In this document: positions 1 through 64,000 of the stretch, piece after piece
How positions within the stretch are numbered: position 1 is the stretch's first letter
Layout of the letters: the number at the start of each line of letters is the position of its first letter
Source of the DNA: Clostridium sp. Marseille-Q2269
Lineage (GTDB): Bacteria; Bacillota; Clostridia; Clostridiales; Clostridiaceae
NCBI RefSeq assembly: GCF_943736985.1
Contig: NZ_CALSFS010000006.1
Span: 62,001 to 126,000, forward strand
Direction of reading: 5' to 3'
Length of the DNA stretch: 64,000 nt
The notes under the pieces: model-generated
Database searches by the model: none
Told to the model about the DNA's origin: nothing
Seen by the model: the letters and a program-made list of their open reading frames with translations, nothing else
Translations under genes and position numbers: made by a program

Positions 1-908
1 CTGAAAGAGTAAGCGGTGGAATAAATGAATTGGAACAAGGACAAACAAATCTAGCTAATGGATTAGAAGAACTTAATAATGGAGTAAATGGTTATTCAAA
101 TAAAATGTCAGAACTCAGTGAGGGAGCTAAAAAACTTAATGATGGAGTATCAGATTTAAACCCTACATTGGGAGAAGCAGTAGGAAAATTAAATGAAGGC
201 AGTAAAGGATTAAAAGAAGGAGCAAATCAATTAGGTGGAAGTTCTTTGGATCTTATGAAAGGATCAAGTGATTTTGTTAATGGATCAAAACAAGCTGTAG
301 CTGGAATAAAAGGATTATCCTCAGGATTGTCTCAGTTAGATTCAAAATCCAATGAGTTAGTAAGTGGATCAAATCAATTAAATGGCGGATTGGGGTTAAT
401 AAAGGGATCTACACAACAATTAAGTGTTGCAGGAGGAAGGTTAAGCTTTGGAGCAGGTGCATTGAATACTGGTGTTAATGCTATAAGTTCAGCAGGAAAG
501 CAACTTGGTGCAGGAGCAAAAGAGGCTAGTCAAGGAGCAAATCAAATTAGTGCAGGAGCAAATAAATTAGCTAATGGAAGTAAAGAATTGAGTGTAAATA
601 TGACAAAATATAATAACCAAGGCATAAAGAAAATGGATAATGAGGTAGGTACAAAGATAACAGATGTAAAAGAAATATTTGATGTAAAAGATGAAATTGT
701 TAATTTATCTAAAAATTATGGAACCTTCACAGGACTAGAAAAAAATATGGAAGGTAACGTTAAGTTTATCATGAGGACAGATGAGATAAAGAAGCCCAAA
801 AAAGAAGAAGTTAAAAAAGAAGAAAAAAAATCAACAGAGAACAAAGCATCTACGGGAAACGAAAAAAAAGGCGGAATAAGTAAATTAATAAAAGCTTTAT
901 TTAGTTAA
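1..908 (+). CDS. Heptad-repeat (xxxLxxG) membrane/exporter protein, C-terminal part (5' end outside window)
   Basis: The reading frame is open to the left edge of the window, so the start is missing; the TTG at 30 lies inside the frame and has no ribosome binding site. The visible 300 residues are almost entirely seven-residue repeats of the type L-x-x-G-x-x-x (for example NLANGLEELNNGVNG), about 200 residues long and predicted to form a long helical rod. Such repeats occur in the extracellular parts of YhgE/Pip-type proteins and of clostridial MMPL/RND-type exporters. The tail after the repeats (GTFTGL, VKFIMRTDEI) resembles the segment that follows the rod in those exporters. Here it ends in a Lys/Glu-rich stretch (KKPKKEEVKKEEKK) with no later membrane segment. 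Which parent family it belongs to cannot be settled without the missing N-terminus. A terminator follows directly. Confidence 0.6.
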   Translation, partial: ERVSGGINELEQGQTNLANGLEELNNGVNGYSNKMSELSEGAKKLNDGVSDLNPTLGEAVGKLNEGSKGLKEGANQLGGSSLDLMKGSSDFVNGSKQAVAGIKGLSSGLSQLDSKSNELVSGSNQLNGGLGLIKGSTQQLSVAGGRLSFGAGALNTGVNAISSAGKQLGAGAKEASQGANQISAGANKLANGSKELSVNMTKYNNQGIKKMDNEVGTKITDVKEIFDVKDEIVNLSKNYGTFTGLEKNMEGNVKFIMRTDEIKKPKKEEVKKEEKKSTENKASTGNEKKGGISKLIKALFS

Positions 909-920
909 CTTCTATTATAA

Positions 921-957
921 AAAGGCAGTTCTTAATAATTAAGAGCTGTCTTTTTTA
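921..957 (+). terminator. Rho-independent terminator after the heptad-repeat gene
   Basis: Stem GGCAGTTCTTA / TAAGAGCTGTC (with G-T pairs) around an AATAAT loop, followed by TTTTTTAT. It begins 13 bases after the stop codon. Confidence 0.85.
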
Positions 958-1298
958 TATTCACTTTTATATTCATTATTAAATAATTTCTTCATATATT
1001 ATTAAAGACGATATTTAAACAATACATTCGTAATAATTTTCAAATAAGTTTTATTTAGTTCTAATTAATATATTTAAAGTGATAAAAGATGATGTAGATT
1101 TAATTTTGAATAAGTAAATGATAAAAGTATTTTGAGTTTAATTTATACAAGGCAGGTGATGAGAAAGTGATGTAAAATTTAATAAATTTATTAAATTAAG
1201 AGATTTAATTTATAGTAGCTTTTATATAATAAATAAGGTTAAAAATAACTATTATAGCTATTATTTATTAACAGATTTTAATAAGTTTGTAACCCAAA

Positions 1299-1326
1299 TT
1301 TACATTTGAATTAGTATTATTATAAT
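1299..1326 (+). promoter_or_regulatory. Probable sigma-A promoter of the deacetylase gene
   Basis: TTTACA, 16 bases, TATAAT, with the -10 box 24 bases before the ATG at 1350. The rest of the 392-base gap from 958 to 1349 is AT-rich and shows no other recognisable element. Confidence 0.5.
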
Positions 1327-1349
1327 GAAAGTTTTTGGAGGCTATTAAT

Positions 1350-2162
1350 ATGGACAAAAAAAATAAAATTTTACTAGTGACAATATATGCTTTGCTTTTT
1401 TTTATAGGTTTCTTTGTCACCAAAAACATAATAGATAAAAATAATGAAAAGCAAGCTATTCAGGAAGAAGTAACTAAAGCTAATAGTAAAATGACTATGA
1501 AACACATGGATGATAAAGTAGTTTTTAATGAATATATAAAGGATAAATATGATGCTAAAGAAGTATTTCGTAAAGATGGTAAAAAGATAGCTTTTTTAAC
1601 TTTCGATGATGGACCAAGCTATCTAACTAATGATATATTGGATATATTAAAAAAGTATGATATAAAGGGGACCTTTTTTATAGTAGGAAATATGGCAAAA
1701 GGGAATAGAAATATAATAGAAAGAGAAATTAAAGAAGGGCATTCTATAGGAAATCACAGTTATACTCATAATTATAAAGATATTTATTCTAGTGTAGATG
1801 CTTTTATAAATGAAGTAGATAGAACTCAAAATGTTATAAAATCCATAGTAGGATCTAATTATAATATAAAATTAGTAAGATTTCCAGGAGGGTCTTTTGG
1901 GGATAAATTGGAACCTTATAAACAAGCTATACTTAAAAAAGGTTATTATAATATGGATTGGAATGCTTTAAATGGAGATGCAGAAGGGAATAATATACCT
2001 AAAGAAAAATTAATAGAAAATGTAAAGAATACTATCGACGGGAAAAATCATGTGGTTATATTAATGCATGATTGTGCAACTAAAAAGACCACAGTAGAAG
2101 CCTTGCCAGATATAATACAATATTTAATGGCCCAAGGATATGAATTCAAAGCTTTAAAGTAG
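1350..2162 (+). CDS. Polysaccharide deacetylase (NodB domain, probable peptidoglycan GlcNAc deacetylase)
   Basis: 270 residues. The start is ATG 1350 because GGAGG lies at 1337-1341; an in-frame TTG at 1335 would sit inside that ribosome binding site. The N-terminus has one membrane segment (residues about 6-25, ILLVTIYALLFFIGFFV), so the catalytic domain is anchored and faces outward. The NodB fold fills about residues 75-270. All catalytic motifs are present: TFDDGP (84-89, metal and base Asp), HSYTH (two metal His), RFPGGS (the usual RxPY/GG position), DWN and LMHD near the end. The family removes N- or O-acetyl groups from cell-wall or capsular sugars through a bound metal ion. Peptidoglycan is the likeliest substrate in a Clostridium, but this is inferred. 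A two-component system follows 110 bases downstream. Confidence 0.85.
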   Translation: MDKKNKILLVTIYALLFFIGFFVTKNIIDKNNEKQAIQEEVTKANSKMTMKHMDDKVVFNEYIKDKYDAKEVFRKDGKKIAFLTFDDGPSYLTNDILDILKKYDIKGTFFIVGNMAKGNRNIIEREIKEGHSIGNHSYTHNYKDIYSSVDAFINEVDRTQNVIKSIVGSNYNIKLVRFPGGSFGDKLEPYKQAILKKGYYNMDWNALNGDAEGNNIPKEKLIENVKNTIDGKNHVVILMHDCATKKTTVEALPDIIQYLMAQGYEFKALK

Positions 2163-2272
2163 TATATATAAAGAATATCTTAAATTTATAGCTAATAGTT
2201 GTAAATAAAGTGCAATTTACAATATACTAAAGATATTGAAATAAAATACTAAAGCAATACTGAGGTGAAATC

Positions 2273-2959
2273 ATGGATAAGATATTAATAGTTGAAGATG
2301 AGGCCTCTATAAGAGGATTTGTAAAAGTAAACTTAAAGATGAATAATTTTGATGTAATAGAAGCAAGTACTGGAGAAGAAGGAATAAAAAAAGTACGCGA
2401 ATATAAGCCACAGGTAGTTATACTAGATATTATGCTGCCAGGTATAGATGGATTAAAGGTTTGTAAGATGATAAGACAAGAGTTCCCTAATATGGGTATA
2501 ATAATGCTTACAGCTAAGAGTCAAGATACAGATAAAGTTTTAGGTCTAGAATATGGAGCAGATGATTATATAATAAAACCTTTTAATCCATTAGAACTTA
2601 CACTTAGAATAAAAGCTATACTAAGAAGGGTTAATGCAGTTAAAGGAGATGATACTAATATAATAACTGGAGGGCCTTTCACCATAGATCTTTATTCAAA
2701 GAAAATATATAAGGAGAAACAAGAAATAGATGTAACTCCAACAGAGTATTCACTTATGAAAATATTTATTGAAAATCCAGGGAAAGCTTTTAATAGAGAT
2801 GAACTACTAGATTTAGTTTGGGGATATGACTTTATGGGGGATTCTAAAATTGTAGATGTAAACATAAGACGATTACGATCAAAAATAGAGGAAAACCCAT
2901 CTGATCCTAAATTTATAAAAACTGTGTGGGGAACAGGATATAGATGGCAAAACACTTAA
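2273..2959 (+). CDS. OmpR/PhoB-family response regulator
   Basis: 228 residues, ATG preceded by GAGGTG. The receiver domain (1-120) has the acidic pair E8-D9, the phospho-acceptor D52 in VVILDIMLPG and the signalling Lys in YIIKPFNP. A winged-helix DNA-binding domain (about 130-228) follows, with the typical ending IKTVWGTGYRW. The gene is 9 bases upstream of a sensor kinase gene whose ribosome binding site overlaps its stop region, so the two form an operon. The signal is unknown; the lipoprotein gene just downstream may be a target or an accessory sensor. Confidence 0.92.
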   Translation: MDKILIVEDEASIRGFVKVNLKMNNFDVIEASTGEEGIKKVREYKPQVVILDIMLPGIDGLKVCKMIRQEFPNMGIIMLTAKSQDTDKVLGLEYGADDYIIKPFNPLELTLRIKAILRRVNAVKGDDTNIITGGPFTIDLYSKKIYKEKQEIDVTPTEYSLMKIFIENPGKAFNRDELLDLVWGYDFMGDSKIVDVNIRRLRSKIEENPSDPKFIKTVWGTGYRWQNT

Positions 2960-2968
2960 GGAGTTATT

Positions 2969-4363
2969 ATGAGTAAAATAAGTGTAAAAAAGAGGTTAAT
3001 GGTAAACTTCATATTAATAATAATAATAAGTGTTTTTATACTAGAATTTTTATTAATTATTTTTACAAGACATTATTATTATAATAATTTAGAAGATGCC
3101 ATTACTAATCAAATAAAAACTTCTGCGGAATTTTATAATAAATATTTTTCAAGCTCATCCTTAGAGGATAATGTATTAGATAATGTGGATGTATTTTGGA
3201 GACAGACCTCTGCTCAAGTACAGATAATAGATAAAAACGGTAAAGTGTTAATGGATTCCATAGGAGTATTAAATAAAAATAAAATAAGAACTCTGGATAT
3301 TCAAAAGGCATTAAGAGGGGAAAAGGGAGTTTGGATAGGTAAGGTGGACTATGATAGCTCTGGTGTAATGGCGGTAACTTATCCATTAAAATCCGATAAT
3401 AAAATAGTGGGAGTGTTAAGGTTTATAACTTCATTAAGATATGTAAATAGTGATATAGCAAGAATATCTTTAGGATTTTTGATTATTGGATTAGTGGTAA
3501 TTTTCATATCTGGATTAGTTAGTTTATTTTTAGCTAATAGCATAACAGAGCCTATAAAAGAATTAACCAATGTTGCCAATAAAATGGCAGCAGGGAATTT
3601 TAAAGTGAAAAGTGAAAAGATGTATGAGGATGAATTTGGAGATTTGTCTGATACTTTAAACTATATGGCAGATGAGATAGTAAAAAAGGATCAAGTTAAA
3701 AATGAATTTATATCTTCTGTGTCTCATGAACTTAGAACCCCTCTAACATCTATAAAAGGATGGGCAATAACTTTAAATTCTAATAAAGTTGATAAAGAGA
3801 TTTTAAAAGATGGATTAAAAATAATAGAAGATGAAAGTGAAAGATTAAGTGGAATGGTAGAAGAACTATTAGATTTTTCTAAGCTTGTATCAGGGAAAAT
3901 GAAATTAAATAAAGTGGAAATAGATATAGGTGAAATAATAGATACAGTTAGAAAACAATTAGAACCATATGCTTATAGAAATAGAATAAATTTTAAAGCA
4001 AGTTATACAAATAGGTTACCTAAGATATATTGTGATAAAAATAGAATAAAACAAGTTCTAATAAATTTATTGGACAATGGCTTTAAATTTACTCCAGAAG
4101 GAGGAGTAGTAGAACTAAGTACTAGATATGAAGATGATTATATAACTATTATTATAACGGATACGGGTATAGGAATTAGTCCAGAAGATTTACCACGAGT
4201 TAAAGAAAAGTTTTATAAAGGAAACAGTGGTAAATCAAAAAATGGAATAGGTTTATCCATATGCGATGAAATAGTAAAACTTCACAATGGTGTATTACAT
4301 ATAGAGAGCGAAGAAAACAAAGGTACTGTTATATCAGTAAAACTACCAGTGATAAATTTATAA
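2969..4363 (+). CDS. Membrane sensor histidine kinase (HAMP, HisKA, HATPase)
   Basis: 464 residues. AAGGAG lies 6 bases before ATG 2969. Order of parts: membrane helix about 10-33, extracellular domain about 34-165 (PAS/CACHE-like size), second helix about 165-190, HAMP about 190-240, then the dimerisation domain with the phospho-His at residue 253 in SVSHELRTPL, and an ATPase domain with N box (NLLDNGFKFTP), DTGIGI and NGIGLSI. All key residues are present. It is the partner of the preceding response regulator. The extracellular domain is not recognised, so the ligand is unknown. Confidence 0.92.
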   Translation: MSKISVKKRLMVNFILIIIISVFILEFLLIIFTRHYYYNNLEDAITNQIKTSAEFYNKYFSSSSLEDNVLDNVDVFWRQTSAQVQIIDKNGKVLMDSIGVLNKNKIRTLDIQKALRGEKGVWIGKVDYDSSGVMAVTYPLKSDNKIVGVLRFITSLRYVNSDIARISLGFLIIGLVVIFISGLVSLFLANSITEPIKELTNVANKMAAGNFKVKSEKMYEDEFGDLSDTLNYMADEIVKKDQVKNEFISSVSHELRTPLTSIKGWAITLNSNKVDKEILKDGLKIIEDESERLSGMVEELLDFSKLVSGKMKLNKVEIDIGEIIDTVRKQLEPYAYRNRINFKASYTNRLPKIYCDKNRIKQVLINLLDNGFKFTPEGGVVELSTRYEDDYITIIITDTGIGISPEDLPRVKEKFYKGNSGKSKNGIGLSICDEIVKLHNGVLHIESEENKGTVISVKLPVINL

Positions 4364-4423
4364 TAAAAAACCTATTTGAAAATTAATTGTAATTATTTCT
4401 ACAATGCAATTAGGAGAGTTTAT

Positions 4424-5920
4424 ATGAAAAAAAATAAAATTTTATTAATATTTATTATTTTAATTTATTCATTAACCATAACTGCTTGTGTAAACTTAAA
4501 TAGTAATAAAAATGACATAGTAGCTCCTAATAATGAGTCTTGTCCAATTGAAGGAACTTGGACAGTGGATTTTGGCAATTTGGATAAAAACAATAGATTA
4601 AGATTAAGACTAAAAGATAAAGATATAATTATAAGTTCTAAGTATATAAAATTGGGAAATGAGATATGTAAGTCACCTGAATTTAAAGTTAAGAGGGTAA
4701 AAGCAGAAGAATATTTTTTATATAAATTAAGATTAAACTATGATAAATTAAATTTAAATAAAAAAGAGATAGAGGTTGTTTCAACTTCTTGGGATGACAA
4801 ACCATTTTATGATTTTATAAAAATAGATGAACAGAAACTATTTTTATATATTGATAATCAATTAGTAACTTTAATAAAGAAATCGGACGATGTCAATATT
4901 AAATCTCATAATAAATCAATACAAAATAATTCACCAGAAGACATTACTAAACCAAAGAAGGAATCACTATTAAGAAGTGGTATATTAATAGGACTAAAAA
5001 GTTCCAAGACAAATAATATAGATGAATATAAAAATGAAAAAAGTTATAGAACTATTTTTATAGCCTCTAGAAATAGAGATATAAAAAGTGTAATAGAAAG
5101 TCCAAATTTATTTGTACCTAGAAAAAATGGATTTTGTCAAATTGGAGTAAGTAGAATAAATAATTTTAATAATGTTCAAGACTCTATATTTGTAGAACCA
5201 ATATATAATAATTATTTGATAAAAAATAATTATATACAGGAAAAGGATATTAAAAATACAAGTATATATAGAGATATATTATTTGTAAGCAATGATTATA
5301 TAGCTATAGAATATAATAATGTTTATAAAAATAATCCTACAGATTTATATAGAGTTAAAATGTTACCTATTGACAATATAAATGCAGTAGAAGGAGTTAA
5401 TATAGGTGATATAATAGATAAAGATGGACAAAAAATATTAAAATCATCCTTAGAGAGTTGCTTGAAATTTAAAGATGAAAGTATAATAAATAAATTAGAA
5501 AAAGAACCTAGCAAGCACAGTTTTTTTCTTAGTAGAAGAAATGGACATTGGATACTTAAAGGAAGGTTAAATGGTATAAAAAATAAGGAACAATATATGG
5601 ACTTTAATATAAATACTGAAATACCTAAAAAAATATTAAATTATGATGATTTAAATTTATCTTGGAATACTATTAAAAGTAGAGTTCCTAATGCTTTAGA
5701 TGCATATACATCTCCTAATAAGGATTTAGCTGTAATAACAACAGAAGGACAACTATATGTTTATGCTATAGATAATAGAGAGTTATCTAATAAACCAATT
5801 TATGAAATGAAACTAAATAAAGAAACTGTAGTTATGGCAGAATGGGCTACAGGAGATTATGTTAGAAAATGGAATTTCGGTATTTCAAAAAATAAATCCT
5901 CTCATGTTTTAAAAAAATAA
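4424..5920 (+). CDS. Lipoprotein of unknown function next to a two-component system
   Basis: 498 residues from ATG 4424, chosen because AGGAGAG is at 4412-4418; an in-frame ATG at 4376 has no such site. Residues 1-21 form a lipoprotein signal, with the lipobox LTITAC placing the lipidated Cys at residue 22. The exported part is rich in Asn, Lys and Ile. It contains a stretch resembling a beta-barrel lipocalin-like start (IEGTWTVDF) and a C-terminal ITTEGQLYVYAI segment, but I recognise no family. It lies 60 bases after the kinase gene on the same strand with no terminator between, so it is probably in the same operon and may act in signal reception or response. Confidence 0.7.
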   Translation: MKKNKILLIFIILIYSLTITACVNLNSNKNDIVAPNNESCPIEGTWTVDFGNLDKNNRLRLRLKDKDIIISSKYIKLGNEICKSPEFKVKRVKAEEYFLYKLRLNYDKLNLNKKEIEVVSTSWDDKPFYDFIKIDEQKLFLYIDNQLVTLIKKSDDVNIKSHNKSIQNNSPEDITKPKKESLLRSGILIGLKSSKTNNIDEYKNEKSYRTIFIASRNRDIKSVIESPNLFVPRKNGFCQIGVSRINNFNNVQDSIFVEPIYNNYLIKNNYIQEKDIKNTSIYRDILFVSNDYIAIEYNNVYKNNPTDLYRVKMLPIDNINAVEGVNIGDIIDKDGQKILKSSLESCLKFKDESIINKLEKEPSKHSFFLSRRNGHWILKGRLNGIKNKEQYMDFNINTEIPKKILNYDDLNLSWNTIKSRVPNALDAYTSPNKDLAVITTEGQLYVYAIDNRELSNKPIYEMKLNKETVVMAEWATGDYVRKWNFGISKNKSSHVLKK

Positions 5921-5954
5921 AAAAATGTCTAATTACAAAAGGGAATGGTTTTAA

Positions 5955-6521
5955 ATGTCAAATGAAAAATTTAATAATGCAGTGAATATAGCTAGATACA
6001 TATGTGAGAATACATTAAAATTAGGTGATACAGCTGTAGATTGTACTTTGGGTAAAGGAAATGACAGTATATTATTAGCACATTTGGTAGGAAATATGGG
6101 CAAAGTTTTTTCCTTTGATATCCAAAAGGAAGCCATAAATAAAACTAAAGAAAAGTTAAAAGAGTTTTCTTTTGAAAATATAATTTTTATAAATGATGGA
6201 CATGAAAATTTGGACAAATATGTAGAAGAAAAGGTAAAGTTGTTTATATTTAATTTAGGGTATTTACCGGGAAAAGATCATAATATAACTACTAAAGCAG
6301 AAACTACTCTTAGAGCTTTAAAAAAAGCTTTAAATTTATTGGATGATAATGGTATAGTTTTATTAGTAATATATCATGGTCATAAAAATGGTAAAGAAGA
6401 GAAAGTTGTTTTAGATGAATTTACTAGTAAGTTAGATCAAAAGGTTTATAATGTTATGAAAAGCTCATTTATAAATCAGGCTAATAATCCACCACTTTTA
6501 ATCTGTATAGAAAAAAGATAG
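5955..6521 (+). CDS. mnmM: Class I SAM-dependent methyltransferase, YtqB/MnmM family
   Basis: 188 residues. The SAM-binding motif I is seen as DCTLGKGNDSILLA (residues about 30-43), with the acidic motif II in VFSFDIQ and the family signature FNLGYLPGKDH...TT at about 98-115. This pattern is that of the YtqB family. Members such as B. subtilis YtqB and S. aureus MnmM methylate nm5(s2)U34 of tRNA wobble uridines. The catalytic assignment is by family resemblance only. It is followed 24 bases later by a TVP38-type membrane protein gene, probably co-transcribed. Confidence 0.75.
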   Translation: MSNEKFNNAVNIARYICENTLKLGDTAVDCTLGKGNDSILLAHLVGNMGKVFSFDIQKEAINKTKEKLKEFSFENIIFINDGHENLDKYVEEKVKLFIFNLGYLPGKDHNITTKAETTLRALKKALNLLDDNGIVLLVIYHGHKNGKEEKVVLDEFTSKLDQKVYNVMKSSFINQANNPPLLICIEKR

Positions 6522-6545
6522 AATTTGTTGAGGAGAATATAACTT

Positions 6546-7220
6546 ATGAAAAATAAAAAAGATTTATTAAAAATAATTGTTTTAAGTGTAGTAGTTATTT
6601 TTGTAGCCGTGTTTTTATTCAAATATGGACATACAATTAGAAAAATGAATTTAAGAAATACCATAGAATACATTAGAGGTCGTGGAAAATTTGCATCTGT
6701 GTGCTTTTTATTGGTGTATGCTTTAAAACCTTTAGTTCTTATTATTCCCGCTTCTATGCTGTCTATTGTAGGAGGAACTTTATTTGGACCAGTAAAGGGA
6801 TTTATACTAAATATGTTAGGTTTCTTTTTATCAGGAACTTTAGCATTTTGGTTAAGTAGACTTTTAGGAAAATCTTTTGTAGATAAAATATTAAGAGGAA
6901 AAGCTGTGGAGATGGATAACAACATTGGAAAAGAAGGGTTTAAAATTATATTTCTTTTAAGATTTCCACCAATATTTCCATATGATCCTATAAGCTATGC
7001 TTCAGGACTTACAAAAATGAAATATAAACATTTCGTTTTTGGATCTTTATTGGGCGTTATACCAGAGACTATGTGTTATTCATATATGGGGGAAAATGTA
7101 ACACATCCTTTTACTTCAAAATTTATAGTTCCTTTAATTTTAGTCATAATAACTACTGTTGTAGCTATATACGTTTATAAAAAGAGTAAAACTAAAGTAG
7201 TAAAAAATGAAAAGATCTAA
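6546..7220 (+). CDS. TVP38/TMEM64 (DedA-like) membrane protein
   Basis: 224 residues, GAGGAG before ATG 6546. About six hydrophobic segments. The core contains the family features: the glycine-rich GGTLFGPVKGFILNMLG followed by RLLGKSFV, and LLRFPPIFPYDPISYASGL. The family belongs to the VTT/DedA superfamily; members have been linked to lipid scrambling and membrane homeostasis, but the precise role of this one is unknown. A strong terminator follows. Confidence 0.8.
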   Translation: MKNKKDLLKIIVLSVVVIFVAVFLFKYGHTIRKMNLRNTIEYIRGRGKFASVCFLLVYALKPLVLIIPASMLSIVGGTLFGPVKGFILNMLGFFLSGTLAFWLSRLLGKSFVDKILRGKAVEMDNNIGKEGFKIIFLLRFPPIFPYDPISYASGLTKMKYKHFVFGSLLGVIPETMCYSYMGENVTHPFTSKFIVPLILVIITTVVAIYVYKKSKTKVVKNEKI

Positions 7221-7282
7221 ATATTTATATATGAAACATAAAATTATATAAAGTAGAAAAATGTATGTTTAACTATTAAATA

Positions 7283-7327
7283 AAAGGTGTGAATTTTAAA
7301 AGTATATTTTAAATTCATACCTTTTTA
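7283..7327 (+). terminator. Rho-independent terminator
   Basis: Long stem AAAGGTGTGAATTTTAAAA / TTTTAAATTCATACCTTTTT (one base bulged) closing the preceding gene pair. The remaining bases to 7599 are AT-rich with no feature I can name. Confidence 0.8.
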
Positions 7328-7599
7328 TTGTAAAAGTAAAAATGCATTTATATTTAAATTTTATTTTATAATTTTATGAATTTTACTAAAGAAATTTTTT
7401 ATTATCATTAATAGGCAAAAACATTAAAAAATCAAATTACTCATAACTAAATATAAATATGAATATATAAGGTAGTAGAGTTTAATCAATTAAGTTATAA
7501 TTATCAAATGTTTTAAAAATATTTTAATAAATAATTCTATAAAAAGGTTTTAAAATAAATTCTTATATATTAACATAATTAATTTTTATGAGGGATTAT

Positions 7600-8940
7600 A
7601 TGACAAGAAAATATCCAATGAAAGAAATTTTAGATATTTCTATTCCAGTTATAGCAGAAATGACATTGTATAATTTAATGTTAGTATTTGATATGATAAT
7701 GATAGGAAATTATGGTGGAAATAAATGCTTAACTGCAGTTGGGTTAAGTAATGGAATTATTTTTACCATTTGTAATATATTTATTTCTATAGGACTTGCA
7801 GTTTCTGTAACCTCATTAGTAGCTAGGAGTATAGGTAGTAGACATTATAAAAATGCTCAGCAATATGCTATATGTGGCCTATCTTTAGGGGTTATAATTT
7901 CATTTATTATAAGCTGTTTTATATTTTATAGGGGTGAAAAAATTTTATATATAGCAGGTGCAAGAGGAGATATACTTAAAATAGCTAACGTTTTTAATAA
8001 AACAATGGCTATTTCAATTTTTTTTAAGATGAATACAGAAATTATAAATTCTATATTAAGGGGATATAAAAATACAAGGACACCTTTTCTTACAGCAGTG
8101 ATAATAAGTAGCTGTAAGATTGTATTGGACTATGTTTTTATATTTGGATTGGGAAGGAACAGTTTAGGTGTATTTGGAGCAGCATTAGCTTCTATCTTGT
8201 CTCAAATAGCAGGGTTCACGTTTTCTTTTATAAATATGATAGGTAAATTTAGATATCGGGGAAATATAAATGTGTTTAAACTGTTTAAATTACAAAAAAT
8301 AAAAGATATTTTAAACATGTATGTAACTGCATCTATGGAAGAGGCAGCATTTAGTATAAGTAGGTTATTATGTACTTTTATGATAATAAAGTTAGGGAGT
8401 GTTTCTTTTTCTGCTAACGAAATAGCAAATACTGTGGAAACAGTTTCTATAATACCTAGTACTGCTTTAGGTGTTTCTGCTACTACATTAATTGGGGTAA
8501 AAATAGGAGAGAGAGATTATAAAGGAGCAAAAAAATATAGCAATAAGTTTATTTTTTTTGCAGTTAGTATATCTCTAATATTTTCATTATTATTTATTTT
8601 TATGCCTAACTTATTAGTGGGATTTTTTGTGCAAAATAAAGAAATAAAAGTGTTGAAATTAGCAACTTTATGCTTGCTTATTGGAGCTGTAGAACAGCCC
8701 TTTATAGCTGCATCTAATGTTGTAGAGGATATATTAAAGGGTATGGGAGATGTGAAAACACCATTTATTGCAACTTTAGTTTCTGGATGGTGCATAAGAA
8801 TACCATTGATTTATTACTATATATATAAATTAAACTATTCTGTAATATGTGTTTGGTGGATAACAGCAATTCAATGGATTATAGATTTTCTAATTATGAA
8901 AATACTTTTAAATAGAAAATTTAATCAGTATAGATCATAG
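7600..8940 (+). CDS. MATE-family multidrug/cation exporter
   Basis: 446 residues from ATG 7600, which has GAGGG five bases upstream; an in-frame ATG at 7588 has no ribosome binding site. The protein has about 12 hydrophobic segments in two similar halves. The first half carries PVIAEMTLYNLMLVFDMIMIGNYGG, the typical MATE opening; the second carries the equivalent EEAAFSISRLLCTFMIIKLG. MATE proteins expel drugs, dyes or metabolites using a Na+ or H+ gradient. The substrate cannot be told from sequence. It stands alone, closed by a shared terminator. Confidence 0.9.
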   Translation: MTRKYPMKEILDISIPVIAEMTLYNLMLVFDMIMIGNYGGNKCLTAVGLSNGIIFTICNIFISIGLAVSVTSLVARSIGSRHYKNAQQYAICGLSLGVIISFIISCFIFYRGEKILYIAGARGDILKIANVFNKTMAISIFFKMNTEIINSILRGYKNTRTPFLTAVIISSCKIVLDYVFIFGLGRNSLGVFGAALASILSQIAGFTFSFINMIGKFRYRGNINVFKLFKLQKIKDILNMYVTASMEEAAFSISRLLCTFMIIKLGSVSFSANEIANTVETVSIIPSTALGVSATTLIGVKIGERDYKGAKKYSNKFIFFAVSISLIFSLLFIFMPNLLVGFFVQNKEIKVLKLATLCLLIGAVEQPFIAASNVVEDILKGMGDVKTPFIATLVSGWCIRIPLIYYYIYKLNYSVICVWWITAIQWIIDFLIMKILLNRKFNQYRS

Positions 8941-9025
8941 TTTTTTGTAAAAATGTAATGTAAAAAATCCATAACAAAAGAATGAAAGAAAGAAGATTTA
9001 TAGCAGAAATAAAATATAAATTAAC

Positions 9026-9066
9026 ACCTATAAGTTTATGGCCATAATACAGACTTATAGGTGCTT
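9026..9066. terminator. Bidirectional terminator between convergent genes
   Basis: Stem CACCTATAAGT / ACTTATAGGTG between the MATE gene (plus) and the aminotransferase gene (minus). A T-rich tail follows on the plus strand (CTTTATTTT) and a weaker one on the minus strand. Confidence 0.75.
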
Positions 9067-9070
9067 TATT

Positions 9071-10393
9071 TTAGCTATATTTTTTTAAATATTTATTCTT
9101 ATTTTGAATTATTTTATTAAGAGCCATAACTAAAAAGTCTATTTCATACATATCATTATACATACCAAAGCTTAGCCTAACCATACCTGGTCTTGATGAC
9201 ATTGGATAATCCGCATATGTCCCTATGTCTTCTTTGGGGATATTTAATATCTTTTGAACATAGGGCTGAGCACAGAAACATCCATTTCTTACAGCTATAC
9301 CAAATTCTTTAGAAAGTATTTCTGCAGTTGTGCTATGGTGCATACCTTTTATATTGAAAGGTATTATAGCAACGCTAGGGTGATATAAATCATTAGAACA
9401 GTAGATTTTTATATCTGGTATTTGAGAAATATTTTTAAAAGCATATTTTAAAATTTCTTGTTCATAATTCTCAATATTTCTCATGCCTATCGTTTTTATG
9501 GTATTTATAGCTTGAGTAAGAGCTATAACGCCCATAACATTTGGAGTACCTGCTTCGTCTTTTTCTGGAGGATCTGTCCATAAAACATAATCTTTAGTTA
9601 CTACATTTACAGTGCCACCACCCTTATAATCTGGCTCACCTTTTTCAAAGGTTTCTTTAGGGCCTATTAATACACCTATACCAAAAGGAGCATACATTTT
9701 ATGAGCAGAAAAAGCTAAATAATCAATGTGCTCCAAGCTATTATGAGATTTCATATCAATACTACAATGTGGTACAAATTGTGCTCCATCCACTAAAATT
9801 TTAGAGCCATATTGGTGAACTAATTTTGCTATATCATGAATAGGATTTATATATCCCGTTACGTTAGATGCCCCAGTAATAGCAACTAATTTTACTCTGC
9901 CTTTATATTTTGCTAATTTGTTTTTCAAATCTTCAATTACCAATCTTCCAAATTCATCTACCTCTATATAATCTACTGTATATTTATCTCGCCAAGGTAA
10001 ATCGTTAGAATGATGCTCCATTAAGGTGGTCAAAATAACAGATTCATCATCATAAGATGAAAGTCTATAGGAAAGTTTATTAATAGCTTCTGTAGTGTTT
10101 TTTACATATATGATAGTATCTTTATCTAAATCAGCTCCAACAAACGATCCAACAGTTTTTCTCGAATCTTCATATACTTTGGAAGATAACTGAGATTTAT
10201 ATCCAGTACCTCTGTGAATGGAGGAATACCAAGGAGAAAAATTTACAATGGTGTTTATTACAGAAATTAAAGGAGGTGTAGTGGCTGCATTGTCAAAATT
10301 TATACAATAAGATAGTTGTCCATTATATAGAGGTACTTTAGTGTCACTGCCTACAACTAAATGTCTATAAGGAGATCTTTTGCCAAAATACAT
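9071..10393 (-). CDS. Class V PLP aminotransferase, cysteine desulfurase-like
   Basis: 440 residues, GAGGTG before the ATG at 10393. The NFDNAATT motif near residue 32 and VKNTTEAIN bind the cofactor. The PLP lysine is K232 in FSAHKMYAPFG. The catalytic loop has RNGCFCAQP around residues 369-376, giving the R-x-G-x-x-C motif of group II (SufS/CsdA-like) desulfurases plus an extra Cys. This suggests it takes sulfur from cysteine, or removes selenium or an amino group from a related substrate. It is not next to suf or isc genes, so it is unlikely to be the main Fe-S cluster desulfurase. Confidence 0.85.
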   Translation of the reverse strand: MYFGKRSPYRHLVVGSDTKVPLYNGQLSYCINFDNAATTPPLISVINTIVNFSPWYSSIHRGTGYKSQLSSKVYEDSRKTVGSFVGADLDKDTIIYVKNTTEAINKLSYRLSSYDDESVILTTLMEHHSNDLPWRDKYTVDYIEVDEFGRLVIEDLKNKLAKYKGRVKLVAITGASNVTGYINPIHDIAKLVHQYGSKILVDGAQFVPHCSIDMKSHNSLEHIDYLAFSAHKMYAPFGIGVLIGPKETFEKGEPDYKGGGTVNVVTKDYVLWTDPPEKDEAGTPNVMGVIALTQAINTIKTIGMRNIENYEQEILKYAFKNISQIPDIKIYCSNDLYHPSVAIIPFNIKGMHHSTTAEILSKEFGIAVRNGCFCAQPYVQKILNIPKEDIGTYADYPMSSRPGMVRLSFGMYNDMYEIDFLVMALNKIIQNKNKYLKKYS

Positions 10394-10703
10394 ATAATCA
10401 CCTCTATTCCCCTACTATATAGTATTTAAAATATAAAAAAGTGTAACTTGATTTCTAAAAATAAAATAATAGAATTTTAAAATATTCAGCTAAGTATAAG
10501 TAAATACTTATTATAATAATAAAATAATAATATTTAACTTTTCATAATAAAAATTGTAAAATAGTAAAGTAAAATAAAAAAATAAGTGTTAAAATTTCAA
10601 ATTTATAGTAGTCTGCGTTTTAGACTTATTACCTAATTAGGACATATGAAATTTAGTTTATATATAAAATTAAAAATCAAAGGATTAAATAGGAGATGGA
10701 AAA

Positions 10704-11714
10704 ATGAAAAAAATAAAAAGCATATTACCAGGGGTTTTCTTATCATTTGCTATAGCTTTAATAGCTACGTGGCTTGGAAACTTAGCGCCTATAATAGGTG
10801 GTGCAGTGTTTGGTATATTAATAGGTATAATTATAAATAATATTCTAGGTAAACCTAAAAGTACTATAGAAGGAGTAGGATTTACATCAAAAAAAATATT
10901 ACAATGGGCTATTATAGTTTTAGGTGGTGGACTAAGTTTATCTCAAGTTAGAAAAACAGGATTAGAATCTTTAGAAGTAACTTTATTTACAATATCTACA
11001 GCTTGTATTACTGCTTATGTATTTGGTAAGCTTTTAAAAATACCAGACAAGCTAAAAACTTTAATAGGAGTAGGTACAGCTATATGTGGAGGGTCGGCTA
11101 TAGCAGCCGTATCCCCTATAATAGAAGCGGATGAAGTAGAAATAGCTTATTCTATATCAACTATATTTTTATTTAATATAATAGCTGTCTTAATATTTCC
11201 ACCATTAGGTCATTTACTAGGATTTTCAGATAAAGCCTTTGGATTGTGGGCAGGAACAGCTATAAATGATACATCCTCTGTAGTAGCAGCAGGATATGCT
11301 TTTAGTAATAAAGCAGGTGAATATGCTACCATAGTTAAATTAACAAGAGCTACTTTAATAATACCAATATCATTAATATTTGCATTTATAGTAGCATATA
11401 AAAAGAAAAAACAAGCTAAAATGGGAAATGGGGAAGTTAATTATTCTTTTAAAAAGATATTCCCATGGTTTATATTATGGTTCTTAGTAGCATCTTTATT
11501 AAATACTATGGGATTATTTAAAGGAAACACAATTCATTATATAAATGAGTTTGGGAAATTCTTAATAGTAATGGCACTATCGGCCATAGGATTAAACTCA
11601 AATTTTAAAGAAATGACAAAGGCTGGATTAAAGCCAATACTTTTGGGAATTATAGTATGGTTTAATGTAGCCGTTGTAAGTATAATAGTACAATTTATAA
11701 CTGCACAAATATAA
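10704..11714 (+). CDS. YeiH/UPF0324-family membrane transporter (putative sulfate/anion exporter)
   Basis: 336 residues, AGGAGATGG before ATG 10704. Ten or so hydrophobic segments. Diagnostic stretches include the opening LPGVFLSFAIALIATWLG, AIIVLGGGLSLSQV, VGTAICGGSAIAAVSP, WAGTAINDTSSVVAAGYAFS and the ending MALSAIGLNSNFKEM. These match the YeiH/YadS (Cons_hypoth698) family, annotated as putative sulfate exporters; substrate evidence for the family is thin. The gene stands alone. Just after its stop lies a complex of palindromic repeats. Confidence 0.82.
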   Translation: MKKIKSILPGVFLSFAIALIATWLGNLAPIIGGAVFGILIGIIINNILGKPKSTIEGVGFTSKKILQWAIIVLGGGLSLSQVRKTGLESLEVTLFTISTACITAYVFGKLLKIPDKLKTLIGVGTAICGGSAIAAVSPIIEADEVEIAYSISTIFLFNIIAVLIFPPLGHLLGFSDKAFGLWAGTAINDTSSVVAAGYAFSNKAGEYATIVKLTRATLIIPISLIFAFIVAYKKKKQAKMGNGEVNYSFKKIFPWFILWFLVASLLNTMGLFKGNTIHYINEFGKFLIVMALSAIGLNSNFKEMTKAGLKPILLGIIVWFNVAVVSIIVQFITAQI

Positions 11715-11740
11715 GTAAATTACAAATTGAAAGTCTACTC

Positions 11741-12045
11741 CCTTAGATTAAAAAAAGGATATGTGGCTTGAAAGACACTTCAATAAGAGATCTTAATTTG
11801 TTTTTCCTTAAAATATATGATTCCAAATCATAACTCGTTGAACGCTCAAACAATAATTTTCAATCATATATTTTGGAAAAACAAACAAGGATCTCTAATT
11901 TTGTTCAAATGCCTTTTACACCGCATATTCCAATTTAAAATTTTTATATGAAACTAAAAATTTATATAATATCTTTTAAAGATATTAAAATAAGAATTTC
12001 TTATTGAAGTGAGTTGCCTTTTTAACCACATATCCTTTATTAGCC
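11741..12045. repeat. Degenerate MITE-like repeat complex (family 1, two inverted partial copies)
   Basis: The left arm begins CCTTAGATTAAAAAAAGG and continues with GATATGTGGCTTGAAAG; the matching right part (TGTTCAAATGCCTTTTACAC) is at about 11902-11940. The same element appears compact at 53002-53114. A second partial copy in reverse orientation lies at 11994-12035 (TTATTGAAGTGAGTTGCC, AACCACATATCCTTT). The segment 11934-11990 also matches 53451-53510. This accounts for most of the 495-base gap between the YeiH-type and PAP2 genes. Confidence 0.75.
11793..11889. mobile_element. 97-base palindromic element inserted inside the family 1 repeat
   Basis: The ends are inverted: TTGTTTTTCC near 11799-11808 against GGAAAAACAA at 11875-11884, and AAAATATATGATT against AATCATATATTTT inside these. 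GATC flanks it on both sides (11789-11792 and 11890-11893). The copy at 53002-53114 shows the equivalent uninterrupted site (AATAAGAGATTCTAATTTTG). This looks like a small non-autonomous element with a 4-base target duplication. No transposase is nearby. Confidence 0.65.
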
Positions 12046-12209
12046 TACTGGTACGAAAGCTGTTTCACATTGCAATTTGTCAATATTAAGAAATTTTTAA
12101 GGATTAAAGAACGTATTTTTAAGGATTATATAGAGTTTTTATTAAGATATTTTAAGTACAATTATAATACAAAATAAAAACAGAAATGTATTTAGGGGGA
12201 GGAATTAAA

Positions 12210-12884
12210 GTGATATATAAAATTAAAAACAATACACTACCATTGCTTTTAATGTTATTCATACCAATAGTAAATGTATTTTATGGTATTTTAAATAATT
12301 CAAATAGAGGAGTGTATAGTTTAGTTACTAATTTTGATAAATCTATGCCTTTTTTGCCTGAATTCTCTGTACCTTATATGTCTTGGTATCCATTTGTAAT
12401 TATATGTTTAATATATATGTGTTTTAAAAATAGGAATTTATATTATAAAGCTTTATTTAGTATAATAATAAGTTTGATTATAAGTTATATTGTATTTTTC
12501 TTTTTTCAAACTACAGTACCAAGAGCTGAAATTTTAGGAAATGATGTATTTAGTAATATTGTTAAATTTATATATAGAACAGATAGTCCGTATAATTGTT
12601 TCCCAAGCATTCATGTTGTGACTACCTATATTATTATGAGATTTATGTTAAACAAGGAAATAAAAAATAGAAGGACTACTAATAATATTGTTATAATATT
12701 AGGTATACTTATCATATTATCTACTCAATTAATAAAACAACATGTTTTATTAGACATAATATTTGCTATAATCTTAGGTGAGGGAATTTATAATATGATA
12801 AATTATTATGGTTTGGAGATGATGAAGAAATGTCAGCAGAAAAAATACTCATTGTTGATGATGAAAAAGAAATCAGAGATTTAA
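12210..12884 (+). CDS. PAP2-superfamily membrane phosphatase-like protein
   Basis: 224 residues. The start is GTG 12210 because GGGGGAGG lies at 12195-12202; the in-frame ATG at 12186 is upstream of that site. About six membrane helices. The conserved phosphatase region is visible as NCFPSIHVV (motif PSxH) and STQLIKQHVLLDI (the second catalytic His with the trailing Asp). This resembles the PAP2/inositol phosphorylceramide synthase-type group, which acts on lipid phosphates such as undecaprenyl or phosphatidic derivatives. The 3' end overlaps the next response regulator gene by 55 bases, implying translational coupling and a shared envelope function. Confidence 0.75.
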   Translation: MIYKIKNNTLPLLLMLFIPIVNVFYGILNNSNRGVYSLVTNFDKSMPFLPEFSVPYMSWYPFVIICLIYMCFKNRNLYYKALFSIIISLIISYIVFFFFQTTVPRAEILGNDVFSNIVKFIYRTDSPYNCFPSIHVVTTYIIMRFMLNKEIKNRRTTNNIVIILGILIILSTQLIKQHVLLDIIFAIILGEGIYNMINYYGLEMMKKCQQKKYSLLMMKKKSEI

Positions 12885-13531
12885 TAGATATATACTTGAC
12901 CAATGAAGGGTATATAACTTTAAAGGCTTCTAATGGATTAGAAGCTTTGGAACTTTTAAAGACTAATAATGATATTCAGCTTATAATATTAGATATAATG
13001 ATGCCAAAGATGGATGGTATAGAAGCCTGCATGAAAATAAGAGAAGAACAAAGCATGCCTATAATAATGCTTTCAGCTAAAAGTGAGGATATGGATAAAA
13101 TAATAGGCCTTACTACGGGAGCAGATGATTATATAACAAAACCATTTAATCCTTTAGAACTTTTGGCCAGAGTAAAATCTCAGTTAAGAAGATATATAAA
13201 GCTTAATGGTTCCAATACAAATGAAAATAAAGATGTTGTTACTATAGAAGATGTAACTATAAATGTAGCTAATCATGAAGTGAAAATGGGAGATAAGGAA
13301 ATTAAACTTACCCCAAGAGAATTTGATATTTTAGAGTTACTTGCTAGAAATAGAGGTGTGGTATTTAGTATAGAAAAAATATATGAATCAGTATGGAAAG
13401 AGGAATTTTTAGATTCTAATAATACAGTAATGGTTCATATAAGAAAACTAAGAGAAAAATTAGAACAAAATCCAAGAGATCCAAGATATATAAAAACAGT
13501 TTGGGGAGTTGGATATAAGGTTGATAAATAA
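12830..13531 (+). CDS. OmpR-family response regulator, VanR-like
   Basis: 233 residues, GGAG 12 bases before ATG 12830, which lies inside the preceding gene. The receiver domain has D10-D11, phospho-acceptor D55 (LIILDIMMPK) and YITKPFNP. The winged-helix domain ends IKTVWGVGYKVDK. Sequence style and partner kinase resemble VanR-type regulators, but no vanH/A/X or other resistance genes lie nearby, so a cell-wall stress role is an inference. The 3' end overlaps the kinase gene. Confidence 0.9.
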   Translation: MSAEKILIVDDEKEIRDLIDIYLTNEGYITLKASNGLEALELLKTNNDIQLIILDIMMPKMDGIEACMKIREEQSMPIIMLSAKSEDMDKIIGLTTGADDYITKPFNPLELLARVKSQLRRYIKLNGSNTNENKDVVTIEDVTINVANHEVKMGDKEIKLTPREFDILELLARNRGVVFSIEKIYESVWKEEFLDSNNTVMVHIRKLREKLEQNPRDPRYIKTVWGVGYKVDK

Positions 13532-15065
13532 AAAAAGTAGAATAAATAGATTGTTTAGCTTTATGCTAAAACCATTCAATAAGATGATGAAGCCGTTTAG
13601 GTATTTATATGAGCTAATATCCTATAAGGTAAAGAGAAGTGTAAGATTAGAACTTATATTTACTTTTGGGTTGTGCTTTTTAATGGCTATTATGAGTTAT
13701 GTTGCAGTTAACAATTATTTAACTAAAGCTAGTAAGTACTCACAAATAGATTATGAAAAAGGTATAAATGAAATTTATAATTATTCTTTATCTATATCAG
13801 ATCAAATTAATGGTAGAGAACTAAAAATAGATGATAAAAAAACTATTGAAGAAATTATAAATACTGAATGGGGTTTAGACAAAAACAATAAAATATTTAT
13901 AGCTGATACTGAAGGAAAGATTCTTTTTAAAGTTAAAAATGTGGAAGAAGAAAAAGTTGATATATTCGAGGTAATAAAAAATAATATACAGCTCCAAAAT
14001 ATAGATAAATACCAGAGTGATTATGATACAGGAAGAAAAGAATTTGTAAGTATTAATCCATTGGTTTTTAAAAATTCAAAAGCTTACATAATAGTTAAAG
14101 GTATACCAAGAGCGGAAACAGTATATCATACAAAAGATAAATCAGTAAGTTCCTTTTTCTTAGCTACTATAGTATTTATATTTGGATTCTTATTTATAAC
14201 AAAAAAGAAAATGAATTATATAGAAGATATATCAAATGGACTTTTACAAATATCAAAAGGAACCCTAGATTACAGAGTAAAAAGAGTAGGGGACGATGAG
14301 TTAGCATTATTAGCGGATAATATAAACTATATGGCAAAAGAATTAAGTGATAAGATGGAAAAGGAAAGGAAAATAGAAAAAGCTAAAAATGACTTAATAA
14401 CAAATGTGTCTCATGATTTGAGAACTCCTCTTACATCTATAATGGGGTATTTAGGATTAATAAAAGAAAAAAAATATAACAGTGAAGAAGAATTAATGGA
14501 ATATGCAACTGTTGCTTATAATAAATCTGAAAAGTTAAAAAATCTTATAAAGGATTTATTTTCTTATACTAAATATACAAATGATAGAGTTGATTTAAAT
14601 AAACGAAAAATTATTTTAGCAGAATTGTTAGATCAATTAATAGAAGAGTTAGTACCTATATGTGAAGAAAATAAAATAACTATAGGTAAATATACCTGGG
14701 ATTTTGATATAGTATCAGAAATAGATCCAGATAAAATGGTAAGAGTTTTTGAAAATCTTATAATGAATGCCATAAGATATAGTATAAAGCCGGGAGAAAT
14801 AAAAATTAATTTGTATAAAGAAAGAGTATTTTCCATAGTGTCTATATCAAATAAAAGTGAAGAAATATCAAAAGAAGACCTTAAAAAATTATTTGATAGA
14901 TTTTATAGGTTGGATAAATCAAGAACTGCCACAACTGGTGGCAGTGGACTAGGGTTAGCTATAGCAAAGAGTATAGTAGAAATGCATAGAGGAAGCATTT
15001 GGGCAGAGTATGAAAAGGGATATATAACTTTTTATGTAAAATTGATAATGGGTAGTAATGAATAA
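13521..15065 (+). CDS. Membrane sensor histidine kinase, VanS-like
   Basis: About 514 residues. No ATG is available near the front; the likely start is TTG 13521 (GGGGAG at 13503-13508) or TTG 13509, both inside the end of the regulator gene. Order: a basic cytoplasmic leader, helix about 45-68, extracellular domain about 70-210, second helix about 212-232, HAMP about 235-285, phospho-His near residue 298 (NVSHDLRTPLTS), N box NLIMNAIRY, then GGSGLGLAIAKSIVEMHRG. It forms a pair with the preceding regulator. A clear terminator follows, closing the PAP2-regulator-kinase operon. Confidence 0.9.
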   Translation: MINKKSRINRLFSFMLKPFNKMMKPFRYLYELISYKVKRSVRLELIFTFGLCFLMAIMSYVAVNNYLTKASKYSQIDYEKGINEIYNYSLSISDQINGRELKIDDKKTIEEIINTEWGLDKNNKIFIADTEGKILFKVKNVEEEKVDIFEVIKNNIQLQNIDKYQSDYDTGRKEFVSINPLVFKNSKAYIIVKGIPRAETVYHTKDKSVSSFFLATIVFIFGFLFITKKKMNYIEDISNGLLQISKGTLDYRVKRVGDDELALLADNINYMAKELSDKMEKERKIEKAKNDLITNVSHDLRTPLTSIMGYLGLIKEKKYNSEEELMEYATVAYNKSEKLKNLIKDLFSYTKYTNDRVDLNKRKIILAELLDQLIEELVPICEENKITIGKYTWDFDIVSEIDPDKMVRVFENLIMNAIRYSIKPGEIKINLYKERVFSIVSISNKSEEISKEDLKKLFDRFYRLDKSRTATTGGSGLGLAIAKSIVEMHRGSIWAEYEKGYITFYVKLIMGSNE

Positions 15066-15109
15066 ATATTTTTTATTAAGTTATAATTACCAATAATAAA
15101 TTTATTAGG

Positions 15110-15134
15110 ACCTGGTGCAATTGCACCAGGTTTT
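15110..15134 (+). terminator. Terminator with a perfect inverted repeat
   Basis: ACCTGGTGCA-AT-TGCACCAGGT is a perfect palindrome followed by TTTT, 45 bases after the kinase stop. It can form a stem of about 10 pairs. Confidence 0.8.
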
Positions 15135-15204
15135 AAGTTATAATATAATGAAAAATGTTATATAGAAACATTTATTAAATAAACAGATTTAAGAGGAGGA
15201 TGTC

Positions 15205-16623
15205 GTGAAGGGCTATTTAATATTTATAATCATATATGCCATCATACTTATATTAGCAGGATTTGTGGTTAAAAAATATGTAAAAGGAGCTGCAGATTTT
15301 TTTGTGGCGGGAAGAAAACTTAACTCTAAGTTACTGTGTACTACATTAATAGCAGCAAATATAGGAGCAGGTTCAACTGTAGGGATAACAGGTATTGCCT
15401 ACAAGTATGGAGTGTCTTCTTATTGGTGGATATTTATGTCTGCCATAGGAACGGTAGTATTAGCTTATTTTGTAGGACCTAAAATATGGGAAAAATCTAT
15501 GAAATACAATTTATATACATTAGGAGATTATTTAGATATAAGATATTCTAAATATTTTAAAGGAGCTATATCTATAATGATGACTATAGGTACATTAGCA
15601 TTATTTGCAGGTCAGCTTATGGGAATCGCATGGATATTGAATGTAACTTCAGGCATTGATAAAAATATAGGAATTCTAATTGGAGCAGTAGTTGTTGTTC
15701 TTTACTTTTCATCTGGTGGACTACTATCTTCAGCCATAGTAAATGTACTAGAATTAATAATAATAGTATTAGGATTTATAATTGCAGTACCTTATTGCAT
15801 AAATAGTGTAAATGGATTTAGCGGGTTACATGCAGCTATACTAAATAACCTACCAGCCCAGGAGAGTGCCAATTATTTTAGTTTAAAAGGAATAGGGATA
15901 ACTACCATAGTAGGATGGTTTTTAATGCTTACACCATCATTTTTTATATCACCAGGATTAATAGGAAAAGTTTATGGAGCAAAGGATGTAAAAACCATAA
16001 AAAGAGGAGCTGGTATATGTGCATTAGTTCAAGCATTATTTGCATTTTTGCCAACTATATTAGGAATGTGTGCTTTTGCAGTATTTCCTAATCTTAGTCA
16101 ACAGGAACTAGCACTTCCAATGGTTATGAAAAATTTAATGCCCTTTTCAGTATCTGCTTTAGCACTAGCAGCCATATTCGCAGCAGAAGTTAGTACCGCA
16201 GATGCAGTATTATATATGCTAACGACTACTTTTACAGAAGATATATATAAAACTTTTATAAATCCTAAAATGGATGATAAAAAATTGTTAAAAACAGGAA
16301 GAATAGTTACAATAGTGGGGGGAATATTAGGGGTAGCTATGGCGTTTATGCTACCTAATATAATAACAGCACTGTCAATATTCTATACACTAATGTCAGT
16401 TTCTTTAACAATACCATTATTATTCGGCCTATTTTCCCAAAGGCCAAATGCTAAAAGTGCTTTTATATCATCAATAGTAGGAATAATAGTAACATTATAT
16501 CTTCAATTCCAAAACAATGATAAGGGGATATGGATATTAAATGCACAATCTACTGGAATATTATGCTCTTTAATTGTTATGATAATTTTTTTAATGTTAA
16601 ATAAAAAGAAAAGTTCTACTTAA
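15205..16623 (+). CDS. Sodium:solute symporter (SSS) family transporter
   Basis: 472 residues, GTG start with AGGAGG five bases upstream. About 13 membrane helices. Family features include the early FVAGRKLNSKLLCTTLIAANIGAGSTVG, the GDYLDIRYS segment after the third helix, and AAIFAAEVSTADAVLYMLTTTFTEDIY, the usual Na+-binding Ser/Thr region. It imports an unknown solute (sugar, amino acid, pantothenate or similar) with sodium. It is a single-gene unit between two terminators. Confidence 0.88.
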   Translation: MKGYLIFIIIYAIILILAGFVVKKYVKGAADFFVAGRKLNSKLLCTTLIAANIGAGSTVGITGIAYKYGVSSYWWIFMSAIGTVVLAYFVGPKIWEKSMKYNLYTLGDYLDIRYSKYFKGAISIMMTIGTLALFAGQLMGIAWILNVTSGIDKNIGILIGAVVVVLYFSSGGLLSSAIVNVLELIIIVLGFIIAVPYCINSVNGFSGLHAAILNNLPAQESANYFSLKGIGITTIVGWFLMLTPSFFISPGLIGKVYGAKDVKTIKRGAGICALVQALFAFLPTILGMCAFAVFPNLSQQELALPMVMKNLMPFSVSALALAAIFAAEVSTADAVLYMLTTTFTEDIYKTFINPKMDDKKLLKTGRIVTIVGGILGVAMAFMLPNIITALSIFYTLMSVSLTIPLLFGLFSQRPNAKSAFISSIVGIIVTLYLQFQNNDKGIWILNAQSTGILCSLIVMIIFLMLNKKKSST

Positions 16624-16694
16624 AATTATGTAACATTAAATACTTTAAATTTATATATAAGTTTATTAAAAATTATTTATTATGCTTTAATAGC

Positions 16695-16753
16695 TTGTGT
16701 AGCATATAGTAGATGCTAAATTTTTTACATCTATTATATGCTGCACAATTTTT
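16695..16753 (+). terminator. Long-stem terminator after the symporter gene
   Basis: The 21-base arm TTGTGTAGCATATAGTAGATG (16695-16715) pairs with CATCTATTATATGCTGCACAA (16728-16748), with few mismatches, followed by TTTTT. Confidence 0.85.
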
Positions 16754-17631
16754 ATATAATTTAGTTTTATTAATTTAACTTTTGGTATTAGTTAATTCTT
16801 TATATTGAAATTACTTGCGTTAAAGCTATGGAATCTTCAGACATAAAATATTAGTATAATATTTTTTATGTTTAAGATTTAATTAGCACAATGAATTAAT
16901 TTATAAAAAATATGTGAAAAATGTAACAAAAAAATGTGCTTATTTACATTATAAAAAATAAATACATAAAAGTCACTTAAAAACTGTGATATACGTATGG
17001 TATTGCCATATATCTTAATGTGTAAGAGTTTATTAAAATTTAATATTATTAATAGAATCCATATTTAAAACATATATTTAAAACATAGAATTAAAGCATG
17101 TATTCAGATAGGTAATATAAAAATTTAAATTATATACTAAATAAGTATATACATATAATTAAAAATTAATTTTTATTATACTATTTGCTTATAATTTATA
17201 AAAAAGTAAGGGCTTTTTTAATATTATGATACTTATAAATATAAAAAAATGAAAGATTTTATTTTTAAAATTACAATTGTATATAAAGGGACATATAAAG
17301 GGATATATAAGCTACATAAATTGTAATTTTTAAACATATAATCGTATAAAATACTATAAAGTATGTTATAAATTAAACTTAGTATATGCCCTTGTAAATG
17401 GATTACAAAAAACTTATAATATGTATGAGTATAATTTTATTTTAATTTAAAATAAATTGTAAATTTTTGTGATGATAGTAAGTAAATTTGCACTTGCAGA
17501 TATATACAAATTCCTATAAAATAATTAGTGTGTTCTTAAAATAAAATTAATATATTAAAAATTTCTTAAAAATTTCTAGTTGCTATTAAAAAGTAATAAC
17601 AAGATTATAGGAAATTTTTTTGTGGATTGTT
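16754..17631. other. 878-base gene-free region upstream of the rnf promoter
   Basis: Very AT-rich, with no credible reading frame or RNA gene. It holds several dyads: GATATACGTATGG / CCATATATC (16988-17014); an A/T-rich stem AAATTACAATTGTAT / ACATAAATTGTAATTT (about 17268-17329); and TTGTAA-5-TTACAA (17392-17408). Some could be activator sites for the sigma-54 promoter just downstream, or a Rex-like operator; none is proven. Confidence 0.45.
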
Positions 17632-17660
17632 TTGGCATAATTATTGCTTGCAATTATTAT
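17632..17660 (+). promoter_or_regulatory. Sigma-54 (-24/-12) promoter of the rnf operon, with an overlapping sigma-A-like promoter
   Basis: TTGGCAT-AATTA-TTGCT at 17632-17648 matches the sigma-54 consensus TTGGCAC-N5-TTGCW, with exactly 12 bases between the two key G positions (17634 and 17646). Transcription would start near 17659, leaving a leader of about 154 bases. The same TTGGCA could also act as a -35 box with TATTAT 17 bases later (17655-17660), so both readings are possible. The perfect-arm dyad ATAGCT-TT-AGCTAT follows at 17664-17677. Confidence 0.65.
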
Positions 17661-17812
17661 ATAATAGCTTTAGCTATGCAAAATTGTTTATTATTTAATC
17701 TTTATTTTAAATTAATAATAAATTCACTGTTTTAAATCAATCTATATTTTAAGTAACAATATTGTGTATTTCATGACTTTTAGCATGTATGCATAAAGAT
17801 AGGAGGATTAGT

Positions 17813-19132
17813 ATGGAACTATTAACTTTTAAAAAAGGTGTACATCCACCTCATGGAAAATACCTTACAGAAAAAAAACCTATAGAAGAATATTTACCAA
17901 AGGGCGATTTAGTGTTCCCTATGTCCCAACATATAGGGGCACCTTGTAATCCTATAGTTAAAAAAGGTGACAAAGTATTAGTTGGTCAAGTTATAGGTGA
18001 AGCTACAGGTTTTGTATCAGCGCCTATCCACAGTAGTGTTTCAGGTACTGTAAAAAACCTTGCTCCAGTATTAACAGCAGCAGGAACAAAGGTAATGGCG
18101 GTTATTGTAGAAAATGATGGACAATATGAAGAAATTGAAATGCCAAAACCAAAACACTACAATGAAATGTCAAAAGAAGAAATAATTAAATTAATACAAC
18201 AAGCAGGTATTGTTGGTATGGGTGGAGCCTGTTTTCCGACTCATGTAAAACTTTCACCACCACCAGACAAAAAAATAGACTCAATTATAGTAAATGCAGC
18301 TGAATGTGAGCCATATTTAACTTGTGACCACAGACTTATGTTAGAGGAGTCAGATAAAATAGTAGAAGGCTTAAAAATCATATTAAAAATATTCCCAGAA
18401 GCAAAAGGCTACATAGGAATAGAAAATAATAAGCCAGATGCTATAGAAGCTATGAAAAAAGCATCTGAAGGCATAGCAAATATAGAAGTTAAAGCTCTTA
18501 AGACCAAATATCCACAAGGAGCAGAAAAACAATTAATATATGCTATAAAAGGAAGAGAAGTGCCATCAGGAAAACTTCCAGCAGATGCAGGATGTGTTGT
18601 TCAAAACACTGCAACAGTTAGAGAAATATACAATGCAGTAGTTTTGGGAAGACCTTTAGTAGAAAGAATTATAACAGTTACAGGTGAAGCTGTTAAAGAA
18701 GCTAAAAATATAAGAATAAAACTTGGAACAAACCTTAGAGAATTAGTAGAATTCTGTGGTGGATATAAAGAAGAACCAGTTAAAGTTATATCTGGTGGTC
18801 CAATGATGGGTATGACAATACCAACATTAGATATACCAACAGTGAAGGGTTCTTCAGGCTTATTAAGCTTAACTAAGGCTCAAGCGGTATTACCACATGG
18901 AGGAAGCTGTATTAGATGTGGAAGATGTGTAGAAGCATGTCCAATGAATTTGATACCATCTACATTAGATTCATTATCTAATAGAGGTGAATTAGGTAGT
19001 TTTGAAGAGTTACACGGTGTAGATTGTATAGAATGTGGATGCTGTACTTTTGTATGTCCAGCTAAACGTCATTTAATTCAATCTATAAGAACAGCTAAAC
19101 GTTCAGTTATAGCTTCAAAAAGAAAAAAATAA
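17813..19132 (+). CDS. rnfC: Rnf complex subunit RnfC (NADH-binding, Fe-S)
   Basis: 439 residues from ATG 17813, with AGGAGG six bases upstream; an in-frame ATG at 17789 lacks this. The opening TFKKGVHPPHGK is typical. The nucleotide/FMN-binding part shows GIVGMGGACFPTHVKL (about 130-145) and NAAECEPYLTCDH. Two ferredoxin-type motifs follow: CIRCGRCVEACP (about 365-376) and CIECGCCTFVCP (about 404-416). RnfC is the peripheral subunit that passes electrons to NAD+. It is the first gene of rnfCDGEAB, the ion-pumping ferredoxin:NAD+ oxidoreductase. Confidence 0.96.
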   Translation: MELLTFKKGVHPPHGKYLTEKKPIEEYLPKGDLVFPMSQHIGAPCNPIVKKGDKVLVGQVIGEATGFVSAPIHSSVSGTVKNLAPVLTAAGTKVMAVIVENDGQYEEIEMPKPKHYNEMSKEEIIKLIQQAGIVGMGGACFPTHVKLSPPPDKKIDSIIVNAAECEPYLTCDHRLMLEESDKIVEGLKIILKIFPEAKGYIGIENNKPDAIEAMKKASEGIANIEVKALKTKYPQGAEKQLIYAIKGREVPSGKLPADAGCVVQNTATVREIYNAVVLGRPLVERIITVTGEAVKEAKNIRIKLGTNLRELVEFCGGYKEEPVKVISGGPMMGMTIPTLDIPTVKGSSGLLSLTKAQAVLPHGGSCIRCGRCVEACPMNLIPSTLDSLSNRGELGSFEELHGVDCIECGCCTFVCPAKRHLIQSIRTAKRSVIASKRKK

Positions 19133-19153
19133 TTAAGTAGGGAGTGACTTTGG

Positions 19154-20086
19154 ATGTCTGAATCAATGTATACATTATCTTCATCTCCACATATTCGTTC
19201 AAAAGACTCTGTTCAGTCAATAATGAGAGATGTTATAATAGCTTTACTTCCAGCAACTGTTGCAGGAATCTATTTCTTTAAATTACATGCACTTTTAGTT
19301 ATATTAACAGCAGTTATTTCTTGTATAGCAGCAGAATATATCTGGGAAAAAGCTACAGGAAGAGATATAACTATAGGAGATTTAAGTGCAGTGGTAACAG
19401 GAATGTTACTTGCATTTAACGTGCCATCAACACTTCCATTATGGATGGTAGTTATAGGCAGCTTTTTCTCTATAATAGTTGTTAAACAATTCTTTGGAGG
19501 TATAGGTCAAAACATAGTAAATCCAGCATTAGCAGGAAGAGCATTTTTACTTGCATCTTGGCCAGTAGCTATGACTACTTGGAATGTTGATGGAGTTACT
19601 ACAGCTACACCACTTGCTATTTTAAAGAGTGGACAAGGACAAATACCAAGCATGGCATCAGCTTTTCTAGGACATATAGGAGGATGTATTGGTGAAACAT
19701 CAGCTTTAGCATTACTTATAGGTTTTGCTTATCTTTTATATAGAAGAATAATAACTTGGCATGTACCAGTTACTTATGTAGCAACTGTATTTGTACTCAC
19801 AGCAGTAATAGGAAGACATGGATTTATGTCTGGAAATGCAATATATGAAATTTTTGTAGGTGGATTAATGTTAGGAGCTATATTTATGGCAACTGATTAT
19901 ACAACTTCACCAATGACTAAAAAAGGACAGGTTATTTTCGCAATAGGGTGTGGTTTAATAACAACAATCATACGTATATTCGGAGGATATCCAGAAGGAG
20001 TTTCTTACTCAATTCTATTAATGAATTTATTTGTACCTTTAATAGATAAATTCGTAACTCCAAGAGTATTTGGGGAGGTGAAATAA
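19154..20086 (+). CDS. rnfD: Rnf complex membrane subunit RnfD (covalent flavin)
   Basis: 310 residues, GGAGTG upstream of ATG 19154. Multi-span membrane protein with NPALAGRAFLLASWP and FMATDYTTSPMTKKG, both conserved in NqrB/RnfD. The flavinylation motif is seen as VTTATPLA, with T152 as the expected FMN attachment site. The stop overlaps the rnfG start (TAATG), giving coupled translation. It forms part of the ion-translocating core. Confidence 0.95.
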   Translation: MSESMYTLSSSPHIRSKDSVQSIMRDVIIALLPATVAGIYFFKLHALLVILTAVISCIAAEYIWEKATGRDITIGDLSAVVTGMLLAFNVPSTLPLWMVVIGSFFSIIVVKQFFGGIGQNIVNPALAGRAFLLASWPVAMTTWNVDGVTTATPLAILKSGQGQIPSMASAFLGHIGGCIGETSALALLIGFAYLLYRRIITWHVPVTYVATVFVLTAVIGRHGFMSGNAIYEIFVGGLMLGAIFMATDYTTSPMTKKGQVIFAIGCGLITTIIRIFGGYPEGVSYSILLMNLFVPLIDKFVTPRVFGEVK

Positions 20087-20658
20087 TGGAAAAGAATGAG
20101 ACATTAGCATTAGGATTAAAGCTTCTTATAATAACTGCCATAGCAGGGATTATACTGGGAGGAGCTTTCGTAATAACTAAAAAACCAATAGAACAACAGG
20201 TACAAAAAACAAATAATGAAGCCATGAAAGAAATACTTCCAAAAGCAAATGCTTTTGAAAAGATGGATGGAAAATCAAGTGCTGTTGTGACAGAAGTTAA
20301 TGAAGGAAAAAAAGGCAGCGACACAGCAGGATATGCTCTAAAAGTTTTAACAAAAGGATACGGTGGACAAATAGAGATGATGGTTGGAGTTTCTAAGGAT
20401 GGTAAAGTAGAAGGAATAAAAATTCTTTCCCATTCAGAGACACCAGGACTTGGAGCTAATGCCCCACAACCAAAATTCTCAGGACAATTTAAAGGAAAAT
20501 CAATTGAAAAAGACTTAGAAGTTGTTAAGACAGCACCAGGAAAAGACAATGAAATACAAGCTATGACAGGTGCAACAATAACATCAAAAGCCGTTACAAA
20601 GGGTGTTAATGATGCTGTTGCATATTATAAAAATGAATTGAAGGGAGGACAAAAATAA
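20086..20658 (+). CDS. rnfG: Rnf complex subunit RnfG (covalent flavin)
   Basis: 190 residues. The ATG shares a base with the rnfD stop codon. One membrane anchor near the N-terminus (about 10-30), then an extracytoplasmic FMN-binding domain with the motif MTGATITSKAV; T164 is the expected FMN-linked residue. HSETPGLGANA, also family-typical, precedes it. FMN attachment needs ApbE, which is encoded just beyond the operon on the other strand. The stop overlaps the rnfE start. Confidence 0.95.
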   Translation: MEKNETLALGLKLLIITAIAGIILGGAFVITKKPIEQQVQKTNNEAMKEILPKANAFEKMDGKSSAVVTEVNEGKKGSDTAGYALKVLTKGYGGQIEMMVGVSKDGKVEGIKILSHSETPGLGANAPQPKFSGQFKGKSIEKDLEVVKTAPGKDNEIQAMTGATITSKAVTKGVNDAVAYYKNELKGGQK

Positions 20659-21257
20659 TGAGCGTTTTAGGCGAAAGATTAAAGAATGGAATTATAGACG
20701 AAAATGTTACTTTCGTCCAAGTTTTAGCAATGTGTCCTACTTTGGCAGTAACATCAGGTGCTAAAAATGGTATAGGTATGGGACTTGCATCTACAGTGGT
20801 TCTTATGGGTTCAAACTTAGTTATATCACTACTTAGAAAAGTAATACCAGACAAAATTCGTATACCATCATTTATAGTAGTAATAGCAGCCTTTGTTACA
20901 TTACTTCAATTCTTAATGCAAGGTTTCGTACCAGCCTTATATCAATCATTAGGTATATTTATACCACTTATAGTTGTTAACTGTGTTATATTAGGAAGAG
21001 CAGAAGCCTATGCATCCAAAAATGGTCCAGTAGCATCAATATTTGATGGATTAGGTCAAGGCTTAGGATTTACATTATCATTAACAGTAATAGGAATGAT
21101 AAGAGAACTGTTAGGAGCAGGCCAATTATTTGGTCACCAAATAATGCCAAGCTCATTTCAACCAGCTTTAATAATGATACTTGCGCCAGGAGCATTCTTT
21201 ACATTAGGAATATTAATGGCAATAATAAATGCTAGAAAATTAAAAAAGGCTAGATAA
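20658..21257 (+). CDS. rnfE: Rnf complex membrane subunit RnfE
   Basis: 199 residues, TAATG overlap with rnfG and GGAGG upstream. Six predicted membrane helices. Typical stretches are QVLAMCPTLAVTSGAKNG, LIVVNCVILGRAEAYASKN and DGLGQGLGFTLSL. RnfE and RnfA are homologous inner-membrane subunits of opposite topology that hold a buried iron site formed by conserved Cys residues, here seen in AMCPTLAV and VNCVILG. Confidence 0.95.
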   Translation: MSVLGERLKNGIIDENVTFVQVLAMCPTLAVTSGAKNGIGMGLASTVVLMGSNLVISLLRKVIPDKIRIPSFIVVIAAFVTLLQFLMQGFVPALYQSLGIFIPLIVVNCVILGRAEAYASKNGPVASIFDGLGQGLGFTLSLTVIGMIRELLGAGQLFGHQIMPSSFQPALIMILAPGAFFTLGILMAIINARKLKKAR

Positions 21258-21309
21258 CCAAGAGAAGGAATTTTAAAGATCCTTATAAGAAGGAAGGGTG
21301 AAAAAAAGT

Positions 21310-21888
21310 ATGAAAATATTTGGCTTGATTGTATCAGCGTTATTTGTTAATAACTTCGTTTTATCAAGATTCTTAGGAATATGTTCTTTCCTTGGTGTTT
21401 CAAAAAAAGTTGAAACTGCTACAGGAATGGGACTTGCAGTTACATTCGTTATGGGGTTAGCATCACTTATATCTTATATAGTGTATAGTGCTATACTTGT
21501 GCCTCTTAACATAACCTACCTATATACTATAGCTTTTATATTAGTTATAGCAGCATTAGTTCAATTTGTTGAAATGGTTATAAAAAAGAAAAGTCCAGGA
21601 CTTTATAAAGCTCTAGGAATATTCTTACCACTTATAACTACAAACTGTGCTATATTAGGTGCGGTTATCATAAACATGAACGACAAACTTAATTTAATAG
21701 AATCATTAGTATTCGGAATTTTTTCAGGACTTGGATATATGCTTGCAATAGTTCTTTTAGCAGGTTTAAGAGAAAGAATGGAAGCATGTGATAAAATGCC
21801 TAGATCAATGCAAGGTCTTCCAATATCATTAATAACAGCAGGACTTATGGCAATCGCATTCTTAGGTTTCCAAGGACTACTACATTAG
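21310..21888 (+). CDS. rnfA: Rnf complex membrane subunit RnfA
   Basis: 192 residues from ATG 21310, giving the usual opening MKIFGLIVSALFVNNFVL; a GTG at 21298 lies on the AGGAAGGGTG ribosome binding site itself. Six helices. Cys residues in RFLGICSFLGVSKK and LITTNCAILG match the partner motifs in RnfE. It lies 52 bases after rnfE and 13 before rnfB. Confidence 0.95.
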   Translation: MKIFGLIVSALFVNNFVLSRFLGICSFLGVSKKVETATGMGLAVTFVMGLASLISYIVYSAILVPLNITYLYTIAFILVIAALVQFVEMVIKKKSPGLYKALGIFLPLITTNCAILGAVIINMNDKLNLIESLVFGIFSGLGYMLAIVLLAGLRERMEACDKMPRSMQGLPISLITAGLMAIAFLGFQGLLH

Positions 21889-21901
21889 GAGGTGTAGATA
21901 G

Positions 21902-22735
21902 ATGAATGAATTATTATTTCCTATATTGAGCTTAGGTGGACTAGGACTTGTGTTCGGTGTTCTTTTAGGATATGCATCTAAAAAATTCGCCGTAGAAGTA
22001 GACCCTAAGGTACCATTAATAAGAGATTCTCTACCAGGAGCTAACTGTGGTGGTTGCGGATTCGCAGGATGTGATGCTTATGCACAAGCGGTAGCAGAAG
22101 GCAGCGCAGCACCAAACTGCTGTACAGTAGGTGGAGCTGCTGTAACAGAAAAAGTAGCAGAAATAATGGGAGTTTCTGTAGATGAATCAGAACCATTAAA
22201 AGCATATGTAAAATGTAATGGAACTTGTGATAAAGCTAAACAAAGAGGAGAATACTACGGAACAATGGATTGCCAACAAGCATCAGTAGTTCCAGGTGGT
22301 GCATCAAAATCTTGTCAATATGGATGTTTAGGTTTAGGAAGCTGTTCAAGAGCCTGTGCATTTGACGCTATACATGTAACAGAAGGTGGAATAGCGGAAG
22401 TAGATCCAGAAAAATGTGTAGGTTGTGGAGCCTGTGTAAAAGCCTGTCCAAGAGCAGTAATAGATTTAAGACCATTATCAGCTGTAGTTAGAGTAGCATG
22501 TAACTCTAGAGATACATTAAAAGCTGTTAAAGATATCTGCCAAGTTGGATGTATCACATGTAGATTATGTGAAAGAACTTGCCCAGTAAAAGCTATCACC
22601 ATGGAAAATAATCTACCAGTAGTAGATAAAGAAAAATGTGTAAAATGTATGGCATGTGTTAAAAAATGTCCTACAAATGCATTAATAGCTTACGGAAAAG
22701 ACGTAATAGTAAAAGAAGAAAAACCAGCAAACTAG
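21902..22735 (+). CDS. rnfB: Rnf complex ferredoxin-like subunit RnfB
   Basis: 277 residues, AGGAGGTG before ATG 21902. One N-terminal membrane helix (about 5-25), then the Fe-S domain GANCGGCGFAGCDAYA, then further cysteine sets: CQYGCLGLGSCSRACAF, CVGCGACVKACP, CRLCERTCP and CVKCMACVKKCP. The high number of clusters is typical of clostridial/acetogen RnfB, which accepts electrons from reduced ferredoxin. It is the last gene of the operon; a terminator follows. Confidence 0.95.
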   Translation: MNELLFPILSLGGLGLVFGVLLGYASKKFAVEVDPKVPLIRDSLPGANCGGCGFAGCDAYAQAVAEGSAAPNCCTVGGAAVTEKVAEIMGVSVDESEPLKAYVKCNGTCDKAKQRGEYYGTMDCQQASVVPGGASKSCQYGCLGLGSCSRACAFDAIHVTEGGIAEVDPEKCVGCGACVKACPRAVIDLRPLSAVVRVACNSRDTLKAVKDICQVGCITCRLCERTCPVKAITMENNLPVVDKEKCVKCMACVKKCPTNALIAYGKDVIVKEEKPAN

Positions 22736-22790
22736 TAATGACTATATAATAAAGCATAGAAACTAGAATGCAGAGTAAAAATAAAACAAA

Positions 22791-22826
22791 AGAGCTAAGT
22801 AGAATTTAATTTTACTTAGCTCTCTT
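22791..22826. terminator. Bidirectional terminator between rnfB and the Gx transporter gene
   Basis: AGAGCTAAGTA / TACTTAGCTCT with an 11-base AT-rich loop. It is preceded by AAAACAAA and followed by CTTCAT, serving both converging transcripts. Confidence 0.75.
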
Positions 22827-22853
22827 CATAAAATACTAAAAAATTAAATTATT

Positions 22854-23369
22854 TTAATTAAAGGGTTTCATATTTTTCAAGTTTTTACTTAGATATTTAG
22901 TACATAAACCTATAAAATAACCTGTTATTATGCCTGAGATCATAAGTACTGGAAGATATACATAAACTCTAAGATCTTGTACAACAAAGGCCGCTACAAA
23001 AAGCTGACCTATATTATGAAATATAGCACCACAAATACTGATGGAGCTTAAGCTTAAATGTTCTTCAAATTTATAGTAAAGTATAATCATAACAACATTG
23101 CTCAAAAAGCCACCTGCTAAACTAAACATAAAAGAAGACATGCTTCCTGCAAACATAGAACCTAGAAGCGTTCTTAAAAACATAACTAAAATAGCTTCAT
23201 ATCCACCTACCATAACTAAAGTTACTAAAGAAATAACATTTGCAAGTCCTAGCTTAATACCTGGAAAAAGTACAGGTATTTGAGATTCCATTATATATAT
23301 AATCAGGGCTATACCCACCATTAAACTTAAAAAAATCATTTTTCTAGTATTATAATTTTTATTTTTCAT
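22854..23369 (-). CDS. Gx transporter family / heptaprenyl diphosphate synthase component I-like membrane protein
   Basis: 171 residues, about five membrane helices. Recognisable stretches are FPGIKLGLANVISLVTLVMVG, FLRTLLGSMFAG and FSLAGGFLSNVVMI, the glycine-rich pattern of the Gx transporter (Hpre_diP_synt_I) family. In clostridia this gene often accompanies rnf, a NusG-domain-II protein and apbE, as here. Despite the old synthase name, it looks like a small-molecule (ECF S-component-like) transporter; its substrate is unknown. It lies 30 bases from the next gene, probably in one operon. Confidence 0.75.
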   Translation of the reverse strand: MKNKNYNTRKMIFLSLMVGIALIIYIMESQIPVLFPGIKLGLANVISLVTLVMVGGYEAILVMFLRTLLGSMFAGSMSSFMFSLAGGFLSNVVMIILYYKFEEHLSLSSISICGAIFHNIGQLFVAAFVVQDLRVYVYLPVLMISGIITGYFIGLCTKYLSKNLKNMKPFN

Positions 23370-23399
23370 ATAGATTACTCCTATAAATCATTAACAATT

Positions 23400-23792
23400 T
23401 TAATAAGAAACTCCGTCTATTTTTTTATCATTTTTTTCAATAGTAATTATAATTTTATTAGGAAGACATGCAGAGGTTTCTCCAGGATTTTTTAATATTC
23501 CTGACTTTATACAAATTTTATCAGGGCAATCCGCATCTATAAATCTAATAGAACTTTTATCTACCTCTATAATATTATAATGAGTTTCACCATTATGCTT
23601 ATAATTAATTTTTAATTGCTTTTTTTCTTTTACCTTAGACAAATCTATTCGGTGTATAACTTTACCATCTTGTTTTATTACTGCTACTGTGCTTTTAGAT
23701 TTTGAAAAGAACTTAAAAAAAACAATACTAATTATGCTTAAGGCCAGTATAACACAGATTATATATACTATAATTTTGTCACCTTTTTTCAT
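23400..23792 (-). CDS. NusG domain II-containing exported protein
   Basis: 130 residues from the ATG at 23792 (AGGTGG upstream); an extended frame to 23825 has no ribosome binding site. One N-terminal membrane helix (about 6-26), then a small beta domain with VIRFIDADCPDKICIKSG-like content (SIRFIDADCPDKICIKSG) and CLPNKIIITI, the NusG domain II (KOW-less) pattern. Two Cys of DCPDKIC could bind a cofactor or form a disulfide. It lies between the Gx transporter and apbE genes. The family is repeatedly found with Rnf and flavinylation genes, but its function is not established. Confidence 0.8.
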   Translation of the reverse strand: MKKGDKIIVYIICVILALSIISIVFFKFFSKSKSTVAVIKQDGKVIHRIDLSKVKEKKQLKINYKHNGETHYNIIEVDKSSIRFIDADCPDKICIKSGILKNPGETSACLPNKIIITIEKNDKKIDGVSY

Positions 23793-23895
23793 TAATACAC
23801 CACCTATTATTTTATAACAAAACATAAATTTATTAAGTTGAAATATTAAATTTATGTAAATTTTAATATGCTAAAAAGTAAATTATTATATTAAT

Positions 23896-24930
23896 TTATT
23901 TATCTTGTAGTTTAAAATCAGTATTAGTTAATTCAAATTTATCTTTAAGGCCAGAGGTTATATAAACCTTTTTATCATTAGTTACAAATATGGCCTCCAC
24001 ATTGGTTAAGCTTTCTATTAATTTTTTTCCATTATCTAGCCCTAAAGTATAAACACTTGTGGATAAAGCATCACCATCTATAGATTTATCAGATATTATA
24101 GAAACACTAACAAGACCTTTCTCTGCAGGATAGCCTGTCTTGGTATCAAATATATGATGATATCTTTTACCATTCTTTTCAAAAAATCTTTCGTAATTAC
24201 CAGAGGTGACAATAGATTTATCAGAAACAGATATAGCGCCTAAATAATTTCCTTTAGGATGTATTGGATTTTGTACACCTATATTCCAAGGGGTTTTATT
24301 AGGTTTATTGCCTACAACATATACATTACCACCAAGGCTTAAAAAAGCAGACTCAATATTATAGTTTATAAGTATTTTTTTTAATTCATCTGCAGTATAT
24401 CCTTTAGCAATAGCCCCCAGATCCATAGCTTGTCCTTTCCTTTTAAGCATAATAGTAGATTCCTTTTCATTTATAATAATATCCTTATAATTTATAAGTT
24501 TTAAAGATCTGTCTATTTCATCTTTAGAAGGAATCCTTGCTTTATCTGTTCCAATACTCCAAAGGGCTACTAAAGGTTCTACAGTTATATCAAAAGAGCC
24601 CTTAGTTTTTTTGCTATATATTAAGGAAGCTTTTACTACATCTAAAGTATTTTTACTTACTTTAACAGGAGCTACACCAGCATTTTTATTAATTTTACTA
24701 ACTTCACTAGTAGGTATATTAGTGGACATCTTATTTTCTATATCGGAAATCTTATCTACAGAGGCTTGCACTGCCTTATCAGCATTTTTACCATAGGCCT
24801 GAATTTTTATTATAGTACCCATAAGAAAAGTTTCTCTAGATACAGGTTCTTTTGATTTAGTATTACAACCTATAAAAATTATAGGTATGCAAATAAATAA
24901 AAAAAGTATATTTACATATTTAAATTTCAA
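23896..24930 (-). CDS. apbE: FAD:protein FMN transferase (ApbE), lipoprotein
   Basis: 344 residues. The start is the TTG at 24930 (GGAG ten bases upstream); another TTG at 24963 has no such site. A lipoprotein signal ends in IIFIGC with the lipidated Cys at residue 22. ApbE motifs present: LMGTIIKIQAYG, SLGGNVYVVG, DLGAIAKGYTADEL and the metal-binding GDALSTSVYTLG. The enzyme splits FAD and joins FMN to a Thr in exported or membrane targets. The targets are very likely RnfG T164 and RnfD T152 encoded next door. It is the first gene of the minus-strand apbE-NusGII-Gx cluster. Confidence 0.92.
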   Translation of the reverse strand: MKFKYVNILFLFICIPIIFIGCNTKSKEPVSRETFLMGTIIKIQAYGKNADKAVQASVDKISDIENKMSTNIPTSEVSKINKNAGVAPVKVSKNTLDVVKASLIYSKKTKGSFDITVEPLVALWSIGTDKARIPSKDEIDRSLKLINYKDIIINEKESTIMLKRKGQAMDLGAIAKGYTADELKKILINYNIESAFLSLGGNVYVVGNKPNKTPWNIGVQNPIHPKGNYLGAISVSDKSIVTSGNYERFFEKNGKRYHHIFDTKTGYPAEKGLVSVSIISDKSIDGDALSTSVYTLGLDNGKKLIESLTNVEAIFVTNDKKVYITSGLKDKFELTNTDFKLQDK

Positions 24931-25265
24931 AATGTATTCAACTCCAATCTTATATATGGACAATAGCTTAATCTTATTTTAATTACTAGTAAATAATAAA
25001 GGTAATGATACTCTCATTTAATTATATAGCGTATACATTCATTAGGAAAGTATTATAGAAAAAATAAAAAACTTTATCAAAGGGTAATAAAATCTATATA
25101 TAAGGTTATATTTAACATTAAATGAATAATGATGTAATTATGATATAATATGAGTATGATTGTTTAAAAGTAGATTAATAATAAAATATAAACTACATAA
25201 TTGTTTTGGAAAGTGATTATAATGTGGAAAATAACTATAATAAATATTATTTATAGAAAATATTA

Positions 25266-25290
25266 TAGGTGGTGCTACAATTACTACCTA
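25266..25290 (+). promoter_or_regulatory. Dyad in the leader of the cell-wall protein gene
   Basis: TAGGTGGT, 9 bases, ACTACCTA. It lies 72 bases before the start codon, in an otherwise AT-rich gap (24931-25361). A TATAAT at 25144-25149 may be the -10 box. The dyad could be an operator or an RNA hairpin stabilising the message; nothing distinguishes these. Confidence 0.35.
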
Positions 25291-25361
25291 AATTAATATA
25301 GTCTTTAACAAAATAAATAATCATATTAATTAAATTTTTTATTATAAGGAGGTATAAGTAC

Positions 25362-28300
25362 ATGAATAACAAAGGTAGAAAAGCACTAGCAAGTGCTACA
25401 GTTGTAGGACTATTTTTATCAACTATTGTAGCGGGAACTGTTAAAGCAGCACCAGGAGATGTTAACAGAATACAAGGAAATGACAGATATGAAACAGCTG
25501 CAAATGTAGCAAAAGCTAATTGGAAAGGTGAAGCTGACAATGTAATAATAGCTTCAGGAAATGGTTATGCAGATTCATTAAGTGCATCTGTATTAGCTAA
25601 AAAATTAAACGCACCAATAATATTAACTACAGCATCAGAATTAAATTCCAATTCTAAAAGTGCATTAGAAACATTAAAACCAAAGAATGTTTATGTTATA
25701 GGTGGAAATGCATCTGTATCACACGTAGTGAGAGATGGGCTTAAAAAACAATATAAAGTAATAGAATTAGGTGGAAAAACTAGATTTGAAACTAATATAG
25801 CTATAGCTAATCATTTAGTAGACAAGTTAGGTGTGAAAGCTGAAAATGTTATGGTTATTAATGGAAATGATGGTTTCTCAGATGCCCTATCAGTAGCACC
25901 AGTAGCAGCAGCTAAAGAACAAATTTTATTAATAATAGGAAAAGATGGATCTACAGCTGATTTAGCAGCTAACTTTATTAAAAAACATAATTCAAAAGTA
26001 ACTGTAATAGGAACAGAAGGAGTTGTTCCAACAACAGTTTATAATAAATTAGGAGCAACTGAAAGAGTTAAAGGTGGAGCAACTAGATTTGAAACTAACA
26101 TTAATATAATGAAACGCTTCAAATTAAATGCTGACAAAATATATGTAGCTAATGCAACTGGGAATGGTTATGCAGATGCTTTAGTAGCTTCAGCTATAGC
26201 TGGAAAAACTGGATCAGTACTTATATTAACTGATAGGCCAGGAACAAATGGCACTAAGAATGCTGTTAATTACATAAAAGAAAACAAAACTGATAAAACA
26301 GAAGTTCAAGCTTTAGGTGGAAACTTTGTTATACCAGAAGAAATATTTAATGAAATAAAAGATGTTATTAAACCTCATAATGAAGAAAAGCCAAATGAAT
26401 CAGAGAAAGGAGAAAAACATAACAATACAGTAGCTAAAGGCAAAATAGTAAATATACATGATGTAAAATTAAAAGAAGTTTTAAATCATGCTTTAGGGCA
26501 ATATAGAAAACCAAATGATGAAATTACAAAAGAAGAAATGGAATCTTTAAAAGAATTAAGTAGTGATTATTTATCAATTATCGATAAAACTGGTCAGGGT
26601 AGCCGTGGTATTTCTGATTTGACTGGATTAGAGTATGCTATAAATTTAGAAAAACTAGATTTAAGTGAAAATAAGATTTCAGATTTATCACCACTAAGAA
26701 ATTCAACTAAAATTAAATGGCTTGAATTAGATAGAAACTATATAACAGATTTATCTCCACTATCTAAAATGACAGCATTGGAACATTTAAATATATACAA
26801 CAATGAAGATATAGTGGATTTAAATCCAATATCAAAGCTTACAACTATTAAATGGATTGATATGCATCATTGTAGTCGAAGTGAAGCTCCACTTAATGTA
26901 GAAGTGCTTAAAAATCTTACAAATCTAGAGTATTTAAGCTTTGAGACAAATAAGATTACAGATCTAAGCTTTGCAAAAAGTCTACCTAATTTAAAAACTT
27001 TATCTTGTAATAATACTTTTGTTACAGACTTAGCACCAGTACAAGATTTAGCAATATATGCTTTTAATGACTGGTCAGGAGAAAGATTTTTTAATATGTT
27101 TGGTCAAAAATTAAACACTCTATTTAATATTAAAACAAATGCTAATGGAGGAGAATATAGATTTAAATCTCCAGTAAAAAATTATGAGCGTTATAAAGCT
27201 CATATAGAAAAAACTTTAAAAGAATCTGGAGAAGAAGCAAAGGTTCCAGCCGTAGATGCTAATAATGTAAATGTGGATTATTTACACTTTGACTTTGATC
27301 ATACTACAAATGAAGTTGTGGTTAAGGTTGATCCAAATAAAACTAACAAACCTAGAAAGTATAAAGTAGAAGTTTTACTAGAGTATGGTATGTATTCACT
27401 AAGAGAAAATTTTCAAATTGTACAAGATGCCAAAAAGTCTATTAGCAATTTAGATGAAGAGCCTATAAAAATGTCAGAAAGTACTAGGAATTTTTATTTA
27501 GACTTATTTAACAAGTATAATAAATATGATAAAAAATACACTAATGTAGTTGATGATATGGCATCTAGTTATAAAGCATTACCTAATGATCATATTTTTA
27601 CTATAGGTGATATGAAAAAATTAAAAAAATTCTATGATAGTGAGTATGCATTAACTCCAGAATTAGTTGCTCCCTTAAATTATGCTACAAATCTTGAAAA
27701 TTTTGAAGTATTGTTAGATGACAAAAATTTAGTTAGAAATGTAGAAAATTTTGATTTTCTAAAAAATTGTAAAAAACTCAAAGTTTTATACTATATGAAT
27801 AATGGATTAACCTATGCTAAAGATGAAAAATCTCAAATAAAAGATATAACTGCAATTGCATCATTAACTAATCTTCAAGATTTAAGAATAAATATGACAA
27901 CTTTAGAGGATGTTACACCTATTTCTAATCTTAAATTAAAGTATTTAGTTCTTCCAGATAATTGTATTAAAGAAGTGAATTCCACCATAGGTAAAATAAC
28001 AACACTGGAGAGATTAGATATTGAAAATAATCAAGTTTCAGATATTAGTGAATTTAAGAACTTAGTTAACTTAAGGTCATCATATTTATATAATAATAAA
28101 TTGACTGATATTGGCTCACTTTCACAACTTCATAAACTTGAGGCTCTTTTAATTAATAACAATAATATAAAAGATATAACACCATTAAAAAATTTGAGCT
28201 TAAAAAGATTGTATGCAAATGGGAATCCACTTCCTTCAAATTATATGGATATAGTTAAGAAGTTTTTAAAGGTAAATACTTTAAAAGTTGGAGATATAAG

Positions 28301-28712
28301 TATAGATGATTTTAAATGGATGAAAGCTTTTGCCTTAAGGTCTGAAGATGAACTTTCTGATTTGGATGAAAATAATGCAAGATTATATACATTCATTAAT
28401 ATGCCTATTGAAATTAAAGTCTCATCAAAATCAATAAAAGATGGTGTATTAACTATAGATAATCCTTTAACAGGATTGAATGATGAACCAGTACTTCAAG
28501 ATGAATATAATAATGAAGGCAAAATAAATAACAATATTACATTTAAATCTGATAAGATAGAAATTAAAATGGATGATCCATCTGTTGCTTCACTAGAAAT
28601 AAAATATCCAATATATACAGAGAATTCTGCAATAGTATTTGGTCATAATAATTTTCTACAATCTCCTAGTATTGAAGGAACAGTAGTTTTGAATATAAAA
28701 ATAGAAAAATAA
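25362..28712 (+). CDS. Cell-wall-anchored CWB2 plus leucine-rich-repeat surface protein
   Basis: 1116 residues, AAGGAGG before ATG. A signal peptide (1-29) ends in TVKA. Three cell-wall-binding type 2 repeats cover about 36-130, 133-230 and 233-328 (GNDRYETAANVAK, GKTRFETNIAIA, GATRFETNINIM); in C. difficile Cwp proteins three such units bind the anionic wall polymer. A charged linker (about 330-365, EEKPNESEKGEKH) leads to a cap helix and two blocks of internalin-like leucine-rich repeats, about 410-560 and 820-960 (NLEKLDLSENKISDLSPL; LEALLINNNNIKDITPL). The C-terminal 150 residues are not recognised. It is probably an S-layer-associated adhesin or binding protein. A detached Ig-like fragment lies right after the stop. 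Confidence 0.88.
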   Translation: MNNKGRKALASATVVGLFLSTIVAGTVKAAPGDVNRIQGNDRYETAANVAKANWKGEADNVIIASGNGYADSLSASVLAKKLNAPIILTTASELNSNSKSALETLKPKNVYVIGGNASVSHVVRDGLKKQYKVIELGGKTRFETNIAIANHLVDKLGVKAENVMVINGNDGFSDALSVAPVAAAKEQILLIIGKDGSTADLAANFIKKHNSKVTVIGTEGVVPTTVYNKLGATERVKGGATRFETNINIMKRFKLNADKIYVANATGNGYADALVASAIAGKTGSVLILTDRPGTNGTKNAVNYIKENKTDKTEVQALGGNFVIPEEIFNEIKDVIKPHNEEKPNESEKGEKHNNTVAKGKIVNIHDVKLKEVLNHALGQYRKPNDEITKEEMESLKELSSDYLSIIDKTGQGSRGISDLTGLEYAINLEKLDLSENKISDLSPLRNSTKIKWLELDRNYITDLSPLSKMTALEHLNIYNNEDIVDLNPISKLTTIKWIDMHHCSRSEAPLNVEVLKNLTNLEYLSFETNKITDLSFAKSLPNLKTLSCNNTFVTDLAPVQDLAIYAFNDWSGERFFNMFGQKLNTLFNIKTNANGGEYRFKSPVKNYERYKAHIEKTLKESGEEAKVPAVDANNVNVDYLHFDFDHTTNEVVVKVDPNKTNKPRKYKVEVLLEYGMYSLRENFQIVQDAKKSISNLDEEPIKMSESTRNFYLDLFNKYNKYDKKYTNVVDDMASSYKALPNDHIFTIGDMKKLKKFYDSEYALTPELVAPLNYATNLENFEVLLDDKNLVRNVENFDFLKNCKKLKVLYYMNNGLTYAKDEKSQIKDITAIASLTNLQDLRINMTTLEDVTPISNLKLKYLVLPDNCIKEVNSTIGKITTLERLDIENNQVSDISEFKNLVNLRSSYLYNNKLTDIGSLSQLHKLEALLINNNNIKDITPLKNLSLKRLYANGNPLPSNYMDIVKKFLKVNTLKVGDISIDDFKWMKAFALRSEDELSDLDENNARLYTFINMPIEIKVSSKSIKDGVLTIDNPLTGLNDEPVLQDEYNNEGKINNNITFKSDKIEIKMDDPSVASLEIKYPIYTENSAIVFGHNNFLQSPSIEGTVVLNIKIEK

Positions 28713-28951
28713 GTTTTAATAGAGCGTTAAATTCACAAAATTTAAAAGATCAAGTATATATAATGGATAGTTTTTTTAATAAATTATCTGATATAAATGT
28801 GAATATAGATCAAGGGAAAAATGTTATAGTAACTAAAAAAGATCCATATAAAAAAGGTGGATTGTATTACTTGGTTATTAGTAAACCTGCTAAAGACATA
28901 AGGGGTAAACAAATAAAAGAACCAATTGTAATGAAATTTAAAGTTTATTAA
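28707..28951 (+). pseudogene. Detached C-terminal Ig-like (SbsA-type) domain fragment
   Basis: A frame beginning at the end of the preceding gene, in a different phase, reads FNRALNSQNLKDQVYI and ends YLVISKPAKDIRGKQIKEP..MKFKVY. This is the pattern of SbsA/Big-type Ig-like domains that close many clostridial CWB2 proteins (vYv...Y..gg.YyLvIsk.ikD..Gk.lkepi.mkF.v). No ribosome binding site precedes the ATG at 28763. It is best read as the leftover end of a longer or neighbouring wall protein, lost by frameshift or recombination. Confidence 0.65.
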
Positions 28952-29091
28952 GAAACTTATACTAAAATTCTAATATAACTAGCACAATATATTAATATAG
29001 TATATATTGCTGAAAGAGTTAGTTAATTGTAAAGATCTGATATTAAAGTTTATCTGTAATATATTTAGGAATAAGGGAAAGTAGGTTGAAT

Positions 29092-29562
29092 ATGATTTTT
29101 ATAAAAATCCCGGGGAAATATAGTATTAATATTAAAAATATTGTTTTTGATTATAATGGCACTTTAGCGGAAGATGGAATTATGACCACTAATACAAAAG
29201 AAAATTTAAAAAGAATAAGTGAAAAACTAAATGTATACATAATAACTGCAGATACCTATGGTAATGTAAAAAAACAATGCCAGGGATTACCTATTAGTAT
29301 AGAAACTTTCCCAAAAGGTAGTGCTACATTGTACAAAAGAATTTTTGTGGAAAAATTAGGACCAGAAGAGACCATGGTAATAGGTAATGGTATGAATGAT
29401 ATAGAAATGTTTAAGACAGCTGTTCTTTCTGTGGCTGTAATAGGAGAAGAGGGTTGTGCAGGAAAACTAATAACTCAATCGGATATAGTAGTTAATAAAA
29501 TAGAAAGCGTATTTTCTATGATTTACAATACTAATAGAATAGTTGCAACTCTTAGAGATTAG
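29092..29562 (+). CDS. HAD-family hydrolase (soluble P-type ATPase-like phosphatase)
   Basis: 156 residues from ATG 29092 (AAGTAGG six bases upstream). Motif I is IVFDYNGTLAEDG, with Asn in place of the usual second Asp of DxDGT, as in P-type ATPase-like soluble members. Motif II is YIITADTYG and motif IV is MVIGNGMNDIEMF. No cap domain is present, as expected for this small subgroup. It probably dephosphorylates a small molecule or protein; the substrate is unknown. It is transcribed alone. Confidence 0.8.
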   Translation: MIFIKIPGKYSINIKNIVFDYNGTLAEDGIMTTNTKENLKRISEKLNVYIITADTYGNVKKQCQGLPISIETFPKGSATLYKRIFVEKLGPEETMVIGNGMNDIEMFKTAVLSVAVIGEEGCAGKLITQSDIVVNKIESVFSMIYNTNRIVATLRD

Positions 29563-29697
29563 GTTTTGTGTTAAGAAATTATATATTAATTACATACAGA
29601 ATGATAATATGGATTAATTACTTGTCTGTTTTATTGTATGTAAATATCTTATTGGCTTGAAAAACTCTATAAAAATAAATTCATCTTATGAAATTGA

Positions 29698-29759
29698 TAA
29701 AAAATAAGAACTATGAAATAAATTGTATAATTCCATATTTCATAGTTCTTATTTTTTTA
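29698..29759 (+). terminator. Long A/T-rich terminator hairpin
   Basis: AAATAAGAACTATGAAATA (29702-29720) pairs with TATTTCATAGTTCTTATTT (29736-29754), followed by more T. It lies 140 bases beyond the HAD gene. The rest of 29760-29998 is featureless AT-rich sequence. Confidence 0.75.
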
Positions 29760-29998
29760 CATTTAATTTGTGTTTTAAATTCAGAAAAATTATTCAATTT
29801 AATTTTATAGTATATTTACATACTAACTTTATTATTAAATTTTTTATTTGTAGAAAAAGTTCGGTTTTTAACACACTTCACTACTATGATTAGTAACATT
29901 TTAGAACCTAAAAATTAGTAAAAATAAGACAAGTTTATTGACAAAAATAAAGTTTAGATGCTTGAAAATAACTTATGTATTAAATATTGGTAAAAATG

Positions 29999-30028
29999 TT
30001 GACAGTTTCCTGTGAAAAACATTATAAT
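29999..30028 (+). promoter_or_regulatory. Sigma-A promoter of the amino acid permease gene
   Basis: TTGACA, 18 bases, TATAAT. The leader to the ATG at 30149 is about 115 bases and holds the dyad AAGTT-GT-AACTT (about 30060-30071), a possible operator. Confidence 0.75.
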
Positions 30029-30148
30029 AAAGTAACAACATAACTAACGGATGAGTTGCAAGTTGTAACTTATGGACTTTAATATATTAAATATATTGTT
30101 ATAAAATTTAAAATTTAAGTTATATTGATCAAAGGGGGATCATTTATC

Positions 30149-31600
30149 ATGTCTAAGGAAAATGACGTCAGTAGTAATAATCAAAATTTTGAAAGGGTTC
30201 TATCGAAAAAAGATATTATGGCCTTAGCTTTTGGAGCTATGATCGGCTGGGGGTGGGTCGTATTAACAGGCCAATGGATAAAGACAGCAGGAAGCATAGG
30301 TTCTATACTAGCATTTGTAACAGGTGGAATAATGGTACTATTTGTAGGACTTACTTATGCAGAGCTTACATCTGCTATGCCAAAGTGCGGGGGAGATTTA
30401 GTATTTAGTTATAGGGCATTAGGAAAAACTGCTGCTTTTATATGTACTTGGGGTATGATTTTAGGATATATATCTGTTGTATCCTTTGAAGCGGTTGCAT
30501 TTCCTTCAGTACTTGAGAATTTATTTTCAGTTTCTTATTTAAAGGGTTATATGTATACTATTGCAGGATATGATATATATGCTTCTTGGGCATTAATAGG
30601 ATCTGTAAGTGCTATAATAATAACTATAGTAAATTATTTTGGAGCAAAACCAGCGGCGGTTATGCAAAGTGTAGTAACATTTATGATTGCTTGTGTAGGA
30701 ATTGCATTATTTACAGGAAGCTTATTTAATGGTAATATACAAAACTTATCACCTGCATTTGTTTCAGGTACTTCAGGGAAAGGGATTTTAGCAGTAGCTA
30801 TAATGACTCCTTTTATGTATGTAGGTTTTGATGTAATACCACAGGCGGCAGAGGAAATAAATGTACCCTTCAAAAAGATAGGAAAAATAATAATTTTATC
30901 AGTAATTATGGCAGTAATCTGGTATGCTATGATAATTTATAGTACATCAGTAGCATTAAATTCTAATGAAATAGCTAGTTCTAAATTAGTAGCTGCAGAT
31001 GCTATGCAAAAGCTTTTTGGAGGTAGTGTAGTAGCAGCAAAAATATTGATATTAGCTGGTATAGGCGGTATTTTAACTAGTTGGAATTCTTTCTTTATGG
31101 GTGGAAGCAGAGCCATATATTCTATGGCAGAGGCAGGAATGTTACCAAAATTTTTAGCAAAAATACATCCTAAATACAAAACACCAACTAATGCTATAAT
31201 ATTAATAGGGCTAGTATCAAGTATTGCTCCATTTTTCGGTGAGAATATGTTAGTTTGGCTTAGCAACTCAGGTGGATTTGGTATATTGATATCTTATTTA
31301 CTTGTATCCATATCCTTCTTAGTATTAAGAAAGAAAGAACCTAATATGGAAAGACCTTATGAAGTGAAGCATCCTAAGTTTGTAGGGGTTATGGCTATAG
31401 TATTATGTGGAGCAATGCTTATGATGTTTATGCCAGGGTTACCATCAGGACTTAGTTGGCCTTATGAATGGGGAATAATATTAGTATGGTTTTTACTTGG
31501 AGGTATATTCTATACAGTTGCAAACAATAAAGCTAAAAGTGAAAATGTCATTGGAGAATATGGAGAAAATTACTATGCTGATAAAAAAGTTGGTAGCTAA
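30149..31600 (+). CDS. APC-family amino acid permease
   Basis: 483 residues from ATG 30149 (AAAGGGGG upstream); a TTG further upstream would precede that site. Twelve or more helices. The APC opening is KKDIMALAFGAMIGWGWVVLTG, followed by GLTYAELTSAMPKCGGDLVF and later TPFMYVGFDVIPQAAEEI, all typical of the amino acid/polyamine/organocation superfamily. The substrate is unknown; an amino acid is likely, since proteolytic clostridia live on peptides. It is a single gene with its own promoter; a short A/T hairpin and a MITE-like repeat follow. Confidence 0.88.
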   Translation: MSKENDVSSNNQNFERVLSKKDIMALAFGAMIGWGWVVLTGQWIKTAGSIGSILAFVTGGIMVLFVGLTYAELTSAMPKCGGDLVFSYRALGKTAAFICTWGMILGYISVVSFEAVAFPSVLENLFSVSYLKGYMYTIAGYDIYASWALIGSVSAIIITIVNYFGAKPAAVMQSVVTFMIACVGIALFTGSLFNGNIQNLSPAFVSGTSGKGILAVAIMTPFMYVGFDVIPQAAEEINVPFKKIGKIIILSVIMAVIWYAMIIYSTSVALNSNEIASSKLVAADAMQKLFGGSVVAAKILILAGIGGILTSWNSFFMGGSRAIYSMAEAGMLPKFLAKIHPKYKTPTNAIILIGLVSSIAPFFGENMLVWLSNSGGFGILISYLLVSISFLVLRKKEPNMERPYEVKHPKFVGVMAIVLCGAMLMMFMPGLPSGLSWPYEWGIILVWFLLGGIFYTVANNKAKSENVIGEYGENYYADKKVGS

Positions 31601-31741
31601 TATTTAGTAATCAATATAACTATAATTAATTTATAAATAGATAACAAATAAAATAAAAAAGAAAATAAATTTAATTTATTTTTTATAAATACAATTTAAA
31701 TAAGTGTAGTCTCAATGTTAAGCTTTATTTCAAATTAAAAA

Positions 31742-31836
31742 GGGCTGTAGCATTAAAGAATTTAAGCATAATATATTGTTTTAGAGTTTAAAGTTAGTAC
31801 AATATATTGTAGCATTTATTCTTAGTGTCACAGCCA
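31742..31836. repeat. MITE-like palindromic repeat, family 2, copy 1
   Basis: Ends GGGCTGTAGCATTAAAGAAT and ATTCTTAGTGTCACAGCC are inverted repeats. The interior holds ATATATTGT and ACAATATATTGT separated by AGTTTAAAGTTA. The element matches 41714-41810 almost base for base. It lies between convergent genes (permease and YhcN/YlaJ) and could also end transcripts. Confidence 0.85.
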
Positions 31837-31931
31837 CTTTTATTTTTATCATTTAACAGGATATTAAAATTATTCTTATAGATTTTTGTCTGTTTAATTT
31901 ATGGATAAGGAAAGTAATATGTACTTTCCTA

Positions 31932-32432
31932 TTATTGAGGAATTATTCTATTAAATATTTCTTTAAATTCATCACCGAATTTTTCCATGCCTTTGTTTTG
32001 TTTCATTCCATCTCCAAGTCTATTTATTCTATCATATATGTCTGCATCAGCTGATACTGCTACATGAGTTATTTCTTTATCTGTCTTTTTTACTGTATCT
32101 TCTACCTTTTTCTTAAGATCATCTGTTATCTTTCCTTCTGAAGAGTTAGGAATACTAACACCTACTAGGGCTCTTTTTTCAGATATAAGTACTCTAGATT
32201 TATCTATACCACCTATTTTTGTTACTTCATTAGCAATTTTTTGTGATCTATTATTTAATTCTTCTGTTTTAGCAGTCATATTATCTTTATTTTCTGTGGC
32301 TTTTTGTTCTGTAGCATTATTATTGGCAGGGGGATTTTGTGCACTTTTATTTGTGCATCCTGTGCCTATAAATAAAGATAAGCTTAATAAAGTAGTGGTA
32401 AATAATAATACTTTTTTATTGTTTTTTATCAT
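31932..32432 (-). CDS. YhcN/YlaJ-family sporulation lipoprotein
   Basis: 166 residues from the ATG at 32432 (GAGGTG upstream). Lipoprotein signal with GTGC at about residues 23-26. A low-complexity Asn/Thr/Lys stretch (about 32-55) precedes the family domain: ANEVTKIGGIDKSRVLIS, RALVGVSI and THVAVSADADIYDRI. In bacilli these lipoproteins sit in the spore inner membrane and help germination. Its presence supports a spore-forming host. Confidence 0.85.
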   Translation of the reverse strand: MIKNNKKVLLFTTTLLSLSLFIGTGCTNKSAQNPPANNNATEQKATENKDNMTAKTEELNNRSQKIANEVTKIGGIDKSRVLISEKRALVGVSIPNSSEGKITDDLKKKVEDTVKKTDKEITHVAVSADADIYDRINRLGDGMKQNKGMEKFGDEFKEIFNRIIPQ

Positions 32433-32628
32433 TGTTATCACCTCAACCTATAGTTTATACAATTTATAGTTTTTTATTTAAAAAATTTAATTTTATTTAA
32501 AAATGGGAAGGTCATATAATATATAAGCTTATCAAAATGTATAACTTTAATTAAAATTAAGTTTGATTTAGAAATTTGTACATATTATAATATAATTTGT
32601 AATATAAATTATATTTGGAGGAATTTAG

Positions 32629-33453
32629 ATGAAAAACCAAAAGGAATTTAATAAAGAAGAAGCTTTAGATATAAAATTATCATTATTAGAAAAAGATCAA
32701 AAAGTAATGTCAAATGTACAAAAGGAAATACTTGAGGAAGAGTTAGATGAATTGCTTCCTATAAAAGAAGGACAAGTTAATGTGGCAGGCATATATGCCT
32801 ATGACCTTAAAGATAAGTATGAAGTGAAAGTTTATTTAAGAAATGGTATGAAAAATGAAATAAATTTTGAAAAAATTCCTTTTAAAATAATAAATTCTAA
32901 AGGAGATCTTTTAGCATCTCAAGTTTTTGATTTAAAATCAATGGGAGATATTGCATCTAATTGTGCTAGACCTTGGATTTTATATTTTGATAAAGAAAAT
33001 GTATTTGTAGATAAAATACCTATGGATGACTGGAAGGTGGTTTTTGACAATTCTTTAAAAGCCCTTAGAAATTTAACAGTAGATATTGAAAATTTGCCAG
33101 ATGAAATTGATAGTGAAAGTAAAAAAGTTTATACTGATTTTTTAGAGGGACTTCCAGCTTTAAAAGAGGGAGAAGTAAGTTTTTCAAAATTTAGTATAGG
33201 TATAAATGAAGATGGATATCTATTAGTTACTATAGTTGTTAGAAATGGGTGTAATAAAGGAATAAATATAGAAAAATTACCTATGACTATTAGAGATGAA
33301 AAGGGAAATTTTGTTGCTTCAGAATCATTTGATTTAAAGGATTTAAAAGTTAGTGCTATGAAAGCTAAAGTATGTAATTTTGCTTTTCCACTTCAAATTA
33401 AAGAAAAAGCAGTTATACCTCTAGATTCATGGCAAATAGAATATAATGTTTAA
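32629..33453 (+). CDS. SLAP-domain protein (two S-layer-type accessory repeats)
   Basis: 274 residues, GGAGG before ATG. No signal peptide, so it is probably cytoplasmic or exported by a non-standard route. Two similar domains of about 95 residues occur at about 45-142 and 178-274, each with LPxxKEGxVxxxxxxxx...VxxRNGxxxxINxEKxPxxI and ASxxFDLK and ending D-x-W. This is the SLAP domain, found in S-layer and accessory Sec-linked proteins of Firmicutes. Its role here is unknown; a lone gene. Confidence 0.75.
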   Translation: MKNQKEFNKEEALDIKLSLLEKDQKVMSNVQKEILEEELDELLPIKEGQVNVAGIYAYDLKDKYEVKVYLRNGMKNEINFEKIPFKIINSKGDLLASQVFDLKSMGDIASNCARPWILYFDKENVFVDKIPMDDWKVVFDNSLKALRNLTVDIENLPDEIDSESKKVYTDFLEGLPALKEGEVSFSKFSIGINEDGYLLVTIVVRNGCNKGINIEKLPMTIRDEKGNFVASESFDLKDLKVSAMKAKVCNFAFPLQIKEKAVIPLDSWQIEYNV

Positions 33454-33794
33454 TGACATAAATAATAAGAAGCCAAAATGTACATAAAAAATTTAGATTT
33501 AACATGATGAATATAAAAAATACACTACGTAAACTGATTTATTTAGCTAGAAGTTCTAAAGATTTGATTTAATTAAAAATTTTTTATCAAGGAAGATTAA
33601 GTCCTTGTAATTATTAACTAACTCATTGACATTTTACAATGAATTACTAATTAGTAAATTTTTAATTTGAATATATTAAGAACTATCAAAGATTATTTAT
33701 TTGTTTATTAGGTGTATTTTTTATTATGTATATATTAAAATTAAATATATTATTTTTAAGCAATTTATATCATTTAAAACAAGAGAGGTATTAA
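33454..33794. other. 341-base intergenic region without recognisable feature
   Basis: AT-rich. AGAGAGGT near 33782 is the ribosome binding site of the next gene. I see no terminator of note, RNA gene or repeat. Confidence 0.5.
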
Positions 33795-34490
33795 ATGGAA
33801 AATATAATTTTAATGGGAGAGAGGCTTCAATATACGCTAAAAACGAAAAAGAGAAAGACTATTTCTATAAAAATTAATAAGAAATTTATTATAGAAGTTA
33901 CAGCACCTTTAGGAAGTAGTGAATATGCAATAGAACAGCTTCTTAAAAAAGAAGAAAAATGGATCATAAAAAAAATTAAAAAACTTAAAGAAGCTGAAAA
34001 TTTTAATGGATATTATTATTTAGGAAAGGTATATAATTTAGAAATTAAAGAAGTAAAATCTTTATATTTTAAACTAGAAGTAAACAATAATAAAATTATC
34101 ATTTATATAAATTCAGGAATTTTACAGGAAAAAAGAGATTCCATAATAAGAAATAATTTAGAAAAATTTTATAAGGAAGAGGCCATAAAAGTATTAAAGG
34201 AAAGAACAGAGTATTATTCTAGTATGTTAGGATTTGGACCAGAAAGTATAGTAGTAAAAAATCAAAAGACATTATGGGGAAGTTGTTCATCTAAGGGTAA
34301 TATAAATTATAATTATAAAATAATTATGGCTCCACTAGAAATTCTTGATTACATAGTAGTTCACGAACTTTGTCATTTAGTACATATGAATCACTCTAAG
34401 GACTTTTGGAATTTAGTTGAAAGTATAATACCTGATTGCAAAGAAAGAAGAAAATGGCTTAAGGAAAATGGGCATAAGTTTAAAATTTAA
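33795..34490 (+). CDS. YgjP-like (DUF45/M48) metallopeptidase
   Basis: 231 residues, AGAGGTA before ATG. The zinc-binding motif VVHELCHLVHMNHSKDFW near the C-terminus gives HExxH plus a third His. KTLWGSCSSKGNINYNYKI is the family signature. Members are cytoplasmic SprT/WLM-like proteases, often next to restriction or DNA-repair genes; here the neighbour is a short SSB gene 71 bases away, probably co-transcribed. Confidence 0.85.
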   Translation: MENIILMGERLQYTLKTKKRKTISIKINKKFIIEVTAPLGSSEYAIEQLLKKEEKWIIKKIKKLKEAENFNGYYYLGKVYNLEIKEVKSLYFKLEVNNNKIIIYINSGILQEKRDSIIRNNLEKFYKEEAIKVLKERTEYYSSMLGFGPESIVVKNQKTLWGSCSSKGNINYNYKIIMAPLEILDYIVVHELCHLVHMNHSKDFWNLVESIIPDCKERRKWLKENGHKFKI

Positions 34491-34561
34491 TATGTATTTT
34501 TGATTATTATCTGAAGCAATGGATATAAATAATAAAAAACGGTTGTTTTGGAGGTAATCAT

Positions 34562-34900
34562 ATGAACAGAGTTATGCTTATAGGAAGATTAACAAAAGAT
34601 GCAGAACTTAAGTATATAGAAGACAGAGATATTTCTTTGTTAAAGTTTGTAATAGCCGTAAATAGATATTACAATAAAGAAAATTCAAAAACAGATTTTA
34701 TACCTATTATTGTTTGGGGAAGACATGCTGAAGCTATACATGAATATATGAAAAAAGGAAAACTAATTAGTGTAGTAGGAAGAATACAAGCTAGAAATTA
34801 TGAAGATAAAAATGGTAATAGAAAATATGGAATAGAAATAGTTTCAAATGAAATAAAATTCTTAGATCCTAAAAAACTGGATAAGGTTGTTAGTAGCTAA
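34562..34900 (+). CDS. ssb: Short single-stranded DNA-binding protein
   Basis: 112 residues. OB fold with the usual MNRVMLIGRLTKDAELKY, FVIAVNRYY, DFIPIIVWGRHAEAI and LISVVGRIQARNYED. It ends at LDPKKLDKVVSS and lacks the acidic linker and DDDIPF-type tip that in the main SSB recruits repair and replication proteins. It is therefore likely a secondary SSB, comparable to SsbB/YwpH used during DNA uptake or recombination, not the essential one. GGAGG precedes the ATG. Confidence 0.9.
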   Translation: MNRVMLIGRLTKDAELKYIEDRDISLLKFVIAVNRYYNKENSKTDFIPIIVWGRHAEAIHEYMKKGKLISVVGRIQARNYEDKNGNRKYGIEIVSNEIKFLDPKKLDKVVSS

Positions 34901-35216
34901 TTGTTAAAATTCACAATGTAGAATTATTATTTTTTAACCCCATATTAAAATTTTACAATATAAAATTATAGATATAGAAGTTAGATGTTTAAAGCTTATA
35001 ATACAAAGGTTAAGTTTCAAAAAGTATATGTCCCTCTATATATTTTTAAATAATATATTTATAAACCTTCTTAATAATTAATTTTTATTTATAAAATTAA
35101 TAGATAAAAATAAAATTGTATATTAAATAAATAATTTTATTTGTTATAAAATTATACTTATATATATATAAATAGTTAAGAAAGTATTTATTATTTAAAA
35201 TTAGTAGGGGGATATA
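34901..35216. other. 316-base intergenic region without recognisable feature
   Basis: Nearly pure A/T with TA runs (35155-35170). No manganese (yybP-ykoY) riboswitch fold could be seen ahead of the MntP-like gene. Confidence 0.45.
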
Positions 35217-35768
35217 ATGGGAATTCAAGAACTTTTTTTTATAGGGTTAGCCCTTTCTTTAGATGCTTTTGGGGTAATACTGTGCATAGGAATAAATAAA
35301 CGTGTTACTTTAAGATCTTGTTTGATTTTTGTTGTTTCATTTGGATTTTTTCAGTTTTTTCTTTCATTTCTAGGTGGATACACAGGTATTATTTTTAATA
35401 AATATATAGTACCTATACCAAAAATTGTAGGTGGAATAATAATAATAATAGTGGGAATATTCATGATATCAGAAGGATTTACTAAAAAAGAGCAGAATAT
35501 ATTTTTAAATAAAAGTATTTATTTTATTTTAGGTGTTTCTGTTAGTATAGATGCTTTGGTTATAGGCTTTACAAGTTTAAGCTGCATTAGTAACTTATTT
35601 TATTTATTTATGGGATCTTTGTTTATAGGATTAATAACTGGGACGGTTTGCAGTCTGGGAGTGATTTTATCTAAATATATTAAAAAGATATCTATAATCT
35701 CTAGTTATGCAGACTATATAGGAGGAGTAATATTAATATTATTTGGATTAAAAATGTTATTTTTTTAA
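35217..35768 (+). CDS. MntP/YtaF-family membrane protein (putative Mn2+ exporter)
   Basis: 183 residues, TAGGGGGA before ATG. Six helices. Two internal repeats each carry a membrane Asp: ALSLDAFGVILCIG (D about 16) and SVSIDALVIGF (D about 112), which is the metal-site pattern of MntP. The sporulation protein YtaF is a close relative, so either name could apply. A Fur-family regulator gene follows 63 bases downstream and could control metal balance with it. Confidence 0.78.
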   Translation: MGIQELFFIGLALSLDAFGVILCIGINKRVTLRSCLIFVVSFGFFQFFLSFLGGYTGIIFNKYIVPIPKIVGGIIIIIVGIFMISEGFTKKEQNIFLNKSIYFILGVSVSIDALVIGFTSLSCISNLFYLFMGSLFIGLITGTVCSLGVILSKYIKKISIISSYADYIGGVILILFGLKMLFF

Positions 35769-35771
35769 AAT

Positions 35772-35830
35772 TGATAATAAGTATTGAGTTATGTTTGATA
35801 ATTATTGTATTATTATCATAAGGTGATAAT
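35772..35830. promoter_or_regulatory. Cluster of Fur-type half-sites before the Fur-family gene
   Basis: TGATAAT occurs at 35772-35778, 35796-35802 and 35824-35830, and its complement ATTATCA at 35812-35818. The Fur operator is built of TGATAAT/ATTATCA halves. Four halves in 59 bases directly ahead of the regulator start, the last next to the start codon, suggest autoregulation. Spacing is not the classic 7-1-7. Confidence 0.5.
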
Positions 35831-35831
35831 T

Positions 35832-36251
35832 ATGATTGAAGAGGAATTATTGAAGAGAAATCATTTAAAGATAACTAAAGGTAGAATAAATATTTTAAAT
35901 ATACTTATAGAATCACCATATTCTTTGGATGTGGAGAGTATATTTAAAAAGTTAAAGGAAAGAAATATAAATTTAGATTTGTCTACTATATATAGAACAT
36001 TAGAAGTTTTTGAAAATAAGGATTTAATAGAAAAATTTGATTTGGGAAATTCAAAATATAATTTTATAATTAAAAGAAAAAAGCATACTCACACTATACA
36101 GTGTAAAGTATGTCATAAAGAAGTACAGATAGAATGCCCTTTATTTCATCTTGATGAAATAGTAAATAAAGAAACTGGATTTTCTAATATTGATCATCAT
36201 TTAAAAATAGAAGGGGTATGTGATAATTGTATAAAGAGAAAAAAGCATTAA
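35832..36251 (+). CDS. Fur-family metal/peroxide-responsive repressor
   Basis: 139 residues from ATG 35832 (AAGGTG upstream; an in-frame TTG at 35805 has none). Winged helix with ITKGRINILN and LDLSTIYRTLEVFE, then the dimer/metal domain with HTHTIQCKVCHKE, IECPLFHLDEIV and VCDNCIKRK. Two CxxC pairs form the structural zinc site. Fur, Zur and PerR subtypes cannot be told apart here. It converges on the next gene, overlapping by four bases. Confidence 0.85.
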   Translation: MIEEELLKRNHLKITKGRINILNILIESPYSLDVESIFKKLKERNINLDLSTIYRTLEVFENKDLIEKFDLGNSKYNFIIKRKKHTHTIQCKVCHKEVQIECPLFHLDEIVNKETGFSNIDHHLKIEGVCDNCIKRKKH

Positions 36252-36595
36252 GGTATATCTGGAGTTTTTTCTTTTAAGTATTTAGAGTTTTCATGCACTT
36301 TTTTTATTTTCCATGTTCCATTTTTCTTTTTAGTAAGAAATAAATTGTAGGATATATTTTTATGTGGAGATTTATCACTGGTTCCATAGACGTTTACAAC
36401 AGCTATATTGCCATCAGAGAAGGTAAGATTAAGAGCACTTATAGAATACATTTTATATTTATTAAAAAAACCATGGGTCATATGTTGTTCTACTACATAA
36501 TTTAAGTCTTTATTTTTGTAAACTTTATATTTATAGCTTATGGGTAGTGATAATAAAAGAAAGATACCTATTATTAATATTAATTTTTTTTTCAA
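36248..36595 (-). CDS. Small exported protein of unknown function
   Basis: 115 residues. A hydrophobic N-terminus (residues 4-20, LILIIGIFLLLSLPIS) looks like a signal or anchor. The rest is a mixed alpha/beta domain ending in LFLTKKKNGTWKIKKVHE, a pattern often seen at the end of NTF2-like/DUF4878 domains. Tail-to-tail with the Fur-family gene. GGAGG is upstream. No clear family. Confidence 0.65.
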   Translation of the reverse strand: MKKKLILIIGIFLLLSLPISYKYKVYKNKDLNYVVEQHMTHGFFNKYKMYSISALNLTFSDGNIAVVNVYGTSDKSPHKNISYNLFLTKKKNGTWKIKKVHENSKYLKEKTPDIP

Positions 36596-36863
36596 AACAG
36601 ACCTCCCTATATATATAATACAATATAATTTTACCTTAGTTTCAAATAAAAGTAAATAAATACATATATTTTAAAATTGTATTAAGCATTGTTTCCAGCT
36701 ATACGAGTATAGTAAGGTATTTATTTTAATATATTTAATAAATAAGATAGTGTTAAGCAGTATTTTAATTTATCATACAAAGTTTTATAAAATGGTATGA
36801 GGAATAATATTTTTATTAAATTTGTTATATTTTGGGTGGATTAATATAGGTTACGAGGTGTTT

Positions 36864-37922
36864 ATGGCAATGCGACTTGAATTTATTAATAGAGTTAAAG
36901 AAAATGATATTTTAGGAAGAAATATTTTTTCAGAAGGTGGACAAGTTCTGCTTAAATCTGGGATTAAGTTAACAGCAAATTACATACAAAAATTAAGAAA
37001 CCTAGGTGTTTTTTATATTTATATAAAGGATGAAAGATTAGAGGATGTAATAATAGATGATCCTAAGCTTATGGAACTTAAACAAACTACTATGAAATCT
37101 ATGACAGAAATTATGAAAAATATACATGATTGTAATGGGAAAAGCTTAAAAAAATCTTTTAGCCAAGTAGAAGAAATGATAGATTATATAATGGATATGG
37201 GAGATGTAAATAGAAGTCTTTATGATATTAAAACTTATGATAATTATACATATATACATAGCTTAGATACGTGCATAATGACTACATTTATAGGTCTGTC
37301 CAGCGGACTCAATGAAAAAGAATTAAAAGATGTGGGCATAGGTGCAATATTACATGATATAGGAAAAGTGAATATACCTAATAAAATAATAAATAAAAAA
37401 GGACCTTTAACAGATGAGGAATTTATGGAAATAAAAAGACATCCTATTTATGGTAGTGAAATATTAAAAAGAGATTTTACAATGTCTGATACAGTTATAA
37501 AAATAGTTGAACAACATCATGAAAGAATAGATGGTAAAGGATATCCTTATGGACTTAAAAGAAATGATATCTCTAAATATGCAAAAATAGTTTCTATATG
37601 TGATGTATATGATGCTATAAGTAATGATAGATGTTATAGAAAAAAATTTACCCCTAATGATGCTTATGAGCTTATATTATCTGGATCAGGAACTATGTTT
37701 GATGAAGATTTAGTTAAAACTTTTAAAAATACATTTGCTATATATCCTTTAGGTTGTAGGATTAGACTATCAAATAATAAGGAAGGCTATGTAATAAATC
37801 AAAACAAAGGATTTCCAGATAGGCCTATAGTTAGAATTTTTAAAGATGATAATATGAATAGTTTTTATCAGATAGATTTACTTAAGTATCCAAACTTAGT
37901 AATAAGATCAATGGTAATGTAA
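36864..37922 (+). CDS. HD-GYP domain protein (putative c-di-GMP phosphodiesterase)
   Basis: 352 residues from ATG 36864 (GAGGTG upstream). An N-terminal 100 residues of a domain common in such proteins precedes the HD-GYP domain: LHDIGKVNIPN (about 163) with the HD pair, then QHHERIDGKGYPYGL (about 215). HD-GYP enzymes hydrolyse c-di-GMP. A C-terminal domain of about 70 residues (YPLGCRIRLSNNKEGYVI) follows. No signal domain is apparent. A terminator follows. Confidence 0.88.
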   Translation: MAMRLEFINRVKENDILGRNIFSEGGQVLLKSGIKLTANYIQKLRNLGVFYIYIKDERLEDVIIDDPKLMELKQTTMKSMTEIMKNIHDCNGKSLKKSFSQVEEMIDYIMDMGDVNRSLYDIKTYDNYTYIHSLDTCIMTTFIGLSSGLNEKELKDVGIGAILHDIGKVNIPNKIINKKGPLTDEEFMEIKRHPIYGSEILKRDFTMSDTVIKIVEQHHERIDGKGYPYGLKRNDISKYAKIVSICDVYDAISNDRCYRKKFTPNDAYELILSGSGTMFDEDLVKTFKNTFAIYPLGCRIRLSNNKEGYVINQNKGFPDRPIVRIFKDDNMNSFYQIDLLKYPNLVIRSMVM

Positions 37923-37940
37923 ATATTTTCAATAAATAAA

Positions 37941-37975
37941 GCACAACATATAATTCAAATTTTATGTTGTGCTTA
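37941..37975 (+). terminator. Terminator after the HD-GYP gene
   Basis: GCACAACATA / TATGTTGTGC with a 12-base loop, followed by TTATGTG; a weak T tail. Confidence 0.65.
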
Positions 37976-38053
37976 TGTGTATAATAATATATATTGGTTA
38001 ATATAGATAAGTATTTTTAAAGAATATTTTAAAATAATTATTTTTATTAGGAA

Positions 38054-39076
38054 GTGATTGTTATAGATAAATTTATAAAAAGCATTATAGATAAACTTAT
38101 GAGAACAGAAAATTATAATGTTATGGATATTAATACAAATGCAGGCTTAGAAAGTGATTGGATAGCTGTAAAGGATAAGGATGATTTCTATGAAGTATTA
38201 ATTTTTTCTAGTTATCTTAAAGTAAAGGATTTAAATAGACAATACATAAAAGAATATATTCAGTCTTTATTTTTAGATAAACCTATAAATTTAAATATAG
38301 CTATATTAATTGATAAAGAAATAAATAATACTTTTATTGATTTTTTGGATAGTAATTTAATTAAAGACAGTTCTTTTATACTAGATTATAATAACAGAAA
38401 TATAGTTTATGCAGGAGAAGATACTAGAGGCATTGTAGAGGACATAGTAAGAGTGCCAAAGCAGAAAGAAAATATTTATCATAATGAAAATAATGGCTCT
38501 AAGGATAAAAGTGGGATTATTACTAAAACAATAATAGGTATAAACATTTTTATGTATTTAATAACAGCATTTTTATCAGGAAATATATTTAATAGTAATA
38601 TTAAAGTATTGGTATTTTTAGGGGCAAAGGTAAATTCTTTTATAAGTAATGGACAATATTATAGATTAATAACAGCAATGTTTTTACATGGAGGATTAAT
38701 ACATTTAGCATTAAATATGTACGCACTAAATTCAATAGGGCCTTTAGTAGAAATGTATTTTGGTAAAGTTAAATATTTAATCATTTATTTTATATCTGGA
38801 ATATTGAGTTCTTATTTTAGCTATGTATTTTCACCTTCAGTTTCAATAGGAGCTTCTGGAGCTATATTTGGAATATTAGGAGCTACTTTGATAATAGCAT
38901 ATAGAAATAGAAAACGGGGAGGAAAAGAATTTTTAAATAATATAATATCAGTTATAGGTATTAACTTAATATTAGGATTTTCTATCCCCAATGTGGATAA
39001 TTTTGGACATATCGGTGGATTAATAGGAGGAGTAATTGTAACATTAGTTCTTTTTTTATACTCAAAGAATAAATAA
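38054..39076 (+). CDS. Rhomboid-family intramembrane serine protease with an extra N-terminal domain
   Basis: About 340 residues. The C-terminal half (from about 155) is a rhomboid with six or seven helices: HGGLIHLALNMYALNSIGP, the catalytic Ser in SIGASGAIFG (about 267) and the catalytic His in GHIGGLIGG (about 318). The N-terminal 150 residues form a soluble alpha/beta domain I do not recognise. The start is uncertain: GTG 38054 sits directly on the AGGAAGTG ribosome binding site, and no ATG lies within the next 40 bases; an ATT or ATA start a few bases later is possible. Confidence 0.82.
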   Translation: MIVIDKFIKSIIDKLMRTENYNVMDINTNAGLESDWIAVKDKDDFYEVLIFSSYLKVKDLNRQYIKEYIQSLFLDKPINLNIAILIDKEINNTFIDFLDSNLIKDSSFILDYNNRNIVYAGEDTRGIVEDIVRVPKQKENIYHNENNGSKDKSGIITKTIIGINIFMYLITAFLSGNIFNSNIKVLVFLGAKVNSFISNGQYYRLITAMFLHGGLIHLALNMYALNSIGPLVEMYFGKVKYLIIYFISGILSSYFSYVFSPSVSIGASGAIFGILGATLIIAYRNRKRGGKEFLNNIISVIGINLILGFSIPNVDNFGHIGGLIGGVIVTLVLFLYSKNK

Positions 39077-39201
39077 AAGAGTATTTTATAAATAAGATTT
39101 ATGGTCTTGTATATTTAGCGTTGGTTTAATGTGTAAAATATGATTCTGTAAGCTAAATTTAACTATTACAACAAGTTAATATAATAATAAATAACAAAAT
39201 G

Positions 39202-39241
39202 CCCCTATATATTAGAGTTTCCATTCTGTAGTATATAGGGG
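39202..39241 (-). terminator. Hairpin downstream of the chemotaxis receptor gene
   Basis: CCCCTATATA / TATATAGGGG arms with a 21-base loop. On the minus strand it is followed by ATTTTGTTATTT. It lies 166 bases past the receptor stop. Confidence 0.5.
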
Positions 39242-39406
39242 ACATCTTATATATGAAGTTGATTAAAAAATTTCCTCAAGCATTAATGTAAAAAATAAGA
39301 TTAAATGTGGATAATTTTAATATTTTTTTAGTTTTTTAAAATATCATAACTTAATTTCTTGTTTTGGTTAATTATTTTCACATAATTTACATATAGAAAA
39401 GCTAAC

Positions 39407-41459
39407 TTATATTTTAAATATACTTATATCTTTTTCAAGTCTTAAAGACATCTGAGAAAGTTTCACTGCAACTTCAGCTACTTCTTTCATTATAGCTGTT
39501 TGTTCTTCAGCAGAAGCCGCTACATTTTGTGTATTATTGCCAGATTCTTTTATTATTAAATTTATTTTTTCTAGAGAATTTACAACGGTCTCTGTACTAG
39601 CCGTTATTTCTTCTACAACTGCAGATACATCTTGCATTTCCCTAGACACTTTATTAATATCAGATAGTATATGTGTAAAGGAATTTTTAGTATCTTGTAC
39701 TATTGTGATTCCTTCACTAACATTATCAGTTTCAATCTTCATAGAGCTAACTACTTTTTTAATATCATTTTGAACATCTTTTATAATATTTCCAATACTT
39801 TTAGCTGCACTAGAAGATTCTTCTGCTAATTTTCTCACCTCTTCTGCAACCACTGCAAATCCTTTTCCTGCTTCACCTGCACGAGCTGATTCTATAGCAG
39901 CATTTAGTGCTAATAAATTTGTTTGTTCAGCTATAGACGTTATTAGAGAAACTATATTTCCTATATTATTTGATTTTTCCTGTAAGGCATTTACGATATT
40001 TGTTGAATCTGTTACGCTTTCTTCTATATCTTTCATTTTATCTATAGCAGTAGATACTATTGTATTACCTTCTTCAGCTTTTTTATGAGTAGTCATAGAA
40101 TAATTAGTAACAGACTGAACATTGTTAGATATTTGTTCCATACCTTTATATATTTCTTCTAAATTTCTAACAGAATCTTCAGAAGTTCTTGATTGTGTTT
40201 CACTTCCATCCGCTATATCAGACATAGTCTGTGCTATTTGATCTGAAGCGCTTTGAGTTTGTTCAGCGCTTGTAGATAGTTCTTCAGATATAGAAACTAT
40301 ATCTTTGAGATTCCTATTAAAATTGTTTATTATGTTATTTAAGGTATCCTTCATATTATTTAAATTTTTACCCATAGCTCCCAATTCATCTTTACTGTCT
40401 ATAGATAGTGATTGAGTTAAATCACCGTTAGAGATAGTTTCTGAAAATGAATTAACTTTATTTATAATCTTAGTTAGATAATTGCTAAACCATAAAACAA
40501 ATCCAATTATTAAAACTAGTATTATTAATATAAATACTATACTTTTTATTAAAAGTTGCTTTAAAGGAGCAGTAACTTCTGATTGATCTATGGATAAAGC
40601 TATAACCCATCCAGTTTCAGGAACATGATTATAGTAAATCAATTTTTTCTCAGTTCCTTCTTGATATGTACCTTTTCCTGCTTTTTTAGATAACATTTCT
40701 TTTCCTAAAGCGGACAAATCGTTTTCAGTTTCTTTAGTAATATTAGACTTCATAATTTTATCTTTGTTGGGGTTTGTTATATATGTACCTTCATTATCTA
40801 ATAATATAGCTCGGCCTGTTTTTCCTATTTTAACATCAGATACCATTTTTTGTAGATTATTTAGATTTATATCAGCAGTACATACTCCAAAAAAGTTACC
40901 ATTTTTATCTTTAAAAGGTGCAGAAGTCGTTACCATAATTGTGTTAGAAACTTTATCTAAATAAGGTTTTGACCAAGCAACAGATTGAGTTGACGTTTTA
41001 CCTATCTTATACCAATCATAGTTTACGTAATTATAGGATTCGGCGCTATACTCATCAGTATAAGATATCTTATCACCATCCCTAAAGGCGTAAGGACCAA
41101 AGAATTTTTCTTTAGGGTTAAATTTATAGGGCTCAAACCATATGCCTACTCCAGAAGTTTCCTTATTAGTTTTTATAAAATTTTGTACTAAGTTTTTATA
41201 AGTGTCTTTAACCATAATGTCTTTTGAAGACTCTATGGATCTGGAAAGGGTTTCAGGAACCTTTATGTTGTAATAATGACTTTTCAATGTTTTCAGTTAT
41301 GGACTGAGTTTCAAGTTCCATTTTATTTTCTATTTCGCTGGAAAGTAATTTCTTTGAGTTAGCATAACTTAGAAGCGATAGAAAAACCATAGATAATATG
41401 GCAAGTGGTAAAATAGTACATAAAATCAAAGTTCTAATACTTTTAAAATTAAATTTCAT
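39407..41459 (-). pseudogene. Methyl-accepting chemotaxis protein, split by a one-base frameshift
   Basis: The N-terminal part (41253-41459; AAGGAGG upstream) has a signal-anchor helix and reads to [13 protein letters not shown] then stop. The remaining 600 residues continue in another frame from [12 protein letters not shown]. One surplus base in AAAGGTTCCTGAAACC (41254-41269, minus strand) accounts for the break; removing it gives an intact protein of about 683 residues. Parts: N-terminal helix, double CACHE sensor domain, second helix (about 41-61 from the shift in local numbering near position 40520), HAMP, and the methyl-accepting domain with [39 protein letters not shown]. It would sense a small molecule outside the cell. 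It may be a real pseudogene, a phase-variable gene or a sequencing error. Confidence 0.8.
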
Positions 41460-41713
41460 TTTGAACCTCCTTATGGAAAATTTATAGTGTTTTGGTAATT
41501 AATTTATAGTTAATTATAATATATATAATCGCATGATTCATAAAAACATTAAATATTTAATACGAAAAACCACAAGAATATACTTATAAAATTAATAGAG
41601 TTACATAAATTTTTTAATTTTACCTATAATTTGTTATATTTTGTTTTATATGAATTGGTTTTTACATTAAAATAAGAAGATATAATAAAATAATTTTTTC
41701 TAAATATAAAAAA

Positions 41714-41810
41714 GGGGCTGTCGCATTAAAGAATTTAAGCACAATATATTGTTTTATAGTTTAAAGTTAACACAATATATTGTAGTATTTATTCTTAGTG
41801 CGACAGCCCC
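41714..41810. repeat. MITE-like palindromic repeat, family 2, copy 2
   Basis: GGGGCTGTCGCATTAAAGAAT and ATTCTTAGTGCGACAGCCCC form near-perfect inverted ends. ACAATATATTGT occurs twice inside. It matches 31742-31836. It lies right after the ftsH stop on the minus strand and may serve as its terminator. Confidence 0.88.
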
Positions 41811-41820
41811 GAATAGTAAT

Positions 41821-43566
41821 CTAATTTTTTAAAAGATATTTAAAGTCTTCTTCATAAAGAGTCTCCTCTTCTAATAATTTTTCACACAATGAATCTAATT
41901 GATTTTTGTTTTTAAGTAGCATATCTTTAACATCATTATATATGGTGTCTATCAATGATTTACATTCCTTAATTATACTATTTTCATTTATGTTTAGCTC
42001 ATGTTTTATGCTTCCCATATTTAGTAGACCTAAAGTCTCACCCATACCGTATTCTGTTACCATTTTATATGCAATAGATGTACTTCGTTGTAGATCATTA
42101 TGAGCTCCTGTGGTTATATGATTTTCTCCAAATATAATTTCTTCTGCGGCACGTCCACCTAAAAGTACCATTATTCTATTTCTTAAGTATTCTTTACTTT
42201 GATATAAATTATCCTCAGGAATACTTAAGGTATATCCACCAGCACCCTTTGTACTAGGTATTATAGTTACTTTAGATATTTTTTCTTTAGGTAGAACTAT
42301 AGATGAAATTAAAGCATGTCCAATTTCGTGGTAGGCAGTTATTTTTTTATCTTTAATTTTTATATAATCTCTATTTTGTTTTTCATGACCTGCAAGTACT
42401 ACAGAGAAAGCCTTATCAACATGGTAATCTTCTATATTAGAACTACTTTCTTTACAAGCTAATATGGCTGCTTCATTTAATAAATTTTCAAGTTTAGCTC
42501 CAGAGAAATATGCAGTTTTTTTGGCCCAATCTTTAATGTTTATATTACCTATAGGCTTATTTTTTAAATGAAGATTAAGAATTTTTTCTCTAGCTAGTAC
42601 ATCTGGTAAGTTAACTTCTATATGACGATCAAATCTACCGGGTCTTAATAAAGCTTCATCTAATATATCTAGTCTATTTGTAGCTGCCATTACTATAATA
42701 CCTTCTTTTTCATTAAAGCCAGACATTTCTGTAAGAAGGGCATTTAAGGTTTGATCTCTTTCCTCAGAACCGCCAGATTTTGTGCTAGATCTTTTTTTAC
42801 CAATAGCATCAATTTCATCTATAAATATTACAGCTTTACCTTTACTTTTAGCTTTTTTAAATAATTGTCTAATACGGCTGGCACCCACCCCTACATATAT
42901 TTGTACAAAGTCTGAACCTGACATAGCATAAAAAGGAACTCCAGCTTCTCCAGCCACAGCCTTTGCCATTAAAGTTTTACCTGTACCAGGGTCACCATAT
43001 AAAATAATTCCTTTAGGCATTCTAGCACCATAGGAAGAATATTTTTCAGGATTCTTTAAAAAGTCTACAATATCTTTTACACTTTCTTTAGCTTCCTCAT
43101 TTCCAGCAACGTTTTTAAAATTAAATTTTATATTTTCAACTACATCTGCATCTAAAGAATCTACAGAAGAACGAGTTTTATTTTTAAAACCATTGGAATT
43201 TTTCACTCCAATAAAAACTATAGAAAGAGCAGAAATAACCAAAAATGCTAAAGGAAGTACTTCTTTTGCTGTTACAGGAGGATTTTCTGATATTTTTACA
43301 TCTTTTTTTAATAGATTTTCTTTGAAGTTAGTTGATCTTGGATTGTCTGTTTCATAGATTTCATTTGAGTTTAGTCTTACCTTTATAGTAGAAGTGTCCG
43401 TCATATATACTGTAGATATTTTTTTTGCATTTAAATCCTTTAAAAACTGATTATAATCTTTCAAAGATTTTTGAGCACTATAAAAGTTAATGAAAATCAT
43501 AGCTCCTATAGATAAAATCGCCGTTATTATAGGCAAAATAATAATCTTATTTTTAATTTTATTCAT
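41821..43566 (-). CDS. ftsH: FtsH-type membrane AAA+ zinc protease (second-type copy)
   Basis: 581 residues from the ATG at 43566 (AAAGGAG upstream). Two helices (about 8-26 and 97-115) flank a short extracytoplasmic domain. The AAA+ domain has GDPGTGKTLMAKAVAGEAGV (about 190), FIDEIDAIGKKR and the second-region LLRPGRFDRH. The protease site is YHEIGHAL (about 411). It is smaller than the usual 600-650-residue FtsH, and its ending (EEETLYEEDFKYLL) is short. A probable Fur-like half-site (ATTATCA) lies about 95 bases upstream. It degrades misfolded membrane proteins; as an extra copy it may work during sporulation or stress. Confidence 0.88.
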   Translation of the reverse strand: MNKIKNKIIILPIITAILSIGAMIFINFYSAQKSLKDYNQFLKDLNAKKISTVYMTDTSTIKVRLNSNEIYETDNPRSTNFKENLLKKDVKISENPPVTAKEVLPLAFLVISALSIVFIGVKNSNGFKNKTRSSVDSLDADVVENIKFNFKNVAGNEEAKESVKDIVDFLKNPEKYSSYGARMPKGIILYGDPGTGKTLMAKAVAGEAGVPFYAMSGSDFVQIYVGVGASRIRQLFKKAKSKGKAVIFIDEIDAIGKKRSSTKSGGSEERDQTLNALLTEMSGFNEKEGIIVMAATNRLDILDEALLRPGRFDRHIEVNLPDVLAREKILNLHLKNKPIGNINIKDWAKKTAYFSGAKLENLLNEAAILACKESSSNIEDYHVDKAFSVVLAGHEKQNRDYIKIKDKKITAYHEIGHALISSIVLPKEKISKVTIIPSTKGAGGYTLSIPEDNLYQSKEYLRNRIMVLLGGRAAEEIIFGENHITTGAHNDLQRSTSIAYKMVTEYGMGETLGLLNMGSIKHELNINENSIIKECKSLIDTIYNDVKDMLLKNKNQLDSLCEKLLEEETLYEEDFKYLLKN

Positions 43567-43793
43567 CAAGTAACTCCTTTCTAAAAATAGGAATTTTAAT
43601 ATTTATTTTAAACTTGTATGTCGTATAATAATACTATAATATTTTTTTAGGTCAGTCTAATGATTATCATAAAAATTGTTAAAGTAATTTCTGGTATATT
43701 TAATAATTATTCCTAATGATTATATTAGTTTTAGTATGGTTAATTTTAGTGTATACTTATTTATAACTGAAAGAATAGAGGGGGAAGTAATGG

Positions 43794-44852
43794 ATGAAAG
43801 TATCATCTGTAAAGGTTACTTTAACAGAAATAGATATAATGACTTTAATTAAGGATTATTTAAAAGTTCAGGGGCTGTGTATTGAGAGTGTTTCTCTTGG
43901 AGATTTTATAGAGGTGAGAGGATCTTATACTAAAGGAGTTCCTGTGCCTTTTTTTGCTAAATTAGCTTTGGGTAGTGTGGATAACAACACTATTAATATA
44001 AGAATATTTAAAGTTAAAGTAATGAAATTGCACGTGATTAATATAATAAAAAAATTAGCTTTAAAATTATCATTGAACAATTTTAAAGAGTACGGTATAA
44101 ATGTTAATAAAGAAAATATAAGAGTGGATTTGGATATACTATCTAAAAAGATACCATATGTTTATTTTAAAATACATAAGATAAATTTATATAATGGATA
44201 CATAGATGTTTTTGTAGATAATATAATTTATTCCAAAGAAAATGAAAAAGTAGAAGAAAAAGTAGAAAAAGAAAAATTTTATTTAAATAAGAAGTATGAA
44301 CCTATATATAAAAGAAAAGATGGTTATTCACATGCAAGAAAAAATTTAAAGTTTAAAGTGCCAAATAAATATAATAAGTTTTTTGAATACTCTATGCTTA
44401 TACCAGATATAACTGTACTTTTGTATAGATTACTCAAAGATAAAAGGGTTGATGCAAAAACTAAAGCTCTTGTAGTTGCAGTATTGAGTTACTTAGTTAG
44501 TCCTGTAGATATAATTCCTTCCTTTATACCTTTTATAGGTAAAATTGATGATTTTGCTGTGGTGTTTTTTGGATTGAATAAAATAATAGAGGAAGTACCA
44601 GAGAATGTTATTTTAGAAAATTGGGAAGGAAAGGGTAATATAATATTTTTGGTAAAGCAAGTGTTAGGATATGTTTCTAATATAATAGGAACAGAAAATG
44701 TTAAGGTGCTTGTTAATTTTATTAATAATATTATAAATTTTGTAAAGAAAAAATCTCACGGTAAAATAAAAACAAAAATAAATACAGAAGAACATATTAC
44801 ATCTTATGAGGAGGTGGCAGCTGTAGATGAAAAAAGTAATAATATACACTGA
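43794..44852 (+). CDS. DUF1232 (YkvA-like) protein
   Basis: 352 residues, GAGGGGGA before ATG. The N-terminal 150 residues are a beta-rich domain not recognised ([19 protein letters not shown]). The DUF1232 domain near 220-270 reads [38 protein letters not shown], with two short membrane-like helices. YkvA-type proteins have no settled function. The 3' end overlaps the RNase HI gene by 26 bases, implying coupling. Confidence 0.72.
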
Positions 44853-45276
44853 TGGAGCCTGTCGAGGAAATGGTCAAGAGAATACAATAGGTGCTTATGG
44901 AATAGTTTTAATGTATGGTGAGCATAAAAAAGAAATAAAAAAAGCTTTTAAAAATACAACTAATAATATTATGGAATTATCTGCAGTGGTAGAAGCACTT
45001 TCTTTGTTAAAGGAAGGTTGCATGGTAGAACTTTATAGTGATTCTGCCTATGTTATAAATGCTATAAATCAGAAATGGCTGGATAATTGGAAAAAGAATA
45101 ATTGGAAAACTGCATCTAAATCTCCAGTTAAAAATAAAGAATTGTGGGAAAGATTAGATGAATTGCTAAAGAAACATTCTGTTAAATTTATAAAAGTAAA
45201 AGGACATAGTGATAATGAATATAACAATAGATGCGATAAATTAGCAAATGAAGCTATGGATGAATTTGATGTTTAA
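44827..45276 (+). CDS. rnhA: Ribonuclease HI
   Basis: 149 residues, GAGGAGGTGG before ATG 44827 inside the previous gene. Active-site acids are all visible: [10 protein letters not shown] (Asp), [12 protein letters not shown] (Glu), [11 protein letters not shown] (Asp) and [19 protein letters not shown] (His and last Asp). It removes RNA from RNA-DNA hybrids. It lacks the hybrid-binding N-terminal domain found in some RNase HI. Confidence 0.93.
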
Positions 45277-45338
45277 TATTTTATAAAAATGCATATCCTA
45301 TATTTGATGTTAAAAGTAAATAAAGGAGAGTGTAGAAT

Positions 45339-45515
45339 ATGAGCAATAGATTTTTATCAGGTATGACTACAGGTGCTATTATCGGTGCAACTGTAGGTAT
45401 GTTAATGGTGCCTCAACTAGATAGAGGAACTAGAAGAAAAATAAAAAGAACAAGTATGACTATGATGGGAATGGCAGGCAACATGATGGGAAATATGAGA
45501 GGTATGATGAGATAA
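45339..45515 (+). CDS. Small YtxH-like membrane-associated protein
   Basis: 58 residues (AAAGGAGAG before ATG). It begins MSNRFLSGMTTGAIIGATVG with one glycine-rich helix, then PQLDRGTRRKIKRT and a methionine-rich tail (TMMGMAGNMMGNMRGMMR, 10 Met in 18). The helix-then-basic layout matches YtxH-domain proteins, small general-stress/envelope proteins. It is too short for most gene callers to name. A terminator follows directly. Confidence 0.75.
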   Translation: MSNRFLSGMTTGAIIGATVGMLMVPQLDRGTRRKIKRTSMTMMGMAGNMMGNMRGMMR

Positions 45516-45516
45516 A

Positions 45517-45551
45517 AAGGTTTGGGGAAATCCCCAAATCTTTTTATATAC
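45517..45551 (+). terminator. Strong terminator
   Basis: GGTTTGGGGA-AA-TCCCCAAATC stem (45519-45540) followed by TTTTTATAT, ending the DUF1232/rnhA/small-protein operon. Confidence 0.9.
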
Positions 45552-45578
45552 AATAAATGCAAAAATCATAAATAAATT

Positions 45579-45635
45579 TGAAAAAATATGTAATTACTTT
45601 TATAAAAAATTTATCCTAATTGAAAAAATATGTTA
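45579..45635 (+). promoter_or_regulatory. Direct repeat (TTGAAAAAATATGTWA) before the XRE-TPR regulator
   Basis: Two copies of TTGAAAAAATATGT at about 45579 and 45620, 41 bases apart (about four helical turns). The second runs into TATAAT (45634-45639), a likely -10 box. Such a layout suits an operator bound by the regulator encoded downstream. Confidence 0.4.
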
Positions 45636-45694
45636 TAATGAGTTTATAAAAAGTATAAAAAAATTTAACTATATTAATAGCGAGGAAGATACGT

Positions 45695-46999
45695 ATGGAG
45701 ATACTTTCTTTGGGGGAAAAGATTAAAAGAAGAAGAAAAGAATTAAATATGACTTTGAAGGATTTAGCTGGAGCTAGAATAACTCCAGGGCAAATAAGCC
45801 TTGTAGAATCAGGTAAATCAAATCCTAGTATGGACTTATTAGAATATTTAGCAAACACTTTAAATACATCTATAGAATATTTTATGGAATCTGAAGATAC
45901 TCAAGCTGAAAAAATATGCAAATATTATGAAAATATAGCAGAATCTCATATTATAAATGATAACGTAAATATAGCAGAACAATATATAGAAAAATCTCTT
46001 TATTATGCTGAAAAATATAATTTAGAATATAGAAAAGCTAGAAATCTTTATTTAAGAGGACTTATATACACACATAAAGGAGATCTGTCTGTTGCACAGC
46101 AATATCTTTTATCTGCAAATGTAATATTTATTAAAAATAATAACTATGAGGAAATAGTAAATGCTTTTGTTAATTTAGGAAAAATAACAATAATATTAAA
46201 GGCCTACCATTCTTCTTGCAGTTATTTTCAACAAGCAGAAAAGGTGTATAGCGATCATGATATAGGAAATGATGATCTTTTAGCAGAGATATATTATCAT
46301 ATAGCTTATACATATTTTAAGTTAGATAATATAAATAAAGCCATAGATTACTCTTATTTAGCAAAGGAAAAATATAGACAACTAAACAATAAAAAAGAAT
46401 ATGCTAACTCTCTTTTACTTTTATCTCAACAATATAGCGAAAAAGGTGAAATGGATAGAGCTATAAGATATTCTGAAAAGGCATTAAGTATATTTAAAGA
46501 TGTAGATGATATATTATATACTTCTAAAATAGAAAATAATTTAGGCAAGTTGTTCTATGAATTTGATAATTTAGAGGAATCCTTTGTACATTTTAATAGA
46601 GCAAAGGAAATAAGAGAGTCTAACAAAGATCCGTTAATTATAGAAACTCTTATAAATATATGTGAAAATTATATAAAACAAAAGGATATTCATAATTGTA
46701 AATTAATATTAGATGAAATAATGAATAATTTAGAAAATGGAAATGAAATAGCTTTAGTAGATTATTATTTATTAAAGCATAGAGTAGAACTTCTGCAAGG
46801 TGATTTAGAAGAAGCAGAAAGAACGCTTTTAAGGGCATTAAACTTTGTTAAAAACATGGAAAATAAAGGGAGAATAGGAGAAATATCCATAATAATAGGT
46901 AAATTCTATATAGATAATGGGAATGACAAAGAAGCAGCTAAATATCTAAATGAAGGGGTAGAAATGTTCAAGGAAGTAGGATTGTTAAAGGACATGTAA
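45695..46999 (+). CDS. XRE-family regulator with TPR domain (first of a tandem pair)
   Basis: 434 residues, GAGGAAG before ATG. The helix-turn-helix domain (about 1-65: MEILSLGEKIKRRRKELN, ITPGQISLVESGKSNPS) is followed by a long run of TPR-type helices (about 100-430, with A-x-x-Y motifs such as ADYSYLAKEKYRQL-like repeats). This is the layout of RRNPP-type peptide-sensing regulators and of stand-alone TPR repressors. The neighbouring gene is a paralogue starting MEILSVGQKIKRAR. Target genes are unknown; autoregulation is likely (see the direct repeat). Confidence 0.85.
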   Translation: MEILSLGEKIKRRRKELNMTLKDLAGARITPGQISLVESGKSNPSMDLLEYLANTLNTSIEYFMESEDTQAEKICKYYENIAESHIINDNVNIAEQYIEKSLYYAEKYNLEYRKARNLYLRGLIYTHKGDLSVAQQYLLSANVIFIKNNNYEEIVNAFVNLGKITIILKAYHSSCSYFQQAEKVYSDHDIGNDDLLAEIYYHIAYTYFKLDNINKAIDYSYLAKEKYRQLNNKKEYANSLLLLSQQYSEKGEMDRAIRYSEKALSIFKDVDDILYTSKIENNLGKLFYEFDNLEESFVHFNRAKEIRESNKDPLIIETLINICENYIKQKDIHNCKLILDEIMNNLENGNEIALVDYYLLKHRVELLQGDLEEAERTLLRALNFVKNMENKGRIGEISIIIGKFYIDNGNDKEAAKYLNEGVEMFKEVGLLKDM

Positions 47000-47030
47000 C
47001 TAGATTTATTTTGTGGATGGGTGAGATTTT

Positions 47031-48284
47031 ATGGAAATACTTTCTGTAGGGCAAAAAATAAAAAGAGCAAGGGTTTATAAAGGTTATACCTTAAAAGAAT
47101 TATGTGGGGATACTATATCTGTATCTAAAATGAGTTGTATAGAAAATGACAAGATAAGACCAGATAGTGAAATATTAAAAATTATATCAGAAAAATTAGA
47201 AATAGATATTAAATACCTAAAAGCTGGAGTAAAAGAGCAACTTTTAGATAATATTGACAAACTTAAGGATAGTAAAAATCCATCAGAATATGAGAAAACT
47301 TTAGAGTATAATTTAAAGTATGCAGAGGAATACAAATACTATCATATAGCGTTTTATATAATACATATGTTATTTAATCATTATTTAGAAAATAGTGAAA
47401 TAGAAAAACTACAGCTTATAATATCTAAGTATTATGATTACTGGCTAAAATCTGGTATAGATGAAAATAAAATAATTTATTATATGGATATTGCTAAGTT
47501 TTTCTTTGAAACTAATGAGTACATAGAAGCAGCTAGTTATTATAGGAGTATTAGAAAAATTGCGCACGAAAAGGATAACTATATTTTATTATCTGAAGCT
47601 ACATATGATGAAGCGGCATGTTATATAAGATTAAAAGAATTTGAGAAAGCTTATGAAATAGCAGTTAACCTTATAGACTTAATAGATTTCTTAGATAGTA
47701 ATATTAAAAAGGCAGAAGTTTATAAGATATTGGCTATATTATCTTTAAGATTGGATAGAAATAAATTTGAAAACTATGAAGAAAAGTCATATATGTTATA
47801 TGGGAATGATTTGATTTATAAGGCAGATGCTACTTTTAAATATGCTACAGCTATGTTTGATATAGGGGAGAAGGATAAAGCAACAAGTTATATAAATAAA
47901 GCTTTAGATTCATATCCTAAAAATAATACAAGACATTTTGTATCTTTTATGCTAGATATTATGAAAGTATTATTAAAAAATGATGTTCTATATAGAGCTC
48001 AAGAAATATCAGATGAAATATTAAATTATGCTATAAAAATAAATAATATAAGATTCATAGAAAAAGCTTATTATTATAAGGCTATAATTTTAGAAAAACA
48101 AGGTAGTTTAGATACTGCTGAAATGTATATGAATCTTTCTTTAGACTCCATATTAAAATTTGGTACAAAACAAGAAATATATGAAAGATATATGAAAATG
48201 GGAAATATGTATCATAAAATGGATCAAATAGGAGAGTCTATAAAATATTTTAATTTAGCAATCAAGCTTTCGAAAAAACTTTAG
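47031..48284 (+). CDS. XRE-family regulator with TPR domain (second of the tandem pair)
   Basis: 417 residues, GGGTGAGA before ATG, 31 bases after the first regulator. HTH (about 1-62: GQKIKRARVYKGYTLKEL, TISVSKMSCIENDK) and TPR helices (about 75-415, ending YMKMGNMYHKMDQIGESIKYF). It shares domain order with its neighbour but is clearly diverged, so it is an old duplication. The HTH carries SVSKMSCIE where most XRE proteins have a Gln at the recognition position. No ligand is known; short peptide-like frames occur downstream. Confidence 0.85.
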   Translation: MEILSVGQKIKRARVYKGYTLKELCGDTISVSKMSCIENDKIRPDSEILKIISEKLEIDIKYLKAGVKEQLLDNIDKLKDSKNPSEYEKTLEYNLKYAEEYKYYHIAFYIIHMLFNHYLENSEIEKLQLIISKYYDYWLKSGIDENKIIYYMDIAKFFFETNEYIEAASYYRSIRKIAHEKDNYILLSEATYDEAACYIRLKEFEKAYEIAVNLIDLIDFLDSNIKKAEVYKILAILSLRLDRNKFENYEEKSYMLYGNDLIYKADATFKYATAMFDIGEKDKATSYINKALDSYPKNNTRHFVSFMLDIMKVLLKNDVLYRAQEISDEILNYAIKINNIRFIEKAYYYKAIILEKQGSLDTAEMYMNLSLDSILKFGTKQEIYERYMKMGNMYHKMDQIGESIKYFNLAIKLSKKL

Positions 48285-48311
48285 TATATAAGAAAATTAT
48301 GCTTTATAAGC

Positions 48312-48556
48312 GTTTAAAGGGCCATAATTAAAATAAGAAATACTTTTGTTCAATAGATAGCTATAAAAATAAAGAATACTAATATTTGTGCCCTAATATT
48401 TAAGCTAACGCTCTAATGCCACGTCCTGTGGCAACAGATCTAAGTAACCGTCCTGTTTACTTTACGCTTAAATATTAGTTCACAAATAAAGTATTCTTAT
48501 TATTTTTCTAAATATCTATTTTCTCTAAAAGTATTTATTATTTTAATAGATTTAAA
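48312..48556. repeat. MITE-like palindromic repeat, family 3, copy A (plus orientation)
   Basis: About 245 bases with imperfect inverted ends of about 70 bases. Interior features are the palindrome TGCCACGTCCTGTGGCA and the CGTCCTGTTTACTTTACGC stretch. The reverse complement of 53493-53739 matches it through its whole length, with scattered changes. It sits just downstream of the XRE-TPR pair. Confidence 0.85.
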
Positions 48557-48593
48557 TGCAGGTGTTGTAATTATAAGGTAGGAGATTATTTTT

Positions 48594-48774
48594 ATGGAGA
48601 TAAATTATGCAAGTATAATTGCTTTAGTTATTAATTTAGTTTTAATGTTTCTAATTATAAAAAACAATATTTAAAGCAATTCAAAGTCTTAAGCATTTTA
48701 TCAAAAGGAATAAAGGGATGGATAAAAAATTAGATATCATTATGAAAAAATTAGAGAATAAAGAAGATAATTAA
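48594..48774 (+). pseudogene. Small single-membrane-helix peptide gene, frameshifted
   Basis: TAGGAG lies before ATG 48594, which opens a 26-residue frame (MEINYASIIALVINLVL...IIKNNI), a hydrophobic helix. In the next frame the sequence continues TIFKAIQSLKHFIKR...LDIIMKKLENKEDN to a stop at 48772. A surplus base in the A6 run (48660-48664 area) explains the break; joined, the product would be about 59 residues: one helix plus a basic, coiled tail, like BhlA/UviB-type holin-like peptides. A decayed copy of the tail occurs at 50127-50209. Confidence 0.55.
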
Positions 48775-48817
48775 ACCTTATGTAGAATATTTTTATGAAC
48801 TGTATTAGGGGTGATTA

Positions 48818-48895
48818 ATGAATTTACAGGGGAATGTGAACTTGTTATATAGTTTTTTGCAGATTGTATATAAACCTTATATAGCTACGGGATAA
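48818..48895 (+). CDS. Possible 25-residue peptide
   Basis: AGGGGTG is six bases before ATG 48818, which opens a 25-codon frame beginning MNLQGNVNLL and ending YKPYIATG. No relatives are known to me. It may be spurious, but its ribosome binding site is good and it lies between the regulator pair and the DUF2935 gene. Confidence 0.2.
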   Translation: MNLQGNVNLLYSFLQIVYKPYIATG

Positions 48896-48962
48896 AAGTA
48901 ATCTTTTGTGTATTCAATTAATATAATGATAGCGGATATAAATTTTTTAAGGAGAACTTAAT

Positions 48963-49889
48963 ATGCTATCTAGACGTGAGTTTATACGACAATCATTGGA
49001 ATTACATCTTTTTTTTGCAAGAATCATGAAAGAGCACTCTTTCTTTCTACAAATAGGCTTTACACAAAAAGACTATAGTTGGATTCAACAAGCTAATGTC
49101 TTTAGAATAGAATTTGATAGACTTTTAGCTGATACTATATGTCTTTCTAATGGAGTTATTAGTAAAAGTGTATTGCAGTCAGGTGAAATAGTAACGCCTT
49201 TTACATTAAAAGCAGAAATGGCCTCAGCTTATTTTACAGGAGTTAATATACCAACTAGTCTTACTGAAATGGAGAAAAGATTAATGGCTGATAGTTCAAT
49301 GATAGATAATTCTATGATTGAGAGAAGAGTATCCATGCTTAATGAAAGGTCAATGAGATTAACTAAAGCTTTAGCACAGTTTAAAACTAAGTTATTATCA
49401 GATGTTTTATGTTGTAGAATATTTACTACTAATTATCCTTTACTTATAGATCATATTTTAAGAGAAGCAAAATTTTATTTTCAGTTAGTTAAAAGACTAC
49501 AAAATCGTGAGGAAATCAATTTAGAAAAAGAAGCTTATGAGCAAGAGAGTTTCTGGAACAGAATAATGGCTGAACATTCAAAATTTATTCGTGGTCTTCT
49601 TGATCCAACTGAGAATGAGCTTATAAATATAGCAAATAATTTTGGAAATGAATTTGATAAGTTAACTAAAGAAGCAAAAGAAGCTATGGATAAGACAATG
49701 CCAATTTCGGAAGTTACAGAAGATAGTCTTAAAGCAACTATAGAAATAAGCAAATTTAAGGCACAAGGAACTGAAGGACTGGTAGATTGTAAGATTAGAT
49801 CTATAATAATACCATTATTAGGTGATCATACTTTACGTGAAGCAAATCATTATTTGCGTTTATTAAAAATATTCCAAAAGACTATGTAA
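48963..49889 (+). CDS. DUF2935 protein (ferritin-like helical bundles)
   Basis: 308 residues, AAGGAGA before ATG. Two similar halves, each a four-helix bundle: first half LELHLFFARIMKEHSFFLQIGF and later LIDHILREAKFYF; second half ESFWNRIMAEHSKFIRGLL and LGDHTLREANHYL. The repeated E-H/H-x-x-E residues would bind a metal pair. This is the DUF2935 family of bacilli and clostridia, function unknown. A small hairpin (TGCTAC...GTAGCA, 49898-49929) follows. Confidence 0.8.
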   Translation: MLSRREFIRQSLELHLFFARIMKEHSFFLQIGFTQKDYSWIQQANVFRIEFDRLLADTICLSNGVISKSVLQSGEIVTPFTLKAEMASAYFTGVNIPTSLTEMEKRLMADSSMIDNSMIERRVSMLNERSMRLTKALAQFKTKLLSDVLCCRIFTTNYPLLIDHILREAKFYFQLVKRLQNREEINLEKEAYEQESFWNRIMAEHSKFIRGLLDPTENELINIANNFGNEFDKLTKEAKEAMDKTMPISEVTEDSLKATIEISKFKAQGTEGLVDCKIRSIIIPLLGDHTLREANHYLRLLKIFQKTM

Positions 49890-50126
49890 AATTAATGTGC
49901 TACCTAAATTTATCTATTATAAAGTAGCATACAATAAAAATTTTTATACTTAACTTATAAAAGACTCTAATTTATTTTTTAATATATTATTAAATTGTTA
50001 TAGTTATCTGAATGATAGATAATAATTTAATATATAAATATATTTTAAGATAATAAAGAGTCTTTAATTTTATGTAAATGTCTTTAATTCTAAGTTATAA
50101 GAGAGTTATTTAATATAAAAATATTA

Positions 50127-50209
50127 AATATTTTGTTAACAAAAACAAAGATATAAATGAAAAAATGAATATTATTATCAATAAATTAGAGAATATAAGG
50201 GATAACTGA
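50127..50209 (+). pseudogene. Remnant of the small membrane-peptide gene (C-terminal tail only)
   Basis: The frame reads KYFVNKNKDINEKM then NIIINKLENIRDN and stop. It aligns without gaps to KHFIKRNKGMDKKL / DIIMKKLENKEDN of the gene at 48594-48774. No helix or start remains upstream. The gap 49930-50234 otherwise contains only AT-rich sequence. Confidence 0.5.
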
Positions 50210-50234
50210 ACTTTATAATTTTTTTACAACCCTC

Positions 50235-50262
50235 TTGAAAATAGAATTTTTTTGAATATAAT
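50235..50262 (+). promoter_or_regulatory. Sigma-A promoter of clpB
   Basis: TTGAAA, 16 bases, TATAAT, 114 bases before the start codon. No CIRCE element and no CtsR heptad (GGTCAAA) were seen, so heat control, if any, is by another route. Confidence 0.6.
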
Positions 50263-50375
50263 AGTAATTAAATAATCCATGCATATTAAATCAATTTTTG
50301 AAAATATTTAATATGAAGGGATATTTTATTTTTATAAAAATCAATTCTGTAACATTTAAAAGAGGAGGTAATATT

Positions 50376-52976
50376 ATGGATATTGAAAAACTAACTTTAA
50401 AAGTACAGCAAGCTATAAATGATTCTCAACTTGTTGCAGTAAAATATAATCATCAGCAGATTGATACTATACATTTATTTTCAGCATTAATTTCTCAAGA
50501 TGATGGTTTAATACCTAATATATTAGGTAAATTGGGTATAAATATAAGAGATATTAATGCTGAAACCAATAAAGTGTTAGATAATATGCCTAAAGTATTG
50601 GGGGAAGGAGCTCAATCATCTTCTGTATATCCTACTAGAAGATTTGAAGAGGTTTTTGTAAAGGCAGAGAGTATAGCAAAAGAATTCAAAGATTCATATA
50701 TAAGTGTTGAACATGTTTTACTGGGCATAATGGATGTGGATAAAAATAATGTTGGTTCAATATTAGAGAAATTTGGAGTGAAAAAATCAGAGGTTTTAAA
50801 GGCACTATCAGCTATTAGAGGAAGTCAAAGGGTTGATAGTCAAGATCCTGAAGGTACTTATGAAGCTTTAGTTAAGTATGGTAGAAATTTAGTTGAAGAA
50901 GCTAAAAAACATAAATTAGATCCTGTTATAGGAAGAGATGAAGAAATAAGAAGAGTAGTAAGAATTTTATCTAGAAGAACTAAGAATAATCCAGTACTTA
51001 TTGGAGAGCCAGGAGTAGGTAAGACTGCTATAGTAGAGGGATTAGCAGAGAGAATTGTTAGAGGAGACATACCTGAAAGTTTAAAAAACAAAATAATATT
51101 TTCTTTAGATATGGGAGCACTTATTGCAGGTGCAAAATATAGAGGAGAATTTGAAGAAAGATTAAAAGCAGTATTAAAAGAAGTTCAAAATAGTGAAGGA
51201 AGAATAATTTTATTTATAGATGAAATTCACACTATAGTAGGCGCAGGAAAAACAGAAGGATCTATGGATGCAGGTAATTTAATAAAACCTATGCTTGCAA
51301 GAGGAGAACTTCATTGTATAGGAGCTACTACCTTTGATGAGTATAGACAATATATAGAAAAAGATAAAGCCTTAGAGAGAAGATTCCAACCTGTAATAAC
51401 AGATGAACCTACAGTAGAAGATACAGTATCTATACTAAGGGGTCTTAAAGAAAGATTTGAAATATATCATGGAATAAGAATACATGATTCTGCTATTGTG
51501 GCTGCAGCTAAGCTTTCTAGTAGATATATTACAGATAGATATCTTCCAGATAAAGCAATAGATTTAATAGATGAAGCTTGTGCAATGATAAGAACAGATA
51601 TAGACAGTATGCCAACAGAGATGGATTCTATAAAAAGAAAAATATTTCAGTTAGAAATAGAAAAAGAAGCATTATCTAAAGAAAGAGATGCATCCTCCAA
51701 AGAAAGATTGAAAGCCTTAGAGGAGGAACTAAGTGAATTAAAAGAAAAAGATAAAGAAATGACAGCTAAATATGAAAATGAAAAATCTCATATAACAAAA
51801 ATAAGAGATTTAAAAGCACAATTAGATGATGTAAAAGGACAAATGGAAAAAGCGGAAAGAGAATATGATTTAAATAAAGTGGCAGAATTAAAGTATGGTT
51901 TAATACCAACTCTTCAAAAGGAAATAGAAGAGAGAGAAAAGTTAATAAAAGAAAATAGTAATGGAAATGCAATGTTAAAAGAAGAGGTTACAGAACATGA
52001 AATTTCTCAAATAATTTCTAAATGGACTGGTATACCTGTAACAAGATTAGTTGAGACTGAAAGACAAAAACTATTACAATTAGGAGATCAACTAGAAACT
52101 AGAGTAATAGGTCAAAAAGAAGCAGTAAAAGCAGTGACTAATGCAGTTATAAGAGCTAGAGCTGGATTAAAAGACCCAAGAAAACCAATAGGATCATTTA
52201 TATTCTTAGGACCTACAGGAGTGGGAAAAACAGAACTTGCAAAGACTTTAGCCAGAACTTTATTTGATACTGAAGAAAACATTATAAGAATAGATATGTC
52301 CGAATATATGGAGAAGTATTCAGTTTCAAGACTTATAGGAGCTCCGCCAGGATATGTAGGATATGAAGAGGGAGGACAATTAACAGAGGCTGTTAGAAGA
52401 AAGCCTTATAGCGTTATATTGTTTGATGAGATAGAAAAAGCTCATGATGATGTATTTAATATATTCCTACAAATATTAGATGATGGAAGACTTACAGATA
52501 ATAAAGGAAAGGTTATAGATTTTAAAAATACTATAATTATAATGACTTCTAATTTGGGAAGTAACTATTTATTAGATAATGAAAGTAAAGAGGGAATAGA
52601 TGAAAGTGTAAGAGCAAGAGTAAAAGAAGCTTTAAAAGGAAGATTTAAACCAGAATTTTTAAATAGAATAGATGATATTATAATGTTTAAACCTCTTACT
52701 GTAGAAGATATTAAGAAAATAATAGATATATTCTTAGAAGATATAAGAAAAAGACTTAAAGATAAAAATATAAATATTAAAATCACAGATAGAGCTAAAG
52801 AGGTTATGGCAAAGGAAGGGTATGATCCAATATATGGTGCAAGGCCACTAAAGAGATATATAGAAGATGCCATAGAAACAGAAATAGCAAGACAAATCAT
52901 AGCAGGAAATATATATGAAGGAACTACTGTAGGCGTAGATGTAAAAGGTGATTCAATAATTATAGAAAGAATATAA
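50376..52976 (+). CDS. clpB: ClpB disaggregase chaperone
   Basis: 866 residues from ATG 50376 (AGAGGAGGT upstream); a longer in-frame start at 50298 lacks one. N domain (1-145), first ATPase with GEPGVGKT (about 210) and [11 protein letters not shown], coiled middle domain (about 405-530, long E/K-rich helices), second ATPase with GPTGVGKTE (about 612) and FDEIEKAH, and sensor GARPLKR. The middle domain separates ClpB from ClpA/C proteases. It pulls apart aggregated proteins with DnaK. Closed by repeat elements. Confidence 0.95.
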
Positions 52977-53001
52977 TAAAATTGCGACGTAAAAGTAACT
53001 A

Positions 53002-53114
53002 CCTTAGATTAAAAAAAGGGATATGTGGCTTGAAAGGCAATTCACTTCAATAAGAGATTCTAATTTTGTTTAAATGCCTTTTTACGCCACTTATCCCAAT
53101 TTTTTAATCTAAGG
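53002..53114. repeat. MITE-like palindromic repeat, family 1, intact copy
   Basis: 113 bases. Perfect ends CCTTAGATTAAAAAA / TTTTTTAATCTAAGG, then GGGATATGTGGC / GCCACTTATCCC and AAAGGCA / TGCCTTT. It can fold on itself almost completely. It matches the disrupted copy at 11741-11940 and the partial reverse copy at 11994-12035. It lies 26 bases after the clpB stop and may act as its terminator. Confidence 0.88.
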
Positions 53115-53315
53115 AAAGATAGTATAACTATTTAAACGTAATTTTATGTGGAATAGGAAGTGCAAAGGAGGATTTTACTCCTCTTTGTTACGTAAAATCT
53201 ACAATTGTATTTTTATTTATAAAAGTATTTTAGACTTATAAAGATATTTAAATCTATTACAAACTTTCAATTATTTTTATTATTTAAAAAGGCTTAAAAA
53301 ATTTTTAGTTAGAAA

Positions 53316-53440
53316 ATTAATGCGTAGCATGCCAGAGAAATATATGATTTATGAAATTTATACAAGTATTATTAATACTAAATATTTATGCGTTAGCAAT
53401 GAAATTTCCTATGGATTAATTTCCTGGCTACGCAAATTAT
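53316..53440. repeat. Inverted repeat with GCGTAGC/CAG-GAAAT units (family 4)
   Basis: ATTAATGCGTAGCATGCC-AGAGAAAT (53316) is inverted relative to ATTAATTTCCTGGCTACGCAAATT (53415-53438). A third related unit, ATGCGTTAGCAATGAAATTT, sits at 53388-53406. Only one such locus was seen in this window. Confidence 0.6.
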
Positions 53441-53492
53441 TTTATATTTAAATTTAAAATATTTATGTGAGACTAAAAATTTATATAACAGT

Positions 53493-53739
53493 CTTTAAGT
53501 GGATTAAAACAAGGAGTACTTTTAGGGAAAATAGATATCTAGAAAAATAATTAGAATACTTTATTTGTAAACTAAGATTTAAGCGTAAAGTAAACAGGAC
53601 GTTTACTTAGGCCTAGTTGCCACAGGAAGTGGCATTAGGTCGTTAGCTTAAATCCCAGGATACAAATATTAGTATTCTTTATTTTTATAGCTATCTATTG
53701 ACTAAAAGTATTCCTTGTTTTAATTTTAATCCTTTAAAG
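53493..53739. repeat. MITE-like palindromic repeat, family 3, copy B (minus orientation)
   Basis: Reverse complement of 48312-48556, about 247 bases. Ends CTTTAAGTGGATTAAAACAAGGAGTACTTTT / AAAAGTATTCCTTGTTTTAATTTTAATCCTTTAAAG. TGCCACAGGAAGTGGCA sits in the middle. The 45 bases before it (53451-53492) match 11934-11975. Confidence 0.85.
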
Positions 53740-53764
53740 TCTGTTATGTCGTAATTTTATTATA

Positions 53765-54493
53765 TTATGATTTACTTTCTCTATTTATTATAAATTCTTT
53801 TGCTTTAAATTCTAGCTTATCATCTAAAGGTTCTAGTTCTATATCTTCATCATATTTATTTTTTATTGCAATAGAAAGTAGTCTATCTGCTAATTCAGGA
53901 TTTTTAGAAAGTAGAGAACCATGAAAATAAGTTCCGAATGTATTTTTGTAAATACAACCTTCTTGCTTATCTTCACCGTTATTACCATAACCAGCTATAA
54001 CAGATCCTAAAGGTTTTAAATTTCCTATATAAGTTCTTCCAGAATGATTTTCAAAACCTACATAGGTTTCATTAAATTCCTCATTTTTTATTACTGTATT
54101 TCCTATAAATCTAGTGCTTCCACCTTCAGTGTATATATCTAATATATTTAGCCCTTCAAGTTTTTCACCTTCTGGAGTGGTATAATATTTACCTAATAAT
54201 TGATATCCTCCACATATAGCCAATAAAACTTTACCTTGCTCTATATATCTACTAAGATCATCTTTTTTAGTTTTCATCATATCTTGTGAAACTATGGATT
54301 GCTCATAATCTTGGCCACCACCAAATAAAGCTATATCACAGTTATCTACAGGAAATTCATCATTAACAGAAATATTTGATACATTTAATTTTATGCCTCT
54401 TTGTTCCGCTCTATATTTCAATACTAAAATATTACCTATATCTCCATACACATTCAATAAATCAGGGTATAGATGACATATATTAAGTTCCAT
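53765..54493 (-). CDS. gatD: Lipid II glutamine amidotransferase subunit GatD
   Basis: 242 residues from the ATG at 54493 (GAAGGTG upstream; a GTG nine bases earlier overlaps that site). Type 1 glutamine amidotransferase fold: FGGGQDYEQ, nucleophile Cys in LLAICGGYQLLG, catalytic His in GTYFHGSLLSKNPELAD. GatD supplies ammonia to MurT, which changes D-Glu to D-iGln in the peptidoglycan stem. The gene follows murT by 59 bases. Confidence 0.93.
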   Translation of the reverse strand: MELNICHLYPDLLNVYGDIGNILVLKYRAEQRGIKLNVSNISVNDEFPVDNCDIALFGGGQDYEQSIVSQDMMKTKKDDLSRYIEQGKVLLAICGGYQLLGKYYTTPEGEKLEGLNILDIYTEGGSTRFIGNTVIKNEEFNETYVGFENHSGRTYIGNLKPLGSVIAGYGNNGEDKQEGCIYKNTFGTYFHGSLLSKNPELADRLLSIAIKNKYDEDIELEPLDDKLEFKAKEFIINRESKS

Positions 54494-54552
54494 GTATTTC
54501 ACCTTCTTTTTATATTATTAAAATATTTGATTCAAATTATTTTATATGAAAA

Positions 54553-55914
54553 TTACCATAGTTTTTTTATATAACCTTTAGAATTCAAGAATTTTCTAAA
54601 GGATGTCATAGCTGTATATGTAGCTAAAATATATACAGTTTCTTCTTTACAGCTTTTTATATCTTCTAATAAATTTTCATAGTTTAGAGAAAGTTTGAAT
54701 TTATCATATGAAAGACCACATATTTTTAATCTTATGGCCATATCATATAATCTAACACCTGATACTAATACATTATCTATATTTAAAGAATTTAGTTTTT
54801 CAAACTTAACATCCCATATCCAAGATACATCTCTACCATCTGCATAGTTATCATTTAATAGTAGGGCCAGATTAATTTTTCTTTTATCTAAAACTATAGT
54901 ATTTATAGCTTGGTCATATCCAGCGGGGTTTTTAACTAATATTATTTTAACATCTTTACCTTCTATATTTATAGTTTCTTGTCTACCAAAACTGCTTTTC
55001 TGACTTTTTAGTGAATTAAATATGATAGATTTTTCTATACCTAATGTTTTAGCTAGAGAATATGCACATAGGGCATTGTAAACATTGTATAATCCAGGTT
55101 GATTTATGTAATATTCTTGATTATCTATTATAACTAAAGAACCTTCAGGAGTTAAATCTTCAACTTCATCTAAGGAGAAGGTTATGTCAGGCCTTTTATA
55201 GCCACAACTTTCACAATAATAGCTTCCTAAATGATTGTAAGTTAAAAATTCGTAGGAATATGGATGTTTACACTTTTTGCAAAATTTTGAGTCTGCATTT
55301 ACATCTATTACAGTATCAGCATTTTTAAAGTGTGAAAAACCATAATATAAAATTTTGTTAGGAAGAGAAGTGCTTAAATCACCTAAAAGAGATTCATCTC
55401 CATTTAATATAAGTTTTGAATTAGGAGATTTCTCTATACCTTCTAATATTTTTTTTAAAGTTGTGTAAACTTCACCATATCTATCCAATTGATCCCTAAA
55501 TAAGTTTGTTATAGTTATTATTTCTGGAGATACATATTCCGTAACCAATTTTACATTTGCTTCATCTACTTCTACAATTGCATATTTTTCTTCTTTATTA
55601 CTGAAAGAAAAATTTTCTACAAAGCAAGCAACTATTCCTGGAAGCATATTTGCACCAGTATTATTTGATATTACAAATTTATTACTATCTTTAAGCATAT
55701 TATATATCATACTAGTTGTAGTAGTTTTCCCGTTAGTTCCTGTAACAAGAATTATTTTATAATTCTTAGCCACTGTTTTTAATATTTTTCTATCTAATTT
55801 TAAAGCAACTTTCCCTGGAAAGTTGGTTCCTCCTTTAAAAAGTGTTTTACATAGCTTTAATACTATTTTCGAAGTTATTATACTGAAAAAAGATTTTATA
55901 TTAATTTTACACAC
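54553..55914 (-). CDS. murT: Lipid II isoglutaminyl synthase subunit MurT
   Basis: 453 residues. Mur-ligase ATP site VTGTNGKTTTTSM and central domain with EVDEAN, plus the MurT zinc ribbon CKKCKHPYSYEF...YYCESCGYKRP (about 210-240). A C-terminal DUF1727-type domain (about 320-453) contains the LVKNPAGYDQ, NDNYADGRDVSWIWDV motif that faces GatD. The start is GTG 55914 with AAGGAA directly ahead; the close spacing leaves some doubt. It works with GatD, giving amidated, less anionic peptidoglycan. Confidence 0.93.
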   Translation of the reverse strand: MCKINIKSFFSIITSKIVLKLCKTLFKGGTNFPGKVALKLDRKILKTVAKNYKIILVTGTNGKTTTTSMIYNMLKDSNKFVISNNTGANMLPGIVACFVENFSFSNKEEKYAIVEVDEANVKLVTEYVSPEIITITNLFRDQLDRYGEVYTTLKKILEGIEKSPNSKLILNGDESLLGDLSTSLPNKILYYGFSHFKNADTVIDVNADSKFCKKCKHPYSYEFLTYNHLGSYYCESCGYKRPDITFSLDEVEDLTPEGSLVIIDNQEYYINQPGLYNVYNALCAYSLAKTLGIEKSIIFNSLKSQKSSFGRQETINIEGKDVKIILVKNPAGYDQAINTIVLDKRKINLALLLNDNYADGRDVSWIWDVKFEKLNSLNIDNVLVSGVRLYDMAIRLKICGLSYDKFKLSLNYENLLEDIKSCKEETVYILATYTAMTSFRKFLNSKGYIKKLW

Positions 55915-55970
55915 TTCCTTTTTAAGTTTTTAAATAAATAATATTACAATTAACTATTATAATATAATTT

Positions 55971-56870
55971 TTATTTTTTTACATTAATATTAATAAAATC
56001 ATTATTCAAATTTTCCGGTAAATTTTTAGATAATCCGTTTATTTTTGTTAGAATTCTCTCCTTTTCATCATTTTCCACTGGCGTTGGACAATAATCATTT
56101 ATATTATTAACAGATGATATTTTGCAAGGTATTATTCTTATTTTCCTATCATTTATATCATCATTCTTAAAGGCGTATTTTATTTGAAATATAAAAGTAT
56201 CTTTATCTCTGGGATTAAAATTACCTAAGCTATAACATATAATCTTATTATTGTAAAGTTCTAATCCTTCAACTACATGTGGATGATGACCTATAATTAA
56301 ATCAGCACCATTATCTATAGAAAAGTGAGCTAAATTTTTTTGAGTATCAATAGGATTATAGTTGCCTTCTACCCCCCCAATGAAAAGTAACTATAACAAT
56401 TTTACAATTATTGTTCTTTAAATCTGAAATATGATTTTTTATTTTGCTTTTAATTTCATCTGTATTTTCAAAACCCATATAACCTAAAAATCCAAATTTG
56501 ATACCTTTAATATCTTTAATTGTTTTATTTCCCTCACCGAAAAAGGTAATATTATTATTTTTTAGCGTATTCATAGTATCCTGGAGACCTTTTTCACCAT
56601 AATCATGGATATGGTTATTAGAAATATTAACCATATCTATATTTCCTAAAGTCAAAGCTTTAGCATATTCAGGATCAGCTTTAAAATTAAAAGTTTTAGG
56701 AACTTTTTTTGTGGCATTAGTAAAAGTAGTTTCTAAAATTTACTATGGTATCATCATCACTTTTAAATATACTGGATACATTTTTAAAAAGGTATGAATA
56801 ATCGTTACCATTATTTTGTAGTACTGCAGGCATACTTTGATTATAAGAAAATGAATTATTGGAAATTTCA
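55971..56870 (-). pseudogene. CapA-family (poly-gamma-glutamate synthesis-type) protein, broken
   Basis: Pieces in three frames read as one CapA-like protein: SNNSFSYNQSMPAVLQ..., then NLETTFTNATKKVPKTF, VNISNNHIHDYGEKGLQDT, then (after a G7 tract) [32 protein letters not shown] and [11 protein letters not shown]. Two one-base surpluses break it: an extra T in AATTTTAGAA (about 56735) and one G too many in TTGGGGGGGT (56371-56378, minus strand). The start with the usual GDxMxG motif is also missing. The family binds metals through DHxxHxxx-type residues; the product is presumably inactive. An exception would be a slippery G tract restoring the frame. Confidence 0.75.
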
Positions 56871-57082
56871 TAATATATTTATTAAAATCATGTATTGTAT
56901 GAATACAAGCTCAATATATTAAAACGAAAATTTTTAGTGTATTGAATGATTTTTACAATACATTTTTGTTATAAAAGATATTATATATATTTTACAAATT
57001 AAAGAAAGACTAAATTAATTTTGTACACTTAATATACGATAAATATATTAATATGTTCATATTAGGACAGGAGGAATAAAAA

Positions 57083-58198
57083 TTGTATAGAAAAAGATCA
57101 AAATTTAAAATTCTAAGCTTTTTTATGCTTATATTTTTCATTAATATATTTCTTGTTTCTTGTAAAGCTGGAGATAAAAATAAAGGTGTTATAGTAGAAA
57201 AATGGGATAATATTTATGAAGGAGATAATATACATTTCTATTATAGTGATGGTAAAAGCCCAAATACTCAACAATTAAAGTCAAAGTATTCTTTAGATAA
57301 GCTTGTAATAAAAGAAAAAGATGATATAGGAAAAGCTTTAAAAATAACTAATTGGTTAAATAATAAATTGAAGTTTGCTAAAAATAGTATAAAAAAAGAA
57401 GAGGATATTTTAACTATATTAGAAGAATATAAAGAAGGGGAAACTGTTTCAGACAAAGAGTTTAATGAAATATTTACAGAGGGTATTTCTTCGGTAGGAA
57501 TATATTGTAGAATGGGACAATTTAGAGTTAAGGATGCCCAACATAGTAATAAAGACGATTTTTATATAGTTTCAGAAATTTGGAGTGACAAATATAAAAA
57601 GTGGATAATGATAGATGTAGTTAATTCATGTTATATTAGTAAATCTGGAGTGCCATTAAGTGCTGTAGAAATTTTAAAGAATGGTATAGATTCTGTAGAA
57701 ATAAATGGAGTTGAAAATAAAAATAAATACAAAAAGAAAATGGAAAGATACTTTCATAGTTATAGTATAGCAATTGATAACAATATTCATGATGGAATTA
57801 AGAGCAATTCTTATATCACATATATAAAAAAGGGAGAACTACCAGAAATAAAAACTATTAAAGGATATATTAAGCCAAGTATTTTTGTAAATGATGATTC
57901 TTTATTTAATATATCTCCTAAATCTCAATACAAAGATACAGAAAATGATAAAAAGGCTACTATAATAATTTCTAAAAAAAATATGGAAGGAAAATCAGAA
58001 GTAAATCCAAGTTTTTATGTAGCTGCCTTTAAAAATAGTGTTATGGTTAGAGAATTTTATATAAGTGTTAATGGCGGAGATTTCGGCAAAGTAAATGCCA
58101 TTTTTGAATTAAAATTAAAAGAAGGGCAAAATTCTATAAAGTTATCAGAAAACGGTAAGGATGTAATAAGAGAAGTAATAATAGATTATAAAAAGTAA
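57083..58198 (+). CDS. Transglutaminase-like lipoprotein lacking the catalytic His
   Basis: 371 residues. TTG start with GGAGG upstream. Lipoprotein signal ending in FLVSC (Cys at residue 27). A core of about 85-210 resembles the transglutaminase-like fold: Cys in GIYCRMGQFR at about 152, then YIVSEIWSDKYKKWIMIDVV, which corresponds to HxxxEVW...KWxxxD. In this protein the expected His is Tyr, so the Cys-His-Asp triad looks incomplete. It may bind but not cleave. A C-terminal beta domain of about 110 residues (KPSIFVNDDSLFNI, VREFYISVNGGDFG) follows. Single gene. Confidence 0.72.
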   Translation: MYRKRSKFKILSFFMLIFFINIFLVSCKAGDKNKGVIVEKWDNIYEGDNIHFYYSDGKSPNTQQLKSKYSLDKLVIKEKDDIGKALKITNWLNNKLKFAKNSIKKEEDILTILEEYKEGETVSDKEFNEIFTEGISSVGIYCRMGQFRVKDAQHSNKDDFYIVSEIWSDKYKKWIMIDVVNSCYISKSGVPLSAVEILKNGIDSVEINGVENKNKYKKKMERYFHSYSIAIDNNIHDGIKSNSYITYIKKGELPEIKTIKGYIKPSIFVNDDSLFNISPKSQYKDTENDKKATIIISKKNMEGKSEVNPSFYVAAFKNSVMVREFYISVNGGDFGKVNAIFELKLKEGQNSIKLSENGKDVIREVIIDYKK

Positions 58199-58234
58199 TA
58201 AAATTATTATTTTCTTATATATTTATTAATGTAT

Positions 58235-58262
58235 TTGTACAAGTTATAAAAAATAGTATAAT
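58235..58262 (+). promoter_or_regulatory. Sigma-A promoter of uppP
   Basis: TTGTAC, 16 bases, TATAAT, 41 bases before ATG 58304. Confidence 0.6.
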
Positions 58263-58303
58263 ATAGTGGTATTAAATAAAAAAGAGAGTGAGGAGTTAGG
58301 TTA

Positions 58304-59158
58304 ATGCTATTAATATTAAAAGCAATAATAATAGGAATAGTAGAAGGTATAACAGAATTTTTGCCAGTATCATCTACAGGGCATATGATAATAGCTGGAT
58401 CCCTTATAGGATTTAATGGATCAATGTATAGAAAAGAGTATACAGATATGTTTAGTGTGGTTATACAATTGGGAGCTATACTGGCTATAGTAGTTTTATA
58501 TCGAGAGAAAATACTTAGTACTTTAAAAAACTTTTTCCCTAGTAGTACAGTACCAGTAAAAAAATGTGGATTAAAATTTTGGATAAATATAGTGATTGCA
58601 TCTATACCAGCAGCAGTTATAGGATTACCTCTTAATGATAAGATTGAAGAAAAATTATTTTTCCCATTACCTGTAACTATAGCTTTAATTGTAGGAGCTA
58701 TATGGATGATATATGCAGAAAATAAATATAGAAATAATTCTAAGAGAATTAGTATAGATGATATAAATGCTAAACAAGCAATTATTATAGGATTATTTCA
58801 ATGCTTATCACTATGGCCTGGTATGTCAAGGTCTGCATCTACTATAATAGGTGCATGGATAGTTGGGTTATCTACAGTGGTAGCAGCAGAATTTTCATTC
58901 TTTTTAGCTATACCAGCAATGATAGGGGCATCAGGTATATCATTAATAAAGCATAATGTGTTTAGTACATGCTCTTCTATAGAGCTAATAGCTTTAGCCG
59001 TTGGATTTATAGTATCCTTTGTAGTAGCTCTTGTAGTAGTAGACAAATTCATAGCATTCTTACAGAAAAAACCTATGAAAGTGTTCGCTATATATAGAAT
59101 AGCTTTAGGAGTAATTTTAATTATTCTTTTCTATTTAAAGGTAATAAGTTTTCATTAA
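58304..59158 (+). CDS. uppP: Undecaprenyl-diphosphate phosphatase UppP (BacA)
   Basis: 284 residues, GTGAGGAG before ATG. About eight helices. Both catalytic motifs are clear: EGITEFLPVSSTGHMII (about 15-31) and PGMSRSASTIIGAWIVGLS (about 172-190). The enzyme recycles the lipid carrier for cell-wall synthesis; its loss sensitises cells to bacitracin. It complements the nearby PAP2 protein, MurT/GatD and deacetylase in envelope construction. Confidence 0.95.
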   Translation: MLLILKAIIIGIVEGITEFLPVSSTGHMIIAGSLIGFNGSMYRKEYTDMFSVVIQLGAILAIVVLYREKILSTLKNFFPSSTVPVKKCGLKFWINIVIASIPAAVIGLPLNDKIEEKLFFPLPVTIALIVGAIWMIYAENKYRNNSKRISIDDINAKQAIIIGLFQCLSLWPGMSRSASTIIGAWIVGLSTVVAAEFSFFLAIPAMIGASGISLIKHNVFSTCSSIELIALAVGFIVSFVVALVVVDKFIAFLQKKPMKVFAIYRIALGVILIILFYLKVISFH

Positions 59159-59179
59159 ATGTCTAAAAGCATTGTTATT

Positions 59180-59223
59180 AAGACTGTTAGCAGAACTAGA
59201 TTTGCTAATAGTCTTATATTTTT
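59180..59223 (+). terminator. Terminator after uppP
   Basis: AAGACTGTTAGCA / TTGCTAATAGTCTT with a 9-base loop, followed by ATATTTTTATG. Confidence 0.8.
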
Positions 59224-59408
59224 ATGTGAAATTAAAGATAACTGTACCAAGTGTGTCAATATATAAAAACATAAAAAACATGAAGAGAAATGAAGAATTA
59301 TAAAAATAATCTTACTATACTATATATTATGAAGTATACAAGCCTAAAGTTTGTGATAAAATACTAATTGTCGTCGAGAGATGGCAGGTCAACAAAAATA
59401 AAAAAGTG

Positions 59409-59438
59409 TTGACTTAATCACAAAAAATGTGCTATTAT
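59409..59438 (+). promoter_or_regulatory. rRNA operon promoter
   Basis: TTGACT, 18 bases, TATTAT, about 120 bases before the 16S gene. The downstream leader contains the conserved-looking GGTCTTTGAAAATT region typical of clostridial rrn leaders (antitermination/processing). Confidence 0.65.
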
Positions 59439-59559
59439 TATTAAGCACTGAGAAATGGTCTTTGAAAATTAAACAGAGAATTAACAAGAAACATTCTTGT
59501 AACAGCCAGTAAGATAAGGTAATAAACCTTGTCAATGAATTTGAGAAGAGATTAAACTT

Positions 59560-61081
<1,522 letters not shown>

Positions 61082-61213
61082 TAGAAAGAAGAAAATTCTT
61101 TCTAAAAGGCTGAATTCTCTGTTTAATTTTGAGAGACCAATATCTTTTATATAATTAAAACAAGTTAAGATTAATTTATCTTAACTATTAGTTATGAAAT
61201 ATAACTTAAACGT

Positions 61214-61289
61214 GGGGGTATAGCTCAGTTGGGAGAGCACCTGCCTTGCAAGCAGGGGGTCAGGAGTTCGAATCTCCTTATCTCCACCA
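61214..61289 (+). tRNA. tRNA-Ala (anticodon TGC)
   Basis: 76 bases including CCA. Cloverleaf complete: acceptor GGGGGTA/TATCTCC, D arm with AGCTCAGTTGGGAGAGC, anticodon loop CTTGCAA, T arm GGAGTTCGAATCTCC. It lies in the 16S-23S spacer. Confidence 0.97.
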
Positions 61290-61294
61290 TTTGA

Positions 61295-61371
<77 letters not shown>

Positions 61372-61499
61372 TGTTCTTTGAAAATTGCACAGTGAATAAA
61401 GTAAAGGTATAAAATCCTTTGTAATTAAAATGAAACTCACTCAGTAATGCTGAGGAGTACAGAATTCTAATAAATCTAAGATTTAAAGAATTCTTAATA

Positions 61500-64000
<2,501 letters not shown>

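Follow-up and report, generated by a model that had tools for sequence, protein, structure and literature searches.

In many anaerobes, Rnf is a main pump for energy conservation, and to our knowledge little has been learned of how rnf transcription is controlled in clostridia. An rnf operon under sigma-54 is described for Rhodobacter capsulatus, where rnfABCDGEH is controlled by NifA and RpoN, and for other diazotrophs NifA sites ahead of rnf have been predicted (PMC6925177, PMC4999443). The locus analysed here resembles those systems in that an rnf operon lies behind a sigma-54 promoter sequence (accompanied there by activator sites). However, rnf of the diazotrophs feeds electrons to nitrogenase and its activator is NifA, whereas the present window (the whole 64-kb stretch of DNA that was analysed) is from a clostridium and has the operon order rnfCDGEAB. 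No nitrogenase gene was noticed when the window was inspected by eye.

Clostridium ljungdahlii shares the order rnfCDGEAB. Its rnf operon has one major start upstream of rnfC, is transcribed to an extent that varies with the growth condition and is also controlled at the level of translation (PMC6203783), and RseC is needed for its activation during autotrophy (PMC9124969). It differs from the present locus in this RseC and translational control, and a sigma-54 promoter is not mentioned in the parts of these two papers drawn on here. In A. woodii, rnf transcription is increased on H2+CO2 (PMC8407422). In C. difficile, rnf and prd increase together under low iron (PMC6311696), and prd is a SigL/PrdR target (PMC7438776); we counted this observation for the sigma-54 reading of the present locus. 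The C. difficile Rnf proteins are also higher in aggregate biofilms and filtrates than in colony biofilms, and SigL is induced in the aggregates (PMC8225356). The observations in PMC6311696 and PMC8225356, as far as the parts drawn on go, do not show direct SigL control of rnf. The word "rnf" is absent from the main texts (supplements aside) of five papers that deal with sigma-54 or sigma factors, four of which concern clostridia (PMC6615313, PMC7438776, PMC9130780, PMC12069270, PMC12316311), and we found no sigma-54-dependent clostridial rnf operon in the parts of the main-text literature examined; Table S3 of PMC6615313, which gives regulon members, lies outside this scope, and an rnf target could be predicted there.

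The window, a piece of clostridial chromosome, has a G+C content of 28.5% and carries the rnf operon at 17813–22735; all six subunits score above their NCBIfam cut-offs, as follows.

16624–17812, + strand: intergenic region of 1.19 kb, 17.5% G+C, between a sodium:solute symporter gene and rnfC
17813–19132, + strand: rnfC (TIGR01945, 574 bits, cut-off 246)
19154–20086, + strand: rnfD (TIGR01946, 370 bits, cut-off 207)
20086–20658, + strand: rnfG (TIGR01947, 143 bits, cut-off 102)
20658–21257, + strand: rnfE (TIGR01948, 271 bits, cut-off 213)
21298–21888, + strand: rnfA (TIGR01943, 267 bits, cut-off 229)
21902–22735, + strand: rnfB (TIGR01944, 122 bits, cut-off 69)

Within the intergenic region we detected no complete ORF longer than 51 amino acids (the start of rnfC aside), no Rfam family and no terminator-like site. 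A tandem ATATAAAGGGAC/T pair at 17281–17304 (+ strand) lies there between 16-nt inverted arms (17263–17278 and 17319–17334). Convergent to rnf, on the − strand at 22854–24963, are a Gx-transporter-like gene, a NusG-domain-II-like gene and apbE; the first two were named by eye and have no NCBIfam match. Elsewhere in the window, the + strand encodes a large protein of the cell surface that carries both cell-wall-binding CWB2 repeats and leucine-rich repeats (25362–28712), two adjacent helix-turn-helix/TPR regulators of the same build, for which peptide sensing would be a guess (45695–48284), and an rRNA operon that has two tRNA genes in its 16S–23S spacer and is cut by the end of the window (59561–64000).

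A preliminary description of this DNA had proposed that rnf lies behind a sigma-54 promoter. The corresponding features are the following.

17632–17638, + strand: −24 element TTGGCAT, identical to the consensus used in the Clostridiales
17644–17648, + strand: −12 element TTGCT, in a GG-to-GC register of 12 nt
17658–17660, + strand: expected transcription start, placed by promoter geometry
17659–17812, + strand: expected rnf leader of about 155 nt, with an unremarkable fold (z = 0.41)

Transcription from a sigma-54 promoter is expected to start about 12 nt past the GC of the −12 element. No Rfam element was found in the leader. The promoter sequence, TTGGCATAATTATTGCT, occupies 17632–17648 of the + strand, 181 nt 5′ of the rnfC start codon. 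Five bases separate TTGGCAT from TTGCT, and the GG (17634–17635) and GC (17646–17647) dinucleotides start 12 nt apart, which is the canonical sigma-54 register. When TTGGCATAATTATTGCT was compared with TTGGCATNNNNNTTGCT, the consensus of Clostridiales sigma-54 promoters (PMC6615313), all 12 fixed bases agreed. The −24 and −12 elements are thus present where they had been proposed, and the match is stronger than was claimed. The mismatch that had been assigned to the sixth base of the −24 box holds against the proteobacterial TGGCAC; since every one of the 12 Clostridiales bases is matched, it exists only in relation to that proteobacterial form and disappears with the consensus of the Clostridiales.

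The sequence is the sole perfect match to TTGGCATNNNNNTTGCT in the 64-kb window, and a perfect match arose in one of 100 dinucleotide shuffles of the window (0.01 expected). We also scored the window with a weight matrix built from 30 C. difficile SigL promoters (Table 4 of PMC7438776). The rnf site reached 24.96 bits, higher than 23 of the 30 C. difficile promoters under leave-one-out scoring; the second-best score in the window was 14.8 bits, and the top score in 100 simulated 64-kb windows (first-order model) was 19.9 bits. A looser proteobacterial pattern with up to two mismatches was not enriched in the window (19 observed, 14.6 expected). The site therefore shares consensus, register and score range with the SigL promoters of C. 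difficile 630 (PMC7438776), and its consensus and register are identical to those of the Clostridiales sigma-54 regulons (PMC6615313), but the target, rnf, differs; this is a well-known kind of promoter with an unusual target. In PMC6615313, gel shifts on six promoter fragments were carried out with the SigL protein of C. beijerinckii. Its placement is that of a promoter, intergenic and on the same strand as the downstream gene. The distance to the next ORF start is 157 nt as measured by script (181 nt to the rnfC codon), a gap that exceeds those of 20 of the 23 placed sites in relatives, in a comparison in which 28 of 30 loci were classified. Taken as sequence, the site is probably a real, functional sigma-54 (RpoN/SigL) −24/−12 promoter that drives rnfCDGEAB.

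How far a perfect match can be trusted was assessed in 206 genomes from the family of the nearest named relative, of which 171 have a sigma-54 DNA-binding domain over the cut-off and are referred to as sigma-54-positive; the other 35, taken as sigma-54-negative, may include incomplete genomes, and in two of them (G120 and G121) a match falls short of the cut-off. With genome sizes rounded to 0.1 Mb, the sigma-54-positive genomes contained 1154 perfect matches in 694.9 Mb (1.66 per Mb), whereas the sigma-54-negative genomes contained 21 in 96.4 Mb (0.22 per Mb); the reversed pattern was matched 11 times in total over the 206 genomes. Placement differed likewise. A site was called promoter-like when it was intergenic and lay 17–400 nt before an ORF on the same strand. 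This was true of 47 of the 59 sites examined from sigma-54-positive genomes, with six inside ORFs (41 of 52 when only sites with a checked genome label are counted), but of only one of the 21 sites from sigma-54-negative genomes, 18 of which lay inside ORFs. The 59 sites comprise 29 loci of the family scan and 30 of 35 sites from five relatives; one locus (L141) was moved to the sigma-54-negative group because its genome is sigma-54-negative, and seven (L159–L165) were taken as sigma-54-positive with no check of the individual genome. These counts show how reliable a perfect −24/−12 match is in this family. Because match density and promoter-like placement track the presence of sigma-54, the organism itself likely encodes this factor.

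The same counts bear on the possibility that the resemblance is accidental, with rnf driven by an ordinary sigma-A promoter and the −24/−12 match meaningless. One promoter-like site among 21 in the 96.4 Mb of sigma-54-negative DNA corresponds to about 0.01 chance sites per Mb, and hence to under 0.001 such sites in 64 kb. Although the site is missing in every relative examined, and neither an activator gene nor a convincing enhancer site was found nearby (see below), we consider a chance match very improbable.

The preliminary description had also allowed for dual control, from an overlapping sigma-A promoter whose −10 region would be the following.

17655–17660, + strand: TATTAT, a possible sigma-A −10 that would pair with TTGGCA (17632–17637) over a 17-nt spacer; not above chance

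Here TTGGCA would double as a sigma-A −35 and provide basal rnf expression, to which sigma-54 control is added, with the two holoenzymes competing for one site. The pair agrees with the sigma-A consensus at 10 of 12 positions, has the ideal 17-nt spacer and scores higher as a sigma-A promoter than any other pair within 400 nt upstream of rnfC, and expression of the Rnf genes of Sporomusa sphaeroides in all four conditions tested (PMC12456013) would be in keeping with a basal promoter. However, sigma-70-like pairs occur between 16500 and 18000 at the frequency expected by chance (17 found, 17.5 expected), and a −10-like hexamer (at least five of six bases) is present at that spacing at 12 of 58 perfect sites of relatives, compared with 15% of positions in the intergenic region before rnfC. 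The TTGGCA-17-TATTAT arrangement is therefore in the sequence as had been described, but at chance level; dual control is possible and not indicated, and we regard it as unlikely.

A sigma-54 promoter requires an activator, and the earlier statement that the window has no activator gene held up when four activator domains of relatives were used in tblastn searches. Only three hits were obtained, and all of them fell on a single Walker-type motif in a gene judged by eye to be FtsH-like (E values of 0.011 or worse). Applied to 30 loci that surround sigma-54 sites of relatives, this search did reveal an activator in 17. Of the 35 perfect sites in five relatives, 26 have an activator domain no more than 3 kb away; for this reason the window promoter would belong to a minority type whose activator acts from a distance. 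The C. difficile SigL sites, too, mostly adjoin an activator gene (23 of 30; PMC7438776), unlike the window site, and a survey of the Clostridiales counted 38 of 263 activators that are not clustered with their targets (PMC6615313).

The DNA upstream of the promoter was searched for a site at which such an activator might bind. No TGT-N10-12-ACA enhancer was found 100–250 nt upstream, where a single TGT-N9-ACA occurs at 239 nt; a search for inverted repeats upstream of the site gave nothing above noise, and a comparison with the upstream DNA of 30 sigma-54 promoters of relatives revealed no likeness beyond that of shuffled sequences. One element was first spotted by eye.

17392–17408, + strand: palindrome TTGTAA-N5-TTACAA, about 230 nt before the −24 element

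This may be an activator site or, with three mismatches, a Rex-like site, but as either it is a weak candidate, and by our own estimate of the chance expectation it is not significant in DNA so rich in A+T. Rex-like (17392–17409) and CodY-like (17559–17574) places, each with three mismatches to the consensus, were noted in the rnf upstream region; the window as a whole contains both patterns at chance frequency (26 against 28.3 expected and 25 against 24.3 expected, respectively), and both were rejected as control sites.

The lack of an activator in the window would also fit a promoter that is a relic or was borrowed, that is, a real sigma-54 site moved beside rnf by rearrangement, the activator having been lost or being inactive here. 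In favour of this, the intergenic region is long (1.19 kb) and empty, and gene order around rnf varies among the relatives (25 loci): relatives of the three genes that converge on rnf in the window are convergent downstream of rnf in seven loci (apbE missing in two), lie directly 5′ of rnfC on the same strand in five and were not found in the remaining 13 stretches. Yet the arrangement downstream of rnf in the window is common to those seven loci, and decay would not leave a perfect 12/12 site, so that this history appears to us quite improbable.

The relatives available for comparison are rather distant. The best 16S match in the family set was G190, at 95%, followed by G176 and G177 at 94%, in a comparison in which many genomes yielded only a 16S fragment. 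RnfC was found in 101 of the 206 family genomes (E 1e-120); G190 encodes sigma-54 and has no RnfC match at that threshold. The nearest RnfC is that of G104, at 77–78% identity, and the nearest among the 80 named loci listed is that of Clostridium thermopalmarium (77%). When the six Rnf proteins of 25 loci were concatenated and placed in a tree together with those of the window, the window was sister to G104 (support 0.993). G104 has two rnf operons in tandem (L168), whose RnfC proteins are 49% and 77% identical to that of the window.

The site was absent from all 189 other rnfC upstream sequences scanned, that of the sister lineage among them. This number is the sum of two sets, of 60 and 139, less 10 named loci present in both, and at least five of the 189 are second copies of one genome's locus; the upstream sequences extended to at most 700 nt, some being shorter, and L276 begins within rnfC. 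The first set, from 50 family genomes and 10 named loci, includes all seven loci in which the genes downstream of rnf are arranged as in the window. It contained no site with GG/GC spacing and two or fewer mismatches (L092 and L033 have one with three), and the highest matrix score outside the window was 9.5 bits. In the second set, from 60 family loci and 79 of the 80 named loci listed (one was too short), the top score was 12.8 bits, below the lowest known SigL site at 13.6 bits. That score belongs to a weaker site, TTGGCTAG-NN-TTTTGCT, located at −91 nt before rnfC in G025 (L219) and, with 11.1 bits, at −76 nt in G016 (L220). The pattern occurs once in each of these two genomes and not at all in G054, and the L219 and L220 copies align. 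It has two mismatches to the consensus and, as the top of 139 scanned, is at chance level; we retain it only as a possible weak sigma-54 site in another lineage.

The expectation that the motif would recur before rnfC in close relatives was thus not borne out, and it is not a conserved element of clostridial rnf control. Because the relatives are distant (77–78% for RnfC, 95% for 16S), its absence from them excludes an ancient general feature and leaves a lineage-specific one, and because it is missing from the 189 other upstream sequences we take the site, on sequence comparison, to be specific to this lineage. As the nearest relative has 77–78% RnfC identity, the simplest reading is that this lineage acquired the site. 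We also compared a 22-kb stretch of the window with plasmid records. None of the 541 matching records covered most of the stretch, the best 20 matches listed fall on rRNA genes, and the rnf part gave three distant matches.

The sister genome G104, one of the 171 with sigma-54 over the cut-off, has 13 activator domains and nine perfect sites, eight of which were fetched as loci, six with a downstream ORF. These ORFs resemble butyrate kinase, diaminopropionate ammonia-lyase, methionine gamma-lyase, a PTS-enzyme-I-like protein, aldehyde ferredoxin oxidoreductase and iron-containing alcohol dehydrogenase. A ferredoxin-oxidising pump would fit a sigma-54 regulon of the G104 type. The exact 17-mer TTGGCATAATTATTGCT recurs in G190 (L192), 63 nt before a PTS EIIA gene, and the same consensus, even as an identical 17-mer, thus serves other genes too.

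If the sigma-54 promoter functions as we envisage, RNA polymerase with sigma-54 would bind 17632–17648 as a closed complex and wait there until an enhancer-binding activator that is bound upstream, and whose gene lies elsewhere in the genome, hydrolyses ATP and opens the complex. Transcription of rnf would then start near 17659 and reach rnfC after a leader of about 155 nt, and Rnf output would be tied to whatever signal the activator senses. A link of this putative activator to Stickland metabolism, as suggested in the preliminary description, is plausible. We further propose, tentatively and as something nearly but not quite probable, that in this lineage the sigma-54 network of ferredoxin-producing amino-acid and alcohol fermentation has taken over rnf, with the main chemiosmotic pump silent until a substrate-sensing activator responds. 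Were this the case, it would represent sigma-54 control of rnf outside nitrogen fixation. Because a switch of the sigma-54 type works only with a dedicated activator, the Rnf pump of this organism may be conditional and turned on only under certain feeding conditions. An activator-dependent promoter would make this pump conditional, and this species would then be one that allows a direct test of how rnf is coupled to fermentation.
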